This document shows, in pieces, positions 1-64,000 of a DNA stretch of 64,000 nt. The translations under genes and the position numbers were made by a program. The notes below the pieces were generated by a model that saw only the letters and a program-made list of their open reading frames with translations, ran no database searches and was not told the origin of the DNA. Within the stretch, counting starts at the first letter, position 1. Each line of letters begins with the position of its first letter. Location of the stretch: assembly GCA_019752045.1 (NCBI GenBank), contig JAIEMP010000007.1, positions 310,001-374,000 on the forward strand. Reading direction: 5' to 3'. This DNA comes from Chitinophagaceae bacterium. Lineage in GTDB: Bacteria; Bacteroidota; Bacteroidia; Chitinophagales; Chitinophagaceae.

Positions 1-449
1 GCGTTCATATTACGTCCGGTTCTTCCCGGAACATTGTATAAAATAATTGGCAAGGGTGATACCTCGGCTAATGCTTTGTAATGCTGATAAATTCCCTCCT
101 GAGAAGGTTTGTTGTAATAGGGACTTGCACTTAGAACAGCCACTGCTTTTTGCAAAGGGAAAGTCTCCAGATCTTTTATCAGTGAAAGGGTGTTATTTCC
201 GCCAATTCCCACAACCACAGGTACCCTGTCGGCAACAACCTGATATGTAAACTGAATTAATTCTATTTTTTCTTCTTTACTCAGTGTTGGAGTTTCTCCG
301 GTAGTACCAAGCGTAACCATATATTCAATGCCCTTATCAATCACATAATTTATTACACGTTCAAGCGCTGCATAATCAATCTCCATGTTATTTTTAAATG
401 GAGTTACTAATGCTACTCCTGTGCCCCGAAGCTGATCTCTTAATTGCAT
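1..449 (-). CDS. dapA: 4-hydroxy-tetrahydrodipicolinate synthase, 3' end beyond window
   Basis: Catalyses condensation of pyruvate with aspartate semialdehyde, the first committed step of lysine/diaminopimelate synthesis in the cytosol. I translated the minus strand from the ATG at 449. It opens MQLRDQLRGTGVALVTPF, followed by VTLGTTGETPTLS (pyruvate/ASA binding loop), a VVGIGGNNT strand and SPYYNKPSQEG with the conserved YYNKP motif, then ILYNVPGRTG, which holds the bridging Tyr. About 149 codons of the usual ~290 are present, and the frame stays open to base 1. It starts 38 bases after the accA stop on the same strand, so the two are probably co-transcribed. Identity is secure; the rest of the gene lies outside. 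Confidence 0.95.
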   Translation of the reverse strand, partial: MQLRDQLRGTGVALVTPFKNNMEIDYAALERVINYVIDKGIEYMVTLGTTGETPTLSKEEKIELIQFTYQVVADRVPVVVGIGGNNTLSLIKDLETFPLQKAVAVLSASPYYNKPSQEGIYQHYKALAEVSPLPIILYNVPGRTGRNMN

Positions 450-487
450 ATGTATTCAGTTCTTTATAATAGTTGATGTTCGATCAT

Positions 488-1462
488 TTATAAATCATCC
501 CAAAATCCCATTTTGCTGTAACGTTCAATACGTTGGTTTATCCGTTCAACAGGATCTGTTTTCTTTAGTTCCTGCAGCAACGGAATCAATTCTTTTTTCA
601 AGAGTTGAGCAGCTTCATCATAATCCCAATGTGCACCACCTGCAGGTTCAGGAACAATACCATCTACTATGCCAAATCCATGCATATAATCGGGTGTAAG
701 TTTTAATTGTTCCGCTGCTACTTCTTTCTTGTCCCAGCTGCGCCACAAAATAGAACTGCAGCTCTCAGGAGAAATAACGGTGTACCAGGTATTCTCGAGC
801 ATCAGTACTTTATCTCCAACGCCAATACCCAATGCACCGCCACTTGCACCTTCGCCTATTACAACACAAATAACCGGAACTTTTAAACGGATCATTTCAT
901 AAATATTCCGTGCAATGGCTTCACCCTGTCCTCTTTCTTCAGCTTCCAGACCGGGAAAAGCGCCGGGTGTATCAATTAATGTAATAACAGGTTTATTAAA
1001 TTTTTCGGCAAGTTTCATTAAGCGAAGTGCTTTTCTGTAACCCTCGGGATTAGCCATACCAAAATTGCGCAACTGCCGCATTTTTGTATTGATCCCTTTT
1101 TGCTGGCCAATGATCATGACTGTTTCTCCATCGAGTTGTGCAAATCCACCCACCATTGCTTTATCATCTTTCACTCCTCTATCACCAAAAATTTCTACAA
1201 AGTTGGTGCACATTTTATCAATGTATTTCAATGTATAAGGCCGGTCGGGGTGGCGGCTCATTTGTACCTTCTGCCAACTGTTAAGATGCAGTGTTATTTC
1301 TTTTCTTTTTTCAAGAATATTTTGTTCCAGTTGCTGAATGGTAGAAGAGTAATCAACTTTCGTATTTTTTTCAGACCGTTGCCTGATCTCTTTCAACTCA
1401 TCAACCAATTCTTTGATGGGCTTTTCAATTTCGATAAACTGACGATTTTCAAGTGATGGCAT
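488..1462 (-). CDS. accA: Acetyl-CoA carboxylase carboxyltransferase subunit alpha
   Basis: Alpha subunit of the carboxyltransferase half of acetyl-CoA carboxylase. With AccD it moves the carboxyl group from carboxybiotin to acetyl-CoA to make malonyl-CoA for fatty acids. The 324 residues match the family length. An N-terminal helical segment with a coiled-coil tendency (about 1-65) is followed by the crotonase-like fold. Visible motifs are [19 protein letters not shown], the [19 protein letters not shown] loop, the [12 protein letters not shown] oxyanion region and the [12 protein letters not shown] segment. The start [15 protein letters not shown] is the usual one. It heads a probable accA-dapA unit and follows a terminator at 1511-1544. 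Confidence 0.97.
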
Positions 1463-1510
1463 AACGTAAATTATAGGGGATAAAATTAAGTGATAACTGC
1501 AATAATAATG

Positions 1511-1544
1511 AAAAAAGGCTGCCTCTTTTGAGACAGCCTTTTTT
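1511..1544 (-). terminator. Intrinsic terminator, possibly bidirectional
   Basis: An 11-bp arm AAAAAAGGCTG (1511-1521) pairs with CAGCCTTTTTT (1534-1544). A further CTC/GAG pair and a TTTT loop sit inside. The A-run on one side and T-run on the other give a U-tract in either direction. It lies 35 bases past the stop of the SusCD-associated lipoprotein and just upstream of accA, so it should end the Sus operon. Confidence 0.85.
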
Positions 1545-1578
1545 CTATTTTACTTTTCAACGATCAGATCACTGAAAA

Positions 1579-2481
1579 TTATTGCTTGGTTAAACGAAGC
1601 CAGTATCTGCCATAGTTTGAACTAAGTGCACCTGGTACATGATGAAACAACCGCAAATCAATGGTGCCTGTACATGCAAATACAAAATTTGACGTACCGT
1701 CAGAAGTTACTGCAACTCTATTGAGTCCAAAAGCTCCTTGATAGTCACCATAAAGCTGATCTGTAACTTTTGCAATACCTGTTGCAGGAGCAATTTTTAC
1801 TGTAATATCCCTTAATACAACTCCATAAGATGGATTCGGGTATGCACGAATGTTAATCGAATCAGTTCCTGCAGAAGTTACAGTAATAAAATCACCGGGT
1901 CCCCAATCTTGCCACTCGTCCTCACGTACCACAAAATTTCCGGGGAAGCCTGCTGGTACAAAAGGGCAAACGACGTTTGCGGTCCATGTTGTAGAAGCTC
2001 TGTAGTTGGGATTACTGGCCAATGCACCTACTGTATTTACCGCATTGTATGTTTTGCCATCTTTAGTAATCACCTCATTATAAAGTGTATATGCCGTTCC
2101 CGGGTTTAAGGCAGATGTAGTTGTACCTAACGCAGTAGCAATTTCAGTTGCCCTGATTACCAGATCAAGAGGGGTTGCACTTGTGTAGGTATACTCTTTA
2201 ATTTTCTTCCAGTTTGCTTTATTCAGGGTTGCAGCACCTGCAGTAACATACACAATTACTTTATCTACATTAGAACCAAATTCTTTAACAGTAATACTTA
2301 CTGATTCATTATTGATTTGCGAGTAATCTAATGTTACTTTATTTGCTTTTTCAAGGGTTAGGTAAGAACCTACACCCAGCGAATCGAAATTGCCCAACAC
2401 TTCTTTCTTTTGGCAAGATTGAAGTATTAATGTGAAGGCAACTGTCGCCAGCATTAAAAATTTTATTTTTTTCATATTCAT
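1579..2481 (-). CDS. SusCD-associated lipoprotein of unknown fold
   Basis: Predicted 300-residue lipoprotein, third gene of the SusC-SusD operon. The N-terminus MNMKKIKFLMLATVAFTLILQSCQ is a lipoprotein signal with Cys at about residue 23 (LQSC), so the mature protein should be anchored in the outer membrane. The rest is beta-rich: about residues 35-130 look like an Ig/Fn3-type module and 150-300 like a second beta domain. I recognise no catalytic motif. It begins 12 bases after the SusD stop and is followed by a strong terminator, so it is the last gene of the operon. By position it may be a surface substrate-binding accessory of the SusE/SusF kind; this is inferred from location, not from sequence similarity. 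Confidence 0.8.
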   Translation of the reverse strand: MNMKKIKFLMLATVAFTLILQSCQKKEVLGNFDSLGVGSYLTLEKANKVTLDYSQINNESVSITVKEFGSNVDKVIVYVTAGAATLNKANWKKIKEYTYTSATPLDLVIRATEIATALGTTTSALNPGTAYTLYNEVITKDGKTYNAVNTVGALASNPNYRASTTWTANVVCPFVPAGFPGNFVVREDEWQDWGPGDFITVTSAGTDSINIRAYPNPSYGVVLRDITVKIAPATGIAKVTDQLYGDYQGAFGLNRVAVTSDGTSNFVFACTGTIDLRLFHHVPGALSSNYGRYWLRLTKQ

Positions 2482-2493
2482 TTATTTTTTTAA

Positions 2494-4224
2494 TTATCTG
2501 AAGAGTGTTGCCGGATTATTATCCCAGAAAACAGGCGTTTCAACACCAGTTCCGGGTTTTTGTGTTGCATTCAGGTTCAGATTCACATAAACACTTGGAT
2601 AAAGGTATGAGCGGATAAATGTACCCGGATTTGCAATTTTAGTAAACTGGAAATTACCCGGCTTACCTGTTCTGCGGTACATATTATAAGCATCAATACC
2701 ATTACCCCATAAGGCAACATAATATTCCTTCATAATTACATCTAATCTCTCTCCATTGTTGGCAGCAAGATCGAACGCATTTAAAACTCTTGATACAAGA
2801 CCATCAATTCTTGCCTGTGTTGGAACAGTAGCAGGAGCTACAGCTACATTCACGGTTGCAGGATAAGTGATTACTTTATCAATAGACTTGCGCATTCCAG
2901 ACTCAAGTGCAACTTTTGGATCTGCAGCAACAATACCTGCTAAAGCGGCTTCAGCACGTAAGAAGTCAGTAAATGCACTCTGCCAGATAGGTTGTATACC
3001 GGCACCACGGGCGCCACGATCCAAACTAACTCTTGAAGCTTGCGCTTCATCAATTTCACCTCCAAATGGATAAACACCAACTGTTGTACGCAGGTTACCA
3101 TCTGGCGGAATACCTGAATTATCTCCATGATCACGACCCCAAAGCCCAGTTGTTGCGTTTGCAACCAGGCAGAAAGGCATGTCATAAGTTGTACCCGTGT
3201 AAGGATTGGTTGAACCGGTTGTATAATGCGCAGGACGGGTTTCAACAGAACAGGAAGATGTGTTAGGACTTACCTGTGCGTTATTGATCACCTGACGGTA
3301 GAAGTAATAACGGAGTCTCGGATCAGCATTTGCGCCAGCTCCTCTTTCAATAGCAACGGTCCAGAGAAAGTGCGTGCCAATATAATCTCCGGCATTGCCC
3401 GAAGGAGTATAGTTGCCTGAATATCTCGGATGACGTGTACTTGGGTTTGATACTTTTGAACCATACTTAAATTCAAAATCCTGAGCTTTTGTATTTACCA
3501 GATCATTTTCAGTAAGTAATGCCTGAATAGCCGCTGTATTATTTTGAACTAAACGGGTATTCATGTATGCACGCAACTTAAGTGTTTTGGCAACTCTTCT
3601 CCAGTTTTGAACACCCACAGGAACAGGGATAGCTGTAGTTGGTGCAACGGTTTGGTAAAATAAATCCTGAGCACCGGGATAACTTGAAGCTCCTGATCTA
3701 ACTAAATCAGCAATTCCTTCATCTAATAAAACGATAGCTTTTGCGTAAATATCTACGCCTCTGTCTGCTTTAGGATTTGTATTAGAACCTCCCAAATTAG
3801 CTTCGGTGTATGGCACATCGCCAAACATATCTACCAAAGTCATCATGGTGTATGCTTTCAGGATTTTTGTAATACCCACATGCACGTACTTCTTTTGTAC
3901 AGTACCTAAACTAATCATCTCATTCGCATGCTTAAAAACGCCTGTGTAAGCGGTACTCCACAAACCATCGTAAGCAGTAGGCCCGTAAGCATTCTGATAG
4001 TTTGGACCTGCCATAATAAACATACGGGTTAGTTCCATCCCTCTGCTTGAGGCTTCGTTAAAGAATCCGGCAAAACTTAACTGTACCTGTGTGAAATAGA
4101 GATCAGTGTTTGCCGTGCTTGGATCCGGAGCGTTGGGATTCACCAACAGATTATCCAGTTTTTTGCAGCTTCCCAGTGATAGAAGCATTCCTGTTATAAT
4201 TAATAATTTTTTCATTTTTTTCAA
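2494..4224 (-). CDS. SusD/RagB-family nutrient-binding lipoprotein
   Basis: Outer-membrane lipoprotein that acts as the substrate-binding lid over its SusC partner. The 576 residues start with MKKMKKLLIITGMLLSLGSCKK, a lipobox with Cys at residue 20. The N-terminal part has the helical TPR-like SusD fold, with segments such as DLYFTQVQLSF, the TAYDGLWSTAYTGVF helix and MMTLVDMFGDVPYTEA, the last typical of the SusD-like_2 group. The C-terminal section (DVIMKEYYVALWGNGIDAYNMYRRTG) matches the conserved SusD end. It lies 12 bases after the SusC stop and before the lipoprotein gene. The substrate is not predictable: no glycosidase or sulfatase gene lies next to the operon, so a peptide or other non-glycan substrate is possible. 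Confidence 0.93.
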   Translation of the reverse strand: MKKMKKLLIITGMLLSLGSCKKLDNLLVNPNAPDPSTANTDLYFTQVQLSFAGFFNEASSRGMELTRMFIMAGPNYQNAYGPTAYDGLWSTAYTGVFKHANEMISLGTVQKKYVHVGITKILKAYTMMTLVDMFGDVPYTEANLGGSNTNPKADRGVDIYAKAIVLLDEGIADLVRSGASSYPGAQDLFYQTVAPTTAIPVPVGVQNWRRVAKTLKLRAYMNTRLVQNNTAAIQALLTENDLVNTKAQDFEFKYGSKVSNPSTRHPRYSGNYTPSGNAGDYIGTHFLWTVAIERGAGANADPRLRYYFYRQVINNAQVSPNTSSCSVETRPAHYTTGSTNPYTGTTYDMPFCLVANATTGLWGRDHGDNSGIPPDGNLRTTVGVYPFGGEIDEAQASRVSLDRGARGAGIQPIWQSAFTDFLRAEAALAGIVAADPKVALESGMRKSIDKVITYPATVNVAVAPATVPTQARIDGLVSRVLNAFDLAANNGERLDVIMKEYYVALWGNGIDAYNMYRRTGKPGNFQFTKIANPGTFIRSYLYPSVYVNLNLNATQKPGTGVETPVFWDNNPATLFR

Positions 4225-4236
4225 TTTAGCTTATCA

Positions 4237-7200
4237 TTAGAAAGTTACACGAAGACTAACACCCATACGGCGAGAGGTTGGTCCTGAGAGGTATTCTAAA
4301 CCATTAAAGTTACCTGCACCCAAGCTTGATGTTTCAGGATCGAAGTTGGTATATGTCGGGAAATTTGGTGCCAGATACCACAAGTTCTGTCCAGAAACAA
4401 CAATTGAAGCACTTCCAAATGGTGATTTTTTCAAAATACCTTCAGGAAGATTGTAGCTCAAGGAAGCTTCTCTTAAACGAATAACAGTTGCGTCATAAGT
4501 AATCAGATCATCCATTCCAAAGAAACCGCTTAAGTTGTTAAAGTAAGCAGTTGAAGAACTGATCTGTACGTTATTAGGGTTACCGCTTGCATCAACACCT
4601 GGCAAAATGATTGGTAACAAACGATCGAAATCGGTATCTTTTGTTACACCACGACCTAACAGAGTACCCGGAGTGTATGCAAGAATCTTTCCACCTTTGG
4701 TGAAATCCCACTGCATACGGAAGCTGAAGCTCTTCCAGCTTAAGGTACTGATACCTGTTAATTTATAATCAGGAATCGGGCTGCCGAGATAATCAATGTC
4801 AGGAGAAGATACATAACCACCCTGTGCATTTACAAGACGCTCGCCTGTTTTTGGTTCTCTTGCAGTTACTGTACCATAAAGAGCACCTAAGGGTTTGCCA
4901 TTGATGGCAAAAGCTCCCTGATTGGTAAATCCAGCAACGGTGATTCGCTCAATTTCAGCTGGCAAATCATACACACGGCTGCGGTACAATGTAAAGTTCG
5001 CATCTAACTGCCACTTCCAGTTTTTACCACGTACCACTGTATAACCAACACCCGCTTCAATACCTTTTGTGGTAACAGCACCTGCGTTGATAGATGTTAC
5101 AGTAAAACCTCCTGAAGGATCCAGTTCACGATCAAGGATCTGGTTATCTGCAATTCTGTTATAAAAAGTAAGATCAAGATTTAAACGGTTATTGAAGAGT
5201 CTTGCTTCAGTACCAATTTCAAATTCCTTTTGTAACTCAGGTTTTAAATCCGGGTTTGGCAAGCGGTTTGAAATAGCATTTGTGCTGATTGGGGTACCTG
5301 CACGATCTTCAAATACACGTGGCCCGAGAACCAATGTTGGGCGTGTTGCGTAAGGAACACCAAAGTTTGCACTGGTAGAGAAACCTGCACGTATCTTCAG
5401 ATAATTCACCACTTTACTGTTTTCAAGACCTTTGAATGCAGTTGTTGGGATGAATGATGCGGTTACGTTTGGATAAAAAATGCTGCGGTTTGCTTTTTCA
5501 AGATTTGATGACCAGCTGTTACGACCACCAGCAGTTACATATAAAAACTCTTTGTAAGCAAGGTTCGCAAAACCAAAAATACCGATTGACTGGGTAGCCT
5601 CTTTGTAATCTAAAGCATTACCACCTTCACCTAAACGCTCCTGAACCAAGAAGTTGTTATGATTAAAGAGACCATATACTAATTGCTGTGTGCTTTTTAA
5701 GCCAGTTTGCTCATATGCACGCTTATAAGACTGTAAACCACCTTCTACATTTAAACGGAAGTTTTCACCAAACTCAGTTTTCCAGTTACCCATTACTTCA
5801 TGGTTGGTAATATTATTATATCCATTTACAGTTCTGTGAATACCTAACTGATAATCGTTACCACCAACTACTCCACCTTTATTTTGAGAAAGGAAGTTAT
5901 AATCTGAGTATTGATCAAACCCGTAACGGTACATTACAAAGAAATTCTTTGTAATGTCGTACTGGGCATTTACCTGGCCATAAATACGATTGATTTTTTG
6001 GCCGGAAAAACCGTTTCTTACAGTCCAGTTAGGGTTTTGAATATCATTACCGTTTCTGTAGTAAATAGAAGATTTATCAATGGGGTTCTCATATTCAAGA
6101 CCAATCAGATCCACTGCAGTTGGTGTATAAATGAGGTTACCAAATACAGAAGAAGCACTTGGGTTACTACCAAAGCTGGTTGCAACCGGAGGCGTGCGGA
6201 AATCAGTTGTTGAATAGTTGAACGTAGAACCAATGCTGATATTATTGTTCAGTTTGGTTGTACCACCAACACTCAGGTTATTCTTAAACAGATTGTTACC
6301 GGGCGTAAAACCTTTATCATCCATATAAGAATAGTTGATATTAAATGAGCTGTTTGCAGAACTTCCTGAAGCATTTACTGAAGTAGTGCTGATTAAGCCT
6401 GTACGAAAGAAACGTGGTACACTGTTATAAAATTTATAATCATATTGTGCACCAATGTATTGAGGCAAAGCTACGTTCAAAGCAGCACGACTGTAAGGAT
6501 GAGGAACTTTTCTGGGGGGATCTGTAAATTTAGCACCCCAGTTACTGAAGAAAGCCAAACCAAGATCCATATCAAAACCGTTACCATACTGCTGAGTATA
6601 CTCAGGCAGGTTGGCAACCTGGTTCATAAAGAATGATTGGCTTAAGCTAACTTCCAGTTTCTTGTTGATCTTACGACCAGAACCGGATTTAGTAGTGATC
6701 AACACCACACCATTACGGCCTAATTCACCATAACGTGTTGTTGCACTTAAACCTTTCAATACATCAATACTTTCAATGTTGTTAGGATCCAGATCAAGAA
6801 AACGACTGGATGTCTGGTTGCCGTAAACAAAACTTGCCTGTGAGTTGGTAGTGGCGTCAAAAGGAACACCATCAACAACAAATAAAGGGGTAGCGTTACC
6901 TGTAATTGTATTTACACCACGAATGATGATACGTGTACCCGATCCTGAAAGACCGCTGGCACCCATGATATCAACACCGGGTGCTTTACCATTTAATACA
7001 CGAACTACGTCTCCATCGGGACGAAGTTCAAGATCTTTTTTACCAACGGAAGCCACTGAATAACCAAGGGCTTTCTTTTCACGCTTAATACCGGAAGCAG
7101 TTACAACCACCTCTGTAAGACTTGTGTTGGCATTTACTAATTGAACATTTACTGTTCCACCATTTCCGGCAGAAAGTCTTAATGTTTCAAAACCGATACT

Positions 7201-7419
7201 TGAAATTTCCAGTGTTGCATTTCTCTTTACACTGAATTTGAAAATACCGCCTGCATCTGTTGTGGTACCATTATTGGTACCTCTTTCTGTAACAGAAGCA
7301 TTTGCAACCGGATTTCCTTTGTCGTCCGTAACCTTACCGGACACATCTACTGTCTGTGCTATTGCCAGCTGAAAACACAGCAGCAGCACTCCAGTTAGGA
7401 TGGATAGCTTTTTTCTCAT
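4237..7419 (-). CDS. SusC/RagA-family TonB-dependent outer-membrane transporter
   Basis: A 1060-residue outer-membrane channel that imports oligomeric nutrients with TonB energy, paired with the SusD protein downstream. The order is a signal peptide (MRKKLSILTGVLLLCFQLAIAQ, cut near 22), a carboxypeptidase-regulatory-like beta domain (about 25-105, VSGKVTDDKGNPVANASV), a TonB-box-like TEVVVTA segment (about 102-110), a plug domain (about 115-250, with the VVRVLNGKAPGVDIM and RGVNTITGNATPLFVVDGVP motifs typical of SusC), then the barrel ending in MGVSLRVTF with the terminal aromatic residue. No anti-sigma-interacting STN domain is present, and no sigma/anti-sigma pair is adjacent. It is the first gene of its operon with a promoter at 7449-7478. 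Confidence 0.96.
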   Translation of the reverse strand: MRKKLSILTGVLLLCFQLAIAQTVDVSGKVTDDKGNPVANASVTERGTNNGTTTDAGGIFKFSVKRNATLEISSIGFETLRLSAGNGGTVNVQLVNANTSLTEVVVTASGIKREKKALGYSVASVGKKDLELRPDGDVVRVLNGKAPGVDIMGASGLSGSGTRIIIRGVNTITGNATPLFVVDGVPFDATTNSQASFVYGNQTSSRFLDLDPNNIESIDVLKGLSATTRYGELGRNGVVLITTKSGSGRKINKKLEVSLSQSFFMNQVANLPEYTQQYGNGFDMDLGLAFFSNWGAKFTDPPRKVPHPYSRAALNVALPQYIGAQYDYKFYNSVPRFFRTGLISTTSVNASGSSANSSFNINYSYMDDKGFTPGNNLFKNNLSVGGTTKLNNNISIGSTFNYSTTDFRTPPVATSFGSNPSASSVFGNLIYTPTAVDLIGLEYENPIDKSSIYYRNGNDIQNPNWTVRNGFSGQKINRIYGQVNAQYDITKNFFVMYRYGFDQYSDYNFLSQNKGGVVGGNDYQLGIHRTVNGYNNITNHEVMGNWKTEFGENFRLNVEGGLQSYKRAYEQTGLKSTQQLVYGLFNHNNFLVQERLGEGGNALDYKEATQSIGIFGFANLAYKEFLYVTAGGRNSWSSNLEKANRSIFYPNVTASFIPTTAFKGLENSKVVNYLKIRAGFSTSANFGVPYATRPTLVLGPRVFEDRAGTPISTNAISNRLPNPDLKPELQKEFEIGTEARLFNNRLNLDLTFYNRIADNQILDRELDPSGGFTVTSINAGAVTTKGIEAGVGYTVVRGKNWKWQLDANFTLYRSRVYDLPAEIERITVAGFTNQGAFAINGKPLGALYGTVTAREPKTGERLVNAQGGYVSSPDIDYLGSPIPDYKLTGISTLSWKSFSFRMQWDFTKGGKILAYTPGTLLGRGVTKDTDFDRLLPIILPGVDASGNPNNVQISSSTAYFNNLSGFFGMDDLITYDATVIRLREASLSYNLPEGILKKSPFGSASIVVSGQNLWYLAPNFPTYTNFDPETSSLGAGNFNGLEYLSGPTSRRMGVSLRVTF

Positions 7420-7448
7420 GTTGATTGATTTAGATTAAAATTTCGCTT

Positions 7449-7478
7449 CAAATATAGGGTTTCTGTATTATCGACAAA
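7449..7478 (-). promoter_or_regulatory. Promoter of the SusCD operon
   Basis: On the minus strand a TTTG (-33 box, 7475-7478) is followed by an 18-base spacer and a perfect TATATTTG (-7 box, 7449-7456), matching the Bacteroidota consensus TTTG-N18..21-TAnnTTTG. Transcription should begin near 7445, leaving a leader of about 26 bases before the SusC ATG at 7419. Confidence 0.75.
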
Positions 7479-7564
7479 AAATTGTTAATTTATACAGACG
7501 GCCCCGACCAAACGTATGACAAACGTTTTTTAACAATTGCTGCACAAAAATCGTAGAAATCATT

Positions 7565-9613
7565 TTAAAGTTTCCACAGGATTTGCACTTTCAGTTCTGA
7601 GCGCCTGTTACCCGGTATTTCATCGAGACCCGACCCTACCATTGTGCGGTTTCTGTAAATCAGCTGGGCCCACCGTGCCCATAGGGAAATTTTTTTTGTG
7701 AGATCGTAGCTTAAGTTTACGTAGTACCGGTATCCCTTATCAGAAAAAGCAGGGATGGAAAAACTGTACAATACATCATTCTCAAAAGCATAAATACGGC
7801 TGTTAAAATCATCTGTTTCGAAATACTGGAGCCGCATATTTACAGAAAAGGCACTCAGCATGGGTTTATAAAACACATCAAAAAAAGCTAGAAAACCTGA
7901 ACTGGAGGGCAATCCCTGCTGCTTGTACCACATCCAGTCGAGCCGCTGACGTAAAGTAATGACTGGGTTTAACTTAAACTGAATCTGAGTTCTCCAATTG
8001 GTGCGTTTTACCGATACAGGTTCTGCAACATTTATTGGATCGGTTCCTGCAAAGTTGAGTGCTTTCGTTTCAGTTCTGAATCTGGTATAAATCTCAACCG
8101 ACTTTATGGGCTTATGTGTTATTTGCAGCAGATAATCATTTCCGTTTGATGGCGCATTCACCCTGAAACGTAGAAATGGAAAACGATACATATCAGTGTA
8201 GGCATCAATCTTCCATTTAACTGAAGGCTTAATAGCTATACCTGCAAACAATCCTTTTTCATTTGATGGCAATGTGTTTTCAGTAAATGCATTTCCAAAA
8301 ATGGATTGGTAGGCCGGTTCAATATTTCTGTAAACAAATGAAAGATCAACTTTAGGATCAACACTCATCAGCAAACCGCTTATCAATGCATAGTTCGCTG
8401 CATTGTGATTTGCAGCTTCTCCAAACCAATGTATGTTGCGCCAGGTATAGCTCCAGTCTGCACTGATATTGGTAAGTGCTCTGCCTCGAAACGCAAAATA
8501 ATTATAAGGGTCATTGTCTTTATTAAAAGAACGGTTAAACTGAAAATGCACTGCATTCAATCCAATGTGCAAATTGTTTTTATTATAGCTGAGGTTGCTG
8601 CCATAAGAAATCATTTGAACAGTTTTTTTATCTGCCTGTTCATTTGCTGTTCGATGCAAGCCTGATGTAAGCAGTGAAGAAAAATAATCTTCCTGTTGCA
8701 AAGTGTCTGTTACAATATTGCCGCTTACTTTTCTAAAAGATGCAAATGCGGTAAACTGAAACTGCTTTCGTTCAAGTGTTATACCTGCACCTCTGTTGTA
8801 AAAAAATTCACTGGTTGAGTTAAATGGGCGGATGATGGCGGCTTGTCTTTTAATATTACTGATATCTACATTTTTTTTAAATGCCAGCGATTGCCATTGG
8901 ATCAACCCCTGCCCCATGTTTACTGTAAAATCGCCAACCGCCAGACTTTTAATAATTCCTGTATTCCGGATAAATAAATGGGCTGAATAAAAATCGAATC
9001 CATTTTTTTGTGCGCCTTTAAACCATTGCTCACCGGGATCTTTCTCTGCAGTAAATCCATACTGCAGCAATTGGCCATATTGATATTTGTACCTAATTAG
9101 CATACGTTCCCTGCTGCCTGGATAAAAACTACTTGATGTACTGTCGCCTTTTCTTCGGAAACCTTCTGCTTTTTCAGCAACATAACTAATTCTTGAAAGA
9201 ATGGAATGTTCTCCTTTGTTGAAACGTGTTGAAAAATCTTGCTTTATTGAAACCGCTCCTGCAACAGTGATGTAAGGAAGTATTTTTTGAATGGTAGCCA
9301 CATCCCATAATGGAACAGACTGCAGTTCATACAAATCAATAAATTTTCCAAAAAGCTTACGGTAGTTAAGAAAACCGGCAATTTGAAGAGGCGAAAGAAA
9401 AGGAAATTCTTTGAGCTCAGCTTCTGTTGCCCTGTTGAGATTCAGCTTGTATTTTAAATAATGCTGTAAAGACTGTAAATAAGAATCGTCTTCTGTTTCA
9501 GCTTCATTTACTTCCGTACTGTTTTCAATCTGTTGTTCTACAGCCGGAATTTCCTGAGCAATTAAATTTGAACAAGAGAACAAAATCAAACATATCAGCA
9601 AAAGTTTTTTCAT
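7565..9613 (-). CDS. Helix-hairpin-helix domain and outer-membrane beta-barrel protein
   Basis: A 682-residue exported protein of unknown function. A signal peptide (MKKLLLICLILFSCSNLIAQ) is followed by an acidic linker and two helix-hairpin-helix repeats at about 55-115 (LNLNRATEAELKEFPFLSPLQIAGFLNYRK and LYELQSVPLWDVATIQKILPYI), the ComEA-like fold. From about 130 on the sequence alternates hydrophobic and polar residues with many aromatics and ends in VQILWKL, which suggests a large barrel of the TonB-receptor-free type. This architecture recurs in Bacteroidota. Its ATG overlaps the stop of the PorV-like gene by four bases, so the two are translationally coupled. DNA binding is doubtful, since the HHH unit would face the periplasm; a role in DNA uptake is possible but not shown. 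Confidence 0.8.
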   Translation of the reverse strand: MKKLLLICLILFSCSNLIAQEIPAVEQQIENSTEVNEAETEDDSYLQSLQHYLKYKLNLNRATEAELKEFPFLSPLQIAGFLNYRKLFGKFIDLYELQSVPLWDVATIQKILPYITVAGAVSIKQDFSTRFNKGEHSILSRISYVAEKAEGFRRKGDSTSSSFYPGSRERMLIRYKYQYGQLLQYGFTAEKDPGEQWFKGAQKNGFDFYSAHLFIRNTGIIKSLAVGDFTVNMGQGLIQWQSLAFKKNVDISNIKRQAAIIRPFNSTSEFFYNRGAGITLERKQFQFTAFASFRKVSGNIVTDTLQQEDYFSSLLTSGLHRTANEQADKKTVQMISYGSNLSYNKNNLHIGLNAVHFQFNRSFNKDNDPYNYFAFRGRALTNISADWSYTWRNIHWFGEAANHNAANYALISGLLMSVDPKVDLSFVYRNIEPAYQSIFGNAFTENTLPSNEKGLFAGIAIKPSVKWKIDAYTDMYRFPFLRFRVNAPSNGNDYLLQITHKPIKSVEIYTRFRTETKALNFAGTDPINVAEPVSVKRTNWRTQIQFKLNPVITLRQRLDWMWYKQQGLPSSSGFLAFFDVFYKPMLSAFSVNMRLQYFETDDFNSRIYAFENDVLYSFSIPAFSDKGYRYYVNLSYDLTKKISLWARWAQLIYRNRTMVGSGLDEIPGNRRSELKVQILWKL

Positions 9614-10476
9614 TCTTCTGCTGTTGATTTTTTCTTAAAATCAAACAACATCATCACCGCCGGAGAAATACCCAGCTGCGGATGATAAGCCGTTGCCATA
9701 TCAATTCGAAAAGTACCAAACCTTACTCCCACACCTGCATAAGGCTGTTTGTTAACCGTATTGATACCGGCACGTATCAACATTTGTTTTACAAAACTAT
9801 ATTGAAAGCAGGCATTTACACCGGCTGGCTTATTTTCTTCTTTGATCATTTCGGCGCTAATAAAAAACTGATCAGACACTTCGTATCCTAAACCTCCCCG
9901 ATAAACAGAGGCCATTTTTTCATTAGCCGTTTTATTTAATCTGCCTCCCACAGGATTGTACACACTGAGCCCTGCATGGAGATGTTCGGTTAAATGTAAG
10001 AGGGCACCTGCTTCAAAAAAAACTGCTGACGCATTGCCGTACGCAGGTATTTGCACACTGTAATAATTAAATTTTACACCCACATCAACTTTACTGCCTA
10101 ACTGCCTTGCATAACCTAAACCAAGCTGCGTTTCACGATAACTGCTGAATCCAAAATAATCTGCCTGCAAACCAAAGTTCCCCGACTTAGTAGTAAATCC
10201 TCCTACAGCTGTATATTGTTGAAAAGCATTGAGTAAAAAACGTCGTTCGCTGTAAACACCTGCTGCATTGTATTGCAGATTTGCAAGTGATGCCGGATTA
10301 ATGATAAAAGAAAAAACATCAGCTGCCTGTTTACTGTAAGCACCAAGTCCGGTATAAGAATTAACCAGTGGCTGCCTTACTGTTTGTGCATGTAACAACA
10401 TTGATGTGCATACAGCAATAAAGGTGACAGAATATTTCAAGCAGTTAATTTTGAAGAGTAAAATAAGCGTTTTCAT
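9610..10476 (-). CDS. PorV/FadL-like outer-membrane barrel protein
   Basis: A 288-residue exported protein. The N-terminus includes a hydrophobic signal (YSVTFIAVCTSMLLHAQ). The mature part resembles the FadL/PorV-PorQ superfamily: an early SFIINPASLANLQYNAAGVY segment resembles the family's NPA motif, and about a dozen amphipathic strands follow (FGLQADYFGFSSYRETQLGLGYARQL, LHAGLSVYNPVGG, ISAEMIKEE, IDMATAYHP). Several family members are T9SS-associated, but this one is too divergent to assign. It is the first gene of a two-gene unit with the HHH/barrel protein and is divergent from folD, with 74 bases between them. Confidence 0.7.
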   Translation of the reverse strand: MKTLILLFKINCLKYSVTFIAVCTSMLLHAQTVRQPLVNSYTGLGAYSKQAADVFSFIINPASLANLQYNAAGVYSERRFLLNAFQQYTAVGGFTTKSGNFGLQADYFGFSSYRETQLGLGYARQLGSKVDVGVKFNYYSVQIPAYGNASAVFFEAGALLHLTEHLHAGLSVYNPVGGRLNKTANEKMASVYRGGLGYEVSDQFFISAEMIKEENKPAGVNACFQYSFVKQMLIRAGINTVNKQPYAGVGVRFGTFRIDMATAYHPQLGISPAVMMLFDFKKKSTAEE

Positions 10477-10538
10477 TGGCTCTTACCAGCAGCTTTATTA
10501 AATTTTATCATTCAACCTGAACAAATGCCTCTGTGCGT

Positions 10539-10546
10539 TACTTTTG
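10539..10546 (+). promoter_or_regulatory. -7 promoter box of folD, leaderless arrangement
   Basis: TACTTTTG matches TAnnTTTG exactly. Only four bases separate it from the ATG at 10551, so the transcript should start at or one base before the start codon. This decides the start: the in-frame GTG at 10533 lies upstream of the box. No convincing -33 TTTG is seen. Confidence 0.65.
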
Positions 10547-10550
10547 CAGC

Positions 10551-11426
10551 ATGCAACTACTTGATGGTAAAATGGCGGCAGAAGCCATAAAAGAAGATCT
10601 TAAACTAAAGACATCAGCTTTACATACCAGTGGCAAAAGACCTCCTCACCTTGCTGCTATTTTAGTTGGAACGGATGGTGCCAGTGAAACCTATGTAGCA
10701 TCCAAAGTAAAAACCTGTGCAGAGATAGGTTTTGAATCTACCCTCAAACGATTTCCTTCAACCATCACTGAAGAAGAGCTGCTGCATGAAATTGATGAGC
10801 TGAATAATCATGATGCAGTTGATGGCATTCTTGTTCAACTGCCATTACCAAAACACATCAGTGATGATAAAGTCATCAATAAAATTAACCCTGCAAAAGA
10901 TGTTGATGGATTTCATCCGGTAAGCGTTGGCAATATGGTAAGTGGAACACCAACTTTTATTCCGGCAACACCCTATGGTATTTTATTGTTGTTGAAACAT
11001 TTCAACGTTGAAACATCCGGAAAACATGCAGTGGTCATTGGCCGCAGCCATATAGTAGGTACTCCTATGAGTATTTTATTAAGCCGCAAAGCATATCCCG
11101 GCAACTGCACCGTAACAATCTGTCATTCTGCAACAACCAACTTAAAAGAAATCTGTTTGCAGGGCGATATTATTGTGGCAGCATTGGGACAACCGGAATT
11201 TTTAACTGCAGATATGGTAAAAGATGGCGCTGTAATTATTGATGTTGGTATTACACGTGTGGCAGATGCATCAAAGAAAAGTGGCTTTGCATTAAAAGGT
11301 GATGTAAAGTTTGACGAGGTATCCGTTAAGAGCAGTTATATAACTCCAGTACCCGGTGGTGTTGGACCCATGACGATTGCAGGTTTACTCATGAATACTT
11401 ATAATGCTTACATGAATAAGCAGTAA
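10551..11426 (+). CDS. folD: Bifunctional methylenetetrahydrofolate dehydrogenase / methenyl-THF cyclohydrolase
   Basis: Interconverts 5,10-methylene-THF, methenyl-THF and 10-formyl-THF in cytosolic one-carbon metabolism for purines and formyl-Met. The product has 291 residues, the family norm. Visible signatures are the YVASK motif (Tyr and Lys active-site pair), [19 protein letters not shown], the dinucleotide-binding [16 protein letters not shown] and the C-terminal [16 protein letters not shown] prefer the ATG at 10551 ([11 protein letters not shown]) over the upstream GTG because of family alignment and the promoter box just before it. It is the first of a run of plus-strand genes; the following barrel-like gene starts 36 bases later. 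Confidence 0.97.
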
Positions 11427-11462
11427 ATTTATAATGTACAGCTTTATTATTCGATTGCAATT

Positions 11463-12119
11463 ATGCGAAACACCCTGCTTCTTATTTGCTTTTTATCAAG
11501 TAACACAAGTAATGCACAAGTTTATCTTGAGCCCTATGCGGGTTATGCAATAGATGTAAGACCTAAACAAAATTTACACAGCTTCAATACCGGCATTCAG
11601 GTTACATTTTCAAAAAAAACAAACTACGAATTTTCAGCAGGCTTCATCAATGGTTTTGGAATAAAACGAAAGGGTGAAGATTCTTCGTTTACTTCTAATC
11701 CTTCTCTTCCAATTTATGCAAAAGCACCAAAAACTATTGAAACAGGATTGATGGGTATATATATCAATAACAGATTTCGTTTATTTAAAATTGGCGGGAA
11801 TCATTCTATACACTTAAATTTTCAAATGGGATTAAGGCTGCAGAAACTAACGGTTAACTATTATTTAAACAGTACAGATTATGTTGTTTTAAACCCCGGT
11901 GCAGAAGCAGAACGTTTTAGTGTGTATGCCGGTTCCGGTTTTGAATATTTGTATATATTAAAAAAAGGGCGTGTATTCTTTCAAACAAATGTAATTACCC
12001 CATCGTTAAGAAGAAAAAGAGAACAACCCGACCGGTTAAACCTACCTGTACCATTAAGTTTCAATGCGGGTTATTCGTTTGAATTGAAAAAGAAAACAGT
12101 TCAGCCACAAAAAAAATAA
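11463..12119 (+). CDS. Predicted outer-membrane beta-barrel protein, unknown
   Basis: A 218-residue protein with a signal peptide (MRNTLLLICFLSSNTSNAQ) and a mature part of alternating strands (VYLEPYAGYAIDVRP, FNTGIQVTFSKKTNYEFSAGFI, MGIYINNRFRLFKIGG, SVYAGSGFEYLYI, LSFNAGYSFELKK). This looks like a small 8-stranded OmpW/OmpX-type barrel. I recognise no named family. It is followed after one base by a lipoprotein gene, so the two are likely a coupled pair and their products may work together at the outer membrane. Confidence 0.65.
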   Translation: MRNTLLLICFLSSNTSNAQVYLEPYAGYAIDVRPKQNLHSFNTGIQVTFSKKTNYEFSAGFINGFGIKRKGEDSSFTSNPSLPIYAKAPKTIETGLMGIYINNRFRLFKIGGNHSIHLNFQMGLRLQKLTVNYYLNSTDYVVLNPGAEAERFSVYAGSGFEYLYILKKGRVFFQTNVITPSLRRKREQPDRLNLPVPLSFNAGYSFELKKKTVQPQKK

Positions 12120-12120
12120 A

Positions 12121-12732
12121 ATGCTTCAACCTAAAATTAGCACACTGGTTATTCTGATTTCATGGATGATGTTATTGGCCTGTGATGGCAACGTCACTAA
12201 GTTTTATGAAGATTCAAATAACAAAGGCCTGAGTATTTTTTCTAACACAACAAATAATATTGCTTCAGCTTATTTTAATGATGAGATTTGGAGAACCCGG
12301 AACAGGGTTTATTCCGTTATTTCTTATACTTCTTATGAATTATTTATTCATAAAGAAATTACAACAACATTATCCGACACATTAATTATTGAATGGACAG
12401 GTAATTACATTGGAAAACCCAATTCTGTTACATTAAGTTTTGTAATGGCCATTCCAAAAAACTTCAGGGCTGCCGACCTTGTTACATTTAAGGGTAAGCG
12501 ATTTAATGCCGATGGAATTTCCAGCTATTTTAAAGTTAACGGGGCATCAGCACTTTCATCTGAAAAAGGCACCGGCACAATTTACTTTCATACAGCAGAA
12601 ATTCAGCTCAATCAGAATGCCGATGGAAATGGGAAAATAGCAGGTTTATTCGAGGCATCCTTTAACAGTTTAAAAATCACTAAAGGTCGCTTTGATCATT
12701 ACCTTAACACATTTAATGTGAGATTACCTTAA
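12121..12732 (+). CDS. Putative lipoprotein, unknown function
   Basis: A 203-residue product with a hydrophobic N-terminus MLQPKISTLVILISWMMLLAC. The LLAC motif gives a lipid-modified Cys at about residue 21. The mature part is beta-rich with no recognised domain (IASAYFNDEIWRTRNRVYSVISYTSYELFIHKE, VTFKGKRFNADGISSYFKV, GLFEASFNSLKITKGRFD). The closing strand with FEASFNSL..GRFD recalls a DUF6252-like domain common in Bacteroidota lipoproteins, but that is a guess. It starts immediately after the preceding barrel gene stop and is likely co-translated. Confidence 0.65.
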   Translation: MLQPKISTLVILISWMMLLACDGNVTKFYEDSNNKGLSIFSNTTNNIASAYFNDEIWRTRNRVYSVISYTSYELFIHKEITTTLSDTLIIEWTGNYIGKPNSVTLSFVMAIPKNFRAADLVTFKGKRFNADGISSYFKVNGASALSSEKGTGTIYFHTAEIQLNQNADGNGKIAGLFEASFNSLKITKGRFDHYLNTFNVRLP

Positions 12733-12751
12733 AAGGTTTACTTAATTAATG

Positions 12752-12759
12752 CAATTTTG
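12752..12759 (+). promoter_or_regulatory. -7-like box directly before queE
   Basis: CAATTTTG matches TAnnTTTG at seven of eight positions and lies four bases before the ATG at 12764. It supports 12764 as the start and excludes the in-frame ATG at 12749, which lies upstream of the box. Confidence 0.5.
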
Positions 12760-12763
12760 CAGC

Positions 12764-13423
12764 ATGAGTATGAATGAATCAACTTTACAGCAAATGAAGT
12801 TACCTGTGATGGAATCTTTTTACACACTCCAGGGTGAAGGATACCATCAGGGCCGTGCAGCTTATTTTATTCGCCTTGGCGGATGTGATGTAGGTTGTGT
12901 ATGGTGTGATGTAAAAGACAGTTGGGATGCAAGTAAGCATCCAAGCTTTAGTATTGATGCAATAGTAAACAAACTTTATGTTGAAACTGGAATCAGGAAT
13001 CGGGAATTGGGGAATAACATTCAACCGATTGTTGTGATCACCGGTGGCGAACCATTGATGCATGATCTTACTCAACTTTCCAATGCAATTCATGCAGCAG
13101 GCTTTCAAACCAATATTGAAACATCCGGAGCACATCCGTTAAGTGGTGAATGGGACTGGATCTGTTTATCTCCTAAAAAATTTAAAGCTCCTTTGCCCGA
13201 AGTAGTGCCGCATGCACATGAATTAAAAGTTGTGATCTTTCATAAAAGCGATTTTTCCTGGGCCGAGCAATATGCAGCATTAGTAAATCCGCAATGCAAA
13301 CTTTATTTACAACCAGAGTGGGATAAAGCTGCTGAAGTAACACCGCTGATCATTGATTACATCAAAACCAACCCACAATGGGAGTTGAGTTTACAATTGC
13401 ATAAATACATTAACGTCCCTTAA
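12764..13423 (+). CDS. queE: 7-carboxy-7-deazaguanine synthase, radical SAM
   Basis: Converts 6-carboxytetrahydropterin to 7-carboxy-7-deazaguanine on the way to queuosine. The 219 residues include ESFYTLQGEGYHQGRAAYFIRLGGC, the radical SAM CX3CX2C motif (CDVGCVWC, about residues 45-52) that holds the 4Fe-4S cluster, VVITGGEPLMHD, the FQTNIETSGAHP strand and WICLSPKKF. I place the start at ATG 12764 (another ATG follows at 12770). No other queuosine gene is nearby. About residues 74-86 (ETGIRNRELGNN) are encoded by an unusual repetitive stretch, AATCAGGAATCGGGAATTGG, that seems inserted before the VVITGGEP strand. Confidence 0.95.
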   Translation: MSMNESTLQQMKLPVMESFYTLQGEGYHQGRAAYFIRLGGCDVGCVWCDVKDSWDASKHPSFSIDAIVNKLYVETGIRNRELGNNIQPIVVITGGEPLMHDLTQLSNAIHAAGFQTNIETSGAHPLSGEWDWICLSPKKFKAPLPEVVPHAHELKVVIFHKSDFSWAEQYAALVNPQCKLYLQPEWDKAAEVTPLIIDYIKTNPQWELSLQLHKYINVP

Positions 13424-13466
13424 CAACATCCACTTTTTTTTTTCGTTATATTGAACCACAAATTCA

Positions 13467-15377
13467 ATGCAATTGAAAAAACTATTGACTTTTTTTAGCC
13501 TTTTTACTTTTACACTCACTTATGCTCAATGGTACAACCCTTCAAAAGTTGATATTAAGCTCGGCTATAAATACAGTGAAGCATTAAACGAAGCAAGAAG
13601 CAGAAATTATGCAAAGGCTTTGCAACTGCTGGATGAATGTATTGCAACAGATAACCGTTTTGTTGATGCATGGTTAAGTAAAGCAGGTGTGTATTCCGAA
13701 CAAAAAAAATACAGCCAATCTGTAGAAACTTACCGCACAGCATTTCGTCTCGACTCCGTTTATTTCGGAACCTTTCTGCTTCCCTACTCCATTGCAATAG
13801 CAGGCAAAGGAGAGTTTACTGAAGCACTGAATGCTATCACAACTTTTTTACAACGACCGAATTTGAATGAGCGTACCATAAAATCTGCCGAGTACAGAAA
13901 AAAATGTTATCAGTTTGCAGTTGAATATCAAAGCAAATTTCCGCAAGGTGATTATGTGTTTACTCCAATGAATTTAGGTGACAGTATCAATACAAAACTG
14001 CTTGAATATTTTCCTTCGGTTACAATTGATGCAAACACTTTGGTGTTTACAAGAAGAATTGGCCATGAAGATTTTTTTGTCAGCGAAAAAAGAAATGCTG
14101 TGTGGAGTAAAGCAGTTCCTTTGCCCGGCAATCTGAATACAGAAGAAAATGAAGGTGCACAAACTATTTCGCAGGATGGTCGCCTGCTCATTTTCACCGG
14201 TTGCAATATGCAGGATGGCCAAGGCAGTTGTGATCTTTATTTTTCTTATCTCACAAAAAATGGCTGGGGCGAACGCATGAATCTGGGACGCATTATAAAT
14301 ACAGAATACTGGGAAAGTCAACCAAGCTTATCTCCAGATAAAAGAGCTTTGTATTTTGCAGCCAGAGATCCATCGGGTTATGGTGGCAGTGATTTGTTTG
14401 TGAGTTACCGGCAGCCTAACGGAAGCTGGGGAACACCGGAGAACATGGGACCTGATGTAAATACAAATGCTGATGAAAGCTGCCCTTTTATTCATGCAGA
14501 TAACCAGACTTTTTATTTTACGAGCAGCGGCCATCCCGGTTATGGAGGAACAGATTTATTTCTGATGCGCAAACAGGCCGATGGTAAATGGAGCAAACCA
14601 CAAAACCTTGGCTATCCTGTAAATACGATTGATGATGAAGGCTCTCTTGTAATTGCAAGCGATGGCAAAACAGCTTATTATGCAAGCGATGGAGCCGACA
14701 GCAGAGGTGGTTTGGATATTTACAGCTTTGAACTACCGGTGCCGGACAGGCCAAGTAAAACATTATGGGTTAAAGGAAATGTGTATGATAAAAAAACAAA
14801 CCTCGGTTTACCCTCTGCAGTAGAGCTCATTAATTTATCTACTGCACAAACCATCAGCAAAGTGCAAACAGATGAAGAAGGTAATTATCTCATTACATTA
14901 CCGGTTGGTAATGATTATGTATTTAATGTAAACAGAAAAGGCTATTTATTTTATTCGGGAAATTTTTCACTGAAACAACAATCAACAGATACAACATTCA
15001 CTATAAATATCCCTTTAATCCCCATCGAAATAAATGCAAGTATTGTACTGCAAAATATTTTCTTCGACAGTAAAAAATCTGAACTGAAACCTGAATCCAT
15101 GATTGAGCTGGATAAAGTAGTTCAGCTTTTAAAAGATAACCCTGCAGTAAAAATTGAAATTGGTGGCTATACCGATAATGTGGGAAAACCTGCAGACAAT
15201 CTGGTTCTTTCGAACAACCGTGCAAAGTCTGTAATTAATTATTTTCTATACAAAGGAATTGCTGCCAGTCGGCTTACTTCAAAAGGCTTTGGAGAAACAA
15301 AACCCATTGCAGATAATAAAACAGAACAGGGCCGTGCAAAAAACCGACGTACAGAATTGAAGGTGTTAAGCAAATAA
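13467..15377 (+). CDS. TPR-PD40-carboxypeptidase-regulatory-OmpA protein, PorE-like
   Basis: A 636-residue envelope protein whose domain order fits PorE, the T9SS component that tethers the machine to peptidoglycan. A signal peptide (MQLKKLLTFFSLFTFTLTYAQ) is followed by TPR repeats (about 30-125), a WD40/PD40 beta-propeller (about 170-430) with repeated blades such as SQPSLSPDKRALYFAARDPSGYGGSDLFVS and SCPFIHADNQTFYFTSSGHPGYGGTDLFLM, a carboxypeptidase-regulatory-like domain (about 440-520) and an OmpA C-terminal domain (about 525-632) with GGYTDNVG and GRAKNRRTEL. Many Bacteroidota paralogs share this layout, so true PorE identity is not certain. The dprA gene follows closely. Confidence 0.8.
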   Translation: MQLKKLLTFFSLFTFTLTYAQWYNPSKVDIKLGYKYSEALNEARSRNYAKALQLLDECIATDNRFVDAWLSKAGVYSEQKKYSQSVETYRTAFRLDSVYFGTFLLPYSIAIAGKGEFTEALNAITTFLQRPNLNERTIKSAEYRKKCYQFAVEYQSKFPQGDYVFTPMNLGDSINTKLLEYFPSVTIDANTLVFTRRIGHEDFFVSEKRNAVWSKAVPLPGNLNTEENEGAQTISQDGRLLIFTGCNMQDGQGSCDLYFSYLTKNGWGERMNLGRIINTEYWESQPSLSPDKRALYFAARDPSGYGGSDLFVSYRQPNGSWGTPENMGPDVNTNADESCPFIHADNQTFYFTSSGHPGYGGTDLFLMRKQADGKWSKPQNLGYPVNTIDDEGSLVIASDGKTAYYASDGADSRGGLDIYSFELPVPDRPSKTLWVKGNVYDKKTNLGLPSAVELINLSTAQTISKVQTDEEGNYLITLPVGNDYVFNVNRKGYLFYSGNFSLKQQSTDTTFTINIPLIPIEINASIVLQNIFFDSKKSELKPESMIELDKVVQLLKDNPAVKIEIGGYTDNVGKPADNLVLSNNRAKSVINYFLYKGIAASRLTSKGFGETKPIADNKTEQGRAKNRRTELKVLSK

Positions 15378-15393
15378 TGTATTTTCAGCCTGC

Positions 15394-16497
15394 ATGTATA
15401 CCGATCTGTTATATCAGCTGGCCTTAACGCAGGTACCGCATATCGGCTGTGTACATGCAAAAATTCTGGCTGAGCAATTTGGCACTGCAGAACAGATTTT
15501 TAAAGCGAAGAAAACTATCCTCGAAAAAATTGACGGCATTGGCGAAGTAAGAGCAAGAAGTATAAAACAGTTTACTGCGTTTAAAGAACAGGAAGCTGAA
15601 ATTAGTTTTGTTGAAAAATATAAAATACAACCTCTTTTTTTAAACGACAGTGCATATCCTAAACGCTTACTGCATTGTTACGATCCACCTACACTTCTTT
15701 TTTACAGAGGTACAGCCGATTTAAATGCGTCGAAAGTAATTTCCTTTATTGGTACAAGAGCCAATACCGATTACGGAAAAATGATGACTGAAAAAATGCT
15801 GGAAGAATTGCATGTACATCAACCATTAATTGTAAGCGGCCTTGCTTACGGCATTGATGCCATTGCACATAGATGCAGTGTAAAACAACAACTCTCTACA
15901 GTTGCAGTTTTGGCACATGGGTTAGATAAAATTTATCCTGCACAACATACAGCACTTGCAAAAGAAATGATTGCTTCAAACGGAGGGTTGTTAACTGAAT
16001 TCAGGAAAGAGACCAAACCCGATAAACACAATTTCCCCACCCGTAACAGAATTGTTGCAGGCATGTGCGATGCAACCATTGTAATAGAAACCGGAATAAA
16101 AGGCGGCAGTATGATTACTGCCAATCTTGCAAATAATTATAACCGTGATGTATTTGCGCTGCCCGGTAAAACAACCGACTCCAAAAGTGAAGGCTGCAAT
16201 TATTTAATTCAAAGCAACAAAGCAGTGCTTATCAGAAACGCAGAAGATATTGTTGAGCAAATGGGCTGGCAGCCAAAAGAAAAAGCAACAAAACTAAAAC
16301 AGAAACAATTGTTTATTCAGTTGAATGAAAATGAAAAAATCATTGTTCAACTGTTAGAACAAAAAGAAGCCGTACATATTGATGAACTGAACCTTTCATG
16401 TAATCTCAACAGCAGCATCATTGCATCCGTACTTTTAACCCTCGAATTGCAGAATGTAGTAAAAAGCTTACCGGGTAAATTGTACAGTTTGCTGTAA
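15394..16497 (+). CDS. dprA: DNA-processing protein DprA
   Basis: Loads RecA on incoming single-stranded DNA during natural transformation. The 367 residues carry an N-terminal helix-hairpin-helix segment (LTQVPHIGCVHAKILAEQFG and IDGIGEVRARSIKQF), the Rossmann-like DprA core with SFIGTRANTDYGKMMTEKM, the SGLAYGIDAIAH motif, TEFRKETKPDKHNFPTRNRI and TGIKGGSMITANLA, and a C-terminal winged helix (about 305-365). It starts 16 bases after the PorE-like gene and is closed by the hairpin at 16501-16524. It suggests competence, but no com genes are in view apart from the HHH protein at 7565. Confidence 0.96.
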   Translation: MYTDLLYQLALTQVPHIGCVHAKILAEQFGTAEQIFKAKKTILEKIDGIGEVRARSIKQFTAFKEQEAEISFVEKYKIQPLFLNDSAYPKRLLHCYDPPTLLFYRGTADLNASKVISFIGTRANTDYGKMMTEKMLEELHVHQPLIVSGLAYGIDAIAHRCSVKQQLSTVAVLAHGLDKIYPAQHTALAKEMIASNGGLLTEFRKETKPDKHNFPTRNRIVAGMCDATIVIETGIKGGSMITANLANNYNRDVFALPGKTTDSKSEGCNYLIQSNKAVLIRNAEDIVEQMGWQPKEKATKLKQKQLFIQLNENEKIIVQLLEQKEAVHIDELNLSCNLNSSIIASVLLTLELQNVVKSLPGKLYSLL

Positions 16498-16500
16498 AAA

Positions 16501-16524
16501 AAACGCTCCCTTTCAGGAGCGTTT
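16501..16524. terminator. Bidirectional terminator between dprA and the collagen-like gene
   Basis: AAACGCTCC (16501-16509) pairs perfectly with GGAGCGTTT (16516-16524) around a CTTTCA loop. It lies between convergent genes. A-rich flanks on both sides supply a U-tract on the minus transcript and a short one on the plus. Confidence 0.8.
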
Positions 16525-16544
16525 CAGAAAAAAATCAACCCACT

Positions 16545-17207
16545 TTATTTAATGTTTGTTCCGTTTTCAGGAATATTAAACAGGTTTCTGATTTGTTCGT
16601 AACTCATGGCTTTAATCTGGCTAACGGTATAACCTGCTGCCGGGCCACTGATGATACGTGTACCTGCAACACCACCGGGAACAATTACATAACGGTAAAG
16701 ATTACCTGTTGGCGGGTTACCGGCAGTACCTGTAAATGTTCCGGGATCGTTGTTATCATCTAAATTGTAAAAATTAATCAGTAACGATCCGGTAACCATA
16801 CTTGGTTCAATATGCTGATGAACAGACTGTGTAAAGTTAAACGTTGTATAAGGCAGCGTACGAACGGTTCCCGGTGAACCACCACCCTGAAAATACACCA
16901 TCACTAAACCCTGAGACATAACTGTAGCAGTAATACCGGGAGCAGCAGCTGTGAATCGTCTTGCTACTTTACCAAAAATAGAAACCGTTCCTGCACTCCA
17001 GCCGGCTGCAAGAAATGGATTCCATGGAGAGTATATTACATTAGCCGTACCGGTAGGACCAGCAGGACCAGCTGGACCAGCAGGACCAGCTGGACCAGCA
17101 GGACCAGCCGCACCAGCGGGACCAACAGGGCCGGTGTCGCCCTTACAAGCGGTTAATAAAATTGTGCTTGCAGAAATAATCGCAAGTGAAAAAACGAGCT
17201 TTTTCAT
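16545..17207 (-). CDS. Lipoprotein with a collagen-like Gly-Pro-Ala tract
   Basis: A 220-residue surface or periplasmic lipoprotein of unknown role. The start at 17207 (MKKLVFSLAIISASTILLTAC) is preferred to 17213 because it gives a standard signal with lipobox LTAC. Straight after the Cys comes KGDTGPVGPAGAAG and then a run of GPA triplets (to about residue 50), a short collagen-like segment in which every third residue is Gly. A globular C-terminal region follows (about 55-220) without a known domain, containing VMVYFQGGG, LLINFYNL and YRYVIVPGGV. The Gly-X-Y tract is near-identical at DNA level (17055-17130) and may change length by slippage. It is a single gene between terminators, convergent with dprA. 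Confidence 0.85.
   Translation of the reverse strand: MKKLVFSLAIISASTILLTACKGDTGPVGPAGAAGPAGPAGPAGPAGPAGPTGTANVIYSPWNPFLAAGWSAGTVSIFGKVARRFTAAAPGITATVMSQGLVMVYFQGGGSPGTVRTLPYTTFNFTQSVHQHIEPSMVTGSLLINFYNLDDNNDPGTFTGTAGNPPTGNLYRYVIVPGGVAGTRIISGPAAGYTVSQIKAMSYEQIRNLFNIPENGTNIK
17055..17130 (-). repeat. Tandem 9/18-bp repeat encoding the collagen-like tract
   Basis: The plus strand repeats GGACCAGCAGGACCAGCT units, alternating AGCA and AGCT, for about four 18-bp periods with degenerate ends. It encodes Gly-Pro-Ala triplets in frame. The near-perfect copies allow unit gain or loss without a frameshift. Confidence 0.85.
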
Positions 17208-17402
17208 ACACATGTTTGTTTTTAAGGTTTAATAATAATGATAAATAAAAAGTTAGCGGCTCGAGGTAAACATGGTTATTCAGCAGAAGAATGGATGTGA
17301 TGTCGTAAATGTAGAAAGTGTTTTTTCTTTTTGCAAGTAAGATCAAAAAAAAGATCAGAACCTACCCAAAAGTGGTATGCTTTCGTTCGTCATGTATCTC
17401 AA

Positions 17403-17435
17403 TTTGGAAGCTATAGTATCCTCCCCTTACCTTTG
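17403..17435 (+). promoter_or_regulatory. Promoter of guaB, leaderless arrangement
   Basis: TTTG (17403-17406), a 21-base spacer, then TACCTTTG (17428-17435), a perfect -7 box. Only three bases lie between the box and the ATG at 17439, so the RNA should begin at the start codon. Confidence 0.7.
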
Positions 17436-17438
17436 CAC

Positions 17439-18935
17439 ATGGCATCAAGAAATAATTCCACTCTCAGCAAAGCGGTTCTCAACAAATTTTTTGGCGAAGG
17501 TTACACGTTTGACGATGTACTACTCATGCCGGCCTATTCACAGGTACTTCCAAGAGAAACCAATATCAGCACACAACTCACTAAATCATTACGGCTTAAT
17601 ATTCCCATGCTCTCGGCAGCAATGGATACTGTTACCGAAGCGGGACTTGCCATTGCCCTTGCAAGAGAAGGCGGCATCGGTATTTTGCACAAGAATATGA
17701 GCATTGAAGAACAAGCAGCGCAGGTACGCAAAGTAAAACGTAGTGAGAGCGGACTTATCCTCGACCCTATCACGTTACATATTGAAGCAACATTGGCCGA
17801 TGCCTTGCAATTGATGAAAGAAAATAAGATCGGTGGTATTCCCATTGTTGATCAAAAAAATAAACTGGTGGGCATTCTCACCAATCGTGATCTGCGATTT
17901 GAAACCAACTATAAAAAGAAGGTGAGTGAAGTCATGACTTCCACCAATCTCATTACAGCACCTGAAGGAACGGATCTCAAAAAAGCACAAACGATTCTCA
18001 GTCATCATAAAATTGAAAAGCTGCCCGTTGTAAAAAAAGACGGTACACTTGCAGGCCTCATCACCTACCGTGATATGCTGCAGGTACAAAGTCACCCAAG
18101 CGCAGTAAAAGATTCCTTTGGAAGATTATTAGTTGGTGCTGCTCTCGGCATTACTGCTGATATGCTCGACAGAGCGGCTGCATTACAACAGGTAGGTGTA
18201 GATATTGTTACACTCGACAGTGCACACGGTCACAGCAAGGGAGTAATCGATTCATTGAAATTATTGAAAAAGAATTTTAAGAAGCTACAGGTCATCGCCG
18301 GTAATGCGGGAACAGGTGCCGGGGCAAAAGCATTGGCCGATGCAGGCGCCGATGCAGTGAAAATTGGTATTGGTCCCGGTTCTATTTGCACTACCCGTAT
18401 TGTTGCCGGTACAGGTGTTCCGCAATTGACCGCTATTATGGAAGCTGCCCATGCAGTAAAAGCAAAAGGCATTCCTGTAATTGCAGATGGTGGCATCCGT
18501 TATACAGGCGATATGGTAAAAGCATTGGCGGCAGGTGCATCAACTGTAATGATGGGCAGTGTGTTTGCAGGTACAGAAGAAAGCCCCGGCGAAACCATTA
18601 TTTACGAAGGAAGAAAATTCAAACAATACCGTGGCATGGGATCAATCGGTGCCATGCAGCAAGGAAGTGGTGATCGTTATTTTCAGGATGTGGAAGATGG
18701 TATTAAAAAATTAGTACCCGAAGGAATTGAAGGTCGTGTTCCGTTCAAAGGAAATGTGAGTGAGATCGTGCATCAATTCACTGGTGGACTTCGTGCAGGG
18801 ATGGGATACTGTGGCGCACAAACAATAAAAGACTTACAAGCTGCACAATTCATTAAGATCAGTAATGCAGGGATGAAAGAAAGTCATGCACATGATGTGA
18901 TCATTACAAAAGAAAGCCCGAACTATTCCAGATAA
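17439..18935 (+). CDS. guaB: IMP dehydrogenase
   Basis: Oxidises IMP to XMP with NAD, the rate-limiting step of guanine nucleotide synthesis. The 498 residues start [35 protein letters not shown]. The longer frame upstream is excluded by the promoter box. Visible are the TIM-barrel core, two CBS domains (about 105-220), the active-site loop [18 protein letters not shown] with the catalytic Cys, the [18 protein letters not shown] phosphate site, the [15 protein letters not shown] loop and the flap [19 protein letters not shown]. Length and motifs are standard. It is likely monocistronic, since about 300 bases of repeat-rich sequence follow. Confidence 0.98.
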
Positions 18936-19234
18936 TATTGGTCGGCACGGCCCTTAGGCCGTCAGACCATTTGATGCAGCTAAGCCCCTTTCTCCTTCTC
19001 TTTCCCCGAAGGAGAAAGAGCGGTTCTTCATACTGCTTACAATCTATGAAGCTTCCACATCAACTTAATAATACCTCCCGTCACATTTCATTCTCTTTAC
19101 TTTTATTTATCAACTTAAATTAGCAAGGGCTGTGATTGGAAAGCCCCGCTTTTGGAGGTCCGCCCGGATAAGTCGGTCGGACGGGGGTTTGGGGAGGCTT
19201 CCCCATTTCACTTATTTTTACAAAAACCATTCGC
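18936..19234. repeat. Intergenic block of palindromic repeats between guaB and lnt
   Basis: No gene is seen. ACGGCC/GGCCGT (18947-18952 and 18957-18962) forms a hairpin. CTTTCTCCTTC (18988-18998) and GAAGGAGAAAG (19008-19018) form a perfect 11-bp inverted repeat. From 19123 a module begins with GCAAGGGCTGTG, has GTCCG/CGGAC arms (19159-19163, 19178-19182) and ends in a GGGGAGGCTTCCCC string near 19204. The GCRAGGGCTGTG module recurs at 32838 and 37079. Confidence 0.75.
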
Positions 19235-20878
19235 TTGAAAAAATATCAACCGTTATTTCTTTCCCTGCTCTCCGGTCTTTTATTATTTCTTGCATGGCCC
19301 ATGCAAAACTTTACAGTTGCTGTATTCTTTGCATTTATTCCATTGTTCATTCTTGAACAGCAGAACTATTCGAAGCTGAAATTTTTCGGGTTGATTTACC
19401 TTGCTCTATTCACCTGGAACATCAGCACCACCTGGTGGATCTGGAATGCATCAATGGTGGGTGCATGGCTCGCCATCTTTGCCAACAGTTTGCTCATGTG
19501 TATTCCATGGATGGGTTTTCGTTTCATGAACAAACGCTTTGGTTCACTCATTGGCTATTCTTCTTTTATTATTTTCTGGCTGGCATTTGAATATCTGCAT
19601 TTGCAGGATTGGGGACTGAGCTGGCCCTGGCTTACATTGGGAAATGTATTTGCTTCAAGAACCGATTGGGTGCAGTGGTATGAATATACAGGAACCAGTG
19701 GCGGGAGCTTATGGATATTACTTGTGAATGTAATCTTGTTTCAACTTATTCGTACAAGAGAAAACAAAAATGAAGTACGAGGTATAATACACGATGTACG
19801 ATTCCGAACAGCACTCACTGCATCGGCACTATTGCTTCTTCCAATCATGGCATCATTTCTCATCAGTAAGCAATTATCAGACATTAAACATCAGACATCA
19901 GACATCATCCATCATCCATCTTCAAACATCGTTATCGTTCAACCCAATATTGATCCTTACGAAAAACTGGCAACCGGTACGTTTGAAGCACAACTGCAAA
20001 AACTTATCCGTTTAAGCGAATCAAAAATTGACAGTAACACCAGCTTACTTGTTTGGCCCGAAACCGCTTTATACTCTGCCAATGGTTTTGATGAAACCAT
20101 GCTCAAAGAAAATTATTTTCTGCGGCCGTTGTTTGATTTTTTACGCCGGCATCCGAACATCAATTTATTTACCGGTATTGAAAGCTACCGTGTCTTCGAT
20201 AACCGTGTTTCAAATGTTGCAAAACCCATTTCTGGTACAACCAACTTTTACGAAGTGTACAATGGAAGTGTATTGCTCGATAGTAATGGTGCAAGAAATT
20301 TTTATCATAAGTCTATGCTGGTACCCGGTGTAGAAACATTACCCCGCTTTTTATTATTTCTTGGTCCTGTGTTTGAAAAACTCGGAGGCACTGCCGGCGG
20401 TTATGCCAGGCAGTTAGAGAGAACACCTGTAAAAACAACAAACGGTTTTGTGATTGCGCCTGCCATCTGTTACGAAAGTATTTATGGTGAGTACATGAGT
20501 AAGTACATCAGCAACGGAGCAAATATTATTGCTGTTATTACCAATGATGGATGGTGGGGCAATACACCCGGTTACAAACATCATATGCTCTATGGAAAAC
20601 TCCGTGCCATTGAAACAAGAAAATGGGTATTGCGAAGTGCCAATACCGGTATCAGTTGTTTTATTGATCCTGCAGGTAATGTTTTACAACCACAACCCTG
20701 GTGGACCGAAGCTGCTATACAAATGCACATTCCTGTAAATGACAGGAAAACAGTTTATGTGCAATTCGGCGATCTCATCAGTAAACTTGCATTGGTATTT
20801 GCAGCACTGTTTATTTTACTGGCTCTTTACAGGCGTTTTGCATCAAACAGAAAAACAACTCCGCCAGCCAATTTATAA
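19235..20878 (+). CDS. lnt: Apolipoprotein N-acyltransferase
   Basis: Inner-membrane enzyme that adds the third acyl chain to lipoproteins, fitting the many lipoproteins here. The 547 residues have five to six N-terminal membrane segments (about 5-190), a periplasmic nitrilase-like domain (about 225-500) and a final membrane helix (about 510-530). The Glu-Lys-Cys triad is visible in LVWPETALY, FYHKSMLVPGVE and IAPAICYESIYGEY. The start appears to be TTG at 19235 (MKKYQPLFLSLLSG), because no ATG lies near this conserved N-terminus. Between the last N-terminal helix and the nitrilase domain, about residues 216-230 (SDIKHQTSDIIHHPSS) come from a repetitive CATCAGACATC stretch and look like an added segment. 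Confidence 0.95.
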   Translation: MKKYQPLFLSLLSGLLLFLAWPMQNFTVAVFFAFIPLFILEQQNYSKLKFFGLIYLALFTWNISTTWWIWNASMVGAWLAIFANSLLMCIPWMGFRFMNKRFGSLIGYSSFIIFWLAFEYLHLQDWGLSWPWLTLGNVFASRTDWVQWYEYTGTSGGSLWILLVNVILFQLIRTRENKNEVRGIIHDVRFRTALTASALLLLPIMASFLISKQLSDIKHQTSDIIHHPSSNIVIVQPNIDPYEKLATGTFEAQLQKLIRLSESKIDSNTSLLVWPETALYSANGFDETMLKENYFLRPLFDFLRRHPNINLFTGIESYRVFDNRVSNVAKPISGTTNFYEVYNGSVLLDSNGARNFYHKSMLVPGVETLPRFLLFLGPVFEKLGGTAGGYARQLERTPVKTTNGFVIAPAICYESIYGEYMSKYISNGANIIAVITNDGWWGNTPGYKHHMLYGKLRAIETRKWVLRSANTGISCFIDPAGNVLQPQPWWTEAAIQMHIPVNDRKTVYVQFGDLISKLALVFAALFILLALYRRFASNRKTTPPANL

Positions 20879-20902
20879 ACCAGTTGCCTGATACACTGGT
20901 TT
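20877..20902 (+). terminator. Hairpin after lnt, weak terminator
   Basis: AAACCAGT (20877-20884) pairs with ACTGGTTT (20895-20902) around a ten-base loop, overlapping the lnt stop codon. A short T-run (CATTTTTCC) follows about ten bases on. The spacing is loose, so termination may be partial. Confidence 0.45.
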
Positions 20903-20993
20903 AAACAGCATTTTTCCCTGTTCAGGAAAAAAAAGCTACAGTACAGGATCAACAAATTAAATGCTCAGCGCATATTTTCAGTAACTTACTACC

Positions 20994-21818
20994 ATGCAGA
21001 AAACCCTTTCCACCGTTAGCGGACAACTCTCTTATTTTCTCTACGGAAAGGGTGAACCTGTTGTGCTGATTCATGGCTTTGGTGAAGACAGCCGCATCTG
21101 GAAGCAACAAATTCAATTTTTACAAAACCGGTTCCAACTAATTATACCTGATTTGCGTGGCAGCGGCGCATCAACTCTTCCAGAAAAACAACTGACCATA
21201 GAATCAATGGCCGATGATCTGTATGCAATACTCCGGGCAGAAAACATTCAGCCATGCATTTTGCTGGGGCATTCCATGGGTGGATACATTACACTTGCCT
21301 TTGCAGAAAAATATCCGGAAATGCTTGCAGCATTTGGTTTAATTCATTCAACTGCTTATGCAGACAGTGATGAAAAGAAAGCCGCACGTAAAAAATCAAT
21401 TGCGTTTATCAACGAACACAGTGCATTTGAATTTATACAAACCACTATCCCTAATTTATTTTCTGCAGCTTTCAATAAGCAACAGAAGCATCAGGTACTT
21501 CAACTTACTGAACAGGGAAGGCAATTCAGCAAAGAGGCATTAACTGCTTATTACGAAGCCATGATCGCAAGACCCGATCGCACAGAAGTTTTAAAAAACA
21601 GCACAGTACCTGTATTATTTTTTATTGGTGAAGAAGACAAAGCAGTTAACCCAGGAGACATGTTAAAACAATCTTCATTACCTGCGGTAAGTCAGGTGCT
21701 GTTTGTGAACGGCATTGCTCATATGGGTATGCTGGAGGCTACCGGCGAATTAAATACATGTATTGATGAATTTGTAACAACCGTACAGCAACTGCACACA
21801 GTGGAAATGCACAAATAA
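20994..21818 (+). CDS. Alpha/beta hydrolase
   Basis: A 274-residue cytosolic alpha/beta-fold hydrolase of unknown substrate. Seen are the oxyanion HGFGEDSRIWKQQ motif, the DLRGSGAS strand-turn, the nucleophile elbow GHSMGG (Ser about residue 93), an acid candidate in FIGEEDKAVNPG, and the catalytic His in GIAHMGMLEATGE. A helical cap domain lies at about 125-205. Length is typical. The adhesin gene begins five bases after its stop, so the two probably share a transcript, but no functional link is evident. Confidence 0.9.
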   Translation: MQKTLSTVSGQLSYFLYGKGEPVVLIHGFGEDSRIWKQQIQFLQNRFQLIIPDLRGSGASTLPEKQLTIESMADDLYAILRAENIQPCILLGHSMGGYITLAFAEKYPEMLAAFGLIHSTAYADSDEKKAARKKSIAFINEHSAFEFIQTTIPNLFSAAFNKQQKHQVLQLTEQGRQFSKEALTAYYEAMIARPDRTEVLKNSTVPVLFFIGEEDKAVNPGDMLKQSSLPAVSQVLFVNGIAHMGMLEATGELNTCIDEFVTTVQQLHTVEMHK

Positions 21819-21823
21819 AATTT

Positions 21824-24475
21824 ATGAAGAAATTCTGCTGCATCATATTTATTCTTCTTGCAACACAGAGCTTAAAAGCGGGGCATATCTCCGGAGGTGA
21901 ACTATATTACCGTTACATTGGTCCCGGATCAACAAGCGGCAGCAGTTTGTTTGAAGTGACTCTGCGTTTATTCAGAGATTGTGTTCCCATTGATAACGCC
22001 AACGGCCAACCGCCGCCTCAACTTCCTGCTGAAGCAATATTAGGTGTATTTATTAACGGAAGTAATAGTACGTACATTGACAGTCTCTATGCTCCAAGGG
22101 TATCTTTCGAAAATATCAGACTTACAACACCTTTTGAATGTATAATAAATGCTCCGGAGGTTTGTTATAACGTTGCGCTGTACAAAACAACTGTTCAACT
22201 TCCTGCAAACACAACCGGATATACCATTGCTTTTCAAACCTGTTGCCGCATCAACGGTTTATCCAATGTAAATAATGGCAGTATCGGCGCAACTTATATG
22301 GCCAATATACCCGGCACCAATCTGTTAGGAAATACAGGGGTTAACTCAAGTCCTGAATTTGATTTAAAAGATACCGTGTTGGTATGCCGTAATAAGCGGT
22401 TTACACTTCCCTTTAGTGCACAGGATCCTGACAGCGGCGATTCGTTGAGTTATAGTTTTTGCGATGCCTTCAGCAGTCCGGGTGTTAATAATGCCAACCG
22501 TAAACCTCAACCTCCACCTTATAACGCATTAAACTATACCAACGGATTTTCAGGAACAAGTCCGTTGGGAATAAATGTTGATATTAATCCGGTGACTGGT
22601 GTTATATCGGGTATTGCTCCTTCGGGAACAATTAACAGCACAGGTGCTTCCTTTTTTGTGGTGAATGTGTGTATAACTGAATGGCGAAGGGGTGTGCGCA
22701 TTTCTGAACATCGAAAAGATTTTGTTGTTCGTATTTCTGATTGCGATTTTGCAGATGCAGAATTACCTGTTGACAACAGAACCTGTGATGGTTTTTCTCA
22801 AACATTTCAAAACTTAACACCCAGCAGTGAAATCAGAACATGGTATTGGGATTTTGGTGTATCCACTTCCACAACAGATACATCAACAGCACAAAGCCCT
22901 ACTTATTTATACAGAGATACCGGTGTGTATGATGTAATGCTGATTGTAAACCGTGGCGAAGTTTGTACAGATACTTCTTTTTCAAAAGTATTTATCTATC
23001 CCGGTTTTTCTCCCGGGTTTGCTGCGTTTGATGGATGTAAAAATTTACCCATTCAATTCAGAGATACAACTCGCTCCGTATATGGATCTCCCAATTCCTG
23101 GAGCTGGGATTTTGGCAATCCAAATGCCAGTAATGATTTTTCATTTGTACAAAATCCGCAATACAGCTATCCGCTCAATGGCAATTATACAGTCCGCTTA
23201 ATAGTTGGCAGCAGCAAGGGATGTTTAGACACAGCCACCCGTGTGGTGACCATAACTGATAAACCACCTATTCAGTTAACAAATGATACATTGATCTGTT
23301 CCATTGACACGTTGCAGCTGAACGCCTTTGCACAGGGAACTTTTCAATGGAGTCCTGCATATAATATCAGCAGTACCGGCACCGCCAATCCGTTGGTTAG
23401 TCCCGACAGACGCACAACTTATTATGTAACGGTTACATTAGCCCCCGGTTGTGAGAACACCGATTCGGTGATTGTTGATGTGCGGGATTTTGTAACACTC
23501 CTGCCACCAAACGACACAACCATTTGCAGAGGTGATGCTTTAACGTTAAGGCCTGTGAGTGATGGATTGTATTATGCATGGAGTCCGCCAAATTTATTCA
23601 ACAACCCATTGGTGAAAAATGCAGTTGCTACTCCAACTGCTGCATCAACAGTGTTTACAGTTGTTTCAAGTATTGGAAAATGTAATCAATCAGCTTCGGT
23701 TACGGTACGCACCATTCCCTATCCTGTTGTAAATGCAGGTCCCGATCTGGCAATTTGTTTTAATGACACTGCAACTCTTACAGCAACCGGTGTTGCCAGC
23801 AGTTGGTTGTGGTCGCCTGCACGTTTTGTGAGTGCTCCTGCAGCAGCAACCACCTTTGCATATCCATTTACTTCCACCAATTTTATTGTGCGTGGTAACG
23901 ATACACTGGGTTGTCCTAAACCAACTTTTGACACAGTGCTGGTAAGAGTTATACCACCTGTACCTGCTTTTGCAGGTAACGATACGGCTGTTGTGGTGGG
24001 TGAGCCATTGCAACTTAAAGCAACAGGTGCTTTATTTTATCAGTGGACACCATCTGCTTATTTATCTAATCCCGATATACAAAATCCGGTGGCAATATTT
24101 GATCAATCAGTTGAACGGTTTACCTATATTGTTACAGCCACTACGGCAGAAGGTTGTTTTGCAACAGATACGATCAACATCAGAATTTTTAAAACGGCGC
24201 CCGATATTTTTGTACCAACTGCATTTACACCCGATGCAAACAACCTCAATGATGAGTTTGTACCCATTGCAGTTGGTATTTCCAAGCTTGATTATTTCCG
24301 TGTGTTCAACCGCTGGGGAAACGAAATTTTTGCCACAACTACTTTACAAAAAGGATGGAACGGAACTTACAAAGGTGTGATGCAGGAAACCGGAACTTAC
24401 GTTTGGATGGTAAGAGGTACAGATTATCTGGGCAAAACTGTGATTAAAAAAGGAACCGTGAATTTGATAAGGTAA
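21824..24475 (+). CDS. PKD-repeat surface adhesin with gliding-motility C-terminal domain
   Basis: An 883-residue secreted protein. A signal peptide (MKKFCCIIFILLATQSLKAG) is followed by a Cys-containing region of about 300 residues (GGELYYRYIG, TCCRINGLSNVNNG, FVVNVCITEWR), two PKD domains (about 325-400 and 405-485; IRTWYWDFGV..YRDTGVYDVML and SWSWDFGN..YPLNGNYTVRLIV), Ig-like modules (about 490-790) and the gliding-motility-associated domain (about 795-883; DIFVPTAFTPDANNLNDEFVPI, FRVFNRWGNEIF, GWNGTYKG, GTYVWMV). This last is a type B T9SS sorting signal, so the protein should be exported by T9SS and attached or released at the surface. A role in adhesion is inferred. Confidence 0.92.
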   Translation: MKKFCCIIFILLATQSLKAGHISGGELYYRYIGPGSTSGSSLFEVTLRLFRDCVPIDNANGQPPPQLPAEAILGVFINGSNSTYIDSLYAPRVSFENIRLTTPFECIINAPEVCYNVALYKTTVQLPANTTGYTIAFQTCCRINGLSNVNNGSIGATYMANIPGTNLLGNTGVNSSPEFDLKDTVLVCRNKRFTLPFSAQDPDSGDSLSYSFCDAFSSPGVNNANRKPQPPPYNALNYTNGFSGTSPLGINVDINPVTGVISGIAPSGTINSTGASFFVVNVCITEWRRGVRISEHRKDFVVRISDCDFADAELPVDNRTCDGFSQTFQNLTPSSEIRTWYWDFGVSTSTTDTSTAQSPTYLYRDTGVYDVMLIVNRGEVCTDTSFSKVFIYPGFSPGFAAFDGCKNLPIQFRDTTRSVYGSPNSWSWDFGNPNASNDFSFVQNPQYSYPLNGNYTVRLIVGSSKGCLDTATRVVTITDKPPIQLTNDTLICSIDTLQLNAFAQGTFQWSPAYNISSTGTANPLVSPDRRTTYYVTVTLAPGCENTDSVIVDVRDFVTLLPPNDTTICRGDALTLRPVSDGLYYAWSPPNLFNNPLVKNAVATPTAASTVFTVVSSIGKCNQSASVTVRTIPYPVVNAGPDLAICFNDTATLTATGVASSWLWSPARFVSAPAAATTFAYPFTSTNFIVRGNDTLGCPKPTFDTVLVRVIPPVPAFAGNDTAVVVGEPLQLKATGALFYQWTPSAYLSNPDIQNPVAIFDQSVERFTYIVTATTAEGCFATDTINIRIFKTAPDIFVPTAFTPDANNLNDEFVPIAVGISKLDYFRVFNRWGNEIFATTTLQKGWNGTYKGVMQETGTYVWMVRGTDYLGKTVIKKGTVNLIR

Positions 24476-24612
24476 ACTTTATTCCTAAACCTGTTCTTTT
24501 ATCACAAACACAAAATGCAGCATCGAATTACAGAAATGCGTAAACTCATTATTCCTGTCTTCATCAGTTTCCGGTTACATGTTAACTTTTGAGAAATTAG
24601 TTTATTTTGTTG

Positions 24613-25098
24613 ATGGAAAACATGAACCGGACTATCCACTTTTTAAGCAGACATAAACACAATTTTCTCTACGGCGTTTCGCTGGCGGGCCTGCTGTTCA
24701 TTTTGAAATGGCTTGAACTGAGGTATCTGATTTTCAACAACGGTATTGAAATTTATATTGGAAGTATTGCACTGCTTTTTACAGCCCTCGGCATTTGGCT
24801 GGCCATCAGGCTAATGAAACCAAAGATTAAAACAGTGCTGGTGGAAAAAGAAGTATACATCAGCAATACGCCTTTTATACGCAACGAAAAAGAACTTACC
24901 CGCCTCGGCATCAGCAAACGGGAACTGGATGTATTGCAGTTAATGGCCAAAGGATTCAGCAACGTAGAAATTGCCGAACATTTATTTGTGTCGTTGAACA
25001 CAGTAAAAACGCATGCATCAAACCTGTTTATGAAACTGGATGCAAAAAGAAGAACACAGGCAATTGAAAAAGCCAAACAACTCGGCATTGTTGCTTAA
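24613..25098 (+). CDS. Membrane-anchored LuxR-type transcriptional regulator
   Basis: A 161-residue protein with two predicted membrane helices (about 18-38, FLYGVSLAGLLFILKWLEL, and 45-65, IYIGSIALLFTALGIWLAI) and a C-terminal LuxR HTH (about 98-158; ISKRELDVLQLMAKGFSNVEIAEHLFVSLNTVKTHASNLFMKL). There is no receiver or ligand-binding domain, unlike typical NarL/LuxR proteins. The ATG at 24613 is preferred over an upstream TTG. The next gene encodes a DUF4199 membrane protein 113 bases downstream, and the pair may act as a membrane sensor plus regulator. The signal is unknown. Confidence 0.88.
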   Translation: MENMNRTIHFLSRHKHNFLYGVSLAGLLFILKWLELRYLIFNNGIEIYIGSIALLFTALGIWLAIRLMKPKIKTVLVEKEVYISNTPFIRNEKELTRLGISKRELDVLQLMAKGFSNVEIAEHLFVSLNTVKTHASNLFMKLDAKRRTQAIEKAKQLGIVA

Positions 25099-25211
25099 AT
25101 CACTCACCCAATGGAATGAAAACTGAGCTTGCTCATGAAATTCACCCGAAAGGATGAAGACCATTTAACCCCGATGCCTGAGTTTTGCCCACATTAACAA
25201 AACAACACACA

Positions 25212-25757
25212 ATGAAAAAAATTATTCTTGTCTGCGGACTGATTGCCGGCTCTGTTCTTTCCATCGTCATGATTGTATCCTTTCTTTTGATGGATGATCA
25301 TTTCAGTGGCGGTATGCTGCTGGGTTATGCATCTATGCTCCTTTCCTTTTCACTCATTTTTGTAGCCATAAAAACGTGGAGAGATAAATATAATAACGGA
25401 ATCATCAGTTTTGGCAAAGCATTTAAAATCGGTTTGTTAATATCACTCATTGCATCTGCCATGTATGTCATAACATGGATGATAGAATATACTTTTTTCA
25501 TTCCCGACTTTATGGAAAAGTATGCAGCCCATACTATTGAAAAAGCCAAAGCAGCCGGTGCAACAGCGGCTGAAATCAGCAAACAGACAACCGAAATGGA
25601 AAAATTTAAAGTGCTGTATAAAAACCCTTTTTTTGTTGTATTGATGACCTTTGCTGAAGTATTACCCGTGGGGCTGATCGTTTCACTTATTGCTGCGTTA
25701 ATTCTAAAGAGAAAAAGCAAAGCACCACATCCGGCAACTGCTTCAACTGCAAATTGA
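25212..25757 (+). CDS. DUF4199 family membrane protein
   Basis: A 181-residue integral membrane protein with four likely helices: residues about 3-25 (ILVCGLIAGSVLSIVMIVSFL), 32-52, 70-95 and 142-165. The loop between helices 3 and 4 is charged (EKYAAHTIEKAKAAGATAAEISKQTTEMEKF), and the pattern matches the Bacteroidota DUF4199 family. ATG 25212 (MKKIILVCG) is preferred to the longer frame, which adds a polar extension before the first helix. It follows the LuxR-type regulator and is probably its partner; function unknown. Confidence 0.82.
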   Translation: MKKIILVCGLIAGSVLSIVMIVSFLLMDDHFSGGMLLGYASMLLSFSLIFVAIKTWRDKYNNGIISFGKAFKIGLLISLIASAMYVITWMIEYTFFIPDFMEKYAAHTIEKAKAAGATAAEISKQTTEMEKFKVLYKNPFFVVLMTFAEVLPVGLIVSLIAALILKRKSKAPHPATASTAN

Positions 25758-25935
25758 GAAGTACTAAGTTTATTTCACTGATGTAATCTTCTGCTGTAAC
25801 CAATTTGAAAACCCCTACATGATTTCCTTTCATTTAAAGCACTTGCATGATTGCTGTGGAAATATTGTACAGATTTTCTCCTGAGAACAGATGAAAATCT
25901 TTTTCAGAAATACGGTTTCTCTGTACATTCACTGC

Positions 25936-26694
25936 ATGAGTAAGATTGTGTTTATTACGGGTGCCACATCCGGTTTTGGAAAAGCCTGTGCCGAGTTGTT
26001 TGCAGGCAACAACTGCAGTTTAATTATTAATGGAAGAAGAGCCGATCGTTTACAGGAACTGAAACATGAACTTGAAGTACGCTTTAAAGTGAATGTGTAC
26101 AGCCTTGCATTTGATGTGCAGGATAAAAAAGCCGTCTTTGATGCCATAGCTCTATTACCTGCTGAATGGCAGTCCATAGATGTGTTGATTAACAATGCAG
26201 GACTTGCATTGGGCAGGGACTATTTTGAAGAAGCTGATATGGACGATTGGGAAACCATGATCAACACCAATGTAAAAGGGCTGTTGTATGTTTCCCGTGC
26301 CATTGTTCCTTTTATGATCAAACAGCAAAAAGGACAAATCATAAACATTGGCTCAACAGCGGCAAAAGAAACTTATGAAAAAGGGAATGTGTATTGTGCA
26401 GGTAAAGCAGCGGTAGACAGCATCAGCAAAGCCATGCGGATAGATCTGTTGAGACATAAAATTAAAGTAACGGCCATTCACCCGGGAGCAGCAGAAACTG
26501 AGTTTTCAAAAGTCCGGTTCAAGGGAGATGAGCAAAAGGCCGCTGCGGTGTATGAAGGATACAAGGCACTTTCGGCTAAAGATATTGCAGAAGTTGTTTA
26601 TTATACAACCACCCTGCCTGCACATGTGTGTATCAACGACTTAGTTGTTACATGCACAGCACAGGCAAATTCTTTTTATACGTTTAAAGATTAA
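25936..26694 (+). CDS. Short-chain dehydrogenase/reductase, YdfG-like
   Basis: A 252-residue NAD(P)-dependent oxidoreductase of the classical SDR family. It has the cofactor motif TGATSGFGKA (about 8-17), an NGRRADRL stretch after strand 2 that suggests NADP preference, NNAG (about 86-89), the catalytic Ser region GQIINIGSTAA and the YCAGK active-site motif (Tyr about 154, Lys 158), then HPGAAETEF. The overall pattern is closest to 3-hydroxy acid (serine/allo-threonine) dehydrogenases such as YdfG; the substrate is inferred only. ATG 25936 starts directly at the cofactor strand and is preferred to an upstream ATG at 25891. Confidence 0.92.
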   Translation: MSKIVFITGATSGFGKACAELFAGNNCSLIINGRRADRLQELKHELEVRFKVNVYSLAFDVQDKKAVFDAIALLPAEWQSIDVLINNAGLALGRDYFEEADMDDWETMINTNVKGLLYVSRAIVPFMIKQQKGQIINIGSTAAKETYEKGNVYCAGKAAVDSISKAMRIDLLRHKIKVTAIHPGAAETEFSKVRFKGDEQKAAAVYEGYKALSAKDIAEVVYYTTTLPAHVCINDLVVTCTAQANSFYTFKD

Positions 26695-26890
26695 GGCATA
26701 ATAATTGGTATCTTAAACGGGTATTTTAAAACCCGTAAATTCTACATATTTAAGCATAAGTGTTCTTACGTAGTATTAAAAAATTCATGTGAAAGGGATC
26801 CAATATCATAATAATAGCAGTATCTTGTACTCGAAATCGTACCCATTCCTGCTGTTATGCAGCAAGAAAAACCATATAATCCGTATACAA

Positions 26891-27379
26891 ATGAAAACCC
26901 TGCTATTTATAATTGCAGCAGTTATTTCCTGTACCTCTCTAAATGCTCAGGAAGTCATCCGGCAGAGATCCTGCAACAGCCAATCCATTTCAGCACAGGT
27001 AGACAGTTTAAAGAAAACATTTGAACAAAGTGGTTTTGTGGTTTTAAAAGAAGCCAGCATGACCATGGAAAGTGCTTTTGAAATGCCCGTAATTGTTCCT
27101 ATGACACAGGGCGCTTGGTATCATATTGTATTTATTGGCGACCCCAGCAGTAAACTCCACGAAGTAAGAATGTACGATTACGACGAAAAGCAAGTTTATT
27201 ACAAAAAACTATACGGCTATTCCGAAGGCAATATTATCAGCTATGCGTATATGCCTAAAATGTCGGAGTGGCATATGATAAAACCCGTTCAGGTAAACAA
27301 AGGTAAAAAAGATTGTTGCGGCTATATTATGCTGCTTAAGAAAGTGAAAGGCAATACAGATGTAATGCCCTCTCGCTAA
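26891..27379 (+). CDS. Secreted protein of unknown function
   Basis: A 162-residue product starting MKTLLFIIAAVISCTSLNAQ, a clean signal peptide. The longer frame from 26789 adds a low-complexity extension and is unlikely. The mature protein has two halves: a helical start (SCNSQSISAQVDSLKKTFEQSG) and beta-rich strands (MPVIVPMTQGAWYHIVFIGDPSSKLHEVRMYDYDEKQVYYKK), ending with a Cys pair (DCCGYIMLLKKV). I recognise no family. It is monocistronic, with a strong terminator following. Confidence 0.75.
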   Translation: MKTLLFIIAAVISCTSLNAQEVIRQRSCNSQSISAQVDSLKKTFEQSGFVVLKEASMTMESAFEMPVIVPMTQGAWYHIVFIGDPSSKLHEVRMYDYDEKQVYYKKLYGYSEGNIISYAYMPKMSEWHMIKPVQVNKGKKDCCGYIMLLKKVKGNTDVMPSR

Positions 27380-27410
27380 CTCAGTTTTGGTTTTATCAGG
27401 TGATATAGAG

Positions 27411-27441
27411 CCCCGGCGCATTTTGGCCGGGGATTTTTTTT
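27411..27441 (+). terminator. Intrinsic terminator
   Basis: CCCCGGC (27411-27417) pairs with GCCGGGG (27426-27432) around GCATTTTG, followed by eight T. It ends the secreted-protein gene. Confidence 0.9.
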
Positions 27442-27450
27442 GCATATTTG

Positions 27451-27473
27451 TCATATTGAGCTTGTCGAAATAC
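27451..27473. repeat. Short dispersed-repeat-like string
   Basis: TCATATTGAGCTTGTCGAAAT resembles the TCATTCTGAGCTTGTCGAAG string that I recall as a common interspersed motif in draft bacterial genomes. There is one copy in the window, so its repeat status is not shown here. Confidence 0.35.
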
Positions 27474-27492
27474 GGACAAATGCATTTTGAGA

Positions 27493-28668
27493 TTATGATT
27501 TTTCCAACGCCTGTTCAATATCTGCAATAATATCATCAATATGTTCCAGCCCAACAGAGATACGCACTAAACCATCTGTTATACCTACAGCCTTTTTTTC
27601 ATCAACTGATAATTTAGAATGTGTGGTTGATGCCGGATGAGATGCAATGGTTCTGCTGTCGCCCAGATTGTTCGTCATCGATAACATCTCCAACGAATTT
27701 AAAAACCTGCGACCGCTTTCGATACCACCCTTCAATTCAAACGTAACAATACCACCACCATTACTCATTTGCTTTTTTGCAATGTCGTATTGGGGATGCG
27801 AGGGAAGAAACGGATATTTTACGGAGTTGAGTTTTGGATTTCCTTCCAGGCGTTGTGCAAGTTTTAATGCATTCTCTGCATGCTTGTCCATACGGATGAA
27901 TAATGTTTCCAAACTCTTGGTTAATACCCAAGCGTTAAACGGACTCAATGAAGGGCCTGTGTTACGCACAAACAAATACAGTTCATGAATCATTTCTTTA
28001 TTGCCTACTACTACTCCACCTAACACTCTACCCTGTCCATCAATAAACTTTGTTGCTGAATGCAATACCAGATCAGCTCCGAATTTAATCGGTTGCTGAA
28101 CTGCAGGTGTTGCAAAACAGTTATCCACTACAAACAGGATATTATGCTTCTTACAAATAGCTGCTACGTATTCCAAGTCGATGATATCAAGCCCCGGGTT
28201 TGAAGGTGTTTCAACATACAACAACTTTGTGTTGGGTTTGATCAACGCTTCAATGGTTTCCGGTGCATTCATATCAAAGTAACTCGATTCAAAACCCCAC
28301 TTGGGTAAATATTTTGTAAGTATCGTATGGGTTGAACCAAATACTGCCGATGCAGAAATGATATGATCACCTTTATTTAAAAATGTCATGAAGGTTGAAA
28401 ACACTGCCGCCATACCTGTGCCTGTTGCAATACCATCTTCAGCACCTTCCAATGCTGCTATCTTATCAACAAATTCATCAACAGTTGGATTTGAAAAACG
28501 GGAATAGATATTTACATCCAGGCTGTCATCTGAAAAAGCAGCCGCCATATCTTCCGCACTATCGTACACAAAACTGCTGGTTAAAAATAAAGGAGTGCTG
28601 TGCTCTTTTTCGTTGGTACGATTCATTTGTAAACGGATAGCATCCGTTTCCGGTTTGTACTTACTCAT
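27493..28668 (-). CDS. metZ: Cys/Met metabolism PLP enzyme, MetZ-like (O-succinyl/acetylhomoserine sulfhydrylase)
   Basis: A 391-residue PLP enzyme of the gamma family. It has SRFSNPTVDEFVDKIAALEGAEDGIATGTGMAA, the LLYVETPSNPGLDIIDL strand, VVDNCFATPAVQQP, the PLP lysine in LHSATKFIDGQGRVLGG and SHPASTTHSKLS near the C-terminus. It is a paralog of the metY product at 41319 but belongs to the shorter MetZ/MetB branch. It could form homocysteine directly from sulfide, or act as cystathionine gamma-synthase or lyase; sequence alone does not decide. It lies downstream of the sulfate block on the same strand, 150 bases after the fusion gene, and probably has its own promoter: a TAACTTCG box, one mismatch from consensus, lies about 28 bases upstream. 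Confidence 0.85.
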   Translation of the reverse strand: MSKYKPETDAIRLQMNRTNEKEHSTPLFLTSSFVYDSAEDMAAAFSDDSLDVNIYSRFSNPTVDEFVDKIAALEGAEDGIATGTGMAAVFSTFMTFLNKGDHIISASAVFGSTHTILTKYLPKWGFESSYFDMNAPETIEALIKPNTKLLYVETPSNPGLDIIDLEYVAAICKKHNILFVVDNCFATPAVQQPIKFGADLVLHSATKFIDGQGRVLGGVVVGNKEMIHELYLFVRNTGPSLSPFNAWVLTKSLETLFIRMDKHAENALKLAQRLEGNPKLNSVKYPFLPSHPQYDIAKKQMSNGGGIVTFELKGGIESGRRFLNSLEMLSMTNNLGDSRTIASHPASTTHSKLSVDEKKAVGITDGLVRISVGLEHIDDIIADIEQALEKS

Positions 28669-28818
28669 AATATATTATATCGCTGAATGAGCTGCGAAGT
28701 TACGGGGAAAGCATTTGCAGGAACCAGAAAGCAAATGTGAAATCAATTGTTTTGACCGAATCATTACGAACGAACGGTTGCACATTATTAAAGAACAACT
28801 GTATAATGCTTAGGTCTA

Positions 28819-30312
28819 TCAGATCACTTTTACCAGGATTCGTATGCTCCAGATAATTACGAGAATGCCTAAGAGGATAAAAGCCGTTTTCTTTGGCATT
28901 TTACCAGCCAGCTTCGCAGCAATGGGTGCAGCAACAAAACCACCAATCATTAATGCAAAAATTACCTGCCAATGACTTACACCCAGCAACGTAAAGAACG
29001 TAAACGCACTGGCCAGCGTCACAAAAAACTCGGTTAAACTTACAGAACCAATTACATATTTTGGACTGCGGCCTTTGTTGATGAGTGTTGTTGTTACTAA
29101 CGGTCCCCAGCCACCGCCCCCAAAAGAATCGAGAAAACCGCCGGCACCCGCAAGTGCACTGTACCGCTTAAATTTTTTCTGCTGCCGCTGTTCTCTGAAA
29201 GCATTTAATAGAAACTTCACACCAAGAAATAAGGTATAACAGGCCAGCAAAGCACGCAGCCATTCAGCATCTGCATTACCCAGCCATGTAAGTAATATTG
29301 CACCTAAGATGGCTCCGATAACTCCCGGTATCACCAATGCTTTGAATAATTTTTTGTTGACGTTCCCAAATTTGTAGTGACTGTAACCCGAAGCAGCACT
29401 TGAAAACACTTCCGCCGTATGTACGCTTCCGCTAATTGTTGCAGGACTTACACCCACCGAAAGTAACACTGTGGCACTGGTTACACCGTAACCCATTCCT
29501 AACGCTCCATCCACTAACTGTGCAAGAAACCCTGCCAGCACCAGCCAATGAAAATTCTTATCCAACGTTTGATACCATGCAATTGTATCGTTTGTAATTT
29601 CACGGAAAGGGATATACGAAAAAATAAAATGACCGATCAGCATGAATGCAAATGCAATCAAGGAATAGGTAGCAATCTTTTTCCATTTCCTTTCTGTACC
29701 CACACGATCATTCTCTACCAGCACTTTTGTAATGGAGTTGAGCTTTTTTACTTTGTACTCAAAATTTCCATTCAGTTTATTACGAACTTTGTGGAGATTT
29801 TCAATGACATCATCCAACTCATCGGGCAACGCTTCGTTTAATACTTCTTTAATTCGCTTGGCTGCAGTGGGAGATTTGCCATTTGTTGAAATGGCTACTT
29901 TCAGATTTCCTTTCTGAACAATACTGCCCAGATAAAAATCGCAGAGGTCAGGCGTATCAGCTACATTCACTAATAATCCTTTTGTTTTCGCAAGTATCCT
30001 TACTTCTTCATGTAGTTTCCGATCATCTGTAGCAAGTATAACAAGATCTTTATTTTCTAAATCCGTTTCTTCAAATGGTTTTTGTACAATTTCACAGGAT
30101 GCATGTTTCCAAACCAAGCGACGCACTTCTTCTTTCACCACGGGCGCCACAATTGTTACAGCAGCATTAGGAGAGTTTGCCAATAAGGAATGTAGTTTTT
30201 CTAAGCCAACATTTCCGGCACCAACCAAAAGCACACGTAACTCTTCCAGTTTTAAAAAAACCGGATATAAGTTATTTTTTACAGTAACCGGGTTAGTTGT
30301 TTCCATTTGCAT
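28819..30312 (-). CDS. Siroheme synthase (CysG N-terminal) fused to TauE/SafE (TSUP) transporter
   Basis: A 497-residue two-part protein. Residues about 12-205 are a precorrin-2 dehydrogenase/sirohydrochlorin ferrochelatase: NLYPVFLKLEELRVLLVGAG, GNVGLEKL (NAD site), VILATDDRKLHEEV, and AISTNGKSPTAAKRIKE with the conserved Ser/Lys region. From about 225 on there are some eight membrane helices of the TSUP family, with GFLAQLVDGALGMGYGVTSATVLLSVGVSPATISGSVHTAEVFSS and GAGGFLDSFGGGGWGPLVTTTLI. It would finish siroheme for CysI from the precorrin-2 made by CobA and, by inference, move a sulfur compound such as sulfite or sulfate. ATG 30312 (or 30306) overlaps the end of the DUF2490 gene. It is the last gene of the sulfate operon. 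Confidence 0.9.
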   Translation of the reverse strand: MQMETTNPVTVKNNLYPVFLKLEELRVLLVGAGNVGLEKLHSLLANSPNAAVTIVAPVVKEEVRRLVWKHASCEIVQKPFEETDLENKDLVILATDDRKLHEEVRILAKTKGLLVNVADTPDLCDFYLGSIVQKGNLKVAISTNGKSPTAAKRIKEVLNEALPDELDDVIENLHKVRNKLNGNFEYKVKKLNSITKVLVENDRVGTERKWKKIATYSLIAFAFMLIGHFIFSYIPFREITNDTIAWYQTLDKNFHWLVLAGFLAQLVDGALGMGYGVTSATVLLSVGVSPATISGSVHTAEVFSSAASGYSHYKFGNVNKKLFKALVIPGVIGAILGAILLTWLGNADAEWLRALLACYTLFLGVKFLLNAFREQRQQKKFKRYSALAGAGGFLDSFGGGGWGPLVTTTLINKGRSPKYVIGSVSLTEFFVTLASAFTFFTLLGVSHWQVIFALMIGGFVAAPIAAKLAGKMPKKTAFILLGILVIIWSIRILVKVI

Positions 30313-30976
30313 CAAAGCTTTTTTGAAATGAAAGTGTAAAAATATGTTGCGAAGATACTGTTCTGTATAACCACATATATCCTGCCTGTACCTGCATCTG
30401 GCCCGGCAAGCTTTTGCCAACAGAAAACATCAACCTGTTTTGATTCAATCGAAATTGATTATTCGCTGCCTGTTGCATATACTCATCAGCCAGTTGCGCA
30501 AACCAGTCCTTCTTCAGTTTTTGTGTGAGAGCTGAACGTATTCGAAACCGCACAGCTGTATAAGCAGCTTTCGTTTCTACTGTTTCGAAAAAACGTTCTT
30601 CCAATCGAAATCGGTTTTGCAATATTGTTGTTGCTGAAAGATTGCTTTGATGAACCAACTCCTGCCATAATCTGTTTTCCTGTCCAAATTCAGAATCATT
30701 ATTATTATAACTTACACGTGTTAAAAACAACGCAGCTCCTGCCGCTGTATTCCAATGTTTATGAATTGAATACCGTATACCTGTTCGATACAAATATTGA
30801 TGTGGTAACAAACTAATTCCATTTGTACGATAGCCGGCATCGTTATGCCATTGCCAATTATTTTGCTTTCCGAAATTGACAGGCACTGTTACTGAAAACC
30901 ATAATTCAGATGGAGGCTCCTGTGCAGATGCAGCTGCGCAAAGGAAAAAAACAAGTATGGTTAAAAACAGCTTCAA
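30293..30976 (-). CDS. DUF2490 family outer-membrane protein
   Basis: A 227-residue exported protein. The signal peptide MKLFLTILVFFLCAAASAQ is followed by EPPSELWFSVTVPVNFGKQNNWQWHNDAGYRT and repeated amphipathic strands (LYRTGIRYSIHKHWNTAAGAALFL, FRLEERFFE, FRIRSALTQKL, FRLNQNRLMFSVGK, MQVQAGYMWLYR, HIFTLSFQKSF), the DUF2490 barrel pattern. Function unknown. It sits inside the sulfate operon, one base after cysI and overlapping the siroheme/TSUP gene by about 20 bases, so it is co-translated. An outer-membrane pore serving the TSUP transporter is a possible role. Confidence 0.85.
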   Translation of the reverse strand: MKLFLTILVFFLCAAASAQEPPSELWFSVTVPVNFGKQNNWQWHNDAGYRTNGISLLPHQYLYRTGIRYSIHKHWNTAAGAALFLTRVSYNNNDSEFGQENRLWQELVHQSNLSATTILQNRFRLEERFFETVETKAAYTAVRFRIRSALTQKLKKDWFAQLADEYMQQAANNQFRLNQNRLMFSVGKSLPGQMQVQAGYMWLYRTVSSQHIFTLSFQKSFDANGNN

Positions 30977-30977
30977 C

Positions 30978-32660
30978 TTAATTCAATATCCATTTACGTT
31001 GTGAAAAATCGCCAAATGTTTCGCCGCTGTTCCGCTCTTTGGAATACACTTCAAACAACTCATCGAGTGCTGTAAGAATTTCTGCTTCGTTTAAGCTGTC
31101 TTTATATTTTGTATTCAAGCGCTCACCTTCTCTGTCGCCACCGATATGTAAGTTGTATTGTCCATAAGCCGTACCCACAAATCCGATCTCTGCTGCAGGT
31201 GAACGTCCACAACCATTGGGGCAACCAGTCATACGCAGAATAATTTCATCATCCTGCAAACCATGCTTTGTCAATATTGGCTCGATCTTATCGATCAACG
31301 TTGGCAAATAACGTTGTGCTTCTGCCAAAGCTAACGGACAAGTATTGAACGCCACACATGCAATTGCATTCTTACGAAGTGCACCGGCATTTGCAGTATG
31401 TTCATCCAGTTTAAATTCTTTCAATAATTTTTCAATGGCTGGTTTATCTGCTTCCAGCACATCTGCAATGATCACATTCTGGTTGCCTGTAAACCGGAAA
31501 TTTGTTTTTCCTGTTTTTGCAATTTCCAGTAATGCTGTTTTCATGGCAACCTGTTCATCATCAAACACACGGCCATTTTCTACAAACAGTGTGAAATACC
31601 ATTTGCCTTGATGATTTTTTTTCCAGCCATAATGATCTTTGCGTGAAGTGAAGCTGTAAGGTTTTATTTCACCAAGCTTAAAACCACAACGCTTTTCCAG
31701 TTCTTCTTTTAGTCCTTCAACTGTCAAGCGATCAATGGTATATTTCAAACGGGCAAGTTTGCGATCAGCTCTGTTTCCATAATCACGTTGAATAGTGATC
31801 ACTTCATACACTGCTTTCAATGTTTGCTCAACAGTAACAAAACCTAATACAGTTGCTAAACGTGCATAGGTATTGGGGTTACCATGTGTTGAACTTAAAC
31901 CACCACCCGCAGCAATATTGAAACCAATGAGTTTATTATTTTCAATTACAGCGATCAATCCCACGTCATTTGTCAAAACATCCACATCATTGTTCGGCGG
32001 TATTGCAATACCGATCTTGAACTTACGTGGTAAGTAACGTTCTTGATACAATGGATCATCCTCTGTCTTCTCTGCCAGTTTTTCTTCATCGAGCCATATT
32101 TCGTAATACGATCTTGTTTTTGGCAATGCCATTACACTGATCTTATCGGCAAACGCAAATACTTCTTCGTGAATTTCTGATTCGTTCGGATGTGCGCTGC
32201 AGGTAACGTTACGATTTACATCACCACAAGCTGCAATTGAATCCAACTTCGCAAGATTAAAATCAGCAATAGTTGGTTTGATGTGTGATTTTAAAATACC
32301 ATGCAATTGCACCGTTTGTCGTGTAGTGATTTTAATGGTGCCGGTTGAATGTTCGCCTGCAACTTCATGCAGCGCCACCCATTGCTCAGGTGATAAAAAA
32401 CCACCAGGCAAACGCAAACGGATCATGTACGAAAACAACCATTCTAATTTCTTTGCTGTGCGCTCTTCTCTCCTGTCACGATCATCCTGCTGGTACATGC
32501 CATGAAACTTGATCAACGATTGATCATCTTCATACAACGCACCGGTAAGTTGGTTCGTCAAACTTTCTTTCAACGTGCCACGCAAACCATCACTTGCAGT
32601 TTTGATTCGCTCAACAGGTGAAAGGTTCACCTTCTCTTTATTTTTTTCTTGGTCTGCCAT
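30978..32660 (-). CDS. cysI: Assimilatory sulfite reductase hemoprotein
   Basis: Reduces sulfite to sulfide with six electrons at a coupled siroheme/4Fe-4S centre. The 560 residues match the CysI family: two ferredoxin-like and two siroheme domains. The cluster-binding cysteines are visible as CVAFNTC (C-X5-C) and CPNGC (C-X3-C) near residues 440-490, with CGDVNRNVTCSAHP and the IKITTRQTVQLHGI strand upstream. Electrons should come from the flavoprotein 230 bases upstream. The gap between the two genes holds two palindromic repeats, so co-transcription is likely but not tight. The gene itself ends one base before the DUF2490 gene start. The alternative, an assimilatory nitrite reductase, is unlikely given the neighbours. 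Confidence 0.95.
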   Translation of the reverse strand: MADQEKNKEKVNLSPVERIKTASDGLRGTLKESLTNQLTGALYEDDQSLIKFHGMYQQDDRDRREERTAKKLEWLFSYMIRLRLPGGFLSPEQWVALHEVAGEHSTGTIKITTRQTVQLHGILKSHIKPTIADFNLAKLDSIAACGDVNRNVTCSAHPNESEIHEEVFAFADKISVMALPKTRSYYEIWLDEEKLAEKTEDDPLYQERYLPRKFKIGIAIPPNNDVDVLTNDVGLIAVIENNKLIGFNIAAGGGLSSTHGNPNTYARLATVLGFVTVEQTLKAVYEVITIQRDYGNRADRKLARLKYTIDRLTVEGLKEELEKRCGFKLGEIKPYSFTSRKDHYGWKKNHQGKWYFTLFVENGRVFDDEQVAMKTALLEIAKTGKTNFRFTGNQNVIIADVLEADKPAIEKLLKEFKLDEHTANAGALRKNAIACVAFNTCPLALAEAQRYLPTLIDKIEPILTKHGLQDDEIILRMTGCPNGCGRSPAAEIGFVGTAYGQYNLHIGGDREGERLNTKYKDSLNEAEILTALDELFEVYSKERNSGETFGDFSQRKWILN

Positions 32661-32744
32661 TTCGTATATAACTTCCTTCAGTTTTATTTTGTTATGTGCT
32701 TTTGTTTTTCATGGAACTTAGACCCACCCCTTTTATCATTCACT

Positions 32745-32885
32745 CATGGTAAAATCTTGCCACCCCTCCAAGGAGGGGATAGACACTCCGCTCATTTGCA
32801 ATTTTAAAATATACAATTACTAGCGACATTTTGTAAAGCAAGGGCTGTGTGTTGGTGGCCTTCCCTACGGGGGAAGGTCGGGATG
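32745..32885. repeat. Intergenic palindromic repeats between cysJ and cysI
   Basis: CCCCTCC (32763-32769) AA GGAGGGG (32772-32778) is a perfect palindrome. A second module starts with GCAAGGGCTGTG (32838-32849) and contains CCTTCCC (32859-32865) TACGG GGGAAGG (32871-32877), then a GGGATGGGGCTTC end that runs to the cysJ stop. No gene is seen. Confidence 0.75.
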
Positions 32886-32891
32886 GGGCTT

Positions 32892-34610
32892 CTAATACAC
32901 ATCCTTTTCATATCTGCCTTCTTTCTTCAATTGTTCCAGGTATTGATGCGCTTCTTCATTTGTTTTCTTTCCATGCTCTTCAATGATCTGTAATAATGTA
33001 TGCTCCACATCTTTACTCATCGGATCTTTTGTTCCGCTGATATAAACAGAAGCACCGCCATCGATCCATTGAAAAAACTCGCCGGCCTTTTCTTTGATGC
33101 GTTGTTGCACATATACTTTCTCCTGTTGATCTCTTGAAAAAGCAAGACTGATATTCGTCAACACACCTGTCTCTACGTAATTCTGCATTTCTGTTTGATA
33201 AAGGAAGTCAGTAGTAAAATGTTGTTCACCAAAGAAAAACCAGTTTCGTCCGCTTGCACCTGTTGCATCTCTTTCTGCAAGAAATGAGCGAAACGGAGCA
33301 ACACCTGTACCCGGGCCAATCATGATCACATCTTTATCAGCAGCAGGTAATTTAAAATTCTTATCCTTGTGCACATAGAAAGTAATGGGCGAACCTACCG
33401 GTAAATCACCAAGAAATTCACTGCACAAACCATAATGCTGTTCATCCTGCGATAAAAATGCATTCTTCGCTACAGTGATATGAATTTCATTTTCTCCATG
33501 TGCTGCAGGTGAAGAAGACACCGAATACAAACGGGGAGCGATCGGCATCAATATTTTTACCACATCTTCAAACTGATCGGCATCTTTTACAGGATAGATA
33601 CGCAGAAGATCAACAAGATCCATCCTTGTGTCAGGAATTTCCTGTTGTGTAAGCGTTGCGTATTTTTTAATGGTTGATGTTAACAGGTAGCAGATGTTCA
33701 GATGATGCAACAACAACTCTTTCACAGTGCCTTCTGCTTTTGCAGTTACAATTACTTTATCTGCTGCAATACCTGTAAGTGACAAAATACGATCTACTAC
33801 ATCGGTTCTGTTGTTGGGAACAATACCGATGGTATCTCCCGGTTCATAAGCGATCACTTCATCTGTTCCTATTTCAATATGATAGGTCGCTTTCTTCGAT
33901 CCACGATCATTTAAATTAATATTGGTAAGAATAGTACCGTGGTAGTGTTTTTTTCCGGTTGCTTTTTTCGTAGCGGGTGCAGGTTCAGCAGCAGGAGGAG
34001 CAACTGCAGTTTGATTTTCTACCACCTGCAATACTTTATTAAACCATGTCTGTGCGTCCTCTTCATAATCCACATCACATTTTTGCAAAGGCACTAATTG
34101 TTTAGCACCAAACTTCAACAATTGAGTATCTACATCTTCCCCTGTTTTGCAAAACATCGGGTAAGAAGTATCGCCCAATGCCAATACACTGAATTTTAAA
34201 TTAGGGAGCGACAGTTCGTTTTCAAGAATATAATCGTAAAATTTCTTTGCAGGAATTGGCGGTTCGCCTTCACCCTGTGTGCTGATCACCACAAAAAAGA
34301 ATTCCTCTTTTGGAAGATCAGTAACACGGTATTGGCTCAGATCAGCAAGCTTTACAATGACGCCATGTTTTTTTCCTGCTGCTGCTAACTGTGTTGCGAG
34401 TTTTTTTGAGTTGCCTGTTTCAGTACCAAAAGCAAGTGTGATTTTTTTTGTTGACACTGCTTTATGATCCTGCCCGTTTGCTTCAACATTCCCATTCAGT
34501 TTGCCATTGTTAACAAGCCCCGACAAATAACCATTCACCCAAATCAATTCTTCTTTGGAATAGCCATCAAAAAACTCGTGTAATTTTTTTAATCGTAAAT
34601 CGCCAATCAT
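32892..34610 (-). CDS. cysJ: Sulfite reductase flavoprotein (diflavin reductase)
   Basis: A 572-residue NADPH-FAD-FMN reductase that feeds electrons to CysI. The flavodoxin domain (about 50-195) has AFGTETGNSKKLATQLA and STQGEGEPPIPAKKFYDYI. The FAD/ferredoxin-reductase domain (about 220-440) has the RLYSVSSSP flavin motif and GLCSEFLGDL. The NADPH module (about 430-572) has VIMIGPGTGVAPFRSFLAERDATG, NWFFFGEQH and a C-terminus with YEKDVY, as in the CysJ/P450-reductase family. A short N-terminal helical extension (about 1-45) is present. It starts eight bases after cobA and is translationally close to it. Confidence 0.95.
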   Translation of the reverse strand: MIGDLRLKKLHEFFDGYSKEELIWVNGYLSGLVNNGKLNGNVEANGQDHKAVSTKKITLAFGTETGNSKKLATQLAAAGKKHGVIVKLADLSQYRVTDLPKEEFFFVVISTQGEGEPPIPAKKFYDYILENELSLPNLKFSVLALGDTSYPMFCKTGEDVDTQLLKFGAKQLVPLQKCDVDYEEDAQTWFNKVLQVVENQTAVAPPAAEPAPATKKATGKKHYHGTILTNINLNDRGSKKATYHIEIGTDEVIAYEPGDTIGIVPNNRTDVVDRILSLTGIAADKVIVTAKAEGTVKELLLHHLNICYLLTSTIKKYATLTQQEIPDTRMDLVDLLRIYPVKDADQFEDVVKILMPIAPRLYSVSSSPAAHGENEIHITVAKNAFLSQDEQHYGLCSEFLGDLPVGSPITFYVHKDKNFKLPAADKDVIMIGPGTGVAPFRSFLAERDATGASGRNWFFFGEQHFTTDFLYQTEMQNYVETGVLTNISLAFSRDQQEKVYVQQRIKEKAGEFFQWIDGGASVYISGTKDPMSKDVEHTLLQIIEEHGKKTNEEAHQYLEQLKKEGRYEKDVY

Positions 34611-34618
34611 AAAATGCT

Positions 34619-35467
34619 TTATTTAACAGTCACTAATTCATGAAAAACAGAACCAGCTTTGCTGGCCTCGTACCAATTGAATTGTTCATGCAACTTCACC
34701 ACATCACCAATGATGACCAATGAAGGTGAACTGAATTTCTTCGTTGCAAAATCGATGGCACAATCGTTCACTGTTGTTATATGGACCTGTTGAAATTTTG
34801 TTGTAGCCTGCTCAATAACTGCAAGCGGAGTATTTGGTTTTTTTGAATGACGCAAAAGCAACTCTGCTAAACCATTCAGATTTTGTGCAGCCATGTAAAA
34901 TACCAATGTATCGGTTGATGTTGCCCATGCTTTCCATTGATCACGACTGTAAAAACTGCATGGATTAAATGTAATGAACTGAACAGCTTTGGCATAACCT
35001 CTTGCTGTTAACGGAATACCTGCATAAGCCGAAGCACCTGAAGCAGCGGTAATACCGGGAATAATTTCAAATGGAATATTTGCTTCCTGTAAACTTTCTA
35101 ATTCACCAAGCACATTACTGAAGAATGCAACATCACCACCTTTCAAACGTAAAACTGTTTTACCATTCTTTGCATGACCAACCAGCAGCTTATTAATATC
35201 TTCCTGCGCAACTGATCCATCATGATAACCTTGTTTACCAGTCATCAATACCAATGCATCAGGGCGTGCATATAAATCAGTAATCTCAGGGTTTACCAGT
35301 CGATCAACAATAATTACATCTGCTTCCACCAAACGCTGTTGCAGTTTTACAGTAATAAGGTCGGCATCGCCGGGACCTGCTCCTGCGAGGATGACGGCCC
35401 CTCCCGACCTCCCCGGAGGGGAGGAGAAGCCAGCATTAGTATTTCTATTTTGTTTTTGTAGTGACAT
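34619..35467 (-). CDS. cobA: Uroporphyrinogen-III C-methyltransferase
   Basis: Adds two SAM-derived methyls to uroporphyrinogen III to give precorrin-2, the siroheme precursor for CysI. In 282 residues the family motifs are VILAGAGPGDADLITVKLQQRL (about 24-45), GKQGYHDGSVAQEDINKLL, VLRLKGGDVAFFSNVLGELE and IPGITAASGASAYAGIPLTARG. The enzyme is a stand-alone SUMT; the other CysG half is in the TSUP fusion. The N-terminus is odd: before the normal start of the fold there are about 20 extra residues (NAGFSSPPGRSGG), encoded by a CCTCCCC/GGGGAGG palindrome at 35408-35424 that looks like an intergenic repeat captured by the reading frame. Confidence 0.95.
   Translation of the reverse strand: MSLQKQNRNTNAGFSSPPGRSGGAVILAGAGPGDADLITVKLQQRLVEADVIIVDRLVNPEITDLYARPDALVLMTGKQGYHDGSVAQEDINKLLVGHAKNGKTVLRLKGGDVAFFSNVLGELESLQEANIPFEIIPGITAASGASAYAGIPLTARGYAKAVQFITFNPCSFYSRDQWKAWATSTDTLVFYMAAQNLNGLAELLLRHSKKPNTPLAVIEQATTKFQQVHITTVNDCAIDFATKKFSSPSLVIIGDVVKLHEQFNWYEASKAGSVFHELVTVK
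35408..35424 (-). repeat. Palindrome inside the cobA 5' coding region
   Basis: CCTCCCC (35408-35414) GGA GGGGAGG (35418-35424). It encodes part of the nonconserved N-terminal PPGRSGG segment. Confidence 0.7.
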
Positions 35468-35495
35468 ATCAACTGGTTAATTCTTTCAACAATAT

Positions 35496-35512
35496 TCTAC
35501 CTGTCAGGTAGA
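35496..35512. promoter_or_regulatory. Perfect palindrome upstream of cobA
   Basis: TCTACCTG-T-CAGGTAGA is an 8-bp inverted repeat with a one-base centre. It shares twelve of seventeen positions with the palindrome at the cysD promoter (38054-38070), giving CTACYTRTCARGTAG. It may be an operator for the sulfate genes or a member of the dispersed palindrome families. Confidence 0.45.
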
Positions 35513-35543
35513 TTTATAATTCATAAAAAAATCTTTCGATTTT

Positions 35544-36800
35544 TTACTTGATTAACACTGCAGCTACTGTGTTGTTACTTGTTTCATCAATTAAAACAGC
35601 ACTGCCATTTTCGTTTAACCGATCGTATGGATCGAATACCAATGGTGATGCAGTTTTGATGACAGCTTTTACCACTTCGTTCAATTTTATATTTCCATTC
35701 ACTGTCCCGATAGCTATCGGGATTTGCTGTAAACTGTTTACATCCAATTTATATTCCACATGCTTTACAACAGAACGTACGAGACGGCTGCCATGCAGCA
35801 GATAATATTTGTTACCGGGGATCAATGGTTTCTCATCCATCCAGCAAAGGATTACATCCAGTTCATTGTTAACCTGTGGCAGGTTATCTGATTTTACAAT
35901 TGAATCACCACGACTCACATCAATATCATCGGCCAATTGAATGGTTACACTTTGCGGAGCAAATACTTCATCAACAGATTTACCGCCTACTTCCAAAGTG
36001 CTGATAGTTGTTTCAATACCTGCAGGCAATACAGTTACCTTATCGCCTACTTTGTAAATACCACTTGTTACCTGTCCGGCATAGCCACGATAATCGTGCA
36101 GATCTTCTGTTTGCGGACGAATCACCAACTGTACCTGGAAACGTGCGTCAGTTAAATTAATATCATTATCAATTTCAACAGCTTCAAGGAACTCAAGCAA
36201 TGGTTTGCCTTCGTACCAGGTAATTGTTTCAGATTTATCAACAATGTTATCGCCGTTCAATGCACTGATTGGTATATAAGTGACATCTTTCAATCCCAAT
36301 TGAGTAGCCACTTCAGCATAATCAATCACAATGTTGTTGTACACATCCTGGGAATATTCAACCAGATCCATTTTATTGATTGCAACCACCACATGCTTGA
36401 TCTTAAGCAAAGAAGCAATGATTGAATGACGACGTGTTTGTTCCACCACACCTTGTCTTGCATCAACCAAAATAATAATGAGGTTGGCATTACTTGCACC
36501 GGTGATCATGTTTCTTGTGTACTGCACATGACCGGGAGCATCAGCAATAATGAATTTCCGTTTTGGTGTTGTGAAATAACGATACGCCACATCAATCGTA
36601 ATCCCTTGTTCTCTTTCTGCACGAAGGCCATCAGTTAACAACGCAAGATCAACGGAACCATCAGTGCGGTTCTTGGTTGATTTTTCCAACGCTTCCAGTT
36701 GATCGATGAGGATGTTTTTGCTGTCGTACAACAAACGACCGATCAATGTGCTTTTGCCATCATCTACACTACCTGCGGTTATAAAACGTAATAAGTCCAT
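35544..36800 (-). CDS. cysN: Sulfate adenylyltransferase subunit 1 (GTPase)
   Basis: GTPase subunit of ATP sulfurylase. It couples GTP hydrolysis to APS synthesis by CysD. The 418 residues are EF-Tu-like: P-loop AGSVDDGKSTLIGRLLYDSK (about 8-27), EREQGITIDVAYRYF, DAPGHVQYTRNMITGAS, NKMDLVEYS, then two beta-barrel domains (about 220-418). There is no fused APS kinase (CysC) domain. The C-terminal barrel contains QQIPIAIGTVNG at about 360-371, where a perfect 18-bp palindrome (35705-35722) is read in frame. It begins 331 bases after cysD; a CCCCT/AGGGG repeat lies only about 14 bases before its ATG. Confidence 0.96.
   Translation of the reverse strand: MDLLRFITAGSVDDGKSTLIGRLLYDSKNILIDQLEALEKSTKNRTDGSVDLALLTDGLRAEREQGITIDVAYRYFTTPKRKFIIADAPGHVQYTRNMITGASNANLIIILVDARQGVVEQTRRHSIIASLLKIKHVVVAINKMDLVEYSQDVYNNIVIDYAEVATQLGLKDVTYIPISALNGDNIVDKSETITWYEGKPLLEFLEAVEIDNDINLTDARFQVQLVIRPQTEDLHDYRGYAGQVTSGIYKVGDKVTVLPAGIETTISTLEVGGKSVDEVFAPQSVTIQLADDIDVSRGDSIVKSDNLPQVNNELDVILCWMDEKPLIPGNKYYLLHGSRLVRSVVKHVEYKLDVNSLQQIPIAIGTVNGNIKLNEVVKAVIKTASPLVFDPYDRLNENGSAVLIDETSNNTVAAVLIK
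35705..35722. repeat. Perfect 18-bp palindrome inside cysN
   Basis: TCCCGATAGCTATCGGGA is fully self-complementary. Read in frame on the minus strand it gives PIAIG within the third domain of CysN. Confidence 0.8.
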
Positions 36801-37131
36801 AATATGCCCCTAACCCCTAAAGGGGGATTTTTATACAGCACTATAAATTCATAGTTGCTGATGTTAAAAAAATATTTTCCATATACCAACTGCATCACTT
36901 CAATTAAACATCTTTTCTTTCACTTCATACAGTGAATTATTCACACTAGTCGCCATTAATTCTATTCTTAATTCTTCACTCTCTTCGTTTGATTAATTCA
37001 ATTAAATCCATCAACTTAAATTTTGTTCTCTACTCAACAATTTTCAAACACTGAACTATTAATTATACCTTTTATAATGCGAGGGCTGTGTTGAGCAGTT
37101 CCACCTTTAGGGGGCGGAGGGGCGTCCTGTC
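36801..37131. repeat. cysD-cysN intergenic region with two repeat modules
   Basis: There is no gene in these 331 bases. CCCCT (36814-36818) AA AGGGG (36821-36825) lies just before the cysN start. The middle is AT-rich without clear signals. At 37079-37090 the module GCGAGGGCTGTG begins and runs, with a GGGGGCGGAGGGG string, to the cysD stop. It is the third copy of the GCRAGGGCTGTG family. Confidence 0.65.
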
Positions 37132-38040
37132 TTAAAAATACCCATTCTTCTTCCTGTCTTCCATTGCAGCTTCTGTTACTTTATCATCAATACGTGTTTC
37201 ACCACGTTCGCTGATGCGTGTTGCAATGATCTCTTCAATTACTTCATCTAAGTTTGTTGCGGTTGATTCCACTGCAGCTGTACATGTCATGTCACCAACA
37301 GTACGATAACGAACTCGCTTGGTGATGATCTTATCGTCAACAGTTGTTTGCACATGCTCACTCATTGCTACTAACTGACCTTCATGTTCAATCACTTCAC
37401 GATCGTGTGCGAAATAAATAGATGGCAGATCAATTTTTTCACTGCGGATATAATTCCAGATATCTAATTCTGTCCAGTTGCTGATCGGGAATACACGAAC
37501 ATTTTCACCTTTGTGAATGCGGCCGTTATAAATATTCCACAATTCAGGACGTTGCAGTTTGGGATTCCATTGTCCGAACTCATCACGCACAGAAAAGATG
37601 CGTTCTTTTGCACGTGCTTTTTCTTCATCTCTCCGTGCACCACCGATACATGCATCAAATGCAAATTCTTCAATGGTATCGAGCAATGTATAAGTCTGCA
37701 ACCAGTTGCGGCTTGGGAACTTACCTTTTGGCTCGGTTAAGCTACGTTGTTTAATAGTATCTTCTACCTTACGCACAACGAGTGTAGCACCTACTTCATT
37801 CGCTAACCAATCACGAAATTCCAATGCTTCAGGAAAATTATGTCCGGTATCGATATGTACTAAAGGAAACGGTATTTTGCCGGGAGCAAAAGCCTTTTTT
37901 GCTAAATGAACCATCACAATAGAATCTTTTCCACCGCTGAATAAAAGGGCCGGTTTTTCAAACTGCGCCGCCACCTCACGGAATATCTGAATACTCTCCG
38001 CTTCTAATTGCTTCAAATAATTTAAATGATACTGACTCAT
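37132..38040 (-). CDS. cysD: Sulfate adenylyltransferase subunit 2
   Basis: Adenylates sulfate to APS with ATP; partner of CysN. The 302 residues are the family length. The PP-loop ALLFSGGKDSIVMVHLAKKAF (about 30-50) is followed by VHIDTGHNFPEALEFRDWL, the CIGGARRDEEKARAKERIFS loop, NVRVFPISNWTELDIWNYI and VRYRTVGDMTCTAAVESTA. It is the first gene of the second sulfur operon and has its own promoter (TATATTTG at 38080-38087) and a palindrome just after the predicted transcript start. The operon order cysD-cysN-cobA-cysJ-cysI covers APS formation and sulfite reduction. Confidence 0.97.
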   Translation of the reverse strand: MSQYHLNYLKQLEAESIQIFREVAAQFEKPALLFSGGKDSIVMVHLAKKAFAPGKIPFPLVHIDTGHNFPEALEFRDWLANEVGATLVVRKVEDTIKQRSLTEPKGKFPSRNWLQTYTLLDTIEEFAFDACIGGARRDEEKARAKERIFSVRDEFGQWNPKLQRPELWNIYNGRIHKGENVRVFPISNWTELDIWNYIRSEKIDLPSIYFAHDREVIEHEGQLVAMSEHVQTTVDDKIITKRVRYRTVGDMTCTAAVESTATNLDEVIEEIIATRISERGETRIDDKVTEAAMEDRKKNGYF

Positions 38041-38053
38041 GATTTTTTATTAT

Positions 38054-38087
38054 CCTACTTATCAAGTAGGGTTTGTATGCAAATATA
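38054..38087 (-). promoter_or_regulatory. cysD promoter with operator-like palindrome
   Basis: TATATTTG (38080-38087) is a perfect -7 box; no clear -33 TTTG is seen. The predicted start is near 38076. CCTACTT-ATC-AAGTAGG (38054-38070) is a perfect 7-bp inverted repeat at about +6 to +22, a position suited to a repressor. It resembles the palindrome before cobA. Confidence 0.6.
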
Positions 38088-38137
38088 AGGTCAAAAGTGC
38101 CTAACAGTTGTTTTTAATACGCAAACGTTTGCCGTGA

Positions 38138-38878
38138 TCAGGAATTATTTTCCACACCGGGTTCGGCGTGCACATGCAAGCCACATTCCTTGTTGCTTTT
38201 ATCCTCCCACCACCAACGGCCTGCACGAAAATCTTCGCCGGGACGGATGGCTCTTGTACAGGGAGCGCAACCAATGCTTACAAAGCCTTTATCGTGTAAG
38301 GTATTGTATGGAACATGATTTTCACGAATGAACAGGTTTAATTCTTCCCATGTCCAATGCAGGATGGGATGAAACTTGATGATCTGATTGCCTTCGTCCC
38401 ATTCAAGTTGAGATGTAGATTGGCGATCTGGACTTTGTTCAGCCCTTAACCCCGTGATCCAAACCTGCTTATCTTTTAATGCACGTTTCAATGGCTCTAC
38501 TTTACGAATGCCACAACATTCTTTACGGTTATCTGTTGATTCGTAAAAAGAATTTGGTCCTTTTTCCGTTACAAAAGACTGCAACTTTTCTGCATTTGGA
38601 TAATACGCATGAATGGGTTGATTGTAAGCTTCCAAAGTTGAACGCCAGGTACTGTATGTTTCGCTGAACATACGACCGGTATCGAGTGTAAACACTTCAA
38701 TGGGTAATTTTTCAGAGAAGATCAAATGACTGATTGCCTGATCTTCCAAACCAAAGCTGGTTGAAAAAACGATGTTGCCGTTGAAGCGATCGTTTAACAA
38801 CTGAAGATTTGCTGAAGGATTTTTCTCCTGCAACAAACTTTCCAGTTCAGCTATCTGTTGTTGTAAACTCATGATCAA
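38138..38878 (-). CDS. cysH: Adenylyl-sulfate (APS) reductase, assimilatory
   Basis: Reduces APS to sulfite with thioredoxin. In 246 residues one sees FSTSFGLEDQAISHLI, the CC pair in KECCGIRKVEPLKRAL, the GCAPCTRAI pair and the C-terminal KECGLHVH with the catalytic Cys. The CC..CxxC set ligates a 4Fe-4S cluster and marks the APS-specific, not PAPS-specific, type. This fits the absence of an APS kinase in the cluster. Its start overlaps the hom stop by four bases (ATGA), so it is translated with the methionine operon, while cysD follows with its own promoter. Confidence 0.95.
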   Translation of the reverse strand: MIMSLQQQIAELESLLQEKNPSANLQLLNDRFNGNIVFSTSFGLEDQAISHLIFSEKLPIEVFTLDTGRMFSETYSTWRSTLEAYNQPIHAYYPNAEKLQSFVTEKGPNSFYESTDNRKECCGIRKVEPLKRALKDKQVWITGLRAEQSPDRQSTSQLEWDEGNQIIKFHPILHWTWEELNLFIRENHVPYNTLHDKGFVSIGCAPCTRAIRPGEDFRAGRWWWEDKSNKECGLHVHAEPGVENNS

Positions 38879-40137
38879 TTCACATTTAAACCTGCTAATT
38901 CAAGACTCTTCTTTTTTAACTTACGAACTTCCACATCTTCAATAATGGGTTCAGGCGAAAGAATAAGTGAAGTTCCGTTTTCTCTCCACCAGTTATTTTG
39001 TTTCAGCTCGTTTGCGTGTAATACGCCCACTAAATATTTACGATCACTTTCTGCATGCCATTCTTCAATCCATTCAAACTTATCTTTTGGAATATAATTC
39101 CAATCATCAAAACTCAGGTATACTTTCAGAAAGTAATCGTTGGTGAGTTCATTGGGTTGATGATGATACAGTTTCTTGTACTCATATTTATAGTCATATC
39201 GTAAAGCAGACAGATCACTCAACACAGCAGATGCCGTGGGGAATGAACCGGCACCTTTACCGTAAAAGAACTGCTTATCAGAAAACGAACTTTCTACCAC
39301 TGCTCCGTTGTATTCGTTCTTTACAAAACTCAAATGATCATCGTGCTTAACAAACTGTGGTAATACAAACGCTGCTACTTTGCCGTTTTGCAATTTCTTT
39401 GCCTGTCCTACCAAACGGATCTCGAAATTCTTCTCTCTGCCAACCGTTGCATCTGATCCCTGAATATTTTGAATACCGGTGAACAACACATCATCCGGAT
39501 GCGAAACAATACCGTATGCATGTAATAACAAAATAACCCATTTATTTACTGCATCCCAACCATCTACATCCAATGTAGGATCTGCTTCTGCAAAACCCAA
39601 TTGCTGTGCCTGTAACAATGCCTGTTTGAAATCAAGTTTCTCTTCAAACATTTTTGTGAGAATGTAATTGGTACTGCCGTTTACAATACCACGGATACCA
39701 TGCAGCAAATCATTATCGTAATATTCTTCCAGATTTCGGATCACAGGAATCGAAGCACAAGCAGATGCTTCGTACAAAAATGAAATACCTGTTTCAGTTT
39801 GCAAGCGCAACAGTTCAGGCAAATGCTCTGCGATCATTTTCTTACTTGCGCTTACTACTTCTTTTCCGCTCTTTAATGCGGTAGACACAATGTAAAAAGC
39901 CGGTTCGCTTTCATTGATCACTTCTACGATTACATTTATTTCAGGATCGTTGAGCAACACATCTCTGTCTGTTGTAAATAATTCATCGGGAGCATTACGC
40001 TTCTTATTTGGATTTTTGATACACACTTTTTTAATACGTGCCCGTAACGAAGGAGTCTGCTTTAAAATTTTATACAACCCTTCTCCTACTACTCCAAATC
40101 CAAATAGTCCGATGACCAACTGTTTATCTGATGACAT
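38875..40137 (-). CDS. hom: Homoserine dehydrogenase
   Basis: Reduces aspartate semialdehyde to homoserine, the acceptor skeleton for MetX. The 420 residues carry VIGLFGFGVVGEGLYKIL (NAD site, about 8-25), VSASKKMIAEHLPEL, the GIRGIVNGSTNYILTKM signature (about 147-163), GFAEADPTLDVDGWDA and a C-terminal region with no recognisable ACT domain. No aspartokinase is fused, unlike many Bacteroidota ThrA proteins, so this may be a second, methionine-dedicated copy. It lies two bases after metX and overlaps cysH by four. Confidence 0.94.
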   Translation of the reverse strand: MSSDKQLVIGLFGFGVVGEGLYKILKQTPSLRARIKKVCIKNPNKKRNAPDELFTTDRDVLLNDPEINVIVEVINESEPAFYIVSTALKSGKEVVSASKKMIAEHLPELLRLQTETGISFLYEASACASIPVIRNLEEYYDNDLLHGIRGIVNGSTNYILTKMFEEKLDFKQALLQAQQLGFAEADPTLDVDGWDAVNKWVILLLHAYGIVSHPDDVLFTGIQNIQGSDATVGREKNFEIRLVGQAKKLQNGKVAAFVLPQFVKHDDHLSFVKNEYNGAVVESSFSDKQFFYGKGAGSFPTASAVLSDLSALRYDYKYEYKKLYHHQPNELTNDYFLKVYLSFDDWNYIPKDKFEWIEEWHAESDRKYLVGVLHANELKQNNWWRENGTSLILSPEPIIEDVEVRKLKKKSLELAGLNVN

Positions 40138-40139
40138 GA

Positions 40140-41246
40140 TTAACTGGTTAATTGTTTTTTTAAATCTGTTTTCTGCGACTGCTGTAAAAAATGATTGATG
40201 GCTTTGCTGATCTGATCGTACTCTAATAAAAATCCGTCGTGACCATAAAACGATTCAATACTTTTAAAACTTGCTCCGCTGATGGTATTCGCCAAAAACT
40301 GTTGTTCACTAACGGGGAACAACACATCATTGCTGATACCGATCACCAATGTTTTCGCATTAATTTCTTTTAATGCTCCTTCAATGGAAATACGGCTGCG
40401 GCCCACATTGTGAGAATCCATTCCCTTGCTGAGAAAATAATAACTGAATGCATTAAAACGCTTCACTAATTTATCGCCCTGGTAACGTTGATATGATTCA
40501 CTTTTGAATGACTCCAGCACATCATTACTTTCTTCGATCTGGCTGATGCCATATGCATCATAGTGACGGTATGAAAGCAAGGCAATACTCCTTGCTGCTT
40601 TCAAACCTTCAGTGCCTGCATCCTCTGCTTTATTCTTCCATGTTGAATCGGCTTCGATGGCCAAACGTTGTGATGCATTGAAAGCAATACCCCAAGCTGA
40701 GTGATAGGCATTGGTTGCAATAGGAATAATATGTTCAAACAACTGCGGTTCTTCAATGGCCCACTCCAGTAATTGTTGTCCGCCCATACTGCCACCAATA
40801 CCAATGTATATTTTTTCAATACCTAAAAACTTGCGTAATGGGTCATAAGCACGGATCATATCACGGGTAGTGAACCATGGAAAATCGTGATAGTATGGTT
40901 CATCAGTAAATGGATTATTATCCAACGGACCAATACTTCCATAAGCACTTCCCGGCATGTTTACACATACAATAAAATGTTTTGCAGGATCAAATAACTT
41001 TCCTTCGCCAACCAAGCCACTCCACCATTCTGATGGATCGCTGTTGGCTGTTAATGCATGAAAAATCCAAACGACATTATCTTTTGCATCATTCAATTCG
41101 CCCAGTGTTGTATATGCCAAATGATATTGATTGAGCAAAGCTCCCGACTCCAGTCTGAATGGTTTATTGTATGTAAAGATCGAAGCCTCTCCTTTTGATC
41201 TCCTCTCCGGAAGAGAGGAGAGACCCGACTCATGATTATTACTCAT
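40140..41246 (-). CDS. metX: Homoserine O-acetyltransferase
   Basis: Acetylates homoserine with acetyl-CoA, making the substrate of MetY. An alpha/beta-hydrolase fold of 368 residues: NVVWIFHALTANSDP, the nucleophile elbow GIGGSMGGQQLLEWA (Ser near 150), YGISQIEESND, and ESFYGHDGFLLEYDQI with the catalytic His. The N-terminus has an extra segment (MSNNHESGLSSLPERRSKGEA) encoded by a TCTCCTCTC/GAGAGGAGA palindrome at 41199-41221. No later ATG could serve as start before the conserved fold, so the repeat is part of the coding sequence. It is 72 bases after metY. Confidence 0.95.
   Translation of the reverse strand: MSNNHESGLSSLPERRSKGEASIFTYNKPFRLESGALLNQYHLAYTTLGELNDAKDNVVWIFHALTANSDPSEWWSGLVGEGKLFDPAKHFIVCVNMPGSAYGSIGPLDNNPFTDEPYYHDFPWFTTRDMIRAYDPLRKFLGIEKIYIGIGGSMGGQQLLEWAIEEPQLFEHIIPIATNAYHSAWGIAFNASQRLAIEADSTWKNKAEDAGTEGLKAARSIALLSYRHYDAYGISQIEESNDVLESFKSESYQRYQGDKLVKRFNAFSYYFLSKGMDSHNVGRSRISIEGALKEINAKTLVIGISNDVLFPVSEQQFLANTISGASFKSIESFYGHDGFLLEYDQISKAINHFLQQSQKTDLKKQLTS
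41199..41221 (-). repeat. Palindrome inside the metX 5' coding region
   Basis: TCTCCTCTC (41199-41207) CGGAA GAGAGGAGA (41213-41221) is a perfect 9-bp inverted repeat. It encodes the nonconserved LSSLPERRS part of the N-terminus. Confidence 0.75.
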
Positions 41247-41318
41247 CTTTTGTAATTAAGCATTTCGTCATACTATCTTCATTGAATATTAAAACAAATC
41301 TGCTTTTAATTTTTATGT

Positions 41319-42662
<1,344 letters not shown>

Positions 42663-42707
42663 TTAATGATTGAAGAATGAAGTAAAGAGAAGAAGAGTGT
42701 GTTACCT

Positions 42708-42722
42708 CCCTGACAGGCAGGG
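42708..42722. repeat. Short palindrome in the metY leader
   Basis: CCCTG (42708-42712) ACAGG CAGGG (42718-42722). It lies between the leader ORF and the metY start. It could be a dispersed palindrome or the second hairpin of the attenuator. Confidence 0.5.
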
Positions 42723-42735
42723 TCGGAAAAGATAT

Positions 42736-42753
42736 GTATGCCTTACGGCATAC
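42736..42753 (-). promoter_or_regulatory. Hairpin overlapping the end of the Cys-rich leader ORF
   Basis: On the minus strand GTATGCC-GTAA-GGCATAC forms a 7-bp stem with the UAA stop codon in the loop and part of the last Cys codon in the 5' arm. ATATCTTTTCC follows, a poor U-tract. The geometry suits ribosome-controlled folding. Confidence 0.6.
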
Positions 42754-42820
42754 AACAAATACAACAACACTGCATAGCTGCAGTAAAACTAATTCGGTTG
42801 TTGATGCTGTAATTGTTCAT
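42743..42820 (-). CDS. Cysteine-rich leader peptide of metY (candidate)
   Basis: A 25-codon frame starting at ATG 42820 with the product MNNYSINNRISFTAAM followed by QCCCICCMP. Five UGU codons lie at 42752-42757 and 42761-42769, just before the stop. An internal ATG at 42775 would give a ten-residue version. A consensus promoter (42838-42869) places the RNA start about 14 bases before ATG 42820. The stop codon lies in the loop of a hairpin. The arrangement is that of a transcription or translation attenuator in which ribosomes slow at Cys codons when charged tRNA-Cys is scarce, changing folding before metY. Comparable Cys-repeat upstream ORFs are known in actinobacteria; a Bacteroidota case would be new to me. 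Translation is not proven. Confidence 0.6.
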   Translation of the reverse strand: MNNYSINNRISFTAAMQCCCICCMP

Positions 42821-42837
42821 GTAGTATAAATACCCGA

Positions 42838-42869
42838 CAAAAGTAGTCGGCTTTTCTGATCTATTCAAA
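42838..42869 (-). promoter_or_regulatory. Second metY promoter, after the riboswitch terminator
   Basis: TTTG (42866-42869), 20-base spacer, TACTTTTG (42838-42845), a perfect -7 box. It would start transcription near 42834, downstream of the SAM riboswitch and its terminator, and would bypass SAM control. Confidence 0.6.
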
Positions 42870-43021
42870 AAAGAATTTGCAAAAGTTTTGCCAATGCTTG
42901 TAATAACAACTGTTTGTTTCATCTGATTTGCTTTCATTTTTTGATGACTGCACTTTTGATCCTTATCAAAAAAGAATATGAATCGAATGTTTTCTTGATG
43001 AACAAACCGGTTCAAAACAAA

Positions 43022-43052
43022 AAAGCTCATCTGATAAAATCAGATGAGCTTT
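43022..43052 (-). terminator. Riboswitch expression-platform terminator
   Basis: On the minus strand AAAGCTCATCTGA pairs perfectly over 13 bp with TCAGATGAGCTTT (arms 43040-43052 and 43022-43034, five-base loop), followed by TTTTTTG. It lies 36 bases after the SAM-I aptamer. Confidence 0.9.
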
Positions 43053-43087
43053 GTTATATTCAGTAACTGTTTAAGCTGTATATCTGA

Positions 43088-43206
43088 CTTATCGTTCCCG
43101 ACACGTATGCCCGGGATGGAATTGGCACCTTTTCTCTGCTTCATTGCTGAATGAGAGAGGTTGCCAAGGCTTCATTGGGCCATTACCCTCTGCCTTTCTT
43201 GATAAG
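43088..43206 (-). promoter_or_regulatory. SAM-I (S-box) riboswitch
   Basis: The minus strand gives the P1 stem CTTATC/GATAAG (43201-43206, 43088-43093), the core GAGGGTAATGGCCCAATGAA, the GGCAACC element, and GGTGCCAATTCC before the closing stem. These are the conserved S-box joining regions and kink-turn-linked elements that bind S-adenosylmethionine. It precedes the metY-metX-hom-cysH operon. High SAM should favour the terminator at 43022-43052. Confidence 0.95.
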
Positions 43207-43224
43207 TAATAAAAAGAACTTTTG

Positions 43225-43257
43225 CAAAATTAGGAGCAAATCAATCAAACAACCAAA
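43225..43257 (-). promoter_or_regulatory. Promoter of the riboswitch transcript
   Basis: TTTG (43254-43257), 21-base spacer, TAATTTTG (43225-43232), a perfect -7 box. The predicted start near 43221 is about 15 bases before the aptamer P1 stem. Confidence 0.6.
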
Positions 43258-43276
43258 TTTCTTTAACTACCAACTG

Positions 43277-43735
43277 TTAGATAGCATGTTGCATTTCTCT
43301 GGTCAATATTAATGCCGCCAATACAGATGGAATAAGTGCCTTGAGCTGGGCTATCTTTTCAGTTTCAGTTTCGTAGTTTAATGGAATGGTGGCGGTTACT
43401 TTCTTTTGAGGAGATGCTTCACTTTCAAACTTCACTTCAATTTCATTTTGCTCATTGATGGTAAATCGAAACTGGTCATGTTCTTCTGTAGTAGCTGATC
43501 CTTTTTTCATTCCATCATCATCATATTGAATACGGCCAAGTGTGTATCCATATTCATTACGGATAAGCTGAAACAATTTATTGAACATGCGTTTGCCAAT
43601 AAAAATGCTTCGCTTAATCATTCCGCTTTCTAAACGGAAGCTTTCGGTGGAAGGACTGAGTTTTAAAATGAACCGATGCTCTTCTTTTCCATCATGCAGA
43701 ATCATCGGAACAGCGTTGTAAACTGTGATGCTCAT
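43277..43735 (-). CDS. Conserved-type hypothetical protein, 152 residues
   Basis: A cytosolic-looking protein without signal or membrane segment. The N-terminal half is beta-rich (MSITVYNAVPMILHDGKEEHRFILKLSPSTESFRLESG), followed by MIKRSIFIGKRMFNKLFQLIRNEYGYTLGRIQYDDDG, a charged middle, and a C-terminal helix (EKIAQLKALIPSVLAALILTREMQHAI). I recognise no family. It is divergent from uvrA, with a 284-base gap in which TAACTTTT, one base off the -7 consensus, may serve it. It ends just before the riboswitch promoter, so it may read into the metY leader. Confidence 0.7.
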   Translation of the reverse strand: MSITVYNAVPMILHDGKEEHRFILKLSPSTESFRLESGMIKRSIFIGKRMFNKLFQLIRNEYGYTLGRIQYDDDGMKKGSATTEEHDQFRFTINEQNEIEVKFESEASPQKKVTATIPLNYETETEKIAQLKALIPSVLAALILTREMQHAI

Positions 43736-44019
43736 ACGTGTAAGTTTTTTAGTACTATCCGTTAAATCGTAACCGATGTAAAAGTTAGTTCGTTACTGGC
43801 CAAATCGTAAAAGTTCAGCCCGGTAGTTTTCCACATAACAATTATTTAATATTAGCATTACATTTCGTAGAAGCAATTTACTTCGGCAGTAACCCGATCT
43901 TCAACAACTAACCGGTTGAGGGCCATTAGTTGGTGAATTTAAAAAACCTAATTCCTTTAGTAATGGATTTCACGGTAAATTCGCTGTCCGGCCAAACAGG
44001 TTTAACGGGCAAACGAATT

Positions 44020-46944
44020 ATGAACGAACCAATTAATGATCAGATCGAAGTTTCAGGAGCAAGGGTGCATAACCTCAAAAATATTGATGTAAGTATTCCT
44101 AAAAATAAATTGGTGGTGATCACCGGTATCAGCGGTAGCGGTAAATCATCGCTGGCATTTGATACCATTTATGCAGAAGGACAGCGTCGCTATATGGAAA
44201 CATTCGGTGCTTATGCCCGGCAGTTTGTCGGCGACATGGAACGGCCCGATGTAGATAAGATCACCGGCCTCTCCCCTGTTATTTCCATTGAACAAAAAAC
44301 AACCAACAAAAATCCACGTTCAACTGTTGGCACAATCACGGAGGTGTACGATTTTTTGCGCTTACTGTATGCAAGGGCAAGCGAAGCTTATTCGTACAAC
44401 ACAGGAAAGAAAATGGTGAAGTGGAGCGAAGAAGAAATTGTGAGCAATATTCTGGATCGTTTTGCCGGCCAAAAAATTTCTTTACTTGCTCCGTTGGTGC
44501 GGGGACGTAAAGGACATTACCGTGAACTGTTTGAAGACATTCGTAAAAAAGGATTTGTAAAAGTTCGGGTGGATGGAGAGATACAGGATATTACTCCTAA
44601 AATGCAGGTTGACCGTTACAAAATTCATGACATAGAAGTTGTGGTAGACAGGTTAATTGCAAGTGATGATTTTAAACTACGCATCAGCCAAAGTGTGCAA
44701 CAAACATTAAAGCTGGGAAAAGATTTGATGATGGTTGCCACTGAAGCTGAAAATCCAAAAAACAAAAAACAAAATCCAAAGAATAAAACAATATTTGATG
44801 AATCAGATGCTGTTGTTGACACAGCTTCAGGAAAAACTGGCGTCGTTCTGTTTTCAAAACAATTAATGTGTGAAGAAACAGGATTAAGTTATGAAGAACC
44901 ATCACCCAATGCATTTTCATTCAACTCACCTTACGGCGCATGCCCTACCTGCAAGGGATTAGGCAATGTGTATACCATTGATATGGAACTGGTGCTTCCT
45001 GATCAAACAAAAACAGTAAAGGAAGGCGGTATTGCTCCTCTTGGTGAAGAACGTGATGCCAGTGTGTTTCAGCAAGTAATTGCTTTTGCAAAAAAGTACA
45101 AGATTAAATTGGATGTGTCGGTAAAAAATATTCCGCAGGAACAACTCGATCTCCTTTTGTTCGGCGATAAGAATATCAGCCCCACATTAGAAGTTGATGT
45201 AAATGATGAAACACTTCCATTAGAATATACCGGCAGTTACGAAGGCATCATTCCCATGTTGAAGCGTTGGTTTGCATCGCCACAAAGTACCGAAGGCTTA
45301 CGTGATTGGGTTACTCAGTTTATGACTTTGAAAACATGCGGCAGTTGTAACGGAGCCCGATTAAAAAAAGAAAGTCTTTGGTTTAAAATTGAAGACAGGA
45401 ATATTTCTGAATTAAGTGAATTGAACCTGGATAATCTTGCTGCCTGGTTTGATGGATTGGAATTACGCATCAGCAACAAACAGGCTACCATTGCAAAAGA
45501 TGTATTGAAAGAAATCAGAGAACGGTTACAATTTTTATTAAACGTAGGATTAACCTATCTCACATTAAACCGTTCCAGCAAGACGTTAAGCGGAGGAGAA
45601 AGTCAGCGTATCCGGTTAGCAACACAGATTGGCTCACAACTGCAAGGCATTACTTATATTTTAGATGAGCCAAGTATCGGTTTGCATCAACGGGATAATC
45701 ATCGGTTGATCGAGGCATTAAAAAATCTGCGTGATGTAGGTAACAGTGTGTTAGTAGTGGAACATGATAAAGATATTATGCTGGCCGCTGATCATTTAAT
45801 TGATGTAGGACCACAAGCAGGAAAACATGGCGGCACTATTGTATCTGCAGGTTCACCAAAAGATGTATTGCTTTCGCACAGCGATACAGCGAAATATCTA
45901 AATGGAGAGCACAGCATTCCTGTTCCCGCAGAACGAAGAAAAGGAAACGGAAAGTTTATTGAACTGAAAGGTGCAACAGGCAATAACCTCCGGAATGTGA
46001 ATACAAAATTCCCGTTAGGAAAACTGATTGTTGTTACCGGTGTAAGCGGAAGCGGCAAGAGTACATTGATTAATGAAACGCTCTACCCTATCCTCAGTAA
46101 ATATTGTTACGATTCAAAAGCCAATCCAATGCCCTACAAAAGCATTAAGGGATTGGAGCATATTGATAAAGTAATAGAAATTGATCAGTCGCCTATTGGC
46201 CGTACACCACGAAGTAACCCGGCAACATACTGTGGTTTCTTTACTGAAATCAGAACATTGTTTTCTGCAGTACCTGAAGCAAAGATCAGAGGTTACAATG
46301 CAGGTCGCTTTTCGTTCAATGTAAAAACAGGTCGTTGTGATGTTTGCGAAGGCGGTGGTATGCGTGTAATTGAAATGAATTTTTTGCCAGATGTGTATGT
46401 GCATTGTGAAAAATGTAATGGCAAACGTTACAACCGTGAAACACTGGAAATCCGTTACAAAGGAAAATCAATTGCTGATGTATTAGATATGACGGTGGAA
46501 GAAGCAGTTGAATTTTTCCAACCCGTTCCCTATCTCTATCGCAAAATAAAAGTGCTGGAAGATGTAGGACTGGGTTATATCACACTCGGACAAAGCGCAG
46601 TTACCTTAAGCGGTGGTGAAGCACAACGGGTAAAACTTTCAACTGAACTTGCAAAAAAAGACACAGGGAAAACATTTTATATTCTGGATGAACCAACCAC
46701 CGGATTGCATTTCCAGGATATTCAACACTTACTGGATGTGCTGAATAAATTAACCGACAGAGGTAACACTGTTTTAGTGATTGAACACAACATGGATGTC
46801 ATTAAAGTGGCTGATCACATTATTGATCTTGGACCGGAAGGTGGTGATGGCGGCGGACAAATTTTATATGAAGGAACACCCGAAGAATTGGTTAATTGCA
46901 AAGAAAGCCATACTGCCCGATTCCTGAAAACAGAACTTCACTAA
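44020..46944 (+). CDS. uvrA: Excinuclease ABC subunit A
   Basis: Damage-recognition ATPase of nucleotide excision repair. The 974 residues from ATG 44020 (MNEPINDQIEVSGARVHNLKNIDVSIPKNKLVV) carry two ABC cassettes: Walker A GISGSGKSSL (about 35-44) and GVSGSGKSTL (about 676-685), signatures LSGGESQRIRLATQ and LSGGEAQRVKLSTE, and Walker B YILDEPSIGLH and YILDEPTTGLH. The zinc sites show CPTCKGLG and CGSCNGARL, and CDVCEGGG with CEKCNGKRY. An upstream frame extension from 43930 is not needed. About residues 244-256 (ENPKNKKQNPKNK) come from a repetitive AATCCAAAAAAC stretch and look like an inserted loop. It is probably monocistronic. Confidence 0.97.
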   Translation: MNEPINDQIEVSGARVHNLKNIDVSIPKNKLVVITGISGSGKSSLAFDTIYAEGQRRYMETFGAYARQFVGDMERPDVDKITGLSPVISIEQKTTNKNPRSTVGTITEVYDFLRLLYARASEAYSYNTGKKMVKWSEEEIVSNILDRFAGQKISLLAPLVRGRKGHYRELFEDIRKKGFVKVRVDGEIQDITPKMQVDRYKIHDIEVVVDRLIASDDFKLRISQSVQQTLKLGKDLMMVATEAENPKNKKQNPKNKTIFDESDAVVDTASGKTGVVLFSKQLMCEETGLSYEEPSPNAFSFNSPYGACPTCKGLGNVYTIDMELVLPDQTKTVKEGGIAPLGEERDASVFQQVIAFAKKYKIKLDVSVKNIPQEQLDLLLFGDKNISPTLEVDVNDETLPLEYTGSYEGIIPMLKRWFASPQSTEGLRDWVTQFMTLKTCGSCNGARLKKESLWFKIEDRNISELSELNLDNLAAWFDGLELRISNKQATIAKDVLKEIRERLQFLLNVGLTYLTLNRSSKTLSGGESQRIRLATQIGSQLQGITYILDEPSIGLHQRDNHRLIEALKNLRDVGNSVLVVEHDKDIMLAADHLIDVGPQAGKHGGTIVSAGSPKDVLLSHSDTAKYLNGEHSIPVPAERRKGNGKFIELKGATGNNLRNVNTKFPLGKLIVVTGVSGSGKSTLINETLYPILSKYCYDSKANPMPYKSIKGLEHIDKVIEIDQSPIGRTPRSNPATYCGFFTEIRTLFSAVPEAKIRGYNAGRFSFNVKTGRCDVCEGGGMRVIEMNFLPDVYVHCEKCNGKRYNRETLEIRYKGKSIADVLDMTVEEAVEFFQPVPYLYRKIKVLEDVGLGYITLGQSAVTLSGGEAQRVKLSTELAKKDTGKTFYILDEPTTGLHFQDIQHLLDVLNKLTDRGNTVLVIEHNMDVIKVADHIIDLGPEGGDGGGQILYEGTPEELVNCKESHTARFLKTELH

Positions 46945-46955
46945 ACATAAAAAAA

Positions 46956-46981
46956 GTAGCCCCCCGACCAAAGGGGGCTAC
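46956..46981 (-). terminator. Terminator reading on the minus strand, after the tandem elements
   Basis: GTAGCCCCC (46956-46964) pairs with GGGGGCTAC (46973-46981), with an eight-base loop. The T-run (seven T) occurs only on the minus strand, so it best ends transcripts arriving from 47010 upward. It may also shield uvrA from antisense reading. Confidence 0.75.
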
Positions 46982-47009
46982 AGGATAGAGTACGGACCAA
47001 GAGAAACAA

Positions 47010-47114
47010 ACAAAGCATGGTGAAATAAATATCAGTCTCTGGTTCTCAATTCAGATTTTCACAGGATTGGAAAACAAAAAATGGATACAGACGAACATTT
47101 ACTGCATACTTTGC
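47010..47114 (-). repeat. Tandem element copy 1 (105 bp)
   Basis: First of three near-identical units with ends ACAAAG and CTTTGC in inverted orientation. It shares AGCATGGTGAAATAAATATC, TCTCTGGTTCTC and the TTTTCACAGGATTGGAAAA block with the other units. It is the most diverged copy (GGATACAGACGAACATTTACTGCATAC in place of GGTACGGACTAACGTTTATTGCATAC). No credible reading frame is seen. Strand is assigned from the terminator at 46956 and is tentative. Confidence 0.8.
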
Positions 47115-47161
47115 AAAAATTGTTACACTAAGTTGATTGTGGAATGACAGAAAGAAAATAA

Positions 47162-47266
47162 GCAAAGCATGGTGAAATAAATATCGGTCTCTGGTTCTCG
47201 GTTGGGATTTTCACAGGATTGGAAAAATTGAGAAGGGTACGGACTAACGTTTATTGCATACTTTGC
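47162..47266 (-). repeat. Tandem element copy 2 (105 bp)
   Basis: Starts GCAAAGCATGG and ends GCATACTTTGC. The two ends pair imperfectly (GCAAAGyATG and AATAAA in both arms). It lies 152 bases from copy 1, with an unrelated 47-base spacer between. Confidence 0.85.
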
Positions 47267-47314
47267 TTAATGAGTTTCAACAGTCATTTATTGGTGTGAA
47301 GAAAAATTAAAAAA

Positions 47315-47420
47315 GCAAAGCATGGTGAAATAAATATCGGTCTCTGGTTCTCTATTCAGATTTTCACAGGATTGGAAAATGAATAAAAGGGTACGGACTA
47401 ACGTTTATTGCCTACTTTGC
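47315..47420 (-). repeat. Tandem element copy 3 (106 bp)
   Basis: Same ends (GCAAAG and CTACTTTGC) and internal blocks as copy 2, 153 bases from its start. TTAATGAGTT follows both copies 2 and 3. On the minus strand the unit is followed by a TTTTTT run. Confidence 0.85.
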
Positions 47421-47428
47421 TTAATGAG

Positions 47429-47560
47429 TTACAGATATAATTTTTTCTTGAAAATGAATAACAGAATGTACAGTGCTATTAACCCGATGCGTAACAGCCA
47501 TATGTTAAGTTCAGGGTTAGGTAATACTTTTACTTTCAATTTTGCAATCTGAGTTTTCAT
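47429..47560 (-). CDS. Small membrane protein, 43 residues
   Basis: A minus-strand frame from ATG 47560 to TAA 47431. The product begins MKTQIAKLKVKVLPNPELN, a positively charged start, then WLLRIGLIALYILLFIFKKK (one membrane helix, about residues 20-37, flanked by Lys) and ends LYL. Net charge and helix position fit a single-pass inner-membrane peptide. It is too short for standard gene calling. It lies 39 bases after the barrel-protein stop and directly before copy 3 of the tandem elements, so it could be the last coding gene of a transcript that runs to the terminator at 46956. Function unknown. Confidence 0.6.
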   Translation of the reverse strand: MKTQIAKLKVKVLPNPELNIWLLRIGLIALYILLFIFKKKLYL

Positions 47561-47599
47561 GAATTGGGATTTGGGTATGGATTATTATAAAATGCAATA

Positions 47600-48592
47600 C
47601 TAAAAATATTGCGGACATTTCATTGAGTTCTTGTTCTTAAACCAGTCGGCATATACATCTCCAATTTTCCAGGTTAACCTGAATGTGCTGGAGAAATACG
47701 AATCATTCCGCTCGGGGTTTCCTCTTTTCTTACCAATACGGTAAGGTGTATAACCCGGAATGCCCGGATAGAACGAACTTGGATTGGCTAAATATTTTGC
47801 TATCGCTGCCTGGCTTGGCGCAAGGTATTGATCAAACAAAGCAGGATCAATATACTTGTTACTTACATCATCAATATAATCGCTGCCGGTTTTACGATGG
47901 ATCAGTTCAATGCCAAACGTTAAACGCTCTGTAAGATCATACTTAATACCAATGCCTACAGGAACATTATAAGAAACCAGACTGTACTCAGGAATACCAG
48001 TCTCCACCATTCCCTGTCCTTCGAGACGGAGTGGTTTTAAATCAACCCATGACTCTTTACCAGTTGGATCTTTGTATAAACCCTGTGGATTGAATTTAAA
48101 CACACCAAAACCTCCGATGAGATAAGGTCTGAAACGTGGCAATCCTGATCCATTACTTAAACTGATCATAGCCGTTGGATAAAATTCCACTGCTGCATAT
48201 GCTTCATACAAGGGTGAACGAAAAGCAAGATTTCTGAATTTGCGGGAACCTTCATAGGTATCAGCCGGCTGCCGCTGTTTAATCAAACGGTCGTCGCCTT
48301 CCATTTGGCCAATGTTACCTGCCAAACGGAATCCAATCCATTCTGCAGGATAATATGAAGCTGAGATACCACCAATAAAATTTGTAACAGGAATGTTGTT
48401 GTCTTTTGGACCATAAGTCCCCTTTCCACGGTTACCACCGAGGTCGCCCAAAAAGTTCATGGGGCCAATATTGATTCCTATTTCAAATCTGGAATTTGAT
48501 GTGGTAAGACCTATTTGTGCGTTCAATGATTGAACACAGCAGGCAAAAAGGAAAAAAGCGTACAGGGAAAATTGAAGCGTACGAATTTTCAT
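47600..48592 (-). CDS. Outer-membrane beta-barrel protein, PorG/DUF6089-like
   Basis: A 330-residue exported protein. Start ATG 48592 (MKIRTLQFSLYAFFLFACCVQSLNAQ) gives a normal signal peptide; the longer frame adds an unrelated hydrophobic stretch. Mature features are RFEIGINIGPMNFLGDLGGNRGKG, GGISASYYPAEWIGFRLAGNIGQ, FRPYLIGGFGVFKFNPQG and LTFGIELIHRKTGSDYIDDVSNKYID, a pattern seen in DUF6089/PorG-type barrels, where a GDLG motif follows the first strand. PorG is a T9SS outer-membrane component, but many paralogs exist and this one has an unusual extension (about 255-310). It probably shares a transcript with the 43-residue membrane peptide. Confidence 0.75.
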   Translation of the reverse strand: MKIRTLQFSLYAFFLFACCVQSLNAQIGLTTSNSRFEIGINIGPMNFLGDLGGNRGKGTYGPKDNNIPVTNFIGGISASYYPAEWIGFRLAGNIGQMEGDDRLIKQRQPADTYEGSRKFRNLAFRSPLYEAYAAVEFYPTAMISLSNGSGLPRFRPYLIGGFGVFKFNPQGLYKDPTGKESWVDLKPLRLEGQGMVETGIPEYSLVSYNVPVGIGIKYDLTERLTFGIELIHRKTGSDYIDDVSNKYIDPALFDQYLAPSQAAIAKYLANPSSFYPGIPGYTPYRIGKKRGNPERNDSYFSSTFRLTWKIGDVYADWFKNKNSMKCPQYF

Positions 48593-48748
48593 AGAATTGG
48601 ATATTTGGTTTATCAGATACTGGATACTTGAGAGCAATATTAGAAAACTAATTTTGAAATTCAAAATTATTTCTTTCACATAATCGGTGGAAACCCTTAC
48701 TGACATAGGCTTTTAGGGGTATTTACTTGTGTGCTGCAGTAAAAATAC

Positions 48749-49216
48749 TCATTCATTTTTATAAAAACGAATCATTTCCACATGTTCTATTCCATCTTCC
48801 AGATAGATCTCACTTGTTTGCTCAAACCCCAGTGCGCTGTAAAACTTCAAGAGGTAATACTGTGCTCCTATTTTGATGGGCGTTCGGCCAAACAATTCTT
48901 CACAATGTTTAATAGCCACCTGCATTAATTCTTTTCCTGCGCCGCTTCCCCTTGCTGAAGGATTTGTTATAACCCGGCCGATGGAAGGTTCCTCAGCATA
49001 GGAAACACCTGCCGGTAACAACCGTACATAGGCCATCAATTTTCCTTCTTCATTAATGCCCATCAGGTGCCATCCTTTCTGATCTTTATAATCAGCATCC
49101 TGGTACACACAGTTTTGTTCTACAACAAACACTTCGTTCCGCAGCCAGATAATATCGTATAACTCATAGGGAGTTAATGCTTCAAATTTTTTCAGGTTCC
49201 AATTCAGTTTCATCAT
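48749..49216 (-). CDS. GNAT N-acetyltransferase, ElaA-like
   Basis: A 155-residue acetyl-CoA-dependent transferase. The ElaA pattern is clear: ELYDIIWLRNEVFVVEQNCVYQDADYKD at 18-45, AYVRLLPAGVSY, the acetyl-CoA loop RVITNPSARGSGAGKELMQVAI (R/QxxGxG/A near 91-96), and IGAQYYLLKFYSALGFEQTSEIYLEDGIEHVEM. The substrate is unknown. Its ATG overlaps the 3' end of the upstream peptidase fragment by four bases, so it should be co-translated with that gene. Confidence 0.92.
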   Translation of the reverse strand: MMKLNWNLKKFEALTPYELYDIIWLRNEVFVVEQNCVYQDADYKDQKGWHLMGINEEGKLMAYVRLLPAGVSYAEEPSIGRVITNPSARGSGAGKELMQVAIKHCEELFGRTPIKIGAQYYLLKFYSALGFEQTSEIYLEDGIEHVEMIRFYKNE

Positions 49217-49572
49217 CTTCCGGGTGTTGGTACAACAGGCAAACTTTCATTACCGCTTTCGTTAACGGATTGCACTGCAAAAAAATAATTGTCTTTTGAA
49301 TAAGGGAGTTTCATATTTGTTTCTGTGGTGAAAATTTTCTTTTCCCATACAGCACTTGTTGTTTCACGCACCAATACATAGTAGCCTTTTACTTTTCCAA
49401 CTGCAGGTTGTTTCCAGTTGATGAGTGAATAGTTCGTGAGGCTTCTTGTTTCAATCTTTACTTCCAATGGCATAGATGGAGCTTTTGCAAGATTCGCTAA
49501 GGTTGCAAGATTGATTCCGGTATTCTTTGCCAGATACACAAAGTCCATAAACTCAGGTAAATCACCATACAC
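49213..49572 (-). pseudogene. C-terminal part of the M28 peptidase, out of frame (Fn3 domain)
   Basis: 119 codons in a frame shifted by one relative to the upstream gene. It reads VYGDLPEFMDFVYLAKNTGINLATLANLAKAP, the normal end of an M28 peptidase domain, then a fibronectin type III module (about 37-115, LINWKQPAVGKVKGYYVLVRE..YFFAVQSVNESGNES). It has no start of its own except a GTG. The break lies in an A5 run (49587-49591). Dropping one A joins both parts into a 450-residue protein, reading DLKTDKGIVYGDL across the joint. Confidence 0.85.
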
Positions 49573-49579
49573 AATTCCT

Positions 49580-50566
49580 TTATCTGTTTTTCAGATCCTG
49601 ATGTTGATGATGAAAGTTTTCATTCATCTCCGTAATGCGTACCGCTGCAAATCCTTTTTGAATGAACGATGTATGATCGCCTCCACGTAAAAAACGATCA
49701 TTACGATACACCATCACTACTTCCAGATTATCAACATAACGCTCGCCGATTTCTTTTACATAACGTGCCAATTGTCTCGACTTGCCATCATTCTCCAAGC
49801 CAAGATTGCGGATGTTTGCTGCAGCTTTATCTAATTCATACGCAGGCAACCCTTCACTAAACACACGAACTTTTGTATTGTTGATGATATTTGTTTCGCT
49901 GCTGTTGTTGGAGCCCATGATGTCGTTATTCAATACAGCTTCAATCATCCAGTTTTGATCTTTTGCTTTGCCTGCCATAAAGTTGGCACCAAGCAATCCT
50001 TGCTCTTCACCACTCACCGCAACAAAAATGATGGTTGCAGAAAATTCATATTGACTCATGATACGAGCACACTCAAGTACTGCTGCTACACCACTTGCAT
50101 CGTCATTTGCACCGGGCGCTTCACTTGTTGCATTCAATACATCGGTAACACGACTATCTAAATGTCCACTGATCAAAAAAATGCGCTGATCAGCAGGATT
50201 GGTTCCTTTTAAGATCGCCATGGCGTTACCGAGGTTCACCGGTTTGCTGATGCGTCTTCCATCGGGTTGAAGTGTTGTTGTATCAACAAAGGCAGTCATT
50301 CGACCATTTGATTGTTTGGCAAATTCTTTAAACTTAGCCACTACCCATTCACGTGCTGCACCGATGCCTTGCTTTGGATCAGAAACTGTACTCATGGTAT
50401 GACGGGTACCAAAACTGACCATTTTTAAAATATAAGCTTTGAGTGAATCGGAAGAAATAGCCGTGACCATTTTTTCAATTTCAGGATCACGCTGGATGGT
50501 GGTTTGTGCATTAAGTCCTTTTAACAGGAAGAGACAAACAAAAACGAACAACGAAACTTGCTTCAT
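49580..50566 (-). CDS. M28-family aminopeptidase, truncated by a frameshift
   Basis: An exported zinc peptidase. A signal peptide (MKQVSLFVFVCLFLLKGLNAQ) is followed by the M28 catalytic domain with its metal ligands: ISGHLDSR, PGANDDASGVAAVLECARI, VSGEEQGLLGANF, NNDIMGSNNS and LRGGDHTSFIQKGFAAVRI. All catalytic residues precede the break, so this 328-residue product could fold in part, but it ends HHQHQDLKNR where family members continue for another 30 residues before the Fn3 domain. The cause is an extra A in a homopolymer. It may be a sequencing error or a true mutation. Confidence 0.85.
   Translation of the reverse strand: MKQVSLFVFVCLFLLKGLNAQTTIQRDPEIEKMVTAISSDSLKAYILKMVSFGTRHTMSTVSDPKQGIGAAREWVVAKFKEFAKQSNGRMTAFVDTTTLQPDGRRISKPVNLGNAMAILKGTNPADQRIFLISGHLDSRVTDVLNATSEAPGANDDASGVAAVLECARIMSQYEFSATIIFVAVSGEEQGLLGANFMAGKAKDQNWMIEAVLNNDIMGSNNSSETNIINNTKVRVFSEGLPAYELDKAAANIRNLGLENDGKSRQLARYVKEIGERYVDNLEVVMVYRNDRFLRGGDHTSFIQKGFAAVRITEMNENFHHQHQDLKNR
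49587..49591 (-). other. Frameshift site in the M28 peptidase gene
   Basis: A run of five A on the minus strand (five T as given). Four would restore one continuous frame through 49213. Confidence 0.8.
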
Positions 50567-50578
50567 ACAGTTGATTGA

Positions 50579-51853
50579 TTAATAATTATACTTTTCTTTC
50601 CAAAGTTGTTTCAAAAATTTTCTCATCTCCTCTTCTCTGCTATTTTTACCCGGCTCATAAAATGTTGTCCCAACAATTTTCTCCGGCAAATATTCCTGCG
50701 AAGAAAAATTATTTTCATAGTTGTGCGAATATTGATAGCCCTTGCCATAATCCATATTCTTCATCAGTTTAGTTGGCGCATTACGGATATGCAGCGGAAC
50801 AGAGAGATCACCGAATTGTTTTACAGCAGCCATTGCATTTCCGATAGCAACTGTTGCAGTATTACTTTTAGCACTGGAGGCGAGATAAATGACACACTGT
50901 GATAAAATAAGCTGCGACTCCGGATATCCTATTTTATTCACTGCTTCAAAAGTTGCATTGGCTAGTAACAAAGCATTGGGGTTTGCATTGCCAATATCTT
51001 CACTTGCAAGAATCAACAAACGACGGGCAATAAATTTTACATCTTCGCCACCTTCAATCATTCTTGCCAACCAATACACTGCTGCATTGGGATCGCTGCC
51101 ACGAATGGATTTGATAAATGCTGAAATAATATCATAATGCTGCTCACCGCTTTTATCATATAACGCCATTTTTTGCTGAATGGTTTGCAATACAAGTTCA
51201 TCCGTTATGATGAGGCTGTCTTGCTCTCTCCCTTCGGGGGAGTTAGAGGGGGCCACGATCTCCAATAAATTCAACAACTTGCGTGCATCACCACCACTTA
51301 ATCTTACGAGTGCTTCTGTTTCTTTTAACTTGATCTTTTTTTCCTTCAACACAACATCATCCGTAATTGCTTTTTGTAACAATTGAATCAGATCTTTTTC
51401 ATCCAATGCTTTTAACACAAACACCTGACAACGGCTGAGCAAGGCACTGTTCACTTCAAACGAAGGATTTTCTGTTGTAGCACCAATCAATGTGATGATT
51501 CCTTTTTCAACAGCACCCAGCAATGCATCCTGTTGACCTTTGTTGAAACGATGAATTTCATCAATAAATAAAATAGCTTTTGTTTCCTGCTTTGCCTGTT
51601 CAATGACTTCACGTACATCTTTTACACCACTGCTGATGGCACTCAACTGATAATACGTAGCATGTACATTGTGTGCAATGATATTGGCGATGGTTGTCTT
51701 CCCAACACCCGGAGGCCCCCACAAAATCATACTGGGAATGTTGCCGCTGGCAATCGCTTTTTGCAGAATGCCGCCCTGCCCCGTGAGGTGTTGCTGACCA
51801 ACAAGGTCGTGCAATTGTTGTGGACGTAACCGTTCTGCTAAAGGAGACTGCAT
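50579..51853 (-). CDS. rarA: Replication-associated recombination protein A (MgsA/RarA AAA ATPase)
   Basis: An AAA+ ATPase acting at stalled replication forks. In 424 residues: LAERLRPQQLHDLVGQQHL, Walker A LWGPPGVGKTT (about 45-55), Walker B ILFIDEIHRFNKGQQDALL, sensor GATTENPSFEVNSALLSRC, and the C-terminal tetramerisation part with DPNAAVYWLARMIEGGEDVKFIARRLLILASEDIGNANP. Between helices of the lid domain (about 208-222) the segment APSNSPEGREQDS is encoded by a CTCCC-TTCG-GGGAG hairpin repeat (51224-51254) and looks inserted. It lies just upstream of the M28 gene on the same strand. Confidence 0.96.
   Translation of the reverse strand: MQSPLAERLRPQQLHDLVGQQHLTGQGGILQKAIASGNIPSMILWGPPGVGKTTIANIIAHNVHATYYQLSAISSGVKDVREVIEQAKQETKAILFIDEIHRFNKGQQDALLGAVEKGIITLIGATTENPSFEVNSALLSRCQVFVLKALDEKDLIQLLQKAITDDVVLKEKKIKLKETEALVRLSGGDARKLLNLLEIVAPSNSPEGREQDSLIITDELVLQTIQQKMALYDKSGEQHYDIISAFIKSIRGSDPNAAVYWLARMIEGGEDVKFIARRLLILASEDIGNANPNALLLANATFEAVNKIGYPESQLILSQCVIYLASSAKSNTATVAIGNAMAAVKQFGDLSVPLHIRNAPTKLMKNMDYGKGYQYSHNYENNFSSQEYLPEKIVGTTFYEPGKNSREEEMRKFLKQLWKEKYNY
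51224..51254 (-). repeat. Palindromic repeat inside rarA
   Basis: CTCCC (51228-51232) TTCG then GGGAG (51238-51242), with an AGAGGGGGCC tail. It gives the nonconserved APSNSPEGRE residues. Confidence 0.7.
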
Positions 51854-51926
51854 GCAGGCAAGTTACAGAACAAACTTGTTTCGGGAAAAGCTTACTGAAG
51901 GTTTACTGAGTGGCTAAAAAAATTAT

Positions 51927-51967
51927 ACCTAATTTAATTAGGTGTATAAATTTCTTATGTATATTTG
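51927..51967 (+). promoter_or_regulatory. padR promoter and operator
   Basis: ACCTAAT-TTA-ATTAGGT (51927-51943) is a perfect 7-bp inverted repeat. It lies where the -33 box would be, 16 bases before a perfect -7 box TATATTTG (51960-51967). The ATG follows four bases later, a leaderless layout. Autorepression by the PadR protein is likely. Confidence 0.7.
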
Positions 51968-51971
51968 AATC

Positions 51972-52304
51972 ATGAATAAATCATCTCTCTATAAAGGCTG
52001 CCTTGAACCGATCCTGATGCAACTGCTGCAAAAGCACGGCAGAATGTATGGATACGAAATGACCCAAAAAGTAAAAGAAATAACCAAAGGTGAGTTACAC
52101 ATTACTGAAGGAGCATTGTACCCTTTGCTGCATCGACTGGAAGCTGAGGGTTTATTAGAAGTTGAGACGGAGAATATCGGCAATCGGTTGAGAAAATATT
52201 ATTCACTCACAAAAAATGGTAAGAAGCAAACAACTGTTGCCATAGAAGAAATGAAGAATTTTATGACCACTTTGCAAATCATCTTACACCCAAAAACAAT
52301 ATGA
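51972..52304 (+). CDS. PadR-family transcriptional regulator
   Basis: A 110-residue winged-helix repressor of the short PadR-s2 type. MNKSSLYKGCLEPILMQLLQKHGRMYGYEMTQKV carries the first helices. ITEGALYPLLHRLEAEGLLEVE is the recognition helix and wing (about 38-60), and the C-terminal helix (KQTTVAIEEMKNFMTTLQIIL) mediates dimers. It overlaps the next gene by four bases (ATGA), the usual PadR plus membrane-protein arrangement, in which the regulator controls its own operon. A matching palindrome overlaps the promoter. The effector is unknown. Confidence 0.94.
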   Translation: MNKSSLYKGCLEPILMQLLQKHGRMYGYEMTQKVKEITKGELHITEGALYPLLHRLEAEGLLEVETENIGNRLRKYYSLTKNGKKQTTVAIEEMKNFMTTLQIILHPKTI

Positions 52305-53008
52305 AGCTAAGACAGGAACAAATCAACTACCTATTCAGTTACTGCTCAGAGCAGGGAATTATCCATTATGATGTGCAGATTGAAATGGTTGACCATTTTA
52401 CAGAATGGATTGAACTAAATTGGGAGAAACAGCCAGATGCAAATTTTATGAACATGATTGAACAAGCAAAGAAAGCTATTCCTGATAACGAATTAAAAGA
52501 TATTATAACGCAAAAAGAAAAGTTTTTGAAAAAAGAACTCACAGGCCATTACCATCAAGAGATCCTTTCGTTTTTTACAGTCCCTAAGATTGCATTATCT
52601 GTTTTACTAGTTGCTATATTCTATGCCATACCCTGGGACCCGGAAAAAGATATTACACAGCACTTTTCGATCTTTATCCTAATTACAAATTTTTATACTC
52701 TCTACCTCGTACTGTGGAGAGGGAAAAATATAATAGTAAAAAATAAAGACGAAAAAATGTTCCCTTTGTTACAGTATGAAAAGCTTATATGGCTTGGGAA
52801 AGTTGTATTCATATCTCATTCTTGCTTTTTTCTCATATTTTATTCATCTTTTTTCTTTGACTTTAAAACAACGAATCAATATCTTATCTACACAATAAAA
52901 ACTATGCTTCCCTTTATGATCATCTCGATAGTAAGTTGGTATTATGTACAGGTAAAAATCAATAAAAAAATAAGAGAGCTTTACCCTACAGCATTTGCAA
53001 ACAATTGA
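52301..53008 (+). CDS. PadR-linked membrane protein
   Basis: A 235-residue protein with a soluble helical N-terminus (about 1-85, LRQEQINYLFSYCSEQGIIHYDVQIEMVDHFTEWIE) and four membrane helices (about 95-112, 122-140, 165-185, 198-220). The layout resembles proteins with HAAS-type N-terminal helices found beside PadR regulators, but I cannot confirm the family. It is translationally coupled to padR by a four-base overlap. A sensor or permease role under PadR control is inferred only. Confidence 0.7.
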   Translation: MKLRQEQINYLFSYCSEQGIIHYDVQIEMVDHFTEWIELNWEKQPDANFMNMIEQAKKAIPDNELKDIITQKEKFLKKELTGHYHQEILSFFTVPKIALSVLLVAIFYAIPWDPEKDITQHFSIFILITNFYTLYLVLWRGKNIIVKNKDEKMFPLLQYEKLIWLGKVVFISHSCFFLIFYSSFFFDFKTTNQYLIYTIKTMLPFMIISIVSWYYVQVKINKKIRELYPTAFANN

Positions 53009-53013
53009 TTTTA

Positions 53014-53550
53014 TCAATCAATTCTTGTCGGATTAACATCATCACGCTTTTTCTCCCCAAACAACTGAGCATATTGCTTCAGCAATCGAAACGTAAAGGT
53101 TATATGAATACCCAATACCAAAGAATAAAACAACATAAACCACACAATAGCTTTTATCATCTTCAACATAAATGCAGGCGAAAGCGGGGATTTGCCGTTT
53201 TGCATAGATGTAAACTGGCTCATCGCATCATTTAAAACAGCCAGATTATTAATGATAGATACAGACTGAAAAATATTCATTCCAACAAAGATGATCGCTA
53301 CATAGGCATTTACCTTGATGAGATCCTGCAATCCTGATTTCAATACTCGCTGCTGATCAATTCCTTTAACGAGAAAAATAAAACTGCTGAAGCTGTAAAT
53401 TACAACCGCAACAATTACAAATAAAGACAACAGTAATGCGGGGTTACTTAATGCAATCAGCAATGCAAATAATGACATAAAGCCAAAAAGTGCCGCAATG
53501 ATGATGAGAAAGTAAGAAGATATGCGGTAAAGTGTGAATTTTTTAATCAT
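53014..53550 (-). CDS. Membrane protein, unknown
   Basis: A 178-residue protein with four likely helices (about 12-35, 38-60, 80-103, 140-165). The start at 53550 (MIKKFTLYRISSYFL) is preferred to 53583 because it leaves an eight-base overlap with the upstream gene and removes a polar Gln-rich extension. Sequence traits include VYSFSSFIFLVKGIDQQRVLKSGLQDLIKVNAYV. No family is recognised. It is last in aspS-membrane-membrane and convergent with the PadR operon, six bases away. Confidence 0.65.
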   Translation of the reverse strand: MIKKFTLYRISSYFLIIIAALFGFMSLFALLIALSNPALLLSLFVIVAVVIYSFSSFIFLVKGIDQQRVLKSGLQDLIKVNAYVAIIFVGMNIFQSVSIINNLAVLNDAMSQFTSMQNGKSPLSPAFMLKMIKAIVWFMLFYSLVLGIHITFTFRLLKQYAQLFGEKKRDDVNPTRID

Positions 53551-54067
53551 TTGAATTATTTGTTTCTGTTCCAATTGAATCAATCAGCCAATCAATTGAA
53601 TGGTCTTTTGCTGCAAGCAGTTGTTTCCTTAGTTGCAACTGCAGTAAAAAAACAAAAGGTCCAACTAACGCATAAATAACAATAGCAATCATCGCTAACA
53701 GATCGCCTAAGTTCTCACTCTCAGGCAATGGCTCACCTTCATTAACAGAAGTTATTATTGCAAAGCATATCAGGAACAAAGTGATTACAGAAAACACAAA
53801 ACAAAGAATGCAGGTTATAAGAAAAAAAATAAACCCTGATTTTATTTGACCAATCTGCTTTACACTGATAACTCTGTTGCAATACTGTATTGTAACTATA
53901 TATCCTGCTACCGGGATACAAAAGAAGATGAACATTGCTGTAAATGCCCAATTATTACGGTACTTATTTGTAAAAAGTTCATTCCCCAGAGAAATTAACA
54001 AAGTAACTAATGACAGAATTAAAATAATGCATAACCATTTTAATACACGGGGATTAAAGATTTTCAT
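53543..54067 (-). CDS. Membrane protein, unknown
   Basis: A 174-residue protein with four predicted helices (about 9-27, 38-60, 75-105, 122-145) and a polar C-terminal tail. It starts one base after the aspS stop and overlaps the next gene, so the three are in one transcript. It shows no motif that I recognise and does not obviously resemble its downstream neighbour beyond size and topology, though the two may be diverged paralogs. Confidence 0.65.
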   Translation of the reverse strand: MKIFNPRVLKWLCIILILSLVTLLISLGNELFTNKYRNNWAFTAMFIFFCIPVAGYIVTIQYCNRVISVKQIGQIKSGFIFFLITCILCFVFSVITLFLICFAIITSVNEGEPLPESENLGDLLAMIAIVIYALVGPFVFLLQLQLRKQLLAAKDHSIDWLIDSIGTETNNSND

Positions 54068-54068
54068 C

Positions 54069-55943
54069 TTATTTCAGATTCAGTTTTATCTGCAACTCAT
54101 CAAATTGCTTGGTATCAATTGCACTTGGTGCATCGAGCATCACATCTCTTCCTGAATTGTTTTTTGGGAAAGCAATAAAATCACGGATGCTTTCACTTCC
54201 GCCAAGGATTGCACAAAGGCGATCAAAACCAAAGGCAATGCCACCATGTGGCGGTGCTCCATATTCAAAGGCTCCGAGTAAGAAACCAAACTTATGTAGC
54301 TGCTCTTCTGCATTCATACCTAATGCGGCAAACATTTTTTCCTGCAGTTCACGTTGGTAGATACGGATAGAACCGCCGCCAATTTCATTTCCATTCAACA
54401 CCATATCGTATGCATTGGCCTTGATGCCTGCATATGGATGTTCAAGGTATTTATCAAGATCATCAACCTTTGGACTGTTGTTGATCATTGTTTCAATATG
54501 CGGTGGCTTAGGGCTTGTAAACGGATGATGCCTTGCTACCCAACGACCGGCGCCGCCTCCATCCTGATCTTCCAGTGCAAATTCAAACAACGGAAAGTCG
54601 AGCACCCACAATAATTTAAAATCTTCCGCTTTACGTAAGCTCAACTTATCAGCCATGTACATACGCAGATCGCTGATGGCTTTGCGTGTACGTTCTTCTG
54701 CACCAGCTAATATTAAAATCAAATCACCTGCTTTTGCATTGGTTGCTTCCGCAATGGCCTTTAATTTTTCTTCGCTGTAAAATTTATCTACGCTGCTTTT
54801 GAATGTGATGCCTGTATTACCCTCCTGCGCTGAAGCTTCGGCGGGCAGGCACTTGATGAAGACCATCCCTTTCATTCCAACTTGCGGACGTTTCACCCAC
54901 TCCGTTAGTTCATCGGTTTGCTTGCGTGTATATTCACTGCAACCGGGTACTGCAATGGCAACCACAGTTTCTGCTTCATCAAACACTTTAAAATCTGCCC
55001 CATCAATTAAAACTGATTGACTTTGCTTTGCGGGAAATGTATGTGCAGGAAATTTGAGGTTGCAAATCTTCATCTCAAACCGAATATCCGGCTTATCATT
55101 CCCATATTGCCACATCGCTTCTTCCCATGTCATGCGTTCAACTGCTTCGGTATAATCAATGTTCTTTACTTCTTTGAAGATGGATTTGATCATGCCTTCA
55201 AACATATTGAGAATATCTTCCTGCTCCACAAAGGCCATTTCACAATCAATTTGTGTAAACTCCGGTTGACGATCGGCACGCAGATCTTCATCACGGAAAC
55301 ATTTCACCACCTGATAGTAGCGATCATATCCACTCACCATCAATAATTGCTTGAATGTTTGCGGGCTTTGCGGCAGTGCATAAAACTGTCCGGGGTTCAT
55401 TCTGCTTGGCACAACAAAATCTCTTGCGCCTTCGGGAGTTGATTTAATTAAGAAGGGCGTTTCGATATCCATGAAACCGTTGCCATGCAGATAATTTCTT
55501 GCAGCACGGTTCACAGCATAACGCAATTCAATATTTCGTTTCACTGCATTGCGGCGCAGATCAAGGAAACGGTATTTCATCCGCAAATCATCACCGCCAT
55601 CTGTATCGTCCTGTATGGTAAAAGGTGGTACTGCTGATTTATTTAATACGTTGAATGATTGTACTATAATTTCAATATCACCGGTTGCGATGTTTGCATT
55701 TTTATTGCTGCGTTCACTAACGGCACCTGTTACCTGCAAAACAAATTCACGGCCAAGTGGATTTTCATCCAACACTTTATTCAATTCTTCGCCGAATAAT
55801 AATTGAGTGATGCCGTAACGATCTCTCAGATCAACAAAAGTGATGCTGCCAAACTTCCGCACAGTTTGCACCCAACCGGCAAGTGTTACAGTTTGACCAA
55901 CTTGATTACTTCTTAATTCGCCACAGGTATGAGAACGGTACAT
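54069..55943 (-). CDS. aspS: Aspartate-tRNA ligase
   Basis: Charges tRNA-Asp. A class II synthetase of 624 residues, longer than the usual ~585. The OB-fold anticodon domain (about 1-105) reads [21 protein letters not shown]. Motif 2 is [23 protein letters not shown], a GAD insert domain lies at about 290-420, and motif 3 is [36 protein letters not shown]. In the GAD region about residues 363-375 ([12 protein letters not shown]) arise from an imperfect palindrome (54824-54849) and look extra. The promoter TATCTTTG (56031-56038) sits about 84 bases upstream, and a simple-sequence stretch fills the leader. Confidence 0.96.
54824..54849 (-). repeat. Imperfect palindrome inside aspS
   Basis: CCTGC..GCTGAAGC|TTCGGC..GCAGG, centred on AAGCTT (54833-54838). 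It encodes [10 protein letters not shown] in a variable loop of the GAD domain. Confidence 0.7.
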
Positions 55944-55946
55944 AGT

Positions 55947-55980
55947 AAAGTTTAAAGTTGAAAGTTGAAAGTGAAAAGTA
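55947..55980. repeat. Simple-sequence stretch in the aspS leader
   Basis: AAAGTTTAAAGTTGAAAGTT and similar AAAGT(T)GAAAGT units. It lies in the 5' untranslated region directly before the start codon. Confidence 0.5.
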
Positions 55981-56030
55981 AGGCACTACCGAAACTTAAC
56001 AGCTTCAACAGAAAGTTTTGCTAAGGAGCG

Positions 56031-56038
56031 CAAAGATA
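56031..56038 (-). promoter_or_regulatory. -7 box of the aspS operon
   Basis: TATCTTTG on the minus strand, a perfect match to TAnnTTTG. No clear -33 box. The predicted start is near 56027. Confidence 0.55.
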
Positions 56039-56067
56039 ACCATTGAGTGTGTAACAGAGAATGTGAA

Positions 56068-56511
56068 TCAGGCTGTTTTACGGTCGGCATGATTCCGCTC
56101 TTCCTGTAAAGCCTCTTCTGTTTGTGAAATCACTTTTTCTCTGATGCTGCGTTTAAAAAAATACAGGCAATAGTACACAGTAAGTATAATAAGTCCGATG
56201 CTGAATGGAATCAATGCCAGATTGCGGAGACCAAACCTCCCTTCATCCCAACCGTAAAACTCACCAATCATCCAGGTGCAGTTGGCAACAATCCAAAATA
56301 CCACAGCCAGATTATGAATCAGTTCAGAAAACAGTTTACGGGTTTGCCAGGTAATAATCAAGGCAGCAAGCATAGTAGGTACAATCATGATCAGTGCCGG
56401 TATTTTTAAATTAAGTGCCCAGCAGGCATCCTTAATTAACCAGAATAATATATGAAGGTTTTCTATACGGCGAAACCTGGCCGGAATGGAGTAAATGACT
56501 TTGTCGCTCAT
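56068..56511 (-). CDS. Small membrane protein, unknown
   Basis: A 147-residue protein with four predicted helices (about 22-45, 46-58, 66-84, 98-118) and a charged C-terminal tail (RSIREKVISQTEEALQEERNHADRKTA) with helix or coiled-coil character. The tryptophan-rich stretch IVANCTWMIGEFYGWDEGRFGLRNLALIPF is notable. No named family is recognised. It stands alone between the dnaJ terminator and the aspS promoter region, in the same orientation as both. Confidence 0.7.
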   Translation of the reverse strand: MSDKVIYSIPARFRRIENLHILFWLIKDACWALNLKIPALIMIVPTMLAALIITWQTRKLFSELIHNLAVVFWIVANCTWMIGEFYGWDEGRFGLRNLALIPFSIGLIILTVYYCLYFFKRSIREKVISQTEEALQEERNHADRKTA

Positions 56512-56621
56512 TGTTTGCTAAGCAGTATAATAAATGAATCAGCCTTGGCTGGGAACAGGTAAAAATAAGGAAAGCTATCGAAGTGTGTGACATGAGCTGT
56601 TTGGAACTTTTAGCGAATAGT

Positions 56622-56672
56622 CTCGACATATCCTGTCCGACGAGGGCGTCTGACGGGAGTCTGACGGGGCAT
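56622..56672. repeat. Palindromic repeat before the dnaJ terminator
   Basis: CCTGTCCGACGAGGGCGTCTG, then ACGGGAGTCTGACGGGGC. Repeated GTC(T/C)GACG units resemble the CCTGTCCG..CGGACAGG family near 63192. No gene is seen. Confidence 0.5.
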
Positions 56673-56676
56673 AAAA

Positions 56677-56701
56677 AAGTGGCGAGTTAATCACTCGCCA
56701 C
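56677..56701 (-). terminator. Terminator of grpE-dnaJ
   Basis: AGTGGCGAGT (56677-56686) pairs perfectly with ACTCGCCACT (56692-56701) around TAATC. Six T follow on the minus strand. It is 25 bases after the dnaJ stop. Confidence 0.9.
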
Positions 56702-56725
56702 TAACTATTTTCCTCTTACAGATTT

Positions 56726-57904
56726 TTAGCTAAACATTTCTTTCACCCGTTCAAAAAATCCTTTGTCGCCCTTTTCAGGTTTGGGATGAAAATTCTGACT
56801 GCCCTGCATTTTCTCCAGCATGGCTTTTTCATCTGTAGAAAGATGTTGAGGTGTCCACACATTTACATAAATCAATTGATCACCTTTTTCATAACTCTGT
56901 AACGCAGGAAATCCTTTTCCTTTTAAGCGAAACACTTTTCCGCTTTGTGTGCCGGGTGGAATTTTAATTTTAGCTCGGCCATCAATGGTAGGTACTTCGG
57001 CCTGTATTCCAAATGCAGCATCGGGGAATGAGATATGCAGATCATACGCCACATTTAAACCATCTCTATGTAAATGCGGATGTGCTTCTTCTTCAATCAA
57101 CACAATTAAATCGCCGGGAGCACCGCCTCGTTCACCGGTATTTCCTTTGCCCGAAACATTTAACTGCATTCCTTCCTGCACACCTGCAGGTATATCCAAG
57201 CTGATGTTTTCTTCGCCATATACTCTGCCCTCACCTTTACATGATGTGCACTTATTTGCAATAGTAGATCCCTCGCCATTACATGCAGGACATGTTGTAA
57301 CAGTTTGCATTTGCCCGAGGAAAGTATTTTGCACACGCCTTACCTGGCCACTGCCACCGCAGGTGCCACAGGTTTGCATACTGCTTTTATCTTTTGCACC
57401 CGAGCCCGTACAGGTATTGCAAACCACATGTTTTTTTACTTTGATGGTTTTGCTGGCGCCTTTTGCAATTTCTTCATACGTCATTTTAATACGAACACGC
57501 AGGTTGCTTCCCCGCACTCCTCTTGATTTTCCGGCACCTCCTCCACCTCTTCTTTGTCCACCACCGCCAAAGAAACTTCCAAACACATCATCACCAAAAA
57601 TATCTCCGAACTGGCTAAAGATATCGTCCATGTTCATGTTGTGTCCGCCACCGCCATAACCTCCACGTCCGTTGCCGCTTACGCCGGCATGACCATAGCG
57701 GTCGTACTGCGATTTTTTATCTGCATCACTTAAAATTTCATACGCTTCTGCAGCTTCTTTAAATTTTTCTTCTGCTTCCTTGTTGCCGGGGTTACGGTCG
57801 GGGTGATACTGCATAGCAACCTTGCGGTATGCTTTCTTAATCTCCTCTGCAGAAGCTCCTTTCGTTACACCAAGTATTTCGTAAAAATCTCTCTTTGTTG
57901 ACAT
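56726..57904 (-). CDS. dnaJ: Molecular chaperone DnaJ
   Basis: Hsp40 co-chaperone that delivers substrates to DnaK. The 392 residues have a J domain (about 1-70) with the HPD motif in [28 protein letters not shown], a Gly-rich linker (about 75-125, with [14 protein letters not shown] and [13 protein letters not shown]), four zinc-finger repeats ([32 protein letters not shown], about 160-225), and two C-terminal beta domains ([18 protein letters not shown]). All are standard. It forms an operon with grpE, 79 bases upstream. The gap holds a perfect 11-bp inverted repeat. Confidence 0.98.
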
Positions 57905-57908
57905 ATTT

Positions 57909-57983
57909 AGCTACTAGCTTTTAGCTGCAAGCTTTTAGTAAAACGCAAACCAGCTTGCAGCTTATGGCTTGCGACTTGCAGCT
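57909..57983. repeat. Inverted repeats between grpE and dnaJ
   Basis: AGCTGCAAGCT (57923-57933) and AGCTTGCAGCT (57952-57962) are perfect inverted copies around an 18-base loop. More AGCT/GCTTGC units lie on both sides. It could fold as a hairpin that lowers readthrough from grpE into dnaJ or protects an mRNA end. Confidence 0.6.
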
Positions 57984-58568
57984 TTATTTTCCTACTACCA
58001 CTTTTGCAAAGCGGATGATTTTATCGTTGAGCAGATATCCTTTTTCAATTTCATCTACCACTTTTCCTTTCAGTTCATCGGTTGGAGCAGGAATCTCAGT
58101 GATGGCTTCGTGCTGATCTGCATCAAATTCTTTTCCTTTTGCATCCATTGGTTTCAACCCTTTGTTTTGCAAAACACTGCGAAGTTTATGAAAAACAAGT
58201 TTTACACCTTCCAGTTCTTTTGCTTCAAGGGTTTTTGAAAGCTCGTTTTCTGCACGTTCTGCATCATCCATTACTTCAAGCAGGGAAATGATGACATCTT
58301 TTCCCGCTGTCTGGATCAGTTCCATCCGCTCTTTTGCAGTACGGCGTCGGAAATTATCAAACTCGGCCATGAGGTACAGATATTTATTTTTTTCTTCCTC
58401 TACAGCTTCTTTCAGTTTTTCCATTTCGCCTTCTTCAGCTATCTGTTCATTGAGGTGGTTGATACCCGCCACATTTTCATCGGTATTTATATCTGAACTT
58501 AATGGGGTACTGTTTAATTCTGCCTCAGTCGTGTTTTGCTCTGTCATTTCGTTTGTTTGATCTTTCAT
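57984..58568 (-). CDS. grpE: Nucleotide exchange factor GrpE
   Basis: Exchanges ADP for ATP on DnaK. The 194 residues from ATG 58568 (MKDQTNEMTEQNTTEAE) have an acidic disordered start, a long coiled coil (about 45-100, EKLKEAVEEEKNKYLYLMAEFDNFRRRTAKERMELIQ) and the C-terminal beta part with GKEFDADQHEAITEIPAPTDELKGKVVDEIEKGYLLNDKIIRFAKVVVGK. The start at 58616 would precede the promoter box and is excluded. It is the first gene of grpE-dnaJ. No CIRCE-type element is seen upstream. Confidence 0.96.
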   Translation of the reverse strand: MKDQTNEMTEQNTTEAELNSTPLSSDINTDENVAGINHLNEQIAEEGEMEKLKEAVEEEKNKYLYLMAEFDNFRRRTAKERMELIQTAGKDVIISLLEVMDDAERAENELSKTLEAKELEGVKLVFHKLRSVLQNKGLKPMDAKGKEFDADQHEAITEIPAPTDELKGKVVDEIEKGYLLNDKIIRFAKVVVGK

Positions 58569-58586
58569 AAAGCATAAAATTGTGCG

Positions 58587-58616
58587 CAAAGGTAAGCTGG
58601 ACAAGAATACTGCCAA
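58587..58616 (-). promoter_or_regulatory. Promoter of grpE-dnaJ
   Basis: TTG (58614-58616), 19-base spacer, TACCTTTG (58587-58594), a perfect -7 box. The predicted start near 58583 is about 15 bases before the ATG. Confidence 0.65.
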
Positions 58617-58691
58617 TGGATGAGTTGGGACAAATTGTCTTGTAAGAGGGATAGACCAGCAATGTGCCGGTTGTAAGAGAGGAAGAAAATT

Positions 58692-59057
58692 TTATTTCAT
58701 CACTTTCACATTCCACGCCTTTGGTGGCGTTTCCATATAAGCCATACAAACCACACAGCCTGTTTTATCGGGAGATGCAATGATTGCACATTCAAAAATA
58801 TCTCCCGCCTTGAGATTGGCCCTGCTGAAATCACAGTGATTCTGAACTGTAAATACGTTTTTCATTGATTGCCCTGCCGTATTGGTCCAATCCATCCCTC
58901 TGTCAATATACGCACTGTCGAGAATTTCAATAATGTTTTGTCCGCACATACCTGCAACGTATCGGGCTTTAAAAGTACCTGTCAATAGTTTTTCCTTTTC
59001 GCAGGCCATCAGCAAACCAGTAAGAATAAGTGCAGTAAAAAAGAATCGTTTGTTCAT
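58692..59057 (-). CDS. Putative lipoprotein, 121 residues
   Basis: Starts MNKRFFFTALILTGLLMAC, with lipobox LMAC and Cys at about 19, so it is membrane-anchored. The mature part is KEKLLTGTFKARYVAGMCGQNIIEILDSAYIDRGMDWTNT..NHCDFSRANLKAGDIFECAIIASPDKTGCVVCMAYMETPPKAWNVKV. It carries Cys residues in MCG, NHC, FEC, and GCVVC, suggesting disulfides or a small metal site. I know no family. It is divergent from the methyltransferase gene, separated by 80 bases. Confidence 0.75.
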   Translation of the reverse strand: MNKRFFFTALILTGLLMACEKEKLLTGTFKARYVAGMCGQNIIEILDSAYIDRGMDWTNTAGQSMKNVFTVQNHCDFSRANLKAGDIFECAIIASPDKTGCVVCMAYMETPPKAWNVKVMK

Positions 59058-59123
59058 GACTTGCATTTAACACATTGACTTCGTAAAACTCAATTTCGTT
59101 GCTTTACAAAAGAGATTAACAGA

Positions 59124-59131
59124 TACCTTTG
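59124..59131 (+). promoter_or_regulatory. -7 box of the rlmI-like gene
   Basis: TACCTTTG, a perfect match, six bases before ATG 59138. A TTG occurs 22 bases upstream. It makes the in-frame ATG at 59129 unusable. Confidence 0.6.
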
Positions 59132-59137
59132 CCCGCT

Positions 59138-60310
59138 ATGACAAAAGTAACGCTCAACAGAAAGATTTCACAACGGGTAGCAAACGGACATCCCTGGGTA
59201 TTTGGAAACGAGATTAACAATGTAAAAGGCGATGCGGCTGCAGGAGCTATTGTGGATGTGTATACGCATGATGATAAATTTCTGGGCAGAGGTTATTTTA
59301 ATCCGCAATCGCAGATTCAGGTTCGCATACTTACACGCAATAAAAATGAAGAGATCAATGAAGCTTTTTTTCTGAAAAAATTAAGTGAAGCCTGGAAACA
59401 ACGGCAACAAATGGGCTATACAGAAAACTGCCGGCTCATTTTTGGTGAAGCAGATGGATTGCCTCAATTGATCATTGATAAATTCAACGATTACTTTGTG
59501 TTGCAAACACTGGCCCTTGGGATTGATTTGTGGAAAGATGCCATTGTAAAAGCATTAAATACAATCTTTCAGCCAAAAGGAATTTATGAGCGCAACGATG
59601 TACCCATCCGTGAACTGGAAGGCCTGCAACAGCAAAAAGGATTTTTGAGTGAACCGTTTGACACAACCATCATCATCAACGAAAATGGTTTGAAATTTCA
59701 TGTAGATATTGCTAACGGACAAAAGACAGGATACTTTCTTGATCAGCAGGATAACCGCAGAGCCATACAGCACATTGTAAAAGATGCAGAAGTGCTGGGC
59801 GCATTTACTTACACAGGCACGTTTGAAATACATGCAGCACATTATGGTGCAAAGAGTGTTCATGGCCTCGATATTTCTGAAAATGCCATTGCGATGTGTA
59901 ACAAAAATGCAGAACTGAATCATGTTGCAGATAAGTGCAGCTTTGAAGCGGTGAATGCATTTGATGTATTGAAGAATTGGGTAAAGGAAGGAAGACAATA
60001 CGATGTGGTGATGCTGGACCCTCCTTCTTTCACCAAATCAAGAGCTACTATTCAAAAAGCAATTACAGGTTACAAAGAAATCAATTTGCGTGGAATGAAA
60101 CTGGTTAAGCCGGGAGGTTTTCTTGTAACATCTTCCTGCACCAATCTTGTACAACCGGATCTGTTTTTAGAAATCATTCAAATGGCAGCCAAAGATGCGA
60201 GGAGACAATTAAGACAGGTTACATTTCAAACGCAAAGCTCCGATCATCCGATTATCTGGGGTTGGGAAAACACACACTATCTGAAGTTTTTGATTGTGCA
60301 GGTATTGTAA
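59138..60310 (+). CDS. Class I SAM-dependent rRNA methyltransferase, RlmI-like
   Basis: A 390-residue protein with an N-terminal PUA domain (about 1-75, KVTLNRKISQRVANGHPWVFGNEI) and a class I methyltransferase of the RlmI/RlmK type. FGEADGLPQLIIDKFNDYFVLQ links the two. VLGAFTYTGTFEIHAAHYGAKSVHGLDIS is the SAM-binding strand (FTYTGTF replaces the usual FsytGGF), and VMLDPPSFTKS with SSCTNLV are catalytic motifs. RlmI methylates C5 of a 23S rRNA cytosine; the exact target here is inferred from the family. The Gly of the SAM motif is altered from GGF to GTF, worth noting but probably tolerated. It is a single gene with its own promoter. Confidence 0.92.
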   Translation: MTKVTLNRKISQRVANGHPWVFGNEINNVKGDAAAGAIVDVYTHDDKFLGRGYFNPQSQIQVRILTRNKNEEINEAFFLKKLSEAWKQRQQMGYTENCRLIFGEADGLPQLIIDKFNDYFVLQTLALGIDLWKDAIVKALNTIFQPKGIYERNDVPIRELEGLQQQKGFLSEPFDTTIIINENGLKFHVDIANGQKTGYFLDQQDNRRAIQHIVKDAEVLGAFTYTGTFEIHAAHYGAKSVHGLDISENAIAMCNKNAELNHVADKCSFEAVNAFDVLKNWVKEGRQYDVVMLDPPSFTKSRATIQKAITGYKEINLRGMKLVKPGGFLVTSSCTNLVQPDLFLEIIQMAAKDARRQLRQVTFQTQSSDHPIIWGWENTHYLKFLIVQVL

Positions 60311-60395
60311 TCTGATGCCAGATTAAATTTAAGGTCAAAACATATTTTCAGGTACTAACCTGAAATACAAAAAAGTGAACCTGAAAAATGGGGAT

Positions 60396-60794
60396 TTATT
60401 TTACAACCTGAAATTTTCCGCTTTCGAGAATTTTTCCGGTACGATCTGTTAACTGGAAAATGTAAACACCACGGAAATAATCGCCCAGATTAATGACCGT
60501 ACGGGGAGAGATTTTATTGATTTCTAAAACCTTTTTTCCAATAAAGTTGAATACTTTAAAAGAATAATTAGAGAGATTGTTGTTGTTACTAAACTCGAAA
60601 TTGATAAAGGAAGACGCAGGGTTCGGGTAAAAACGGACCTGCTTAACCACATTTTCAGCATTTCCAGTTGAGGGTCTGTTAGACTGGGCTGAGGCTACTG
60701 TGGCTATCGAAAGGATAAAGGCTGTTATGGTTAAAAACCGTTTCAACGAAACAAATCTAAATTTATTACACGCAATAAACAAGCTTTTTTTCAC
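60396..60794 (-). CDS. Small protein consisting of a signal peptide and a T9SS type A sorting domain
   Basis: 132 residues. A long N-terminal signal region (about 1-37) ends in ITAFILSIATVASAQ. About 15 residues follow, and then the complete T9SS type A C-terminal domain (about 52-132): VRFYPNPASSFINFEFSNNNN, the FKVFNFIGKKVLEI strand, the INLGDYFRGVYIFQLTDRTGKILESGKFQVVK end with the conserved GxY and KxxVVK motifs. There is almost no cargo. It may be a carrier module, a regulator of the system or a remnant of a larger protein. It stands alone. Confidence 0.88.
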   Translation of the reverse strand: MKKSLFIACNKFRFVSLKRFLTITAFILSIATVASAQSNRPSTGNAENVVKQVRFYPNPASSFINFEFSNNNNLSNYSFKVFNFIGKKVLEINKISPRTVINLGDYFRGVYIFQLTDRTGKILESGKFQVVK

Positions 60795-60812
60795 ATTTCT
60801 TCAAAATCAAAA

Positions 60813-60835
60813 GGCAGGCCATAAAAAGGCCCGCC
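60813..60835 (-). terminator. Terminator of the peroxiredoxin gene
   Basis: On the minus strand GGCGGGCC (60828-60835) pairs with GGCCTGCC (60813-60820), with one G-U pair, a TTTTTAT loop, then TTTTGATTTTG. It is 24 bases after the peroxiredoxin stop. Confidence 0.75.
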
Positions 60836-60858
60836 CCATTGTTTAACATTTTCAAACA

Positions 60859-61335
60859 TCAGTTCAGTTCTTCCAGCCGCTTGTTAATTGCTTCAAAATC
60901 AGGCACTCCGTCCTTACTTTCCACCAATTCTGTGTATTGAATCATTCCTTCTTTATCTATGATGAAGGCCGTTCTTTTGGATACTCCTTTCATATCAAAA
61001 ATCCAGTTTTCAAATAATGAGTCATAAGCTCTGGATACTTCTTTGTTGAAATCGCTCAACAACGGAAAATTATATCCCTGCTCATCTCTGTATCGTTTGA
61101 GCGTAAATATAGAATCTACGCTGATACCCAGCACCTGTGCCTGTGCATTGCTGTAACGGCCAATATCGTCTCTTACAGTACACAGTTCTTCGGTGCAGGT
61201 GCTTGAAAATGCCTGCGGATAAAACAGAATCAACACATTTTTTCCTTTAAAATCACTGAGGCTTACTTTGTTTCTTTCGCTGTCGTACAATGAAAATTCG
61301 GGAGCTTTTTGTCCAATTTTTATTTGCATAGTCAT
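60859..61335 (-). CDS. Peroxiredoxin (AhpC/TSA family)
   Basis: A cytosolic thiol peroxidase, 158 residues from ATG 61335 (61329 also possible). QIKIGQKAPEFSLYDSERNKVSLSDFKGKNVLILFYPQAFSSTCTEELCTVRDD contains the peroxidatic Cys motif PxxxSTCTEELC: the STC Cys is peroxidatic, and the Cys of ELC five residues on may resolve it, as in BCP/PrxQ and AhpE-type enzymes. The rest is GISVDSIFTLKRYRDEQGYNFPLLSDF and KRTAFIIDKEGMIQYTELV. The reductant is likely thioredoxin. It is a single gene between terminators. Confidence 0.93.
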   Translation of the reverse strand: MTMQIKIGQKAPEFSLYDSERNKVSLSDFKGKNVLILFYPQAFSSTCTEELCTVRDDIGRYSNAQAQVLGISVDSIFTLKRYRDEQGYNFPLLSDFNKEVSRAYDSLFENWIFDMKGVSKRTAFIIDKEGMIQYTELVESKDGVPDFEAINKRLEELN

Positions 61336-61451
61336 AATTTTTGGGTGATCACACCGCAATTAAACAAAACAATTGCAAAAAGGTTATCCAATTTTTTTTG
61401 AGCTGATGTTTTAAATACTTCTATATAAACCTTGTACAACTGTAAAAATAA

Positions 61452-61477
61452 AAAAGGGCCCTATTCGGTGCCCCTTT
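61452..61477 (-). terminator. Terminator of the lipocalin-like gene
   Basis: AAAAGGGCCC.. and ..GTGCCCCTTT (61452-61477) form an imperfect stem on the minus strand followed by TTTTTTATTTTT. Confidence 0.6.
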
Positions 61478-61498
61478 CAGATATCGCTTAAAGCATGA

Positions 61499-61924
61499 TT
61501 ATTTTTTAGTGAGTTCTAATGTAACAAGTTTTCCATTGATTGTTTGTGTTGCTTTTACCCATGTCCACGTGCTGTCTACAATCTTCCAGGTACCATCTAA
61601 GGTCTGAAGGACGAGACTGGCAGTAGGTGGATAATCAGCAATAATTGCGAAATTCACTCTGTCTTCGTTCCAGTTCCCGGTTGATTCGGTAGAAGAATTT
61701 TTAACGGCATCAACTGTTCTGTTGGTTTTAAATTGAAATTCGTAACTGTCAAAGCCTGATTTGTAATCTGTGCCATCTACATAATAGGTTGTCACCGTCC
61801 AGCGACCATCAGTAATTGCCTTTACAATTAATGTTTCGGCAATTTCCTCCTGTGTTTGTTTGATGGCTTTTTTACATCCTGCGAGAAGTACGATGGTTAA
61901 ACTGAGTAAAAATATTTGCTTCAT
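61499..61924 (-). CDS. Lipocalin-like lipoprotein
   Basis: A 141-residue lipoprotein. MKQIFLLSLTIVLLAGCKK has lipobox LAGC, Cys at 17. The mature part has LIVKAITDGRWTVTTYYVDGTDYKSGFDSYEFQFKTNRTVDAVKNSSTESTGNWNEDRVNFAII, in which a W near the first strand and the ordered beta strands (about 42-140) match the lipocalin-like (DUF4923/lipocalin_4) group of Bacteroidota. It may bind a small hydrophobic ligand; none is known. It is divergent from the Nif3 gene. Confidence 0.8.
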   Translation of the reverse strand: MKQIFLLSLTIVLLAGCKKAIKQTQEEIAETLIVKAITDGRWTVTTYYVDGTDYKSGFDSYEFQFKTNRTVDAVKNSSTESTGNWNEDRVNFAIIADYPPTASLVLQTLDGTWKIVDSTWTWVKATQTINGKLVTLELTKK

Positions 61925-62072
61925 AGATTTTGAATTGTCGGGAGCTAAAATTACAACTTGTTTTTGGTTGGTTCTGTTTTTCTTAACTACGTAATTGGCT
62001 TGAGAGCAGGATTTACCGCCTTTCGCTGCCTGTGTATAACGCTCTGAGATTGAATTATCTTATTTTTATCCC

Positions 62073-63170
62073 ATGCAAATTGCTGAAATCACCCGTTTTC
62101 TGGAAACAATTGCCCCTCCTTTTCTGCAGGAAGGCTATGATAATGCAGGTCTTATTACAGGTTCAGGTGCATGGGAATGCACAGGAGTAGTTGTTAGTCT
62201 CGATGCTACTGAAGAAGTTGTTCAGGAGGCAAAAGCAAAAGGTTGTAATCTGATTATTGCCCACCACCCGATTGTTTTCAGCGGGTTAAAGAAAATTACC
62301 GGTAAAACATACGTAGAAAGAGCTGTTATCAAATCCATCAAAGAAGATATAGCGATTTATGCCATACATACCAATCTGGACAATGTAATGGAAGGTGTAA
62401 ATGGAAAAATGGCTGAACGGATTGGCTTAACCAATTGCAAAATATTACAGCCAAAACCCTCTTTGCTTCAAAAGCTTTTTACGTTTGTTCCTCTGGCGCA
62501 TGCCGATGCTGTTAGAACAGCTATTTTTGATGCAGGAGCCGGCCATATTGGAAATTACAGTGAATGCAGCTTTTCCACATCCGGTACAGGTACTTTCAAA
62601 GCCGGAGAAGGAACCAACCCTTTTGTAGGAAAAATTGGCAGCAGACATTCTGAAGAGGAAGTGAAAATAGAAGTACTTTTTCCTGTCTGGTTGCAGGGTG
62701 CAATAATTAACGGAATGAAAAAAGCGCATCCATATGAAGAAGTGGCTTATGATATTGTGCCGCTGGAAAATAAGCACCAAATGACCGGCTCCGGCATTTT
62801 AGGAGAATTACCGGAGGCCATTTCAGAAAAAGAATTCCTTCAACTGCTTAAAAATCAATTTGGATTATCTGTGATCAGGCATACCGGCTTTCGGAATAAG
62901 CCTGTGAAAAAAGTTGCTGTTTGTGGCGGGGCAGGCAGTTTTTTAACCAAGACAGCACTGGCAGCAGGGGCTGATGCTTTTGTTACAGCTGATGTGAAAT
63001 ATCATGAGTTTTTTGACGCTGAAAACAACATGCTTTTGACCGATATTGGGCATTGGGAAAGTGAACAGTTTACAATTGATTTATTGGCCGAATTTTTAAG
63101 TGTGAAATTCCCTACCTTTGCCGTCCTCAAAACTGGTGTGAAAACGAATCCTGTTGAGTATTTCAGTTGA
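62073..63170 (+). CDS. Nif3-like dinuclear metal centre protein (YqfO type)
   Basis: A 365-residue member of the NIF3/DUF34 family, thought to act on GTP-cyclohydrolase-like chemistry or as a metal chaperone; the role is not settled. Metal ligands are visible in LIIAHHPIVFSGLKKI (two His, about 64-65), AIHTNLDNV (His, Asp) and the C-terminal DIGHWESEQF (His, Glu). A PII-like insert domain (about 125-235; FVPLAHADAVRTAIFDAGAGHIGNYSECSF and HPYEEVAYDIVPLEN) is typical of the long YqfO subgroup. It is followed after 118 bases by the zinc-ribbon protein, a frequent neighbour. Confidence 0.93.
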   Translation: MQIAEITRFLETIAPPFLQEGYDNAGLITGSGAWECTGVVVSLDATEEVVQEAKAKGCNLIIAHHPIVFSGLKKITGKTYVERAVIKSIKEDIAIYAIHTNLDNVMEGVNGKMAERIGLTNCKILQPKPSLLQKLFTFVPLAHADAVRTAIFDAGAGHIGNYSECSFSTSGTGTFKAGEGTNPFVGKIGSRHSEEEVKIEVLFPVWLQGAIINGMKKAHPYEEVAYDIVPLENKHQMTGSGILGELPEAISEKEFLQLLKNQFGLSVIRHTGFRNKPVKKVAVCGGAGSFLTKTALAAGADAFVTADVKYHEFFDAENNMLLTDIGHWESEQFTIDLLAEFLSVKFPTFAVLKTGVKTNPVEYFS

Positions 63171-63191
63171 TTAGTGTGATGGACGTACAAG

Positions 63192-63220
63192 CCTGCCCGG
63201 CCGAACGCCATTCGGACAGG
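63192..63220. repeat. Palindromic repeat between nif3-like and zinc-ribbon genes
   Basis: CCTGCCCGGCCGAA and TTCGGACAGG form imperfect arms (CCGAA/TTCGG core, 63201-63205 and 63211-63215). It belongs with the CCTGTCCG family near 56622. Confidence 0.6.
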
Positions 63221-63288
63221 AGAGTGACACAACCAAAGCTGAGCAGGGCTTAACCGCCGGAAAAAAACAAAAAACTTCAAACACATAT

Positions 63289-64000
63289 ATGGCTACTACA
63301 AAAGAGTATTCTGTAGAAGAAAAACTGAAGGCACTGATTCATGTGCAGAAAATTGAAAGCAAACTGGATCAGATCCAGATTCTGAAAGGTGAGTTACCGA
63401 TGGAAGTAAAAGACCTTGAAGACGAAATTGAAGGATTGAATGCTCGTAAGAATCGTATTGAAGAAGAGATCAACGGTATTCAGGAATTTATTGAAAGCCG
63501 TAAAACAGCCATTACAGAATCACAGGCGCTTATAAAAAAATACGAAAAGCAAAGTGAGAATGTAAAGAACAACCGTGAATTTGAAGCGATCAATAAAGAG
63601 CTTGAAATGCAGGGGCTGGAAGTGAAGCTGGCTGAAAAACATATTAAAGATGCAAACGAAGAGTTGATTGAAAAAAGTGAAGTGCTTGAAAAAGCCAAGA
63701 AAGCAATTGCTGTAAAAGAAAAAAATCTTGAACATAAGAAAGGTGAGCTGGATAAAATTATTGCCGATACAGAGAAAGAAGAAAATCATTTAAAAGGGCA
63801 GGTAAACAAAGCAAGAGAAGCTGTTGACGAGCGTTTGCTCGTAAGCTTCGACCGAATCCGTAACAGTTACAGAAATGGCCTTTCTGTAGTTCCTATTGAA
63901 AGAGAGAGCTGCGGCGGTTGTTTCAACACCATTCCACCACAACGCCAGAGCGAGATTAAACAACATAAGAAGATCATTGTTTGTGAAAACTGCGGACGTA
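63289..64000 (+). CDS. Coiled-coil C4-type zinc-ribbon protein, 3' end beyond window
   Basis: I read it from ATG 63289: MATTKEYSVEEKLKALIHVQ, then a long antiparallel coiled coil (about 20-185; EVKDLEDEIEGLNARKNRIEEE, NNREFEAINKELEMQGLEVKLAEKH) and a zinc ribbon that begins SCGGCFNTIPPQRQSEIK and continues VCENCGR where the window ends. That gives two CxxC pairs, CGGC and CENC, and the frame is still open. About 237 codons are present of an expected ~250. It matches the PF02591-type family (zf-RING_7), distributed beside Nif3-like genes. The cellular role is not established. Confidence 0.92.
   Translation, partial: MATTKEYSVEEKLKALIHVQKIESKLDQIQILKGELPMEVKDLEDEIEGLNARKNRIEEEINGIQEFIESRKTAITESQALIKKYEKQSENVKNNREFEAINKELEMQGLEVKLAEKHIKDANEELIEKSEVLEKAKKAIAVKEKNLEHKKGELDKIIADTEKEENHLKGQVNKAREAVDERLLVSFDRIRNSYRNGLSVVPIERESCGGCFNTIPPQRQSEIKQHKKIIVCENCGR

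Follow-up and report, generated by a model that had tools for sequence, protein, structure and literature searches.

Amino-acid attenuation is best known from Proteobacteria and Actinobacteria. In classical attenuators of the trp, his and leu type, as they are commonly understood, a short frame with codons of the end product stands right before the biosynthetic operon. For mycobacteria, leaderless and cysteine-responsive poly-Cys frames were reportedly described by Canestrari in 2020, going by the title of that work. The cys operons of actinobacteria have leader peptides with a run of Cys, and the available part of the report gives them no terminators (Seliverstov 2005, PMC1262725). A first-pass annotation of the DNA studied here, made from its letters alone, had named actinobacteria as the group from which Cys-repeat leaders are known. 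This was incomplete, since uORFC-8-2 before cysS in Rhodobacterales is also on record: its Cys codons lie in a first stem that is followed by a terminator stem, and ribosome-mediated attenuation is predicted for it, according to the excerpt available (PMC8632094). In Clostridium acetobutylicum the ubiGmccBA operon is controlled by a Cys T-box and an S-box, i.e. RNA elements acting on one sulfur operon read Cys-tRNA and SAM; in the text available the S-box drives an antisense RNA (PMC2940859).

For the phylum of interest the available passages are less specific. The Bacteroid-trp motif (RF01692) is given as a cis-regulatory leader of Bacteroidetes (PMC2864571), leader peptides are mentioned in general terms for Flavobacterium psychrophilum (PMC9723704) and Bacteroides thetaiotaomicron (PMC7366714), and according to the accessible part of a 2013 survey the amino-acid attenuators then in Rfam were only those for His, Leu, Thr and Trp (PMC3766115). 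Among the literature matches listed, which covered parts of papers, few of them from subscription journals and none of them preprints, there was no Cys leader from Bacteroidota.

The locus described here lies on the minus strand of a 64,000-nucleotide stretch of a Chitinophagaceae genome, and this whole stretch is referred to as the window. The first-pass annotation had placed metY-metX-hom-cysH downstream of a Cys-rich frame. These genes were found, namely metY for O-acetylhomoserine sulfhydrylase (41319-42653; TIGR01326, E 3.7e-207), a metX-like homoserine O-acetyltransferase gene (40140-41246; TIGR01392, 323 bits and thus under the cut-off of 500), the homoserine dehydrogenase gene (38875-40137; NF004976, above cut-off) and cysH for (P)APS reductase (38138-38878; NF002537, above cut-off), and the operon runs on into cysD (37132-38040; TIGR02039, above cut-off) and cysN (35544-36800; TIGR02034, above cut-off). 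The annotation overlooked a SAM-I riboswitch, its promoter-like site and its terminator just upstream of the frame. The aptamer (43208-43086) scores 78 bits (E 1.3e-16) against a gathering score of 44.4, so that this element, and it only, belongs to RF00162; it is the sole SAM-I match of the genome. It is preceded by a promoter-like site P1, TTTG-N21-TAATTTTG (43225-43257), which matches the Bacteroidota promoter consensus and by which the start of the transcript is predicted. Behind the aptamer an intrinsic terminator with a 13-bp stem and U6 can be read from the sequence (43019-43052). SAM-I is the only Rfam family with a match above its gathering score in the window, and the Bacteroid-trp motif RF01692, a trp leader, is among those that stay below theirs. 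Since the riboswitch with its own terminator lies upstream of the Cys frame, the metY-metX-hom-cysH-cysD-cysN operon has two leaders in series.

The second leader starts with a promoter P2, TTTG-N20-TACTTTTG, at 42869-42838, where the first-pass annotation had put it; TTTG is at 42869-42866, the spacer has 20 bases and TACTTTTG is at 42845-42838. The promoter consensus alone places the transcript start near 42834, about 14 nt before the ATG of the leader frame, in agreement with the earlier estimate, and the P2 RNA is thus probably nearly leaderless, to judge by its sequence. The frame of 25 codons and a stop, MNNYSINNRISFTAAMQCCCICCMP, runs from its ATG (42820-42818) to a TAA (42745-42743), i.e. 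over 42820-42743. Its peptide ends in QCCCICCMP and its Cys codon run, TGT TGT TGT ATT TGT TGT, occupies 42769-42752; this frame with its five UGU codons had been described correctly, as had the 7-bp hairpin with UAA in its loop. The latter, hairpin 1, reads GTATGCC-GTAA-GGCATAC (42753-42736), has 8 bp if the pair 42754:42735 is counted (42735-42754) and has a GNRA-type loop that holds the stop codon; it is seen in the sequence, in the fold and in relatives. Its palindrome TATGCCNTANGGCATA occurs at a single place in the whole genome, and a dispersed repeat was therefore ruled out. Hairpin 2, CCCTG-cctgt-CAGGG (42708-42722; from sequence and fold), has no U-run behind it. In the RNA the order is thus P1, SAM-I, terminator, P2, leader frame, hairpin 1, hairpin 2 and metY from 42653. 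A longer frame of 95 residues (42743-43030) is in phase with the leader and spans the riboswitch terminator and P2, and a gene finder might call it; we rejected it as a gene, as it overlaps the riboswitch terminator and its best Pfam match has an E value of 0.17.

The conservation of this arrangement was investigated in two sets of loci. The first consists of 120 SAM-I loci pooled from family and genus samples, which were sorted by the first downstream homolog: 36 have metY (at least 65% identity), 55 have a paralog (lower identity, mostly 31-38%) and 29 have no homolog. A Cys frame, i.e. at least four Cys in ten residues, stands ahead of metY in 25 of the 36 loci and ahead of the paralog in none of the 55. 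The loss of the Cys codons in relatives had been named beforehand as an observation that would speak against the Cys leader; they are kept. By sample, the frame is present in 12 of 13 metY leaders in the genus and in 13 of 23 outside it, and 11 of the 36 metY leaders behind SAM-I are without one. SAM-I itself is found in 94 of 117 family genomes and, within the genus of the window, in 13 of 14, and most of the 36 metY leaders have a terminator-like element behind it, as judged by eye. The frames of relatives typically end in CCCICCMP, CCCCICCMP, CICCMCCMP, CCRCICCMP, CCISCCCCMP, CCCCCCMPFGA or CCICCCMPQGINI. Among the 25 frames derived from riboswitch loci, 21 keep ATGCC...GGCAT at the frame end, three keep the hairpin through other pairs (L003, L012, L077) and that of L044 is weak; a stop shifted past the stem is seen in L004, L006 and L066 (all by eye). 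The expected joint conservation of frame and hairpin holds to this extent, with the stop sometimes beyond the stem.

The second set came from a scan of a species-genome collection with the pattern TGYTGYATGCCNYANGGCAT, i.e. CCMP and the hairpin with no gene required. Such a scan presupposes CCMP and the hairpin, whose conservation among these loci is by construction, and it therefore tests position and gene and not the hairpin. It gave 108 stretches; 55 of them are followed, 76-118 nt downstream, by a metY match with 69-96% identity, three further ones with a Cys frame (L131, L148, L178) end at the edge of the fetched DNA, and in the remaining 50 no metY match was seen, a few of these having extra Cys (L130, L208). 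Of the 55, 36 were scanned for SAM-I, which was above its gathering score in 27 and was not in nine, so that the Cys module is seemingly independent of SAM-I. Merging identical leaders reduced 92 to 78; for structure comparisons 63 of the 78 had the ATGCC...GGC hairpin, from which L103, L188 (giving 61) and, for its length, one more (giving 60) were dropped. Tests outside the genus leave out the genus members, the window included, and comprise 50, 49 or 46 leaders depending on the test. The sequences are related, and as those of a clade share descent the counts are not independent events.

Several leaders deserve separate mention. L103 (G086) is a metY leader with a promoter-like sequence and the hairpin, whose frame is shifted and has lost most of its Cys codons, and L112 (G048) has a promoter-like sequence, the hairpin and two Cys left; from their sequences, a decay of the Cys module is possible in both. 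In L010, L021, L022, L029, L046 and L083 metY follows close behind the SAM-I terminator with neither Cys frame nor hairpin 1, i.e. the block is absent as a whole and the module can apparently be gained or lost as a unit. DUF805b RNA motifs (RF02914) occur on three of the metY-leader stretches (L165:7650-7682, L127:5175-5207, L140:6935-6967) and tRNA genes on the stretches around the metY leaders L124, L137 and L156.

The coding content of the frames is conspicuous. In 46 frames from outside the genus for which a promoter could be placed, codons 3-12 before Met-Pro comprise 85 TGT, 46 TGC and one TGG; the last two codons were left out of this count, as the search pattern fixes them in 37 frames. 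The nine of these frames that were not found by the pattern have 19 TGT, 12 TGC and no TGG. When the last two codons and the leader of the window are included (47 frames), the counts are 170 TGT, 58 TGC and one TGG, against 28 and 13 for TGN with any third base in the remaining reading frames. TGA does not enter these counts because the frames had to be open. In other words, the third base alternates between both Cys codons, the synonymous change that had been expected in relatives, and the Cys residues of the peptide are what is kept. Chance does not account for a Cys frame that comes back in relatives with such synonymous changes, nor for the position of 55 of the 108 pattern stretches before metY. 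The length is roughly kept as well: 47 of 57 frames have 23-27 codons, 23 have 25 and the range is 14-29. Outside the genus the N-terminal part of the peptide varies and it is chiefly the Cys run that is conserved. Sites like P2 lie directly upstream of the leader frame in relatives. The ATG follows the -7 element by 7-25 nt (median 14; 17 nt in the window) in 57 of 61 leaders, a placement that demanded an ATG within 40 nt and that rests on predicted start sites; the other four, L049, L129, L165 and L174, have no placed promoter.

The RNA of the P2 leader has a further feature that had been overlooked, as the Cys codons and the beginning of their own frame can pair. In the predicted fold of the window, region A at the frame start (42816-42805) pairs with region B in the Cys codons (42766-42755), beside hairpin 1; an inner hairpin within this A:B stem (42769-42784) comes from fold prediction only. 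The whole leader folds with a z of -2.2, and 3 of 200 shuffles are as good. A stem like A:B was seen by eye in all 15 folds inspected (the window and 14 relatives). In 61 leaders the A:B duplex has -13.8 kcal/mol with its own partner and -12.3 kcal/mol with swapped partners, an interaction of -1.52 with a permutation sd of 0.31, and none of 20,000 permutations is as low. The 50 leaders from outside the genus give -1.50. Shuffling region A at constant composition leaves an interaction of -0.23 +/- 0.33 (12 shuffles), against -1.86 for the unshuffled region used in that test. Among 45 region pairs compared in 49 non-genus leaders A:B is the strongest (z -3.9), with an overlapping pair at -3.4 and the next one at -2.5. 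By these sequence statistics the A:B stem is co-evolving as RNA.

Behind hairpin 1 the composition follows a common course: a stretch with less than 4% G and some 42% T is succeeded by blocks rich in C, G, C and T, in this order (51 leaders, that of the window among them). A second hairpin in this region co-evolves according to a fold-swap test in 50 non-genus leaders, in which eight of nine test windows have z from -2.9 to -5.8 and a broad one -1.2; control windows gave +1.6 and -1.6 and the genus alone -1.4 and -2.3. A second-hairpin stem of -2 kcal/mol or better is present in 35 of the 50. The folding of the post-hairpin region barely beats that of shuffles (mean z -0.39, 13 of 63 below -1), and its tails, with 4.9 T in 10 at a background of 0.43, are hardly T-enriched. 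Behind hairpin 2 neither the window nor its genus has a U-run, and hairpin 1 has a U-rich tail only, so that no textbook terminator is visible in the genus. Intrinsic termination signals are visible only in some relatives of the family: L066, L160 and L006 have terminator-like second hairpins. An overlapping antiterminator option exists in 26 of 35 family leaders, but an independent antiterminator is no more than suggested by the joint test (p 0.07) and was not adopted. Two further pairings were rejected. The second arm of hairpin 1 does not co-evolve with the downstream hairpin, and the Cys codons do not appear to mask the metY start, as their pairing with it is no stronger than in frame-less metY or other genes (-8.6, -8.9, -9.2). 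The RNA 5' end and the segment after hairpin 1 give z -2.2 (p 0.02, uncorrected), which is a lead only.

The search was extended to metY genes in 60 genomes of the order and 148 of the phylum, among the matches listed. We examined 100 upstream regions of metY at 60% identity or more, 11 from the order and 89 from the phylum search; some few matches at 64% or above in the lists are not among them. At least four Cys in eight residues occur in 23 of the 100 regions, while the complementary strand, taken as a control, gives 2 and the reversed sequence 5; for at least three the numbers are 53 versus 28 and 29, for at least five 8 versus 1 and 4. Without any picking, the stop is followed within 90 nt by a perfect-stem terminator in 15 of the 23 loci with at least four Cys, compared to 53 of 500 random pieces, and the loci with at least three Cys have one in 28 of 53, versus 1 of 28 and 1 of 29 in the controls. 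Visual selection from these 53 loci gave 30 candidates for a terminator, several of them nearly identical and all except L268 from outside the family: 23 have a perfect-stem intrinsic terminator after the stop, where 0.8 are expected from shuffles, and none was found in L268 and six loci of the same class. An antiterminator segment of at least 7 bp against the first arm of the terminator is present in 19 of the 23 (1.5 expected from shuffles; at 5 bp or more, 21 versus 10.2), and it lies at or near the frame end. In L242 the segment GAAAGGC after the stop faces a AAUGCCUUUC...GAAAGGCAUU-UUUU terminator, in L287 and L289 AAGGGUUUU or GAAGGGCUU faces AAAGCCC...GGGCUUU-UUU, and on sequence grounds these three leaders look like textbook attenuators. 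A segment ACAACAACACAACAA right before the terminator of L241 is complementary to the Cys codons UUGUUGUUGUUGU upstream of it, like the textbook region 1:2 pair.

SAM-I is present in 14 of 20 of these phylum loci that were examined for it. It precedes the Cys frame in loci of the same class, e.g. L269 and L278, and follows it in a family from outside the class (L287, L289, L294, L310), where the order is Cys leader, its terminator, riboswitch and metY; in L241, L242, L243 and L252 a Cys leader was found and SAM-I was not. The leaders of L287, L289, L291, L294, L298, L310 and L323 begin with sequences like MK[FL]..Q[YN] and have Met codons that alternate with Cys codons (MCMC), and might thus gauge methionyl-tRNA besides Cys-tRNA.

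From the recurrence of the frame, the selection on its Cys coding, the promoter, the hairpins, the co-evolved A:B stem and the link to metY, as they appear in the sequences, we propose that the leader is a Cys-tRNA-responsive, ribosome-sensing leader-peptide attenuator of the metY operon, with a probability of a little under 0.8. P2 would yield an RNA with the leader frame near its 5' end, and a ribosome would translate this frame. If Cys-tRNA is scarce, the ribosome would wait on the Cys codons, block the A:B stem and hold hairpin 1 open; with its usual footprint it would, on the last Cys codons, cover the first arm of this hairpin. Transcription would then proceed into metY-metX-hom-cysH-cysD-cysN. 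With ample Cys-tRNA the ribosome would complete the frame at the stop codon in the loop of hairpin 1, whereupon the RNA would adopt an off state and RNA polymerase would terminate before metY. Which step terminates is least certain for the genus of the window, and termination as the output is suggested by analogy with other lineages. SAM-I would independently halt P1 transcripts at high SAM. The riboswitch and the Cys leader together would give the operon two inputs, SAM and cysteine; as P2 is downstream of the riboswitch terminator, P2 RNA would be under cysteine control at any SAM level and P1 RNA would have to pass both.

The Cys frames directly before intrinsic terminators elsewhere in the phylum favour the attenuator reading, and the first-pass proposal of an attenuator or translational switch for charged tRNA-Cys gains from them, even though the window has no clear terminator; in general, its Cys-leader interpretation is supported by the sequence comparisons. 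A different output has nevertheless to be weighed for the clade of the window, in which the position of the ribosome on the Cys leader would set Rho access, mRNA stability or metY translation with no intrinsic termination, a mode that has been suggested for the Cys leaders of actinobacteria. Such an output would fit a genus that lacks the U-run, a stretch between hairpin 1 and metY that is G-poor apart from hairpin 2, and a layout like that of the terminator-less actinobacterial Cys leaders as given in the available part of Seliverstov 2005 (PMC1262725). Given the terminator-like second hairpins of three family relatives, the perfect-stem terminators in 23 of 30 candidates elsewhere and a pairing between Cys codons and metY start that does not exceed that of comparison genes, we consider it rather unlikely. 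Nonetheless, the read-out in the family may differ from the termination that is probably usual in the phylum.

Two other explanations dispense with attenuation. The 25-residue peptide could itself be active, e.g. as a small Cys-rich binder of metals or thiols, and the RNA features could be incidental. The Cys are indeed conserved as residues, but chiefly the Cys run is kept while the N-terminal part varies outside the genus, the frame start and the Cys codons co-vary at the RNA level, and neither Pfam nor NCBIfam gave a match to the peptide up to E 1, which makes an active peptide very improbable. It could also be supposed that SAM-I is the sole regulator of metY and that the Cys frame is due to chance or has decayed, given that the riboswitch is strong and widespread in the family and that 11 of 36 metY leaders have no frame. 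The TGT/TGC codon pattern, the 25 of 36 versus 0 of 55 loci, and the frames that exist without SAM-I above its gathering score (nine of 36 pattern loci, and L241, L242, L243 and L252) leave next to no room for this.

Compared with the described systems, the proposed attenuator resembles the classical ones in that, by sequence, clustered end-product codons lie in a short frame directly upstream of the operon, and in the predicted terminator and competing antiterminator behind many Bacteroidota metY Cys frames. The family of the window differs from them in the stop that is usually inside the hairpin, in the probably nearly leaderless frame with its own promoter, in the Cys codons that pair with the start of their own frame and in the SAM-I that is often upstream; the genus differs also in having no clear U-tailed terminator. 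With the actinobacterial Cys leaders, as far as the source excerpts go, it shares the Cys run near the stop, the sulfur genes downstream and the want of an obvious terminator, whereas the phylum, metY, the conserved stop-loop hairpin, the co-evolved start:Cys-codon stem and the tandem SAM-I set it apart. The alphaproteobacterial uORFC-8-2 has two tandem Cys codons before a tRNA-synthetase gene and, in the excerpt available, no riboswitch is mentioned (PMC8632094), while the window has five Cys codons and metY. In the ubiGmccBA system the Cys sensor is a T-box (PMC2940859), whereas in the window both elements stand ahead of the operon, on its own strand, and the predicted Cys sensor is a translated frame. 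In other words, this is a known kind of leader that is apparently new to the phylum, in a new tandem arrangement with SAM-I, which may lie before or behind it.

A broader view can be put forward tentatively, namely that homocysteine formation and sulfate assimilation are under a phylum-wide modular two-signal control, with a Cys-tRNA leader and SAM-I in either order before metY. The Cys module of Chitinophagaceae, with its own promoter, would then have traded the textbook terminator for a stop-in-loop hairpin and a start:Cys-codon stem and would be an undescribed ribosome-position switch. A conserved Cys leader before metY, often with SAM-I, would show Bacteroidota balancing cysteine versus methionine by ribosome-mediated attenuation. 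Bacteroidota rarely use Shine-Dalgarno sequences, and the Cys leader would be a compact testbed for transcription-translation coupling in such a phylum. Moreover, these leaders would add short genes of a kind that gene finders tend to overlook.
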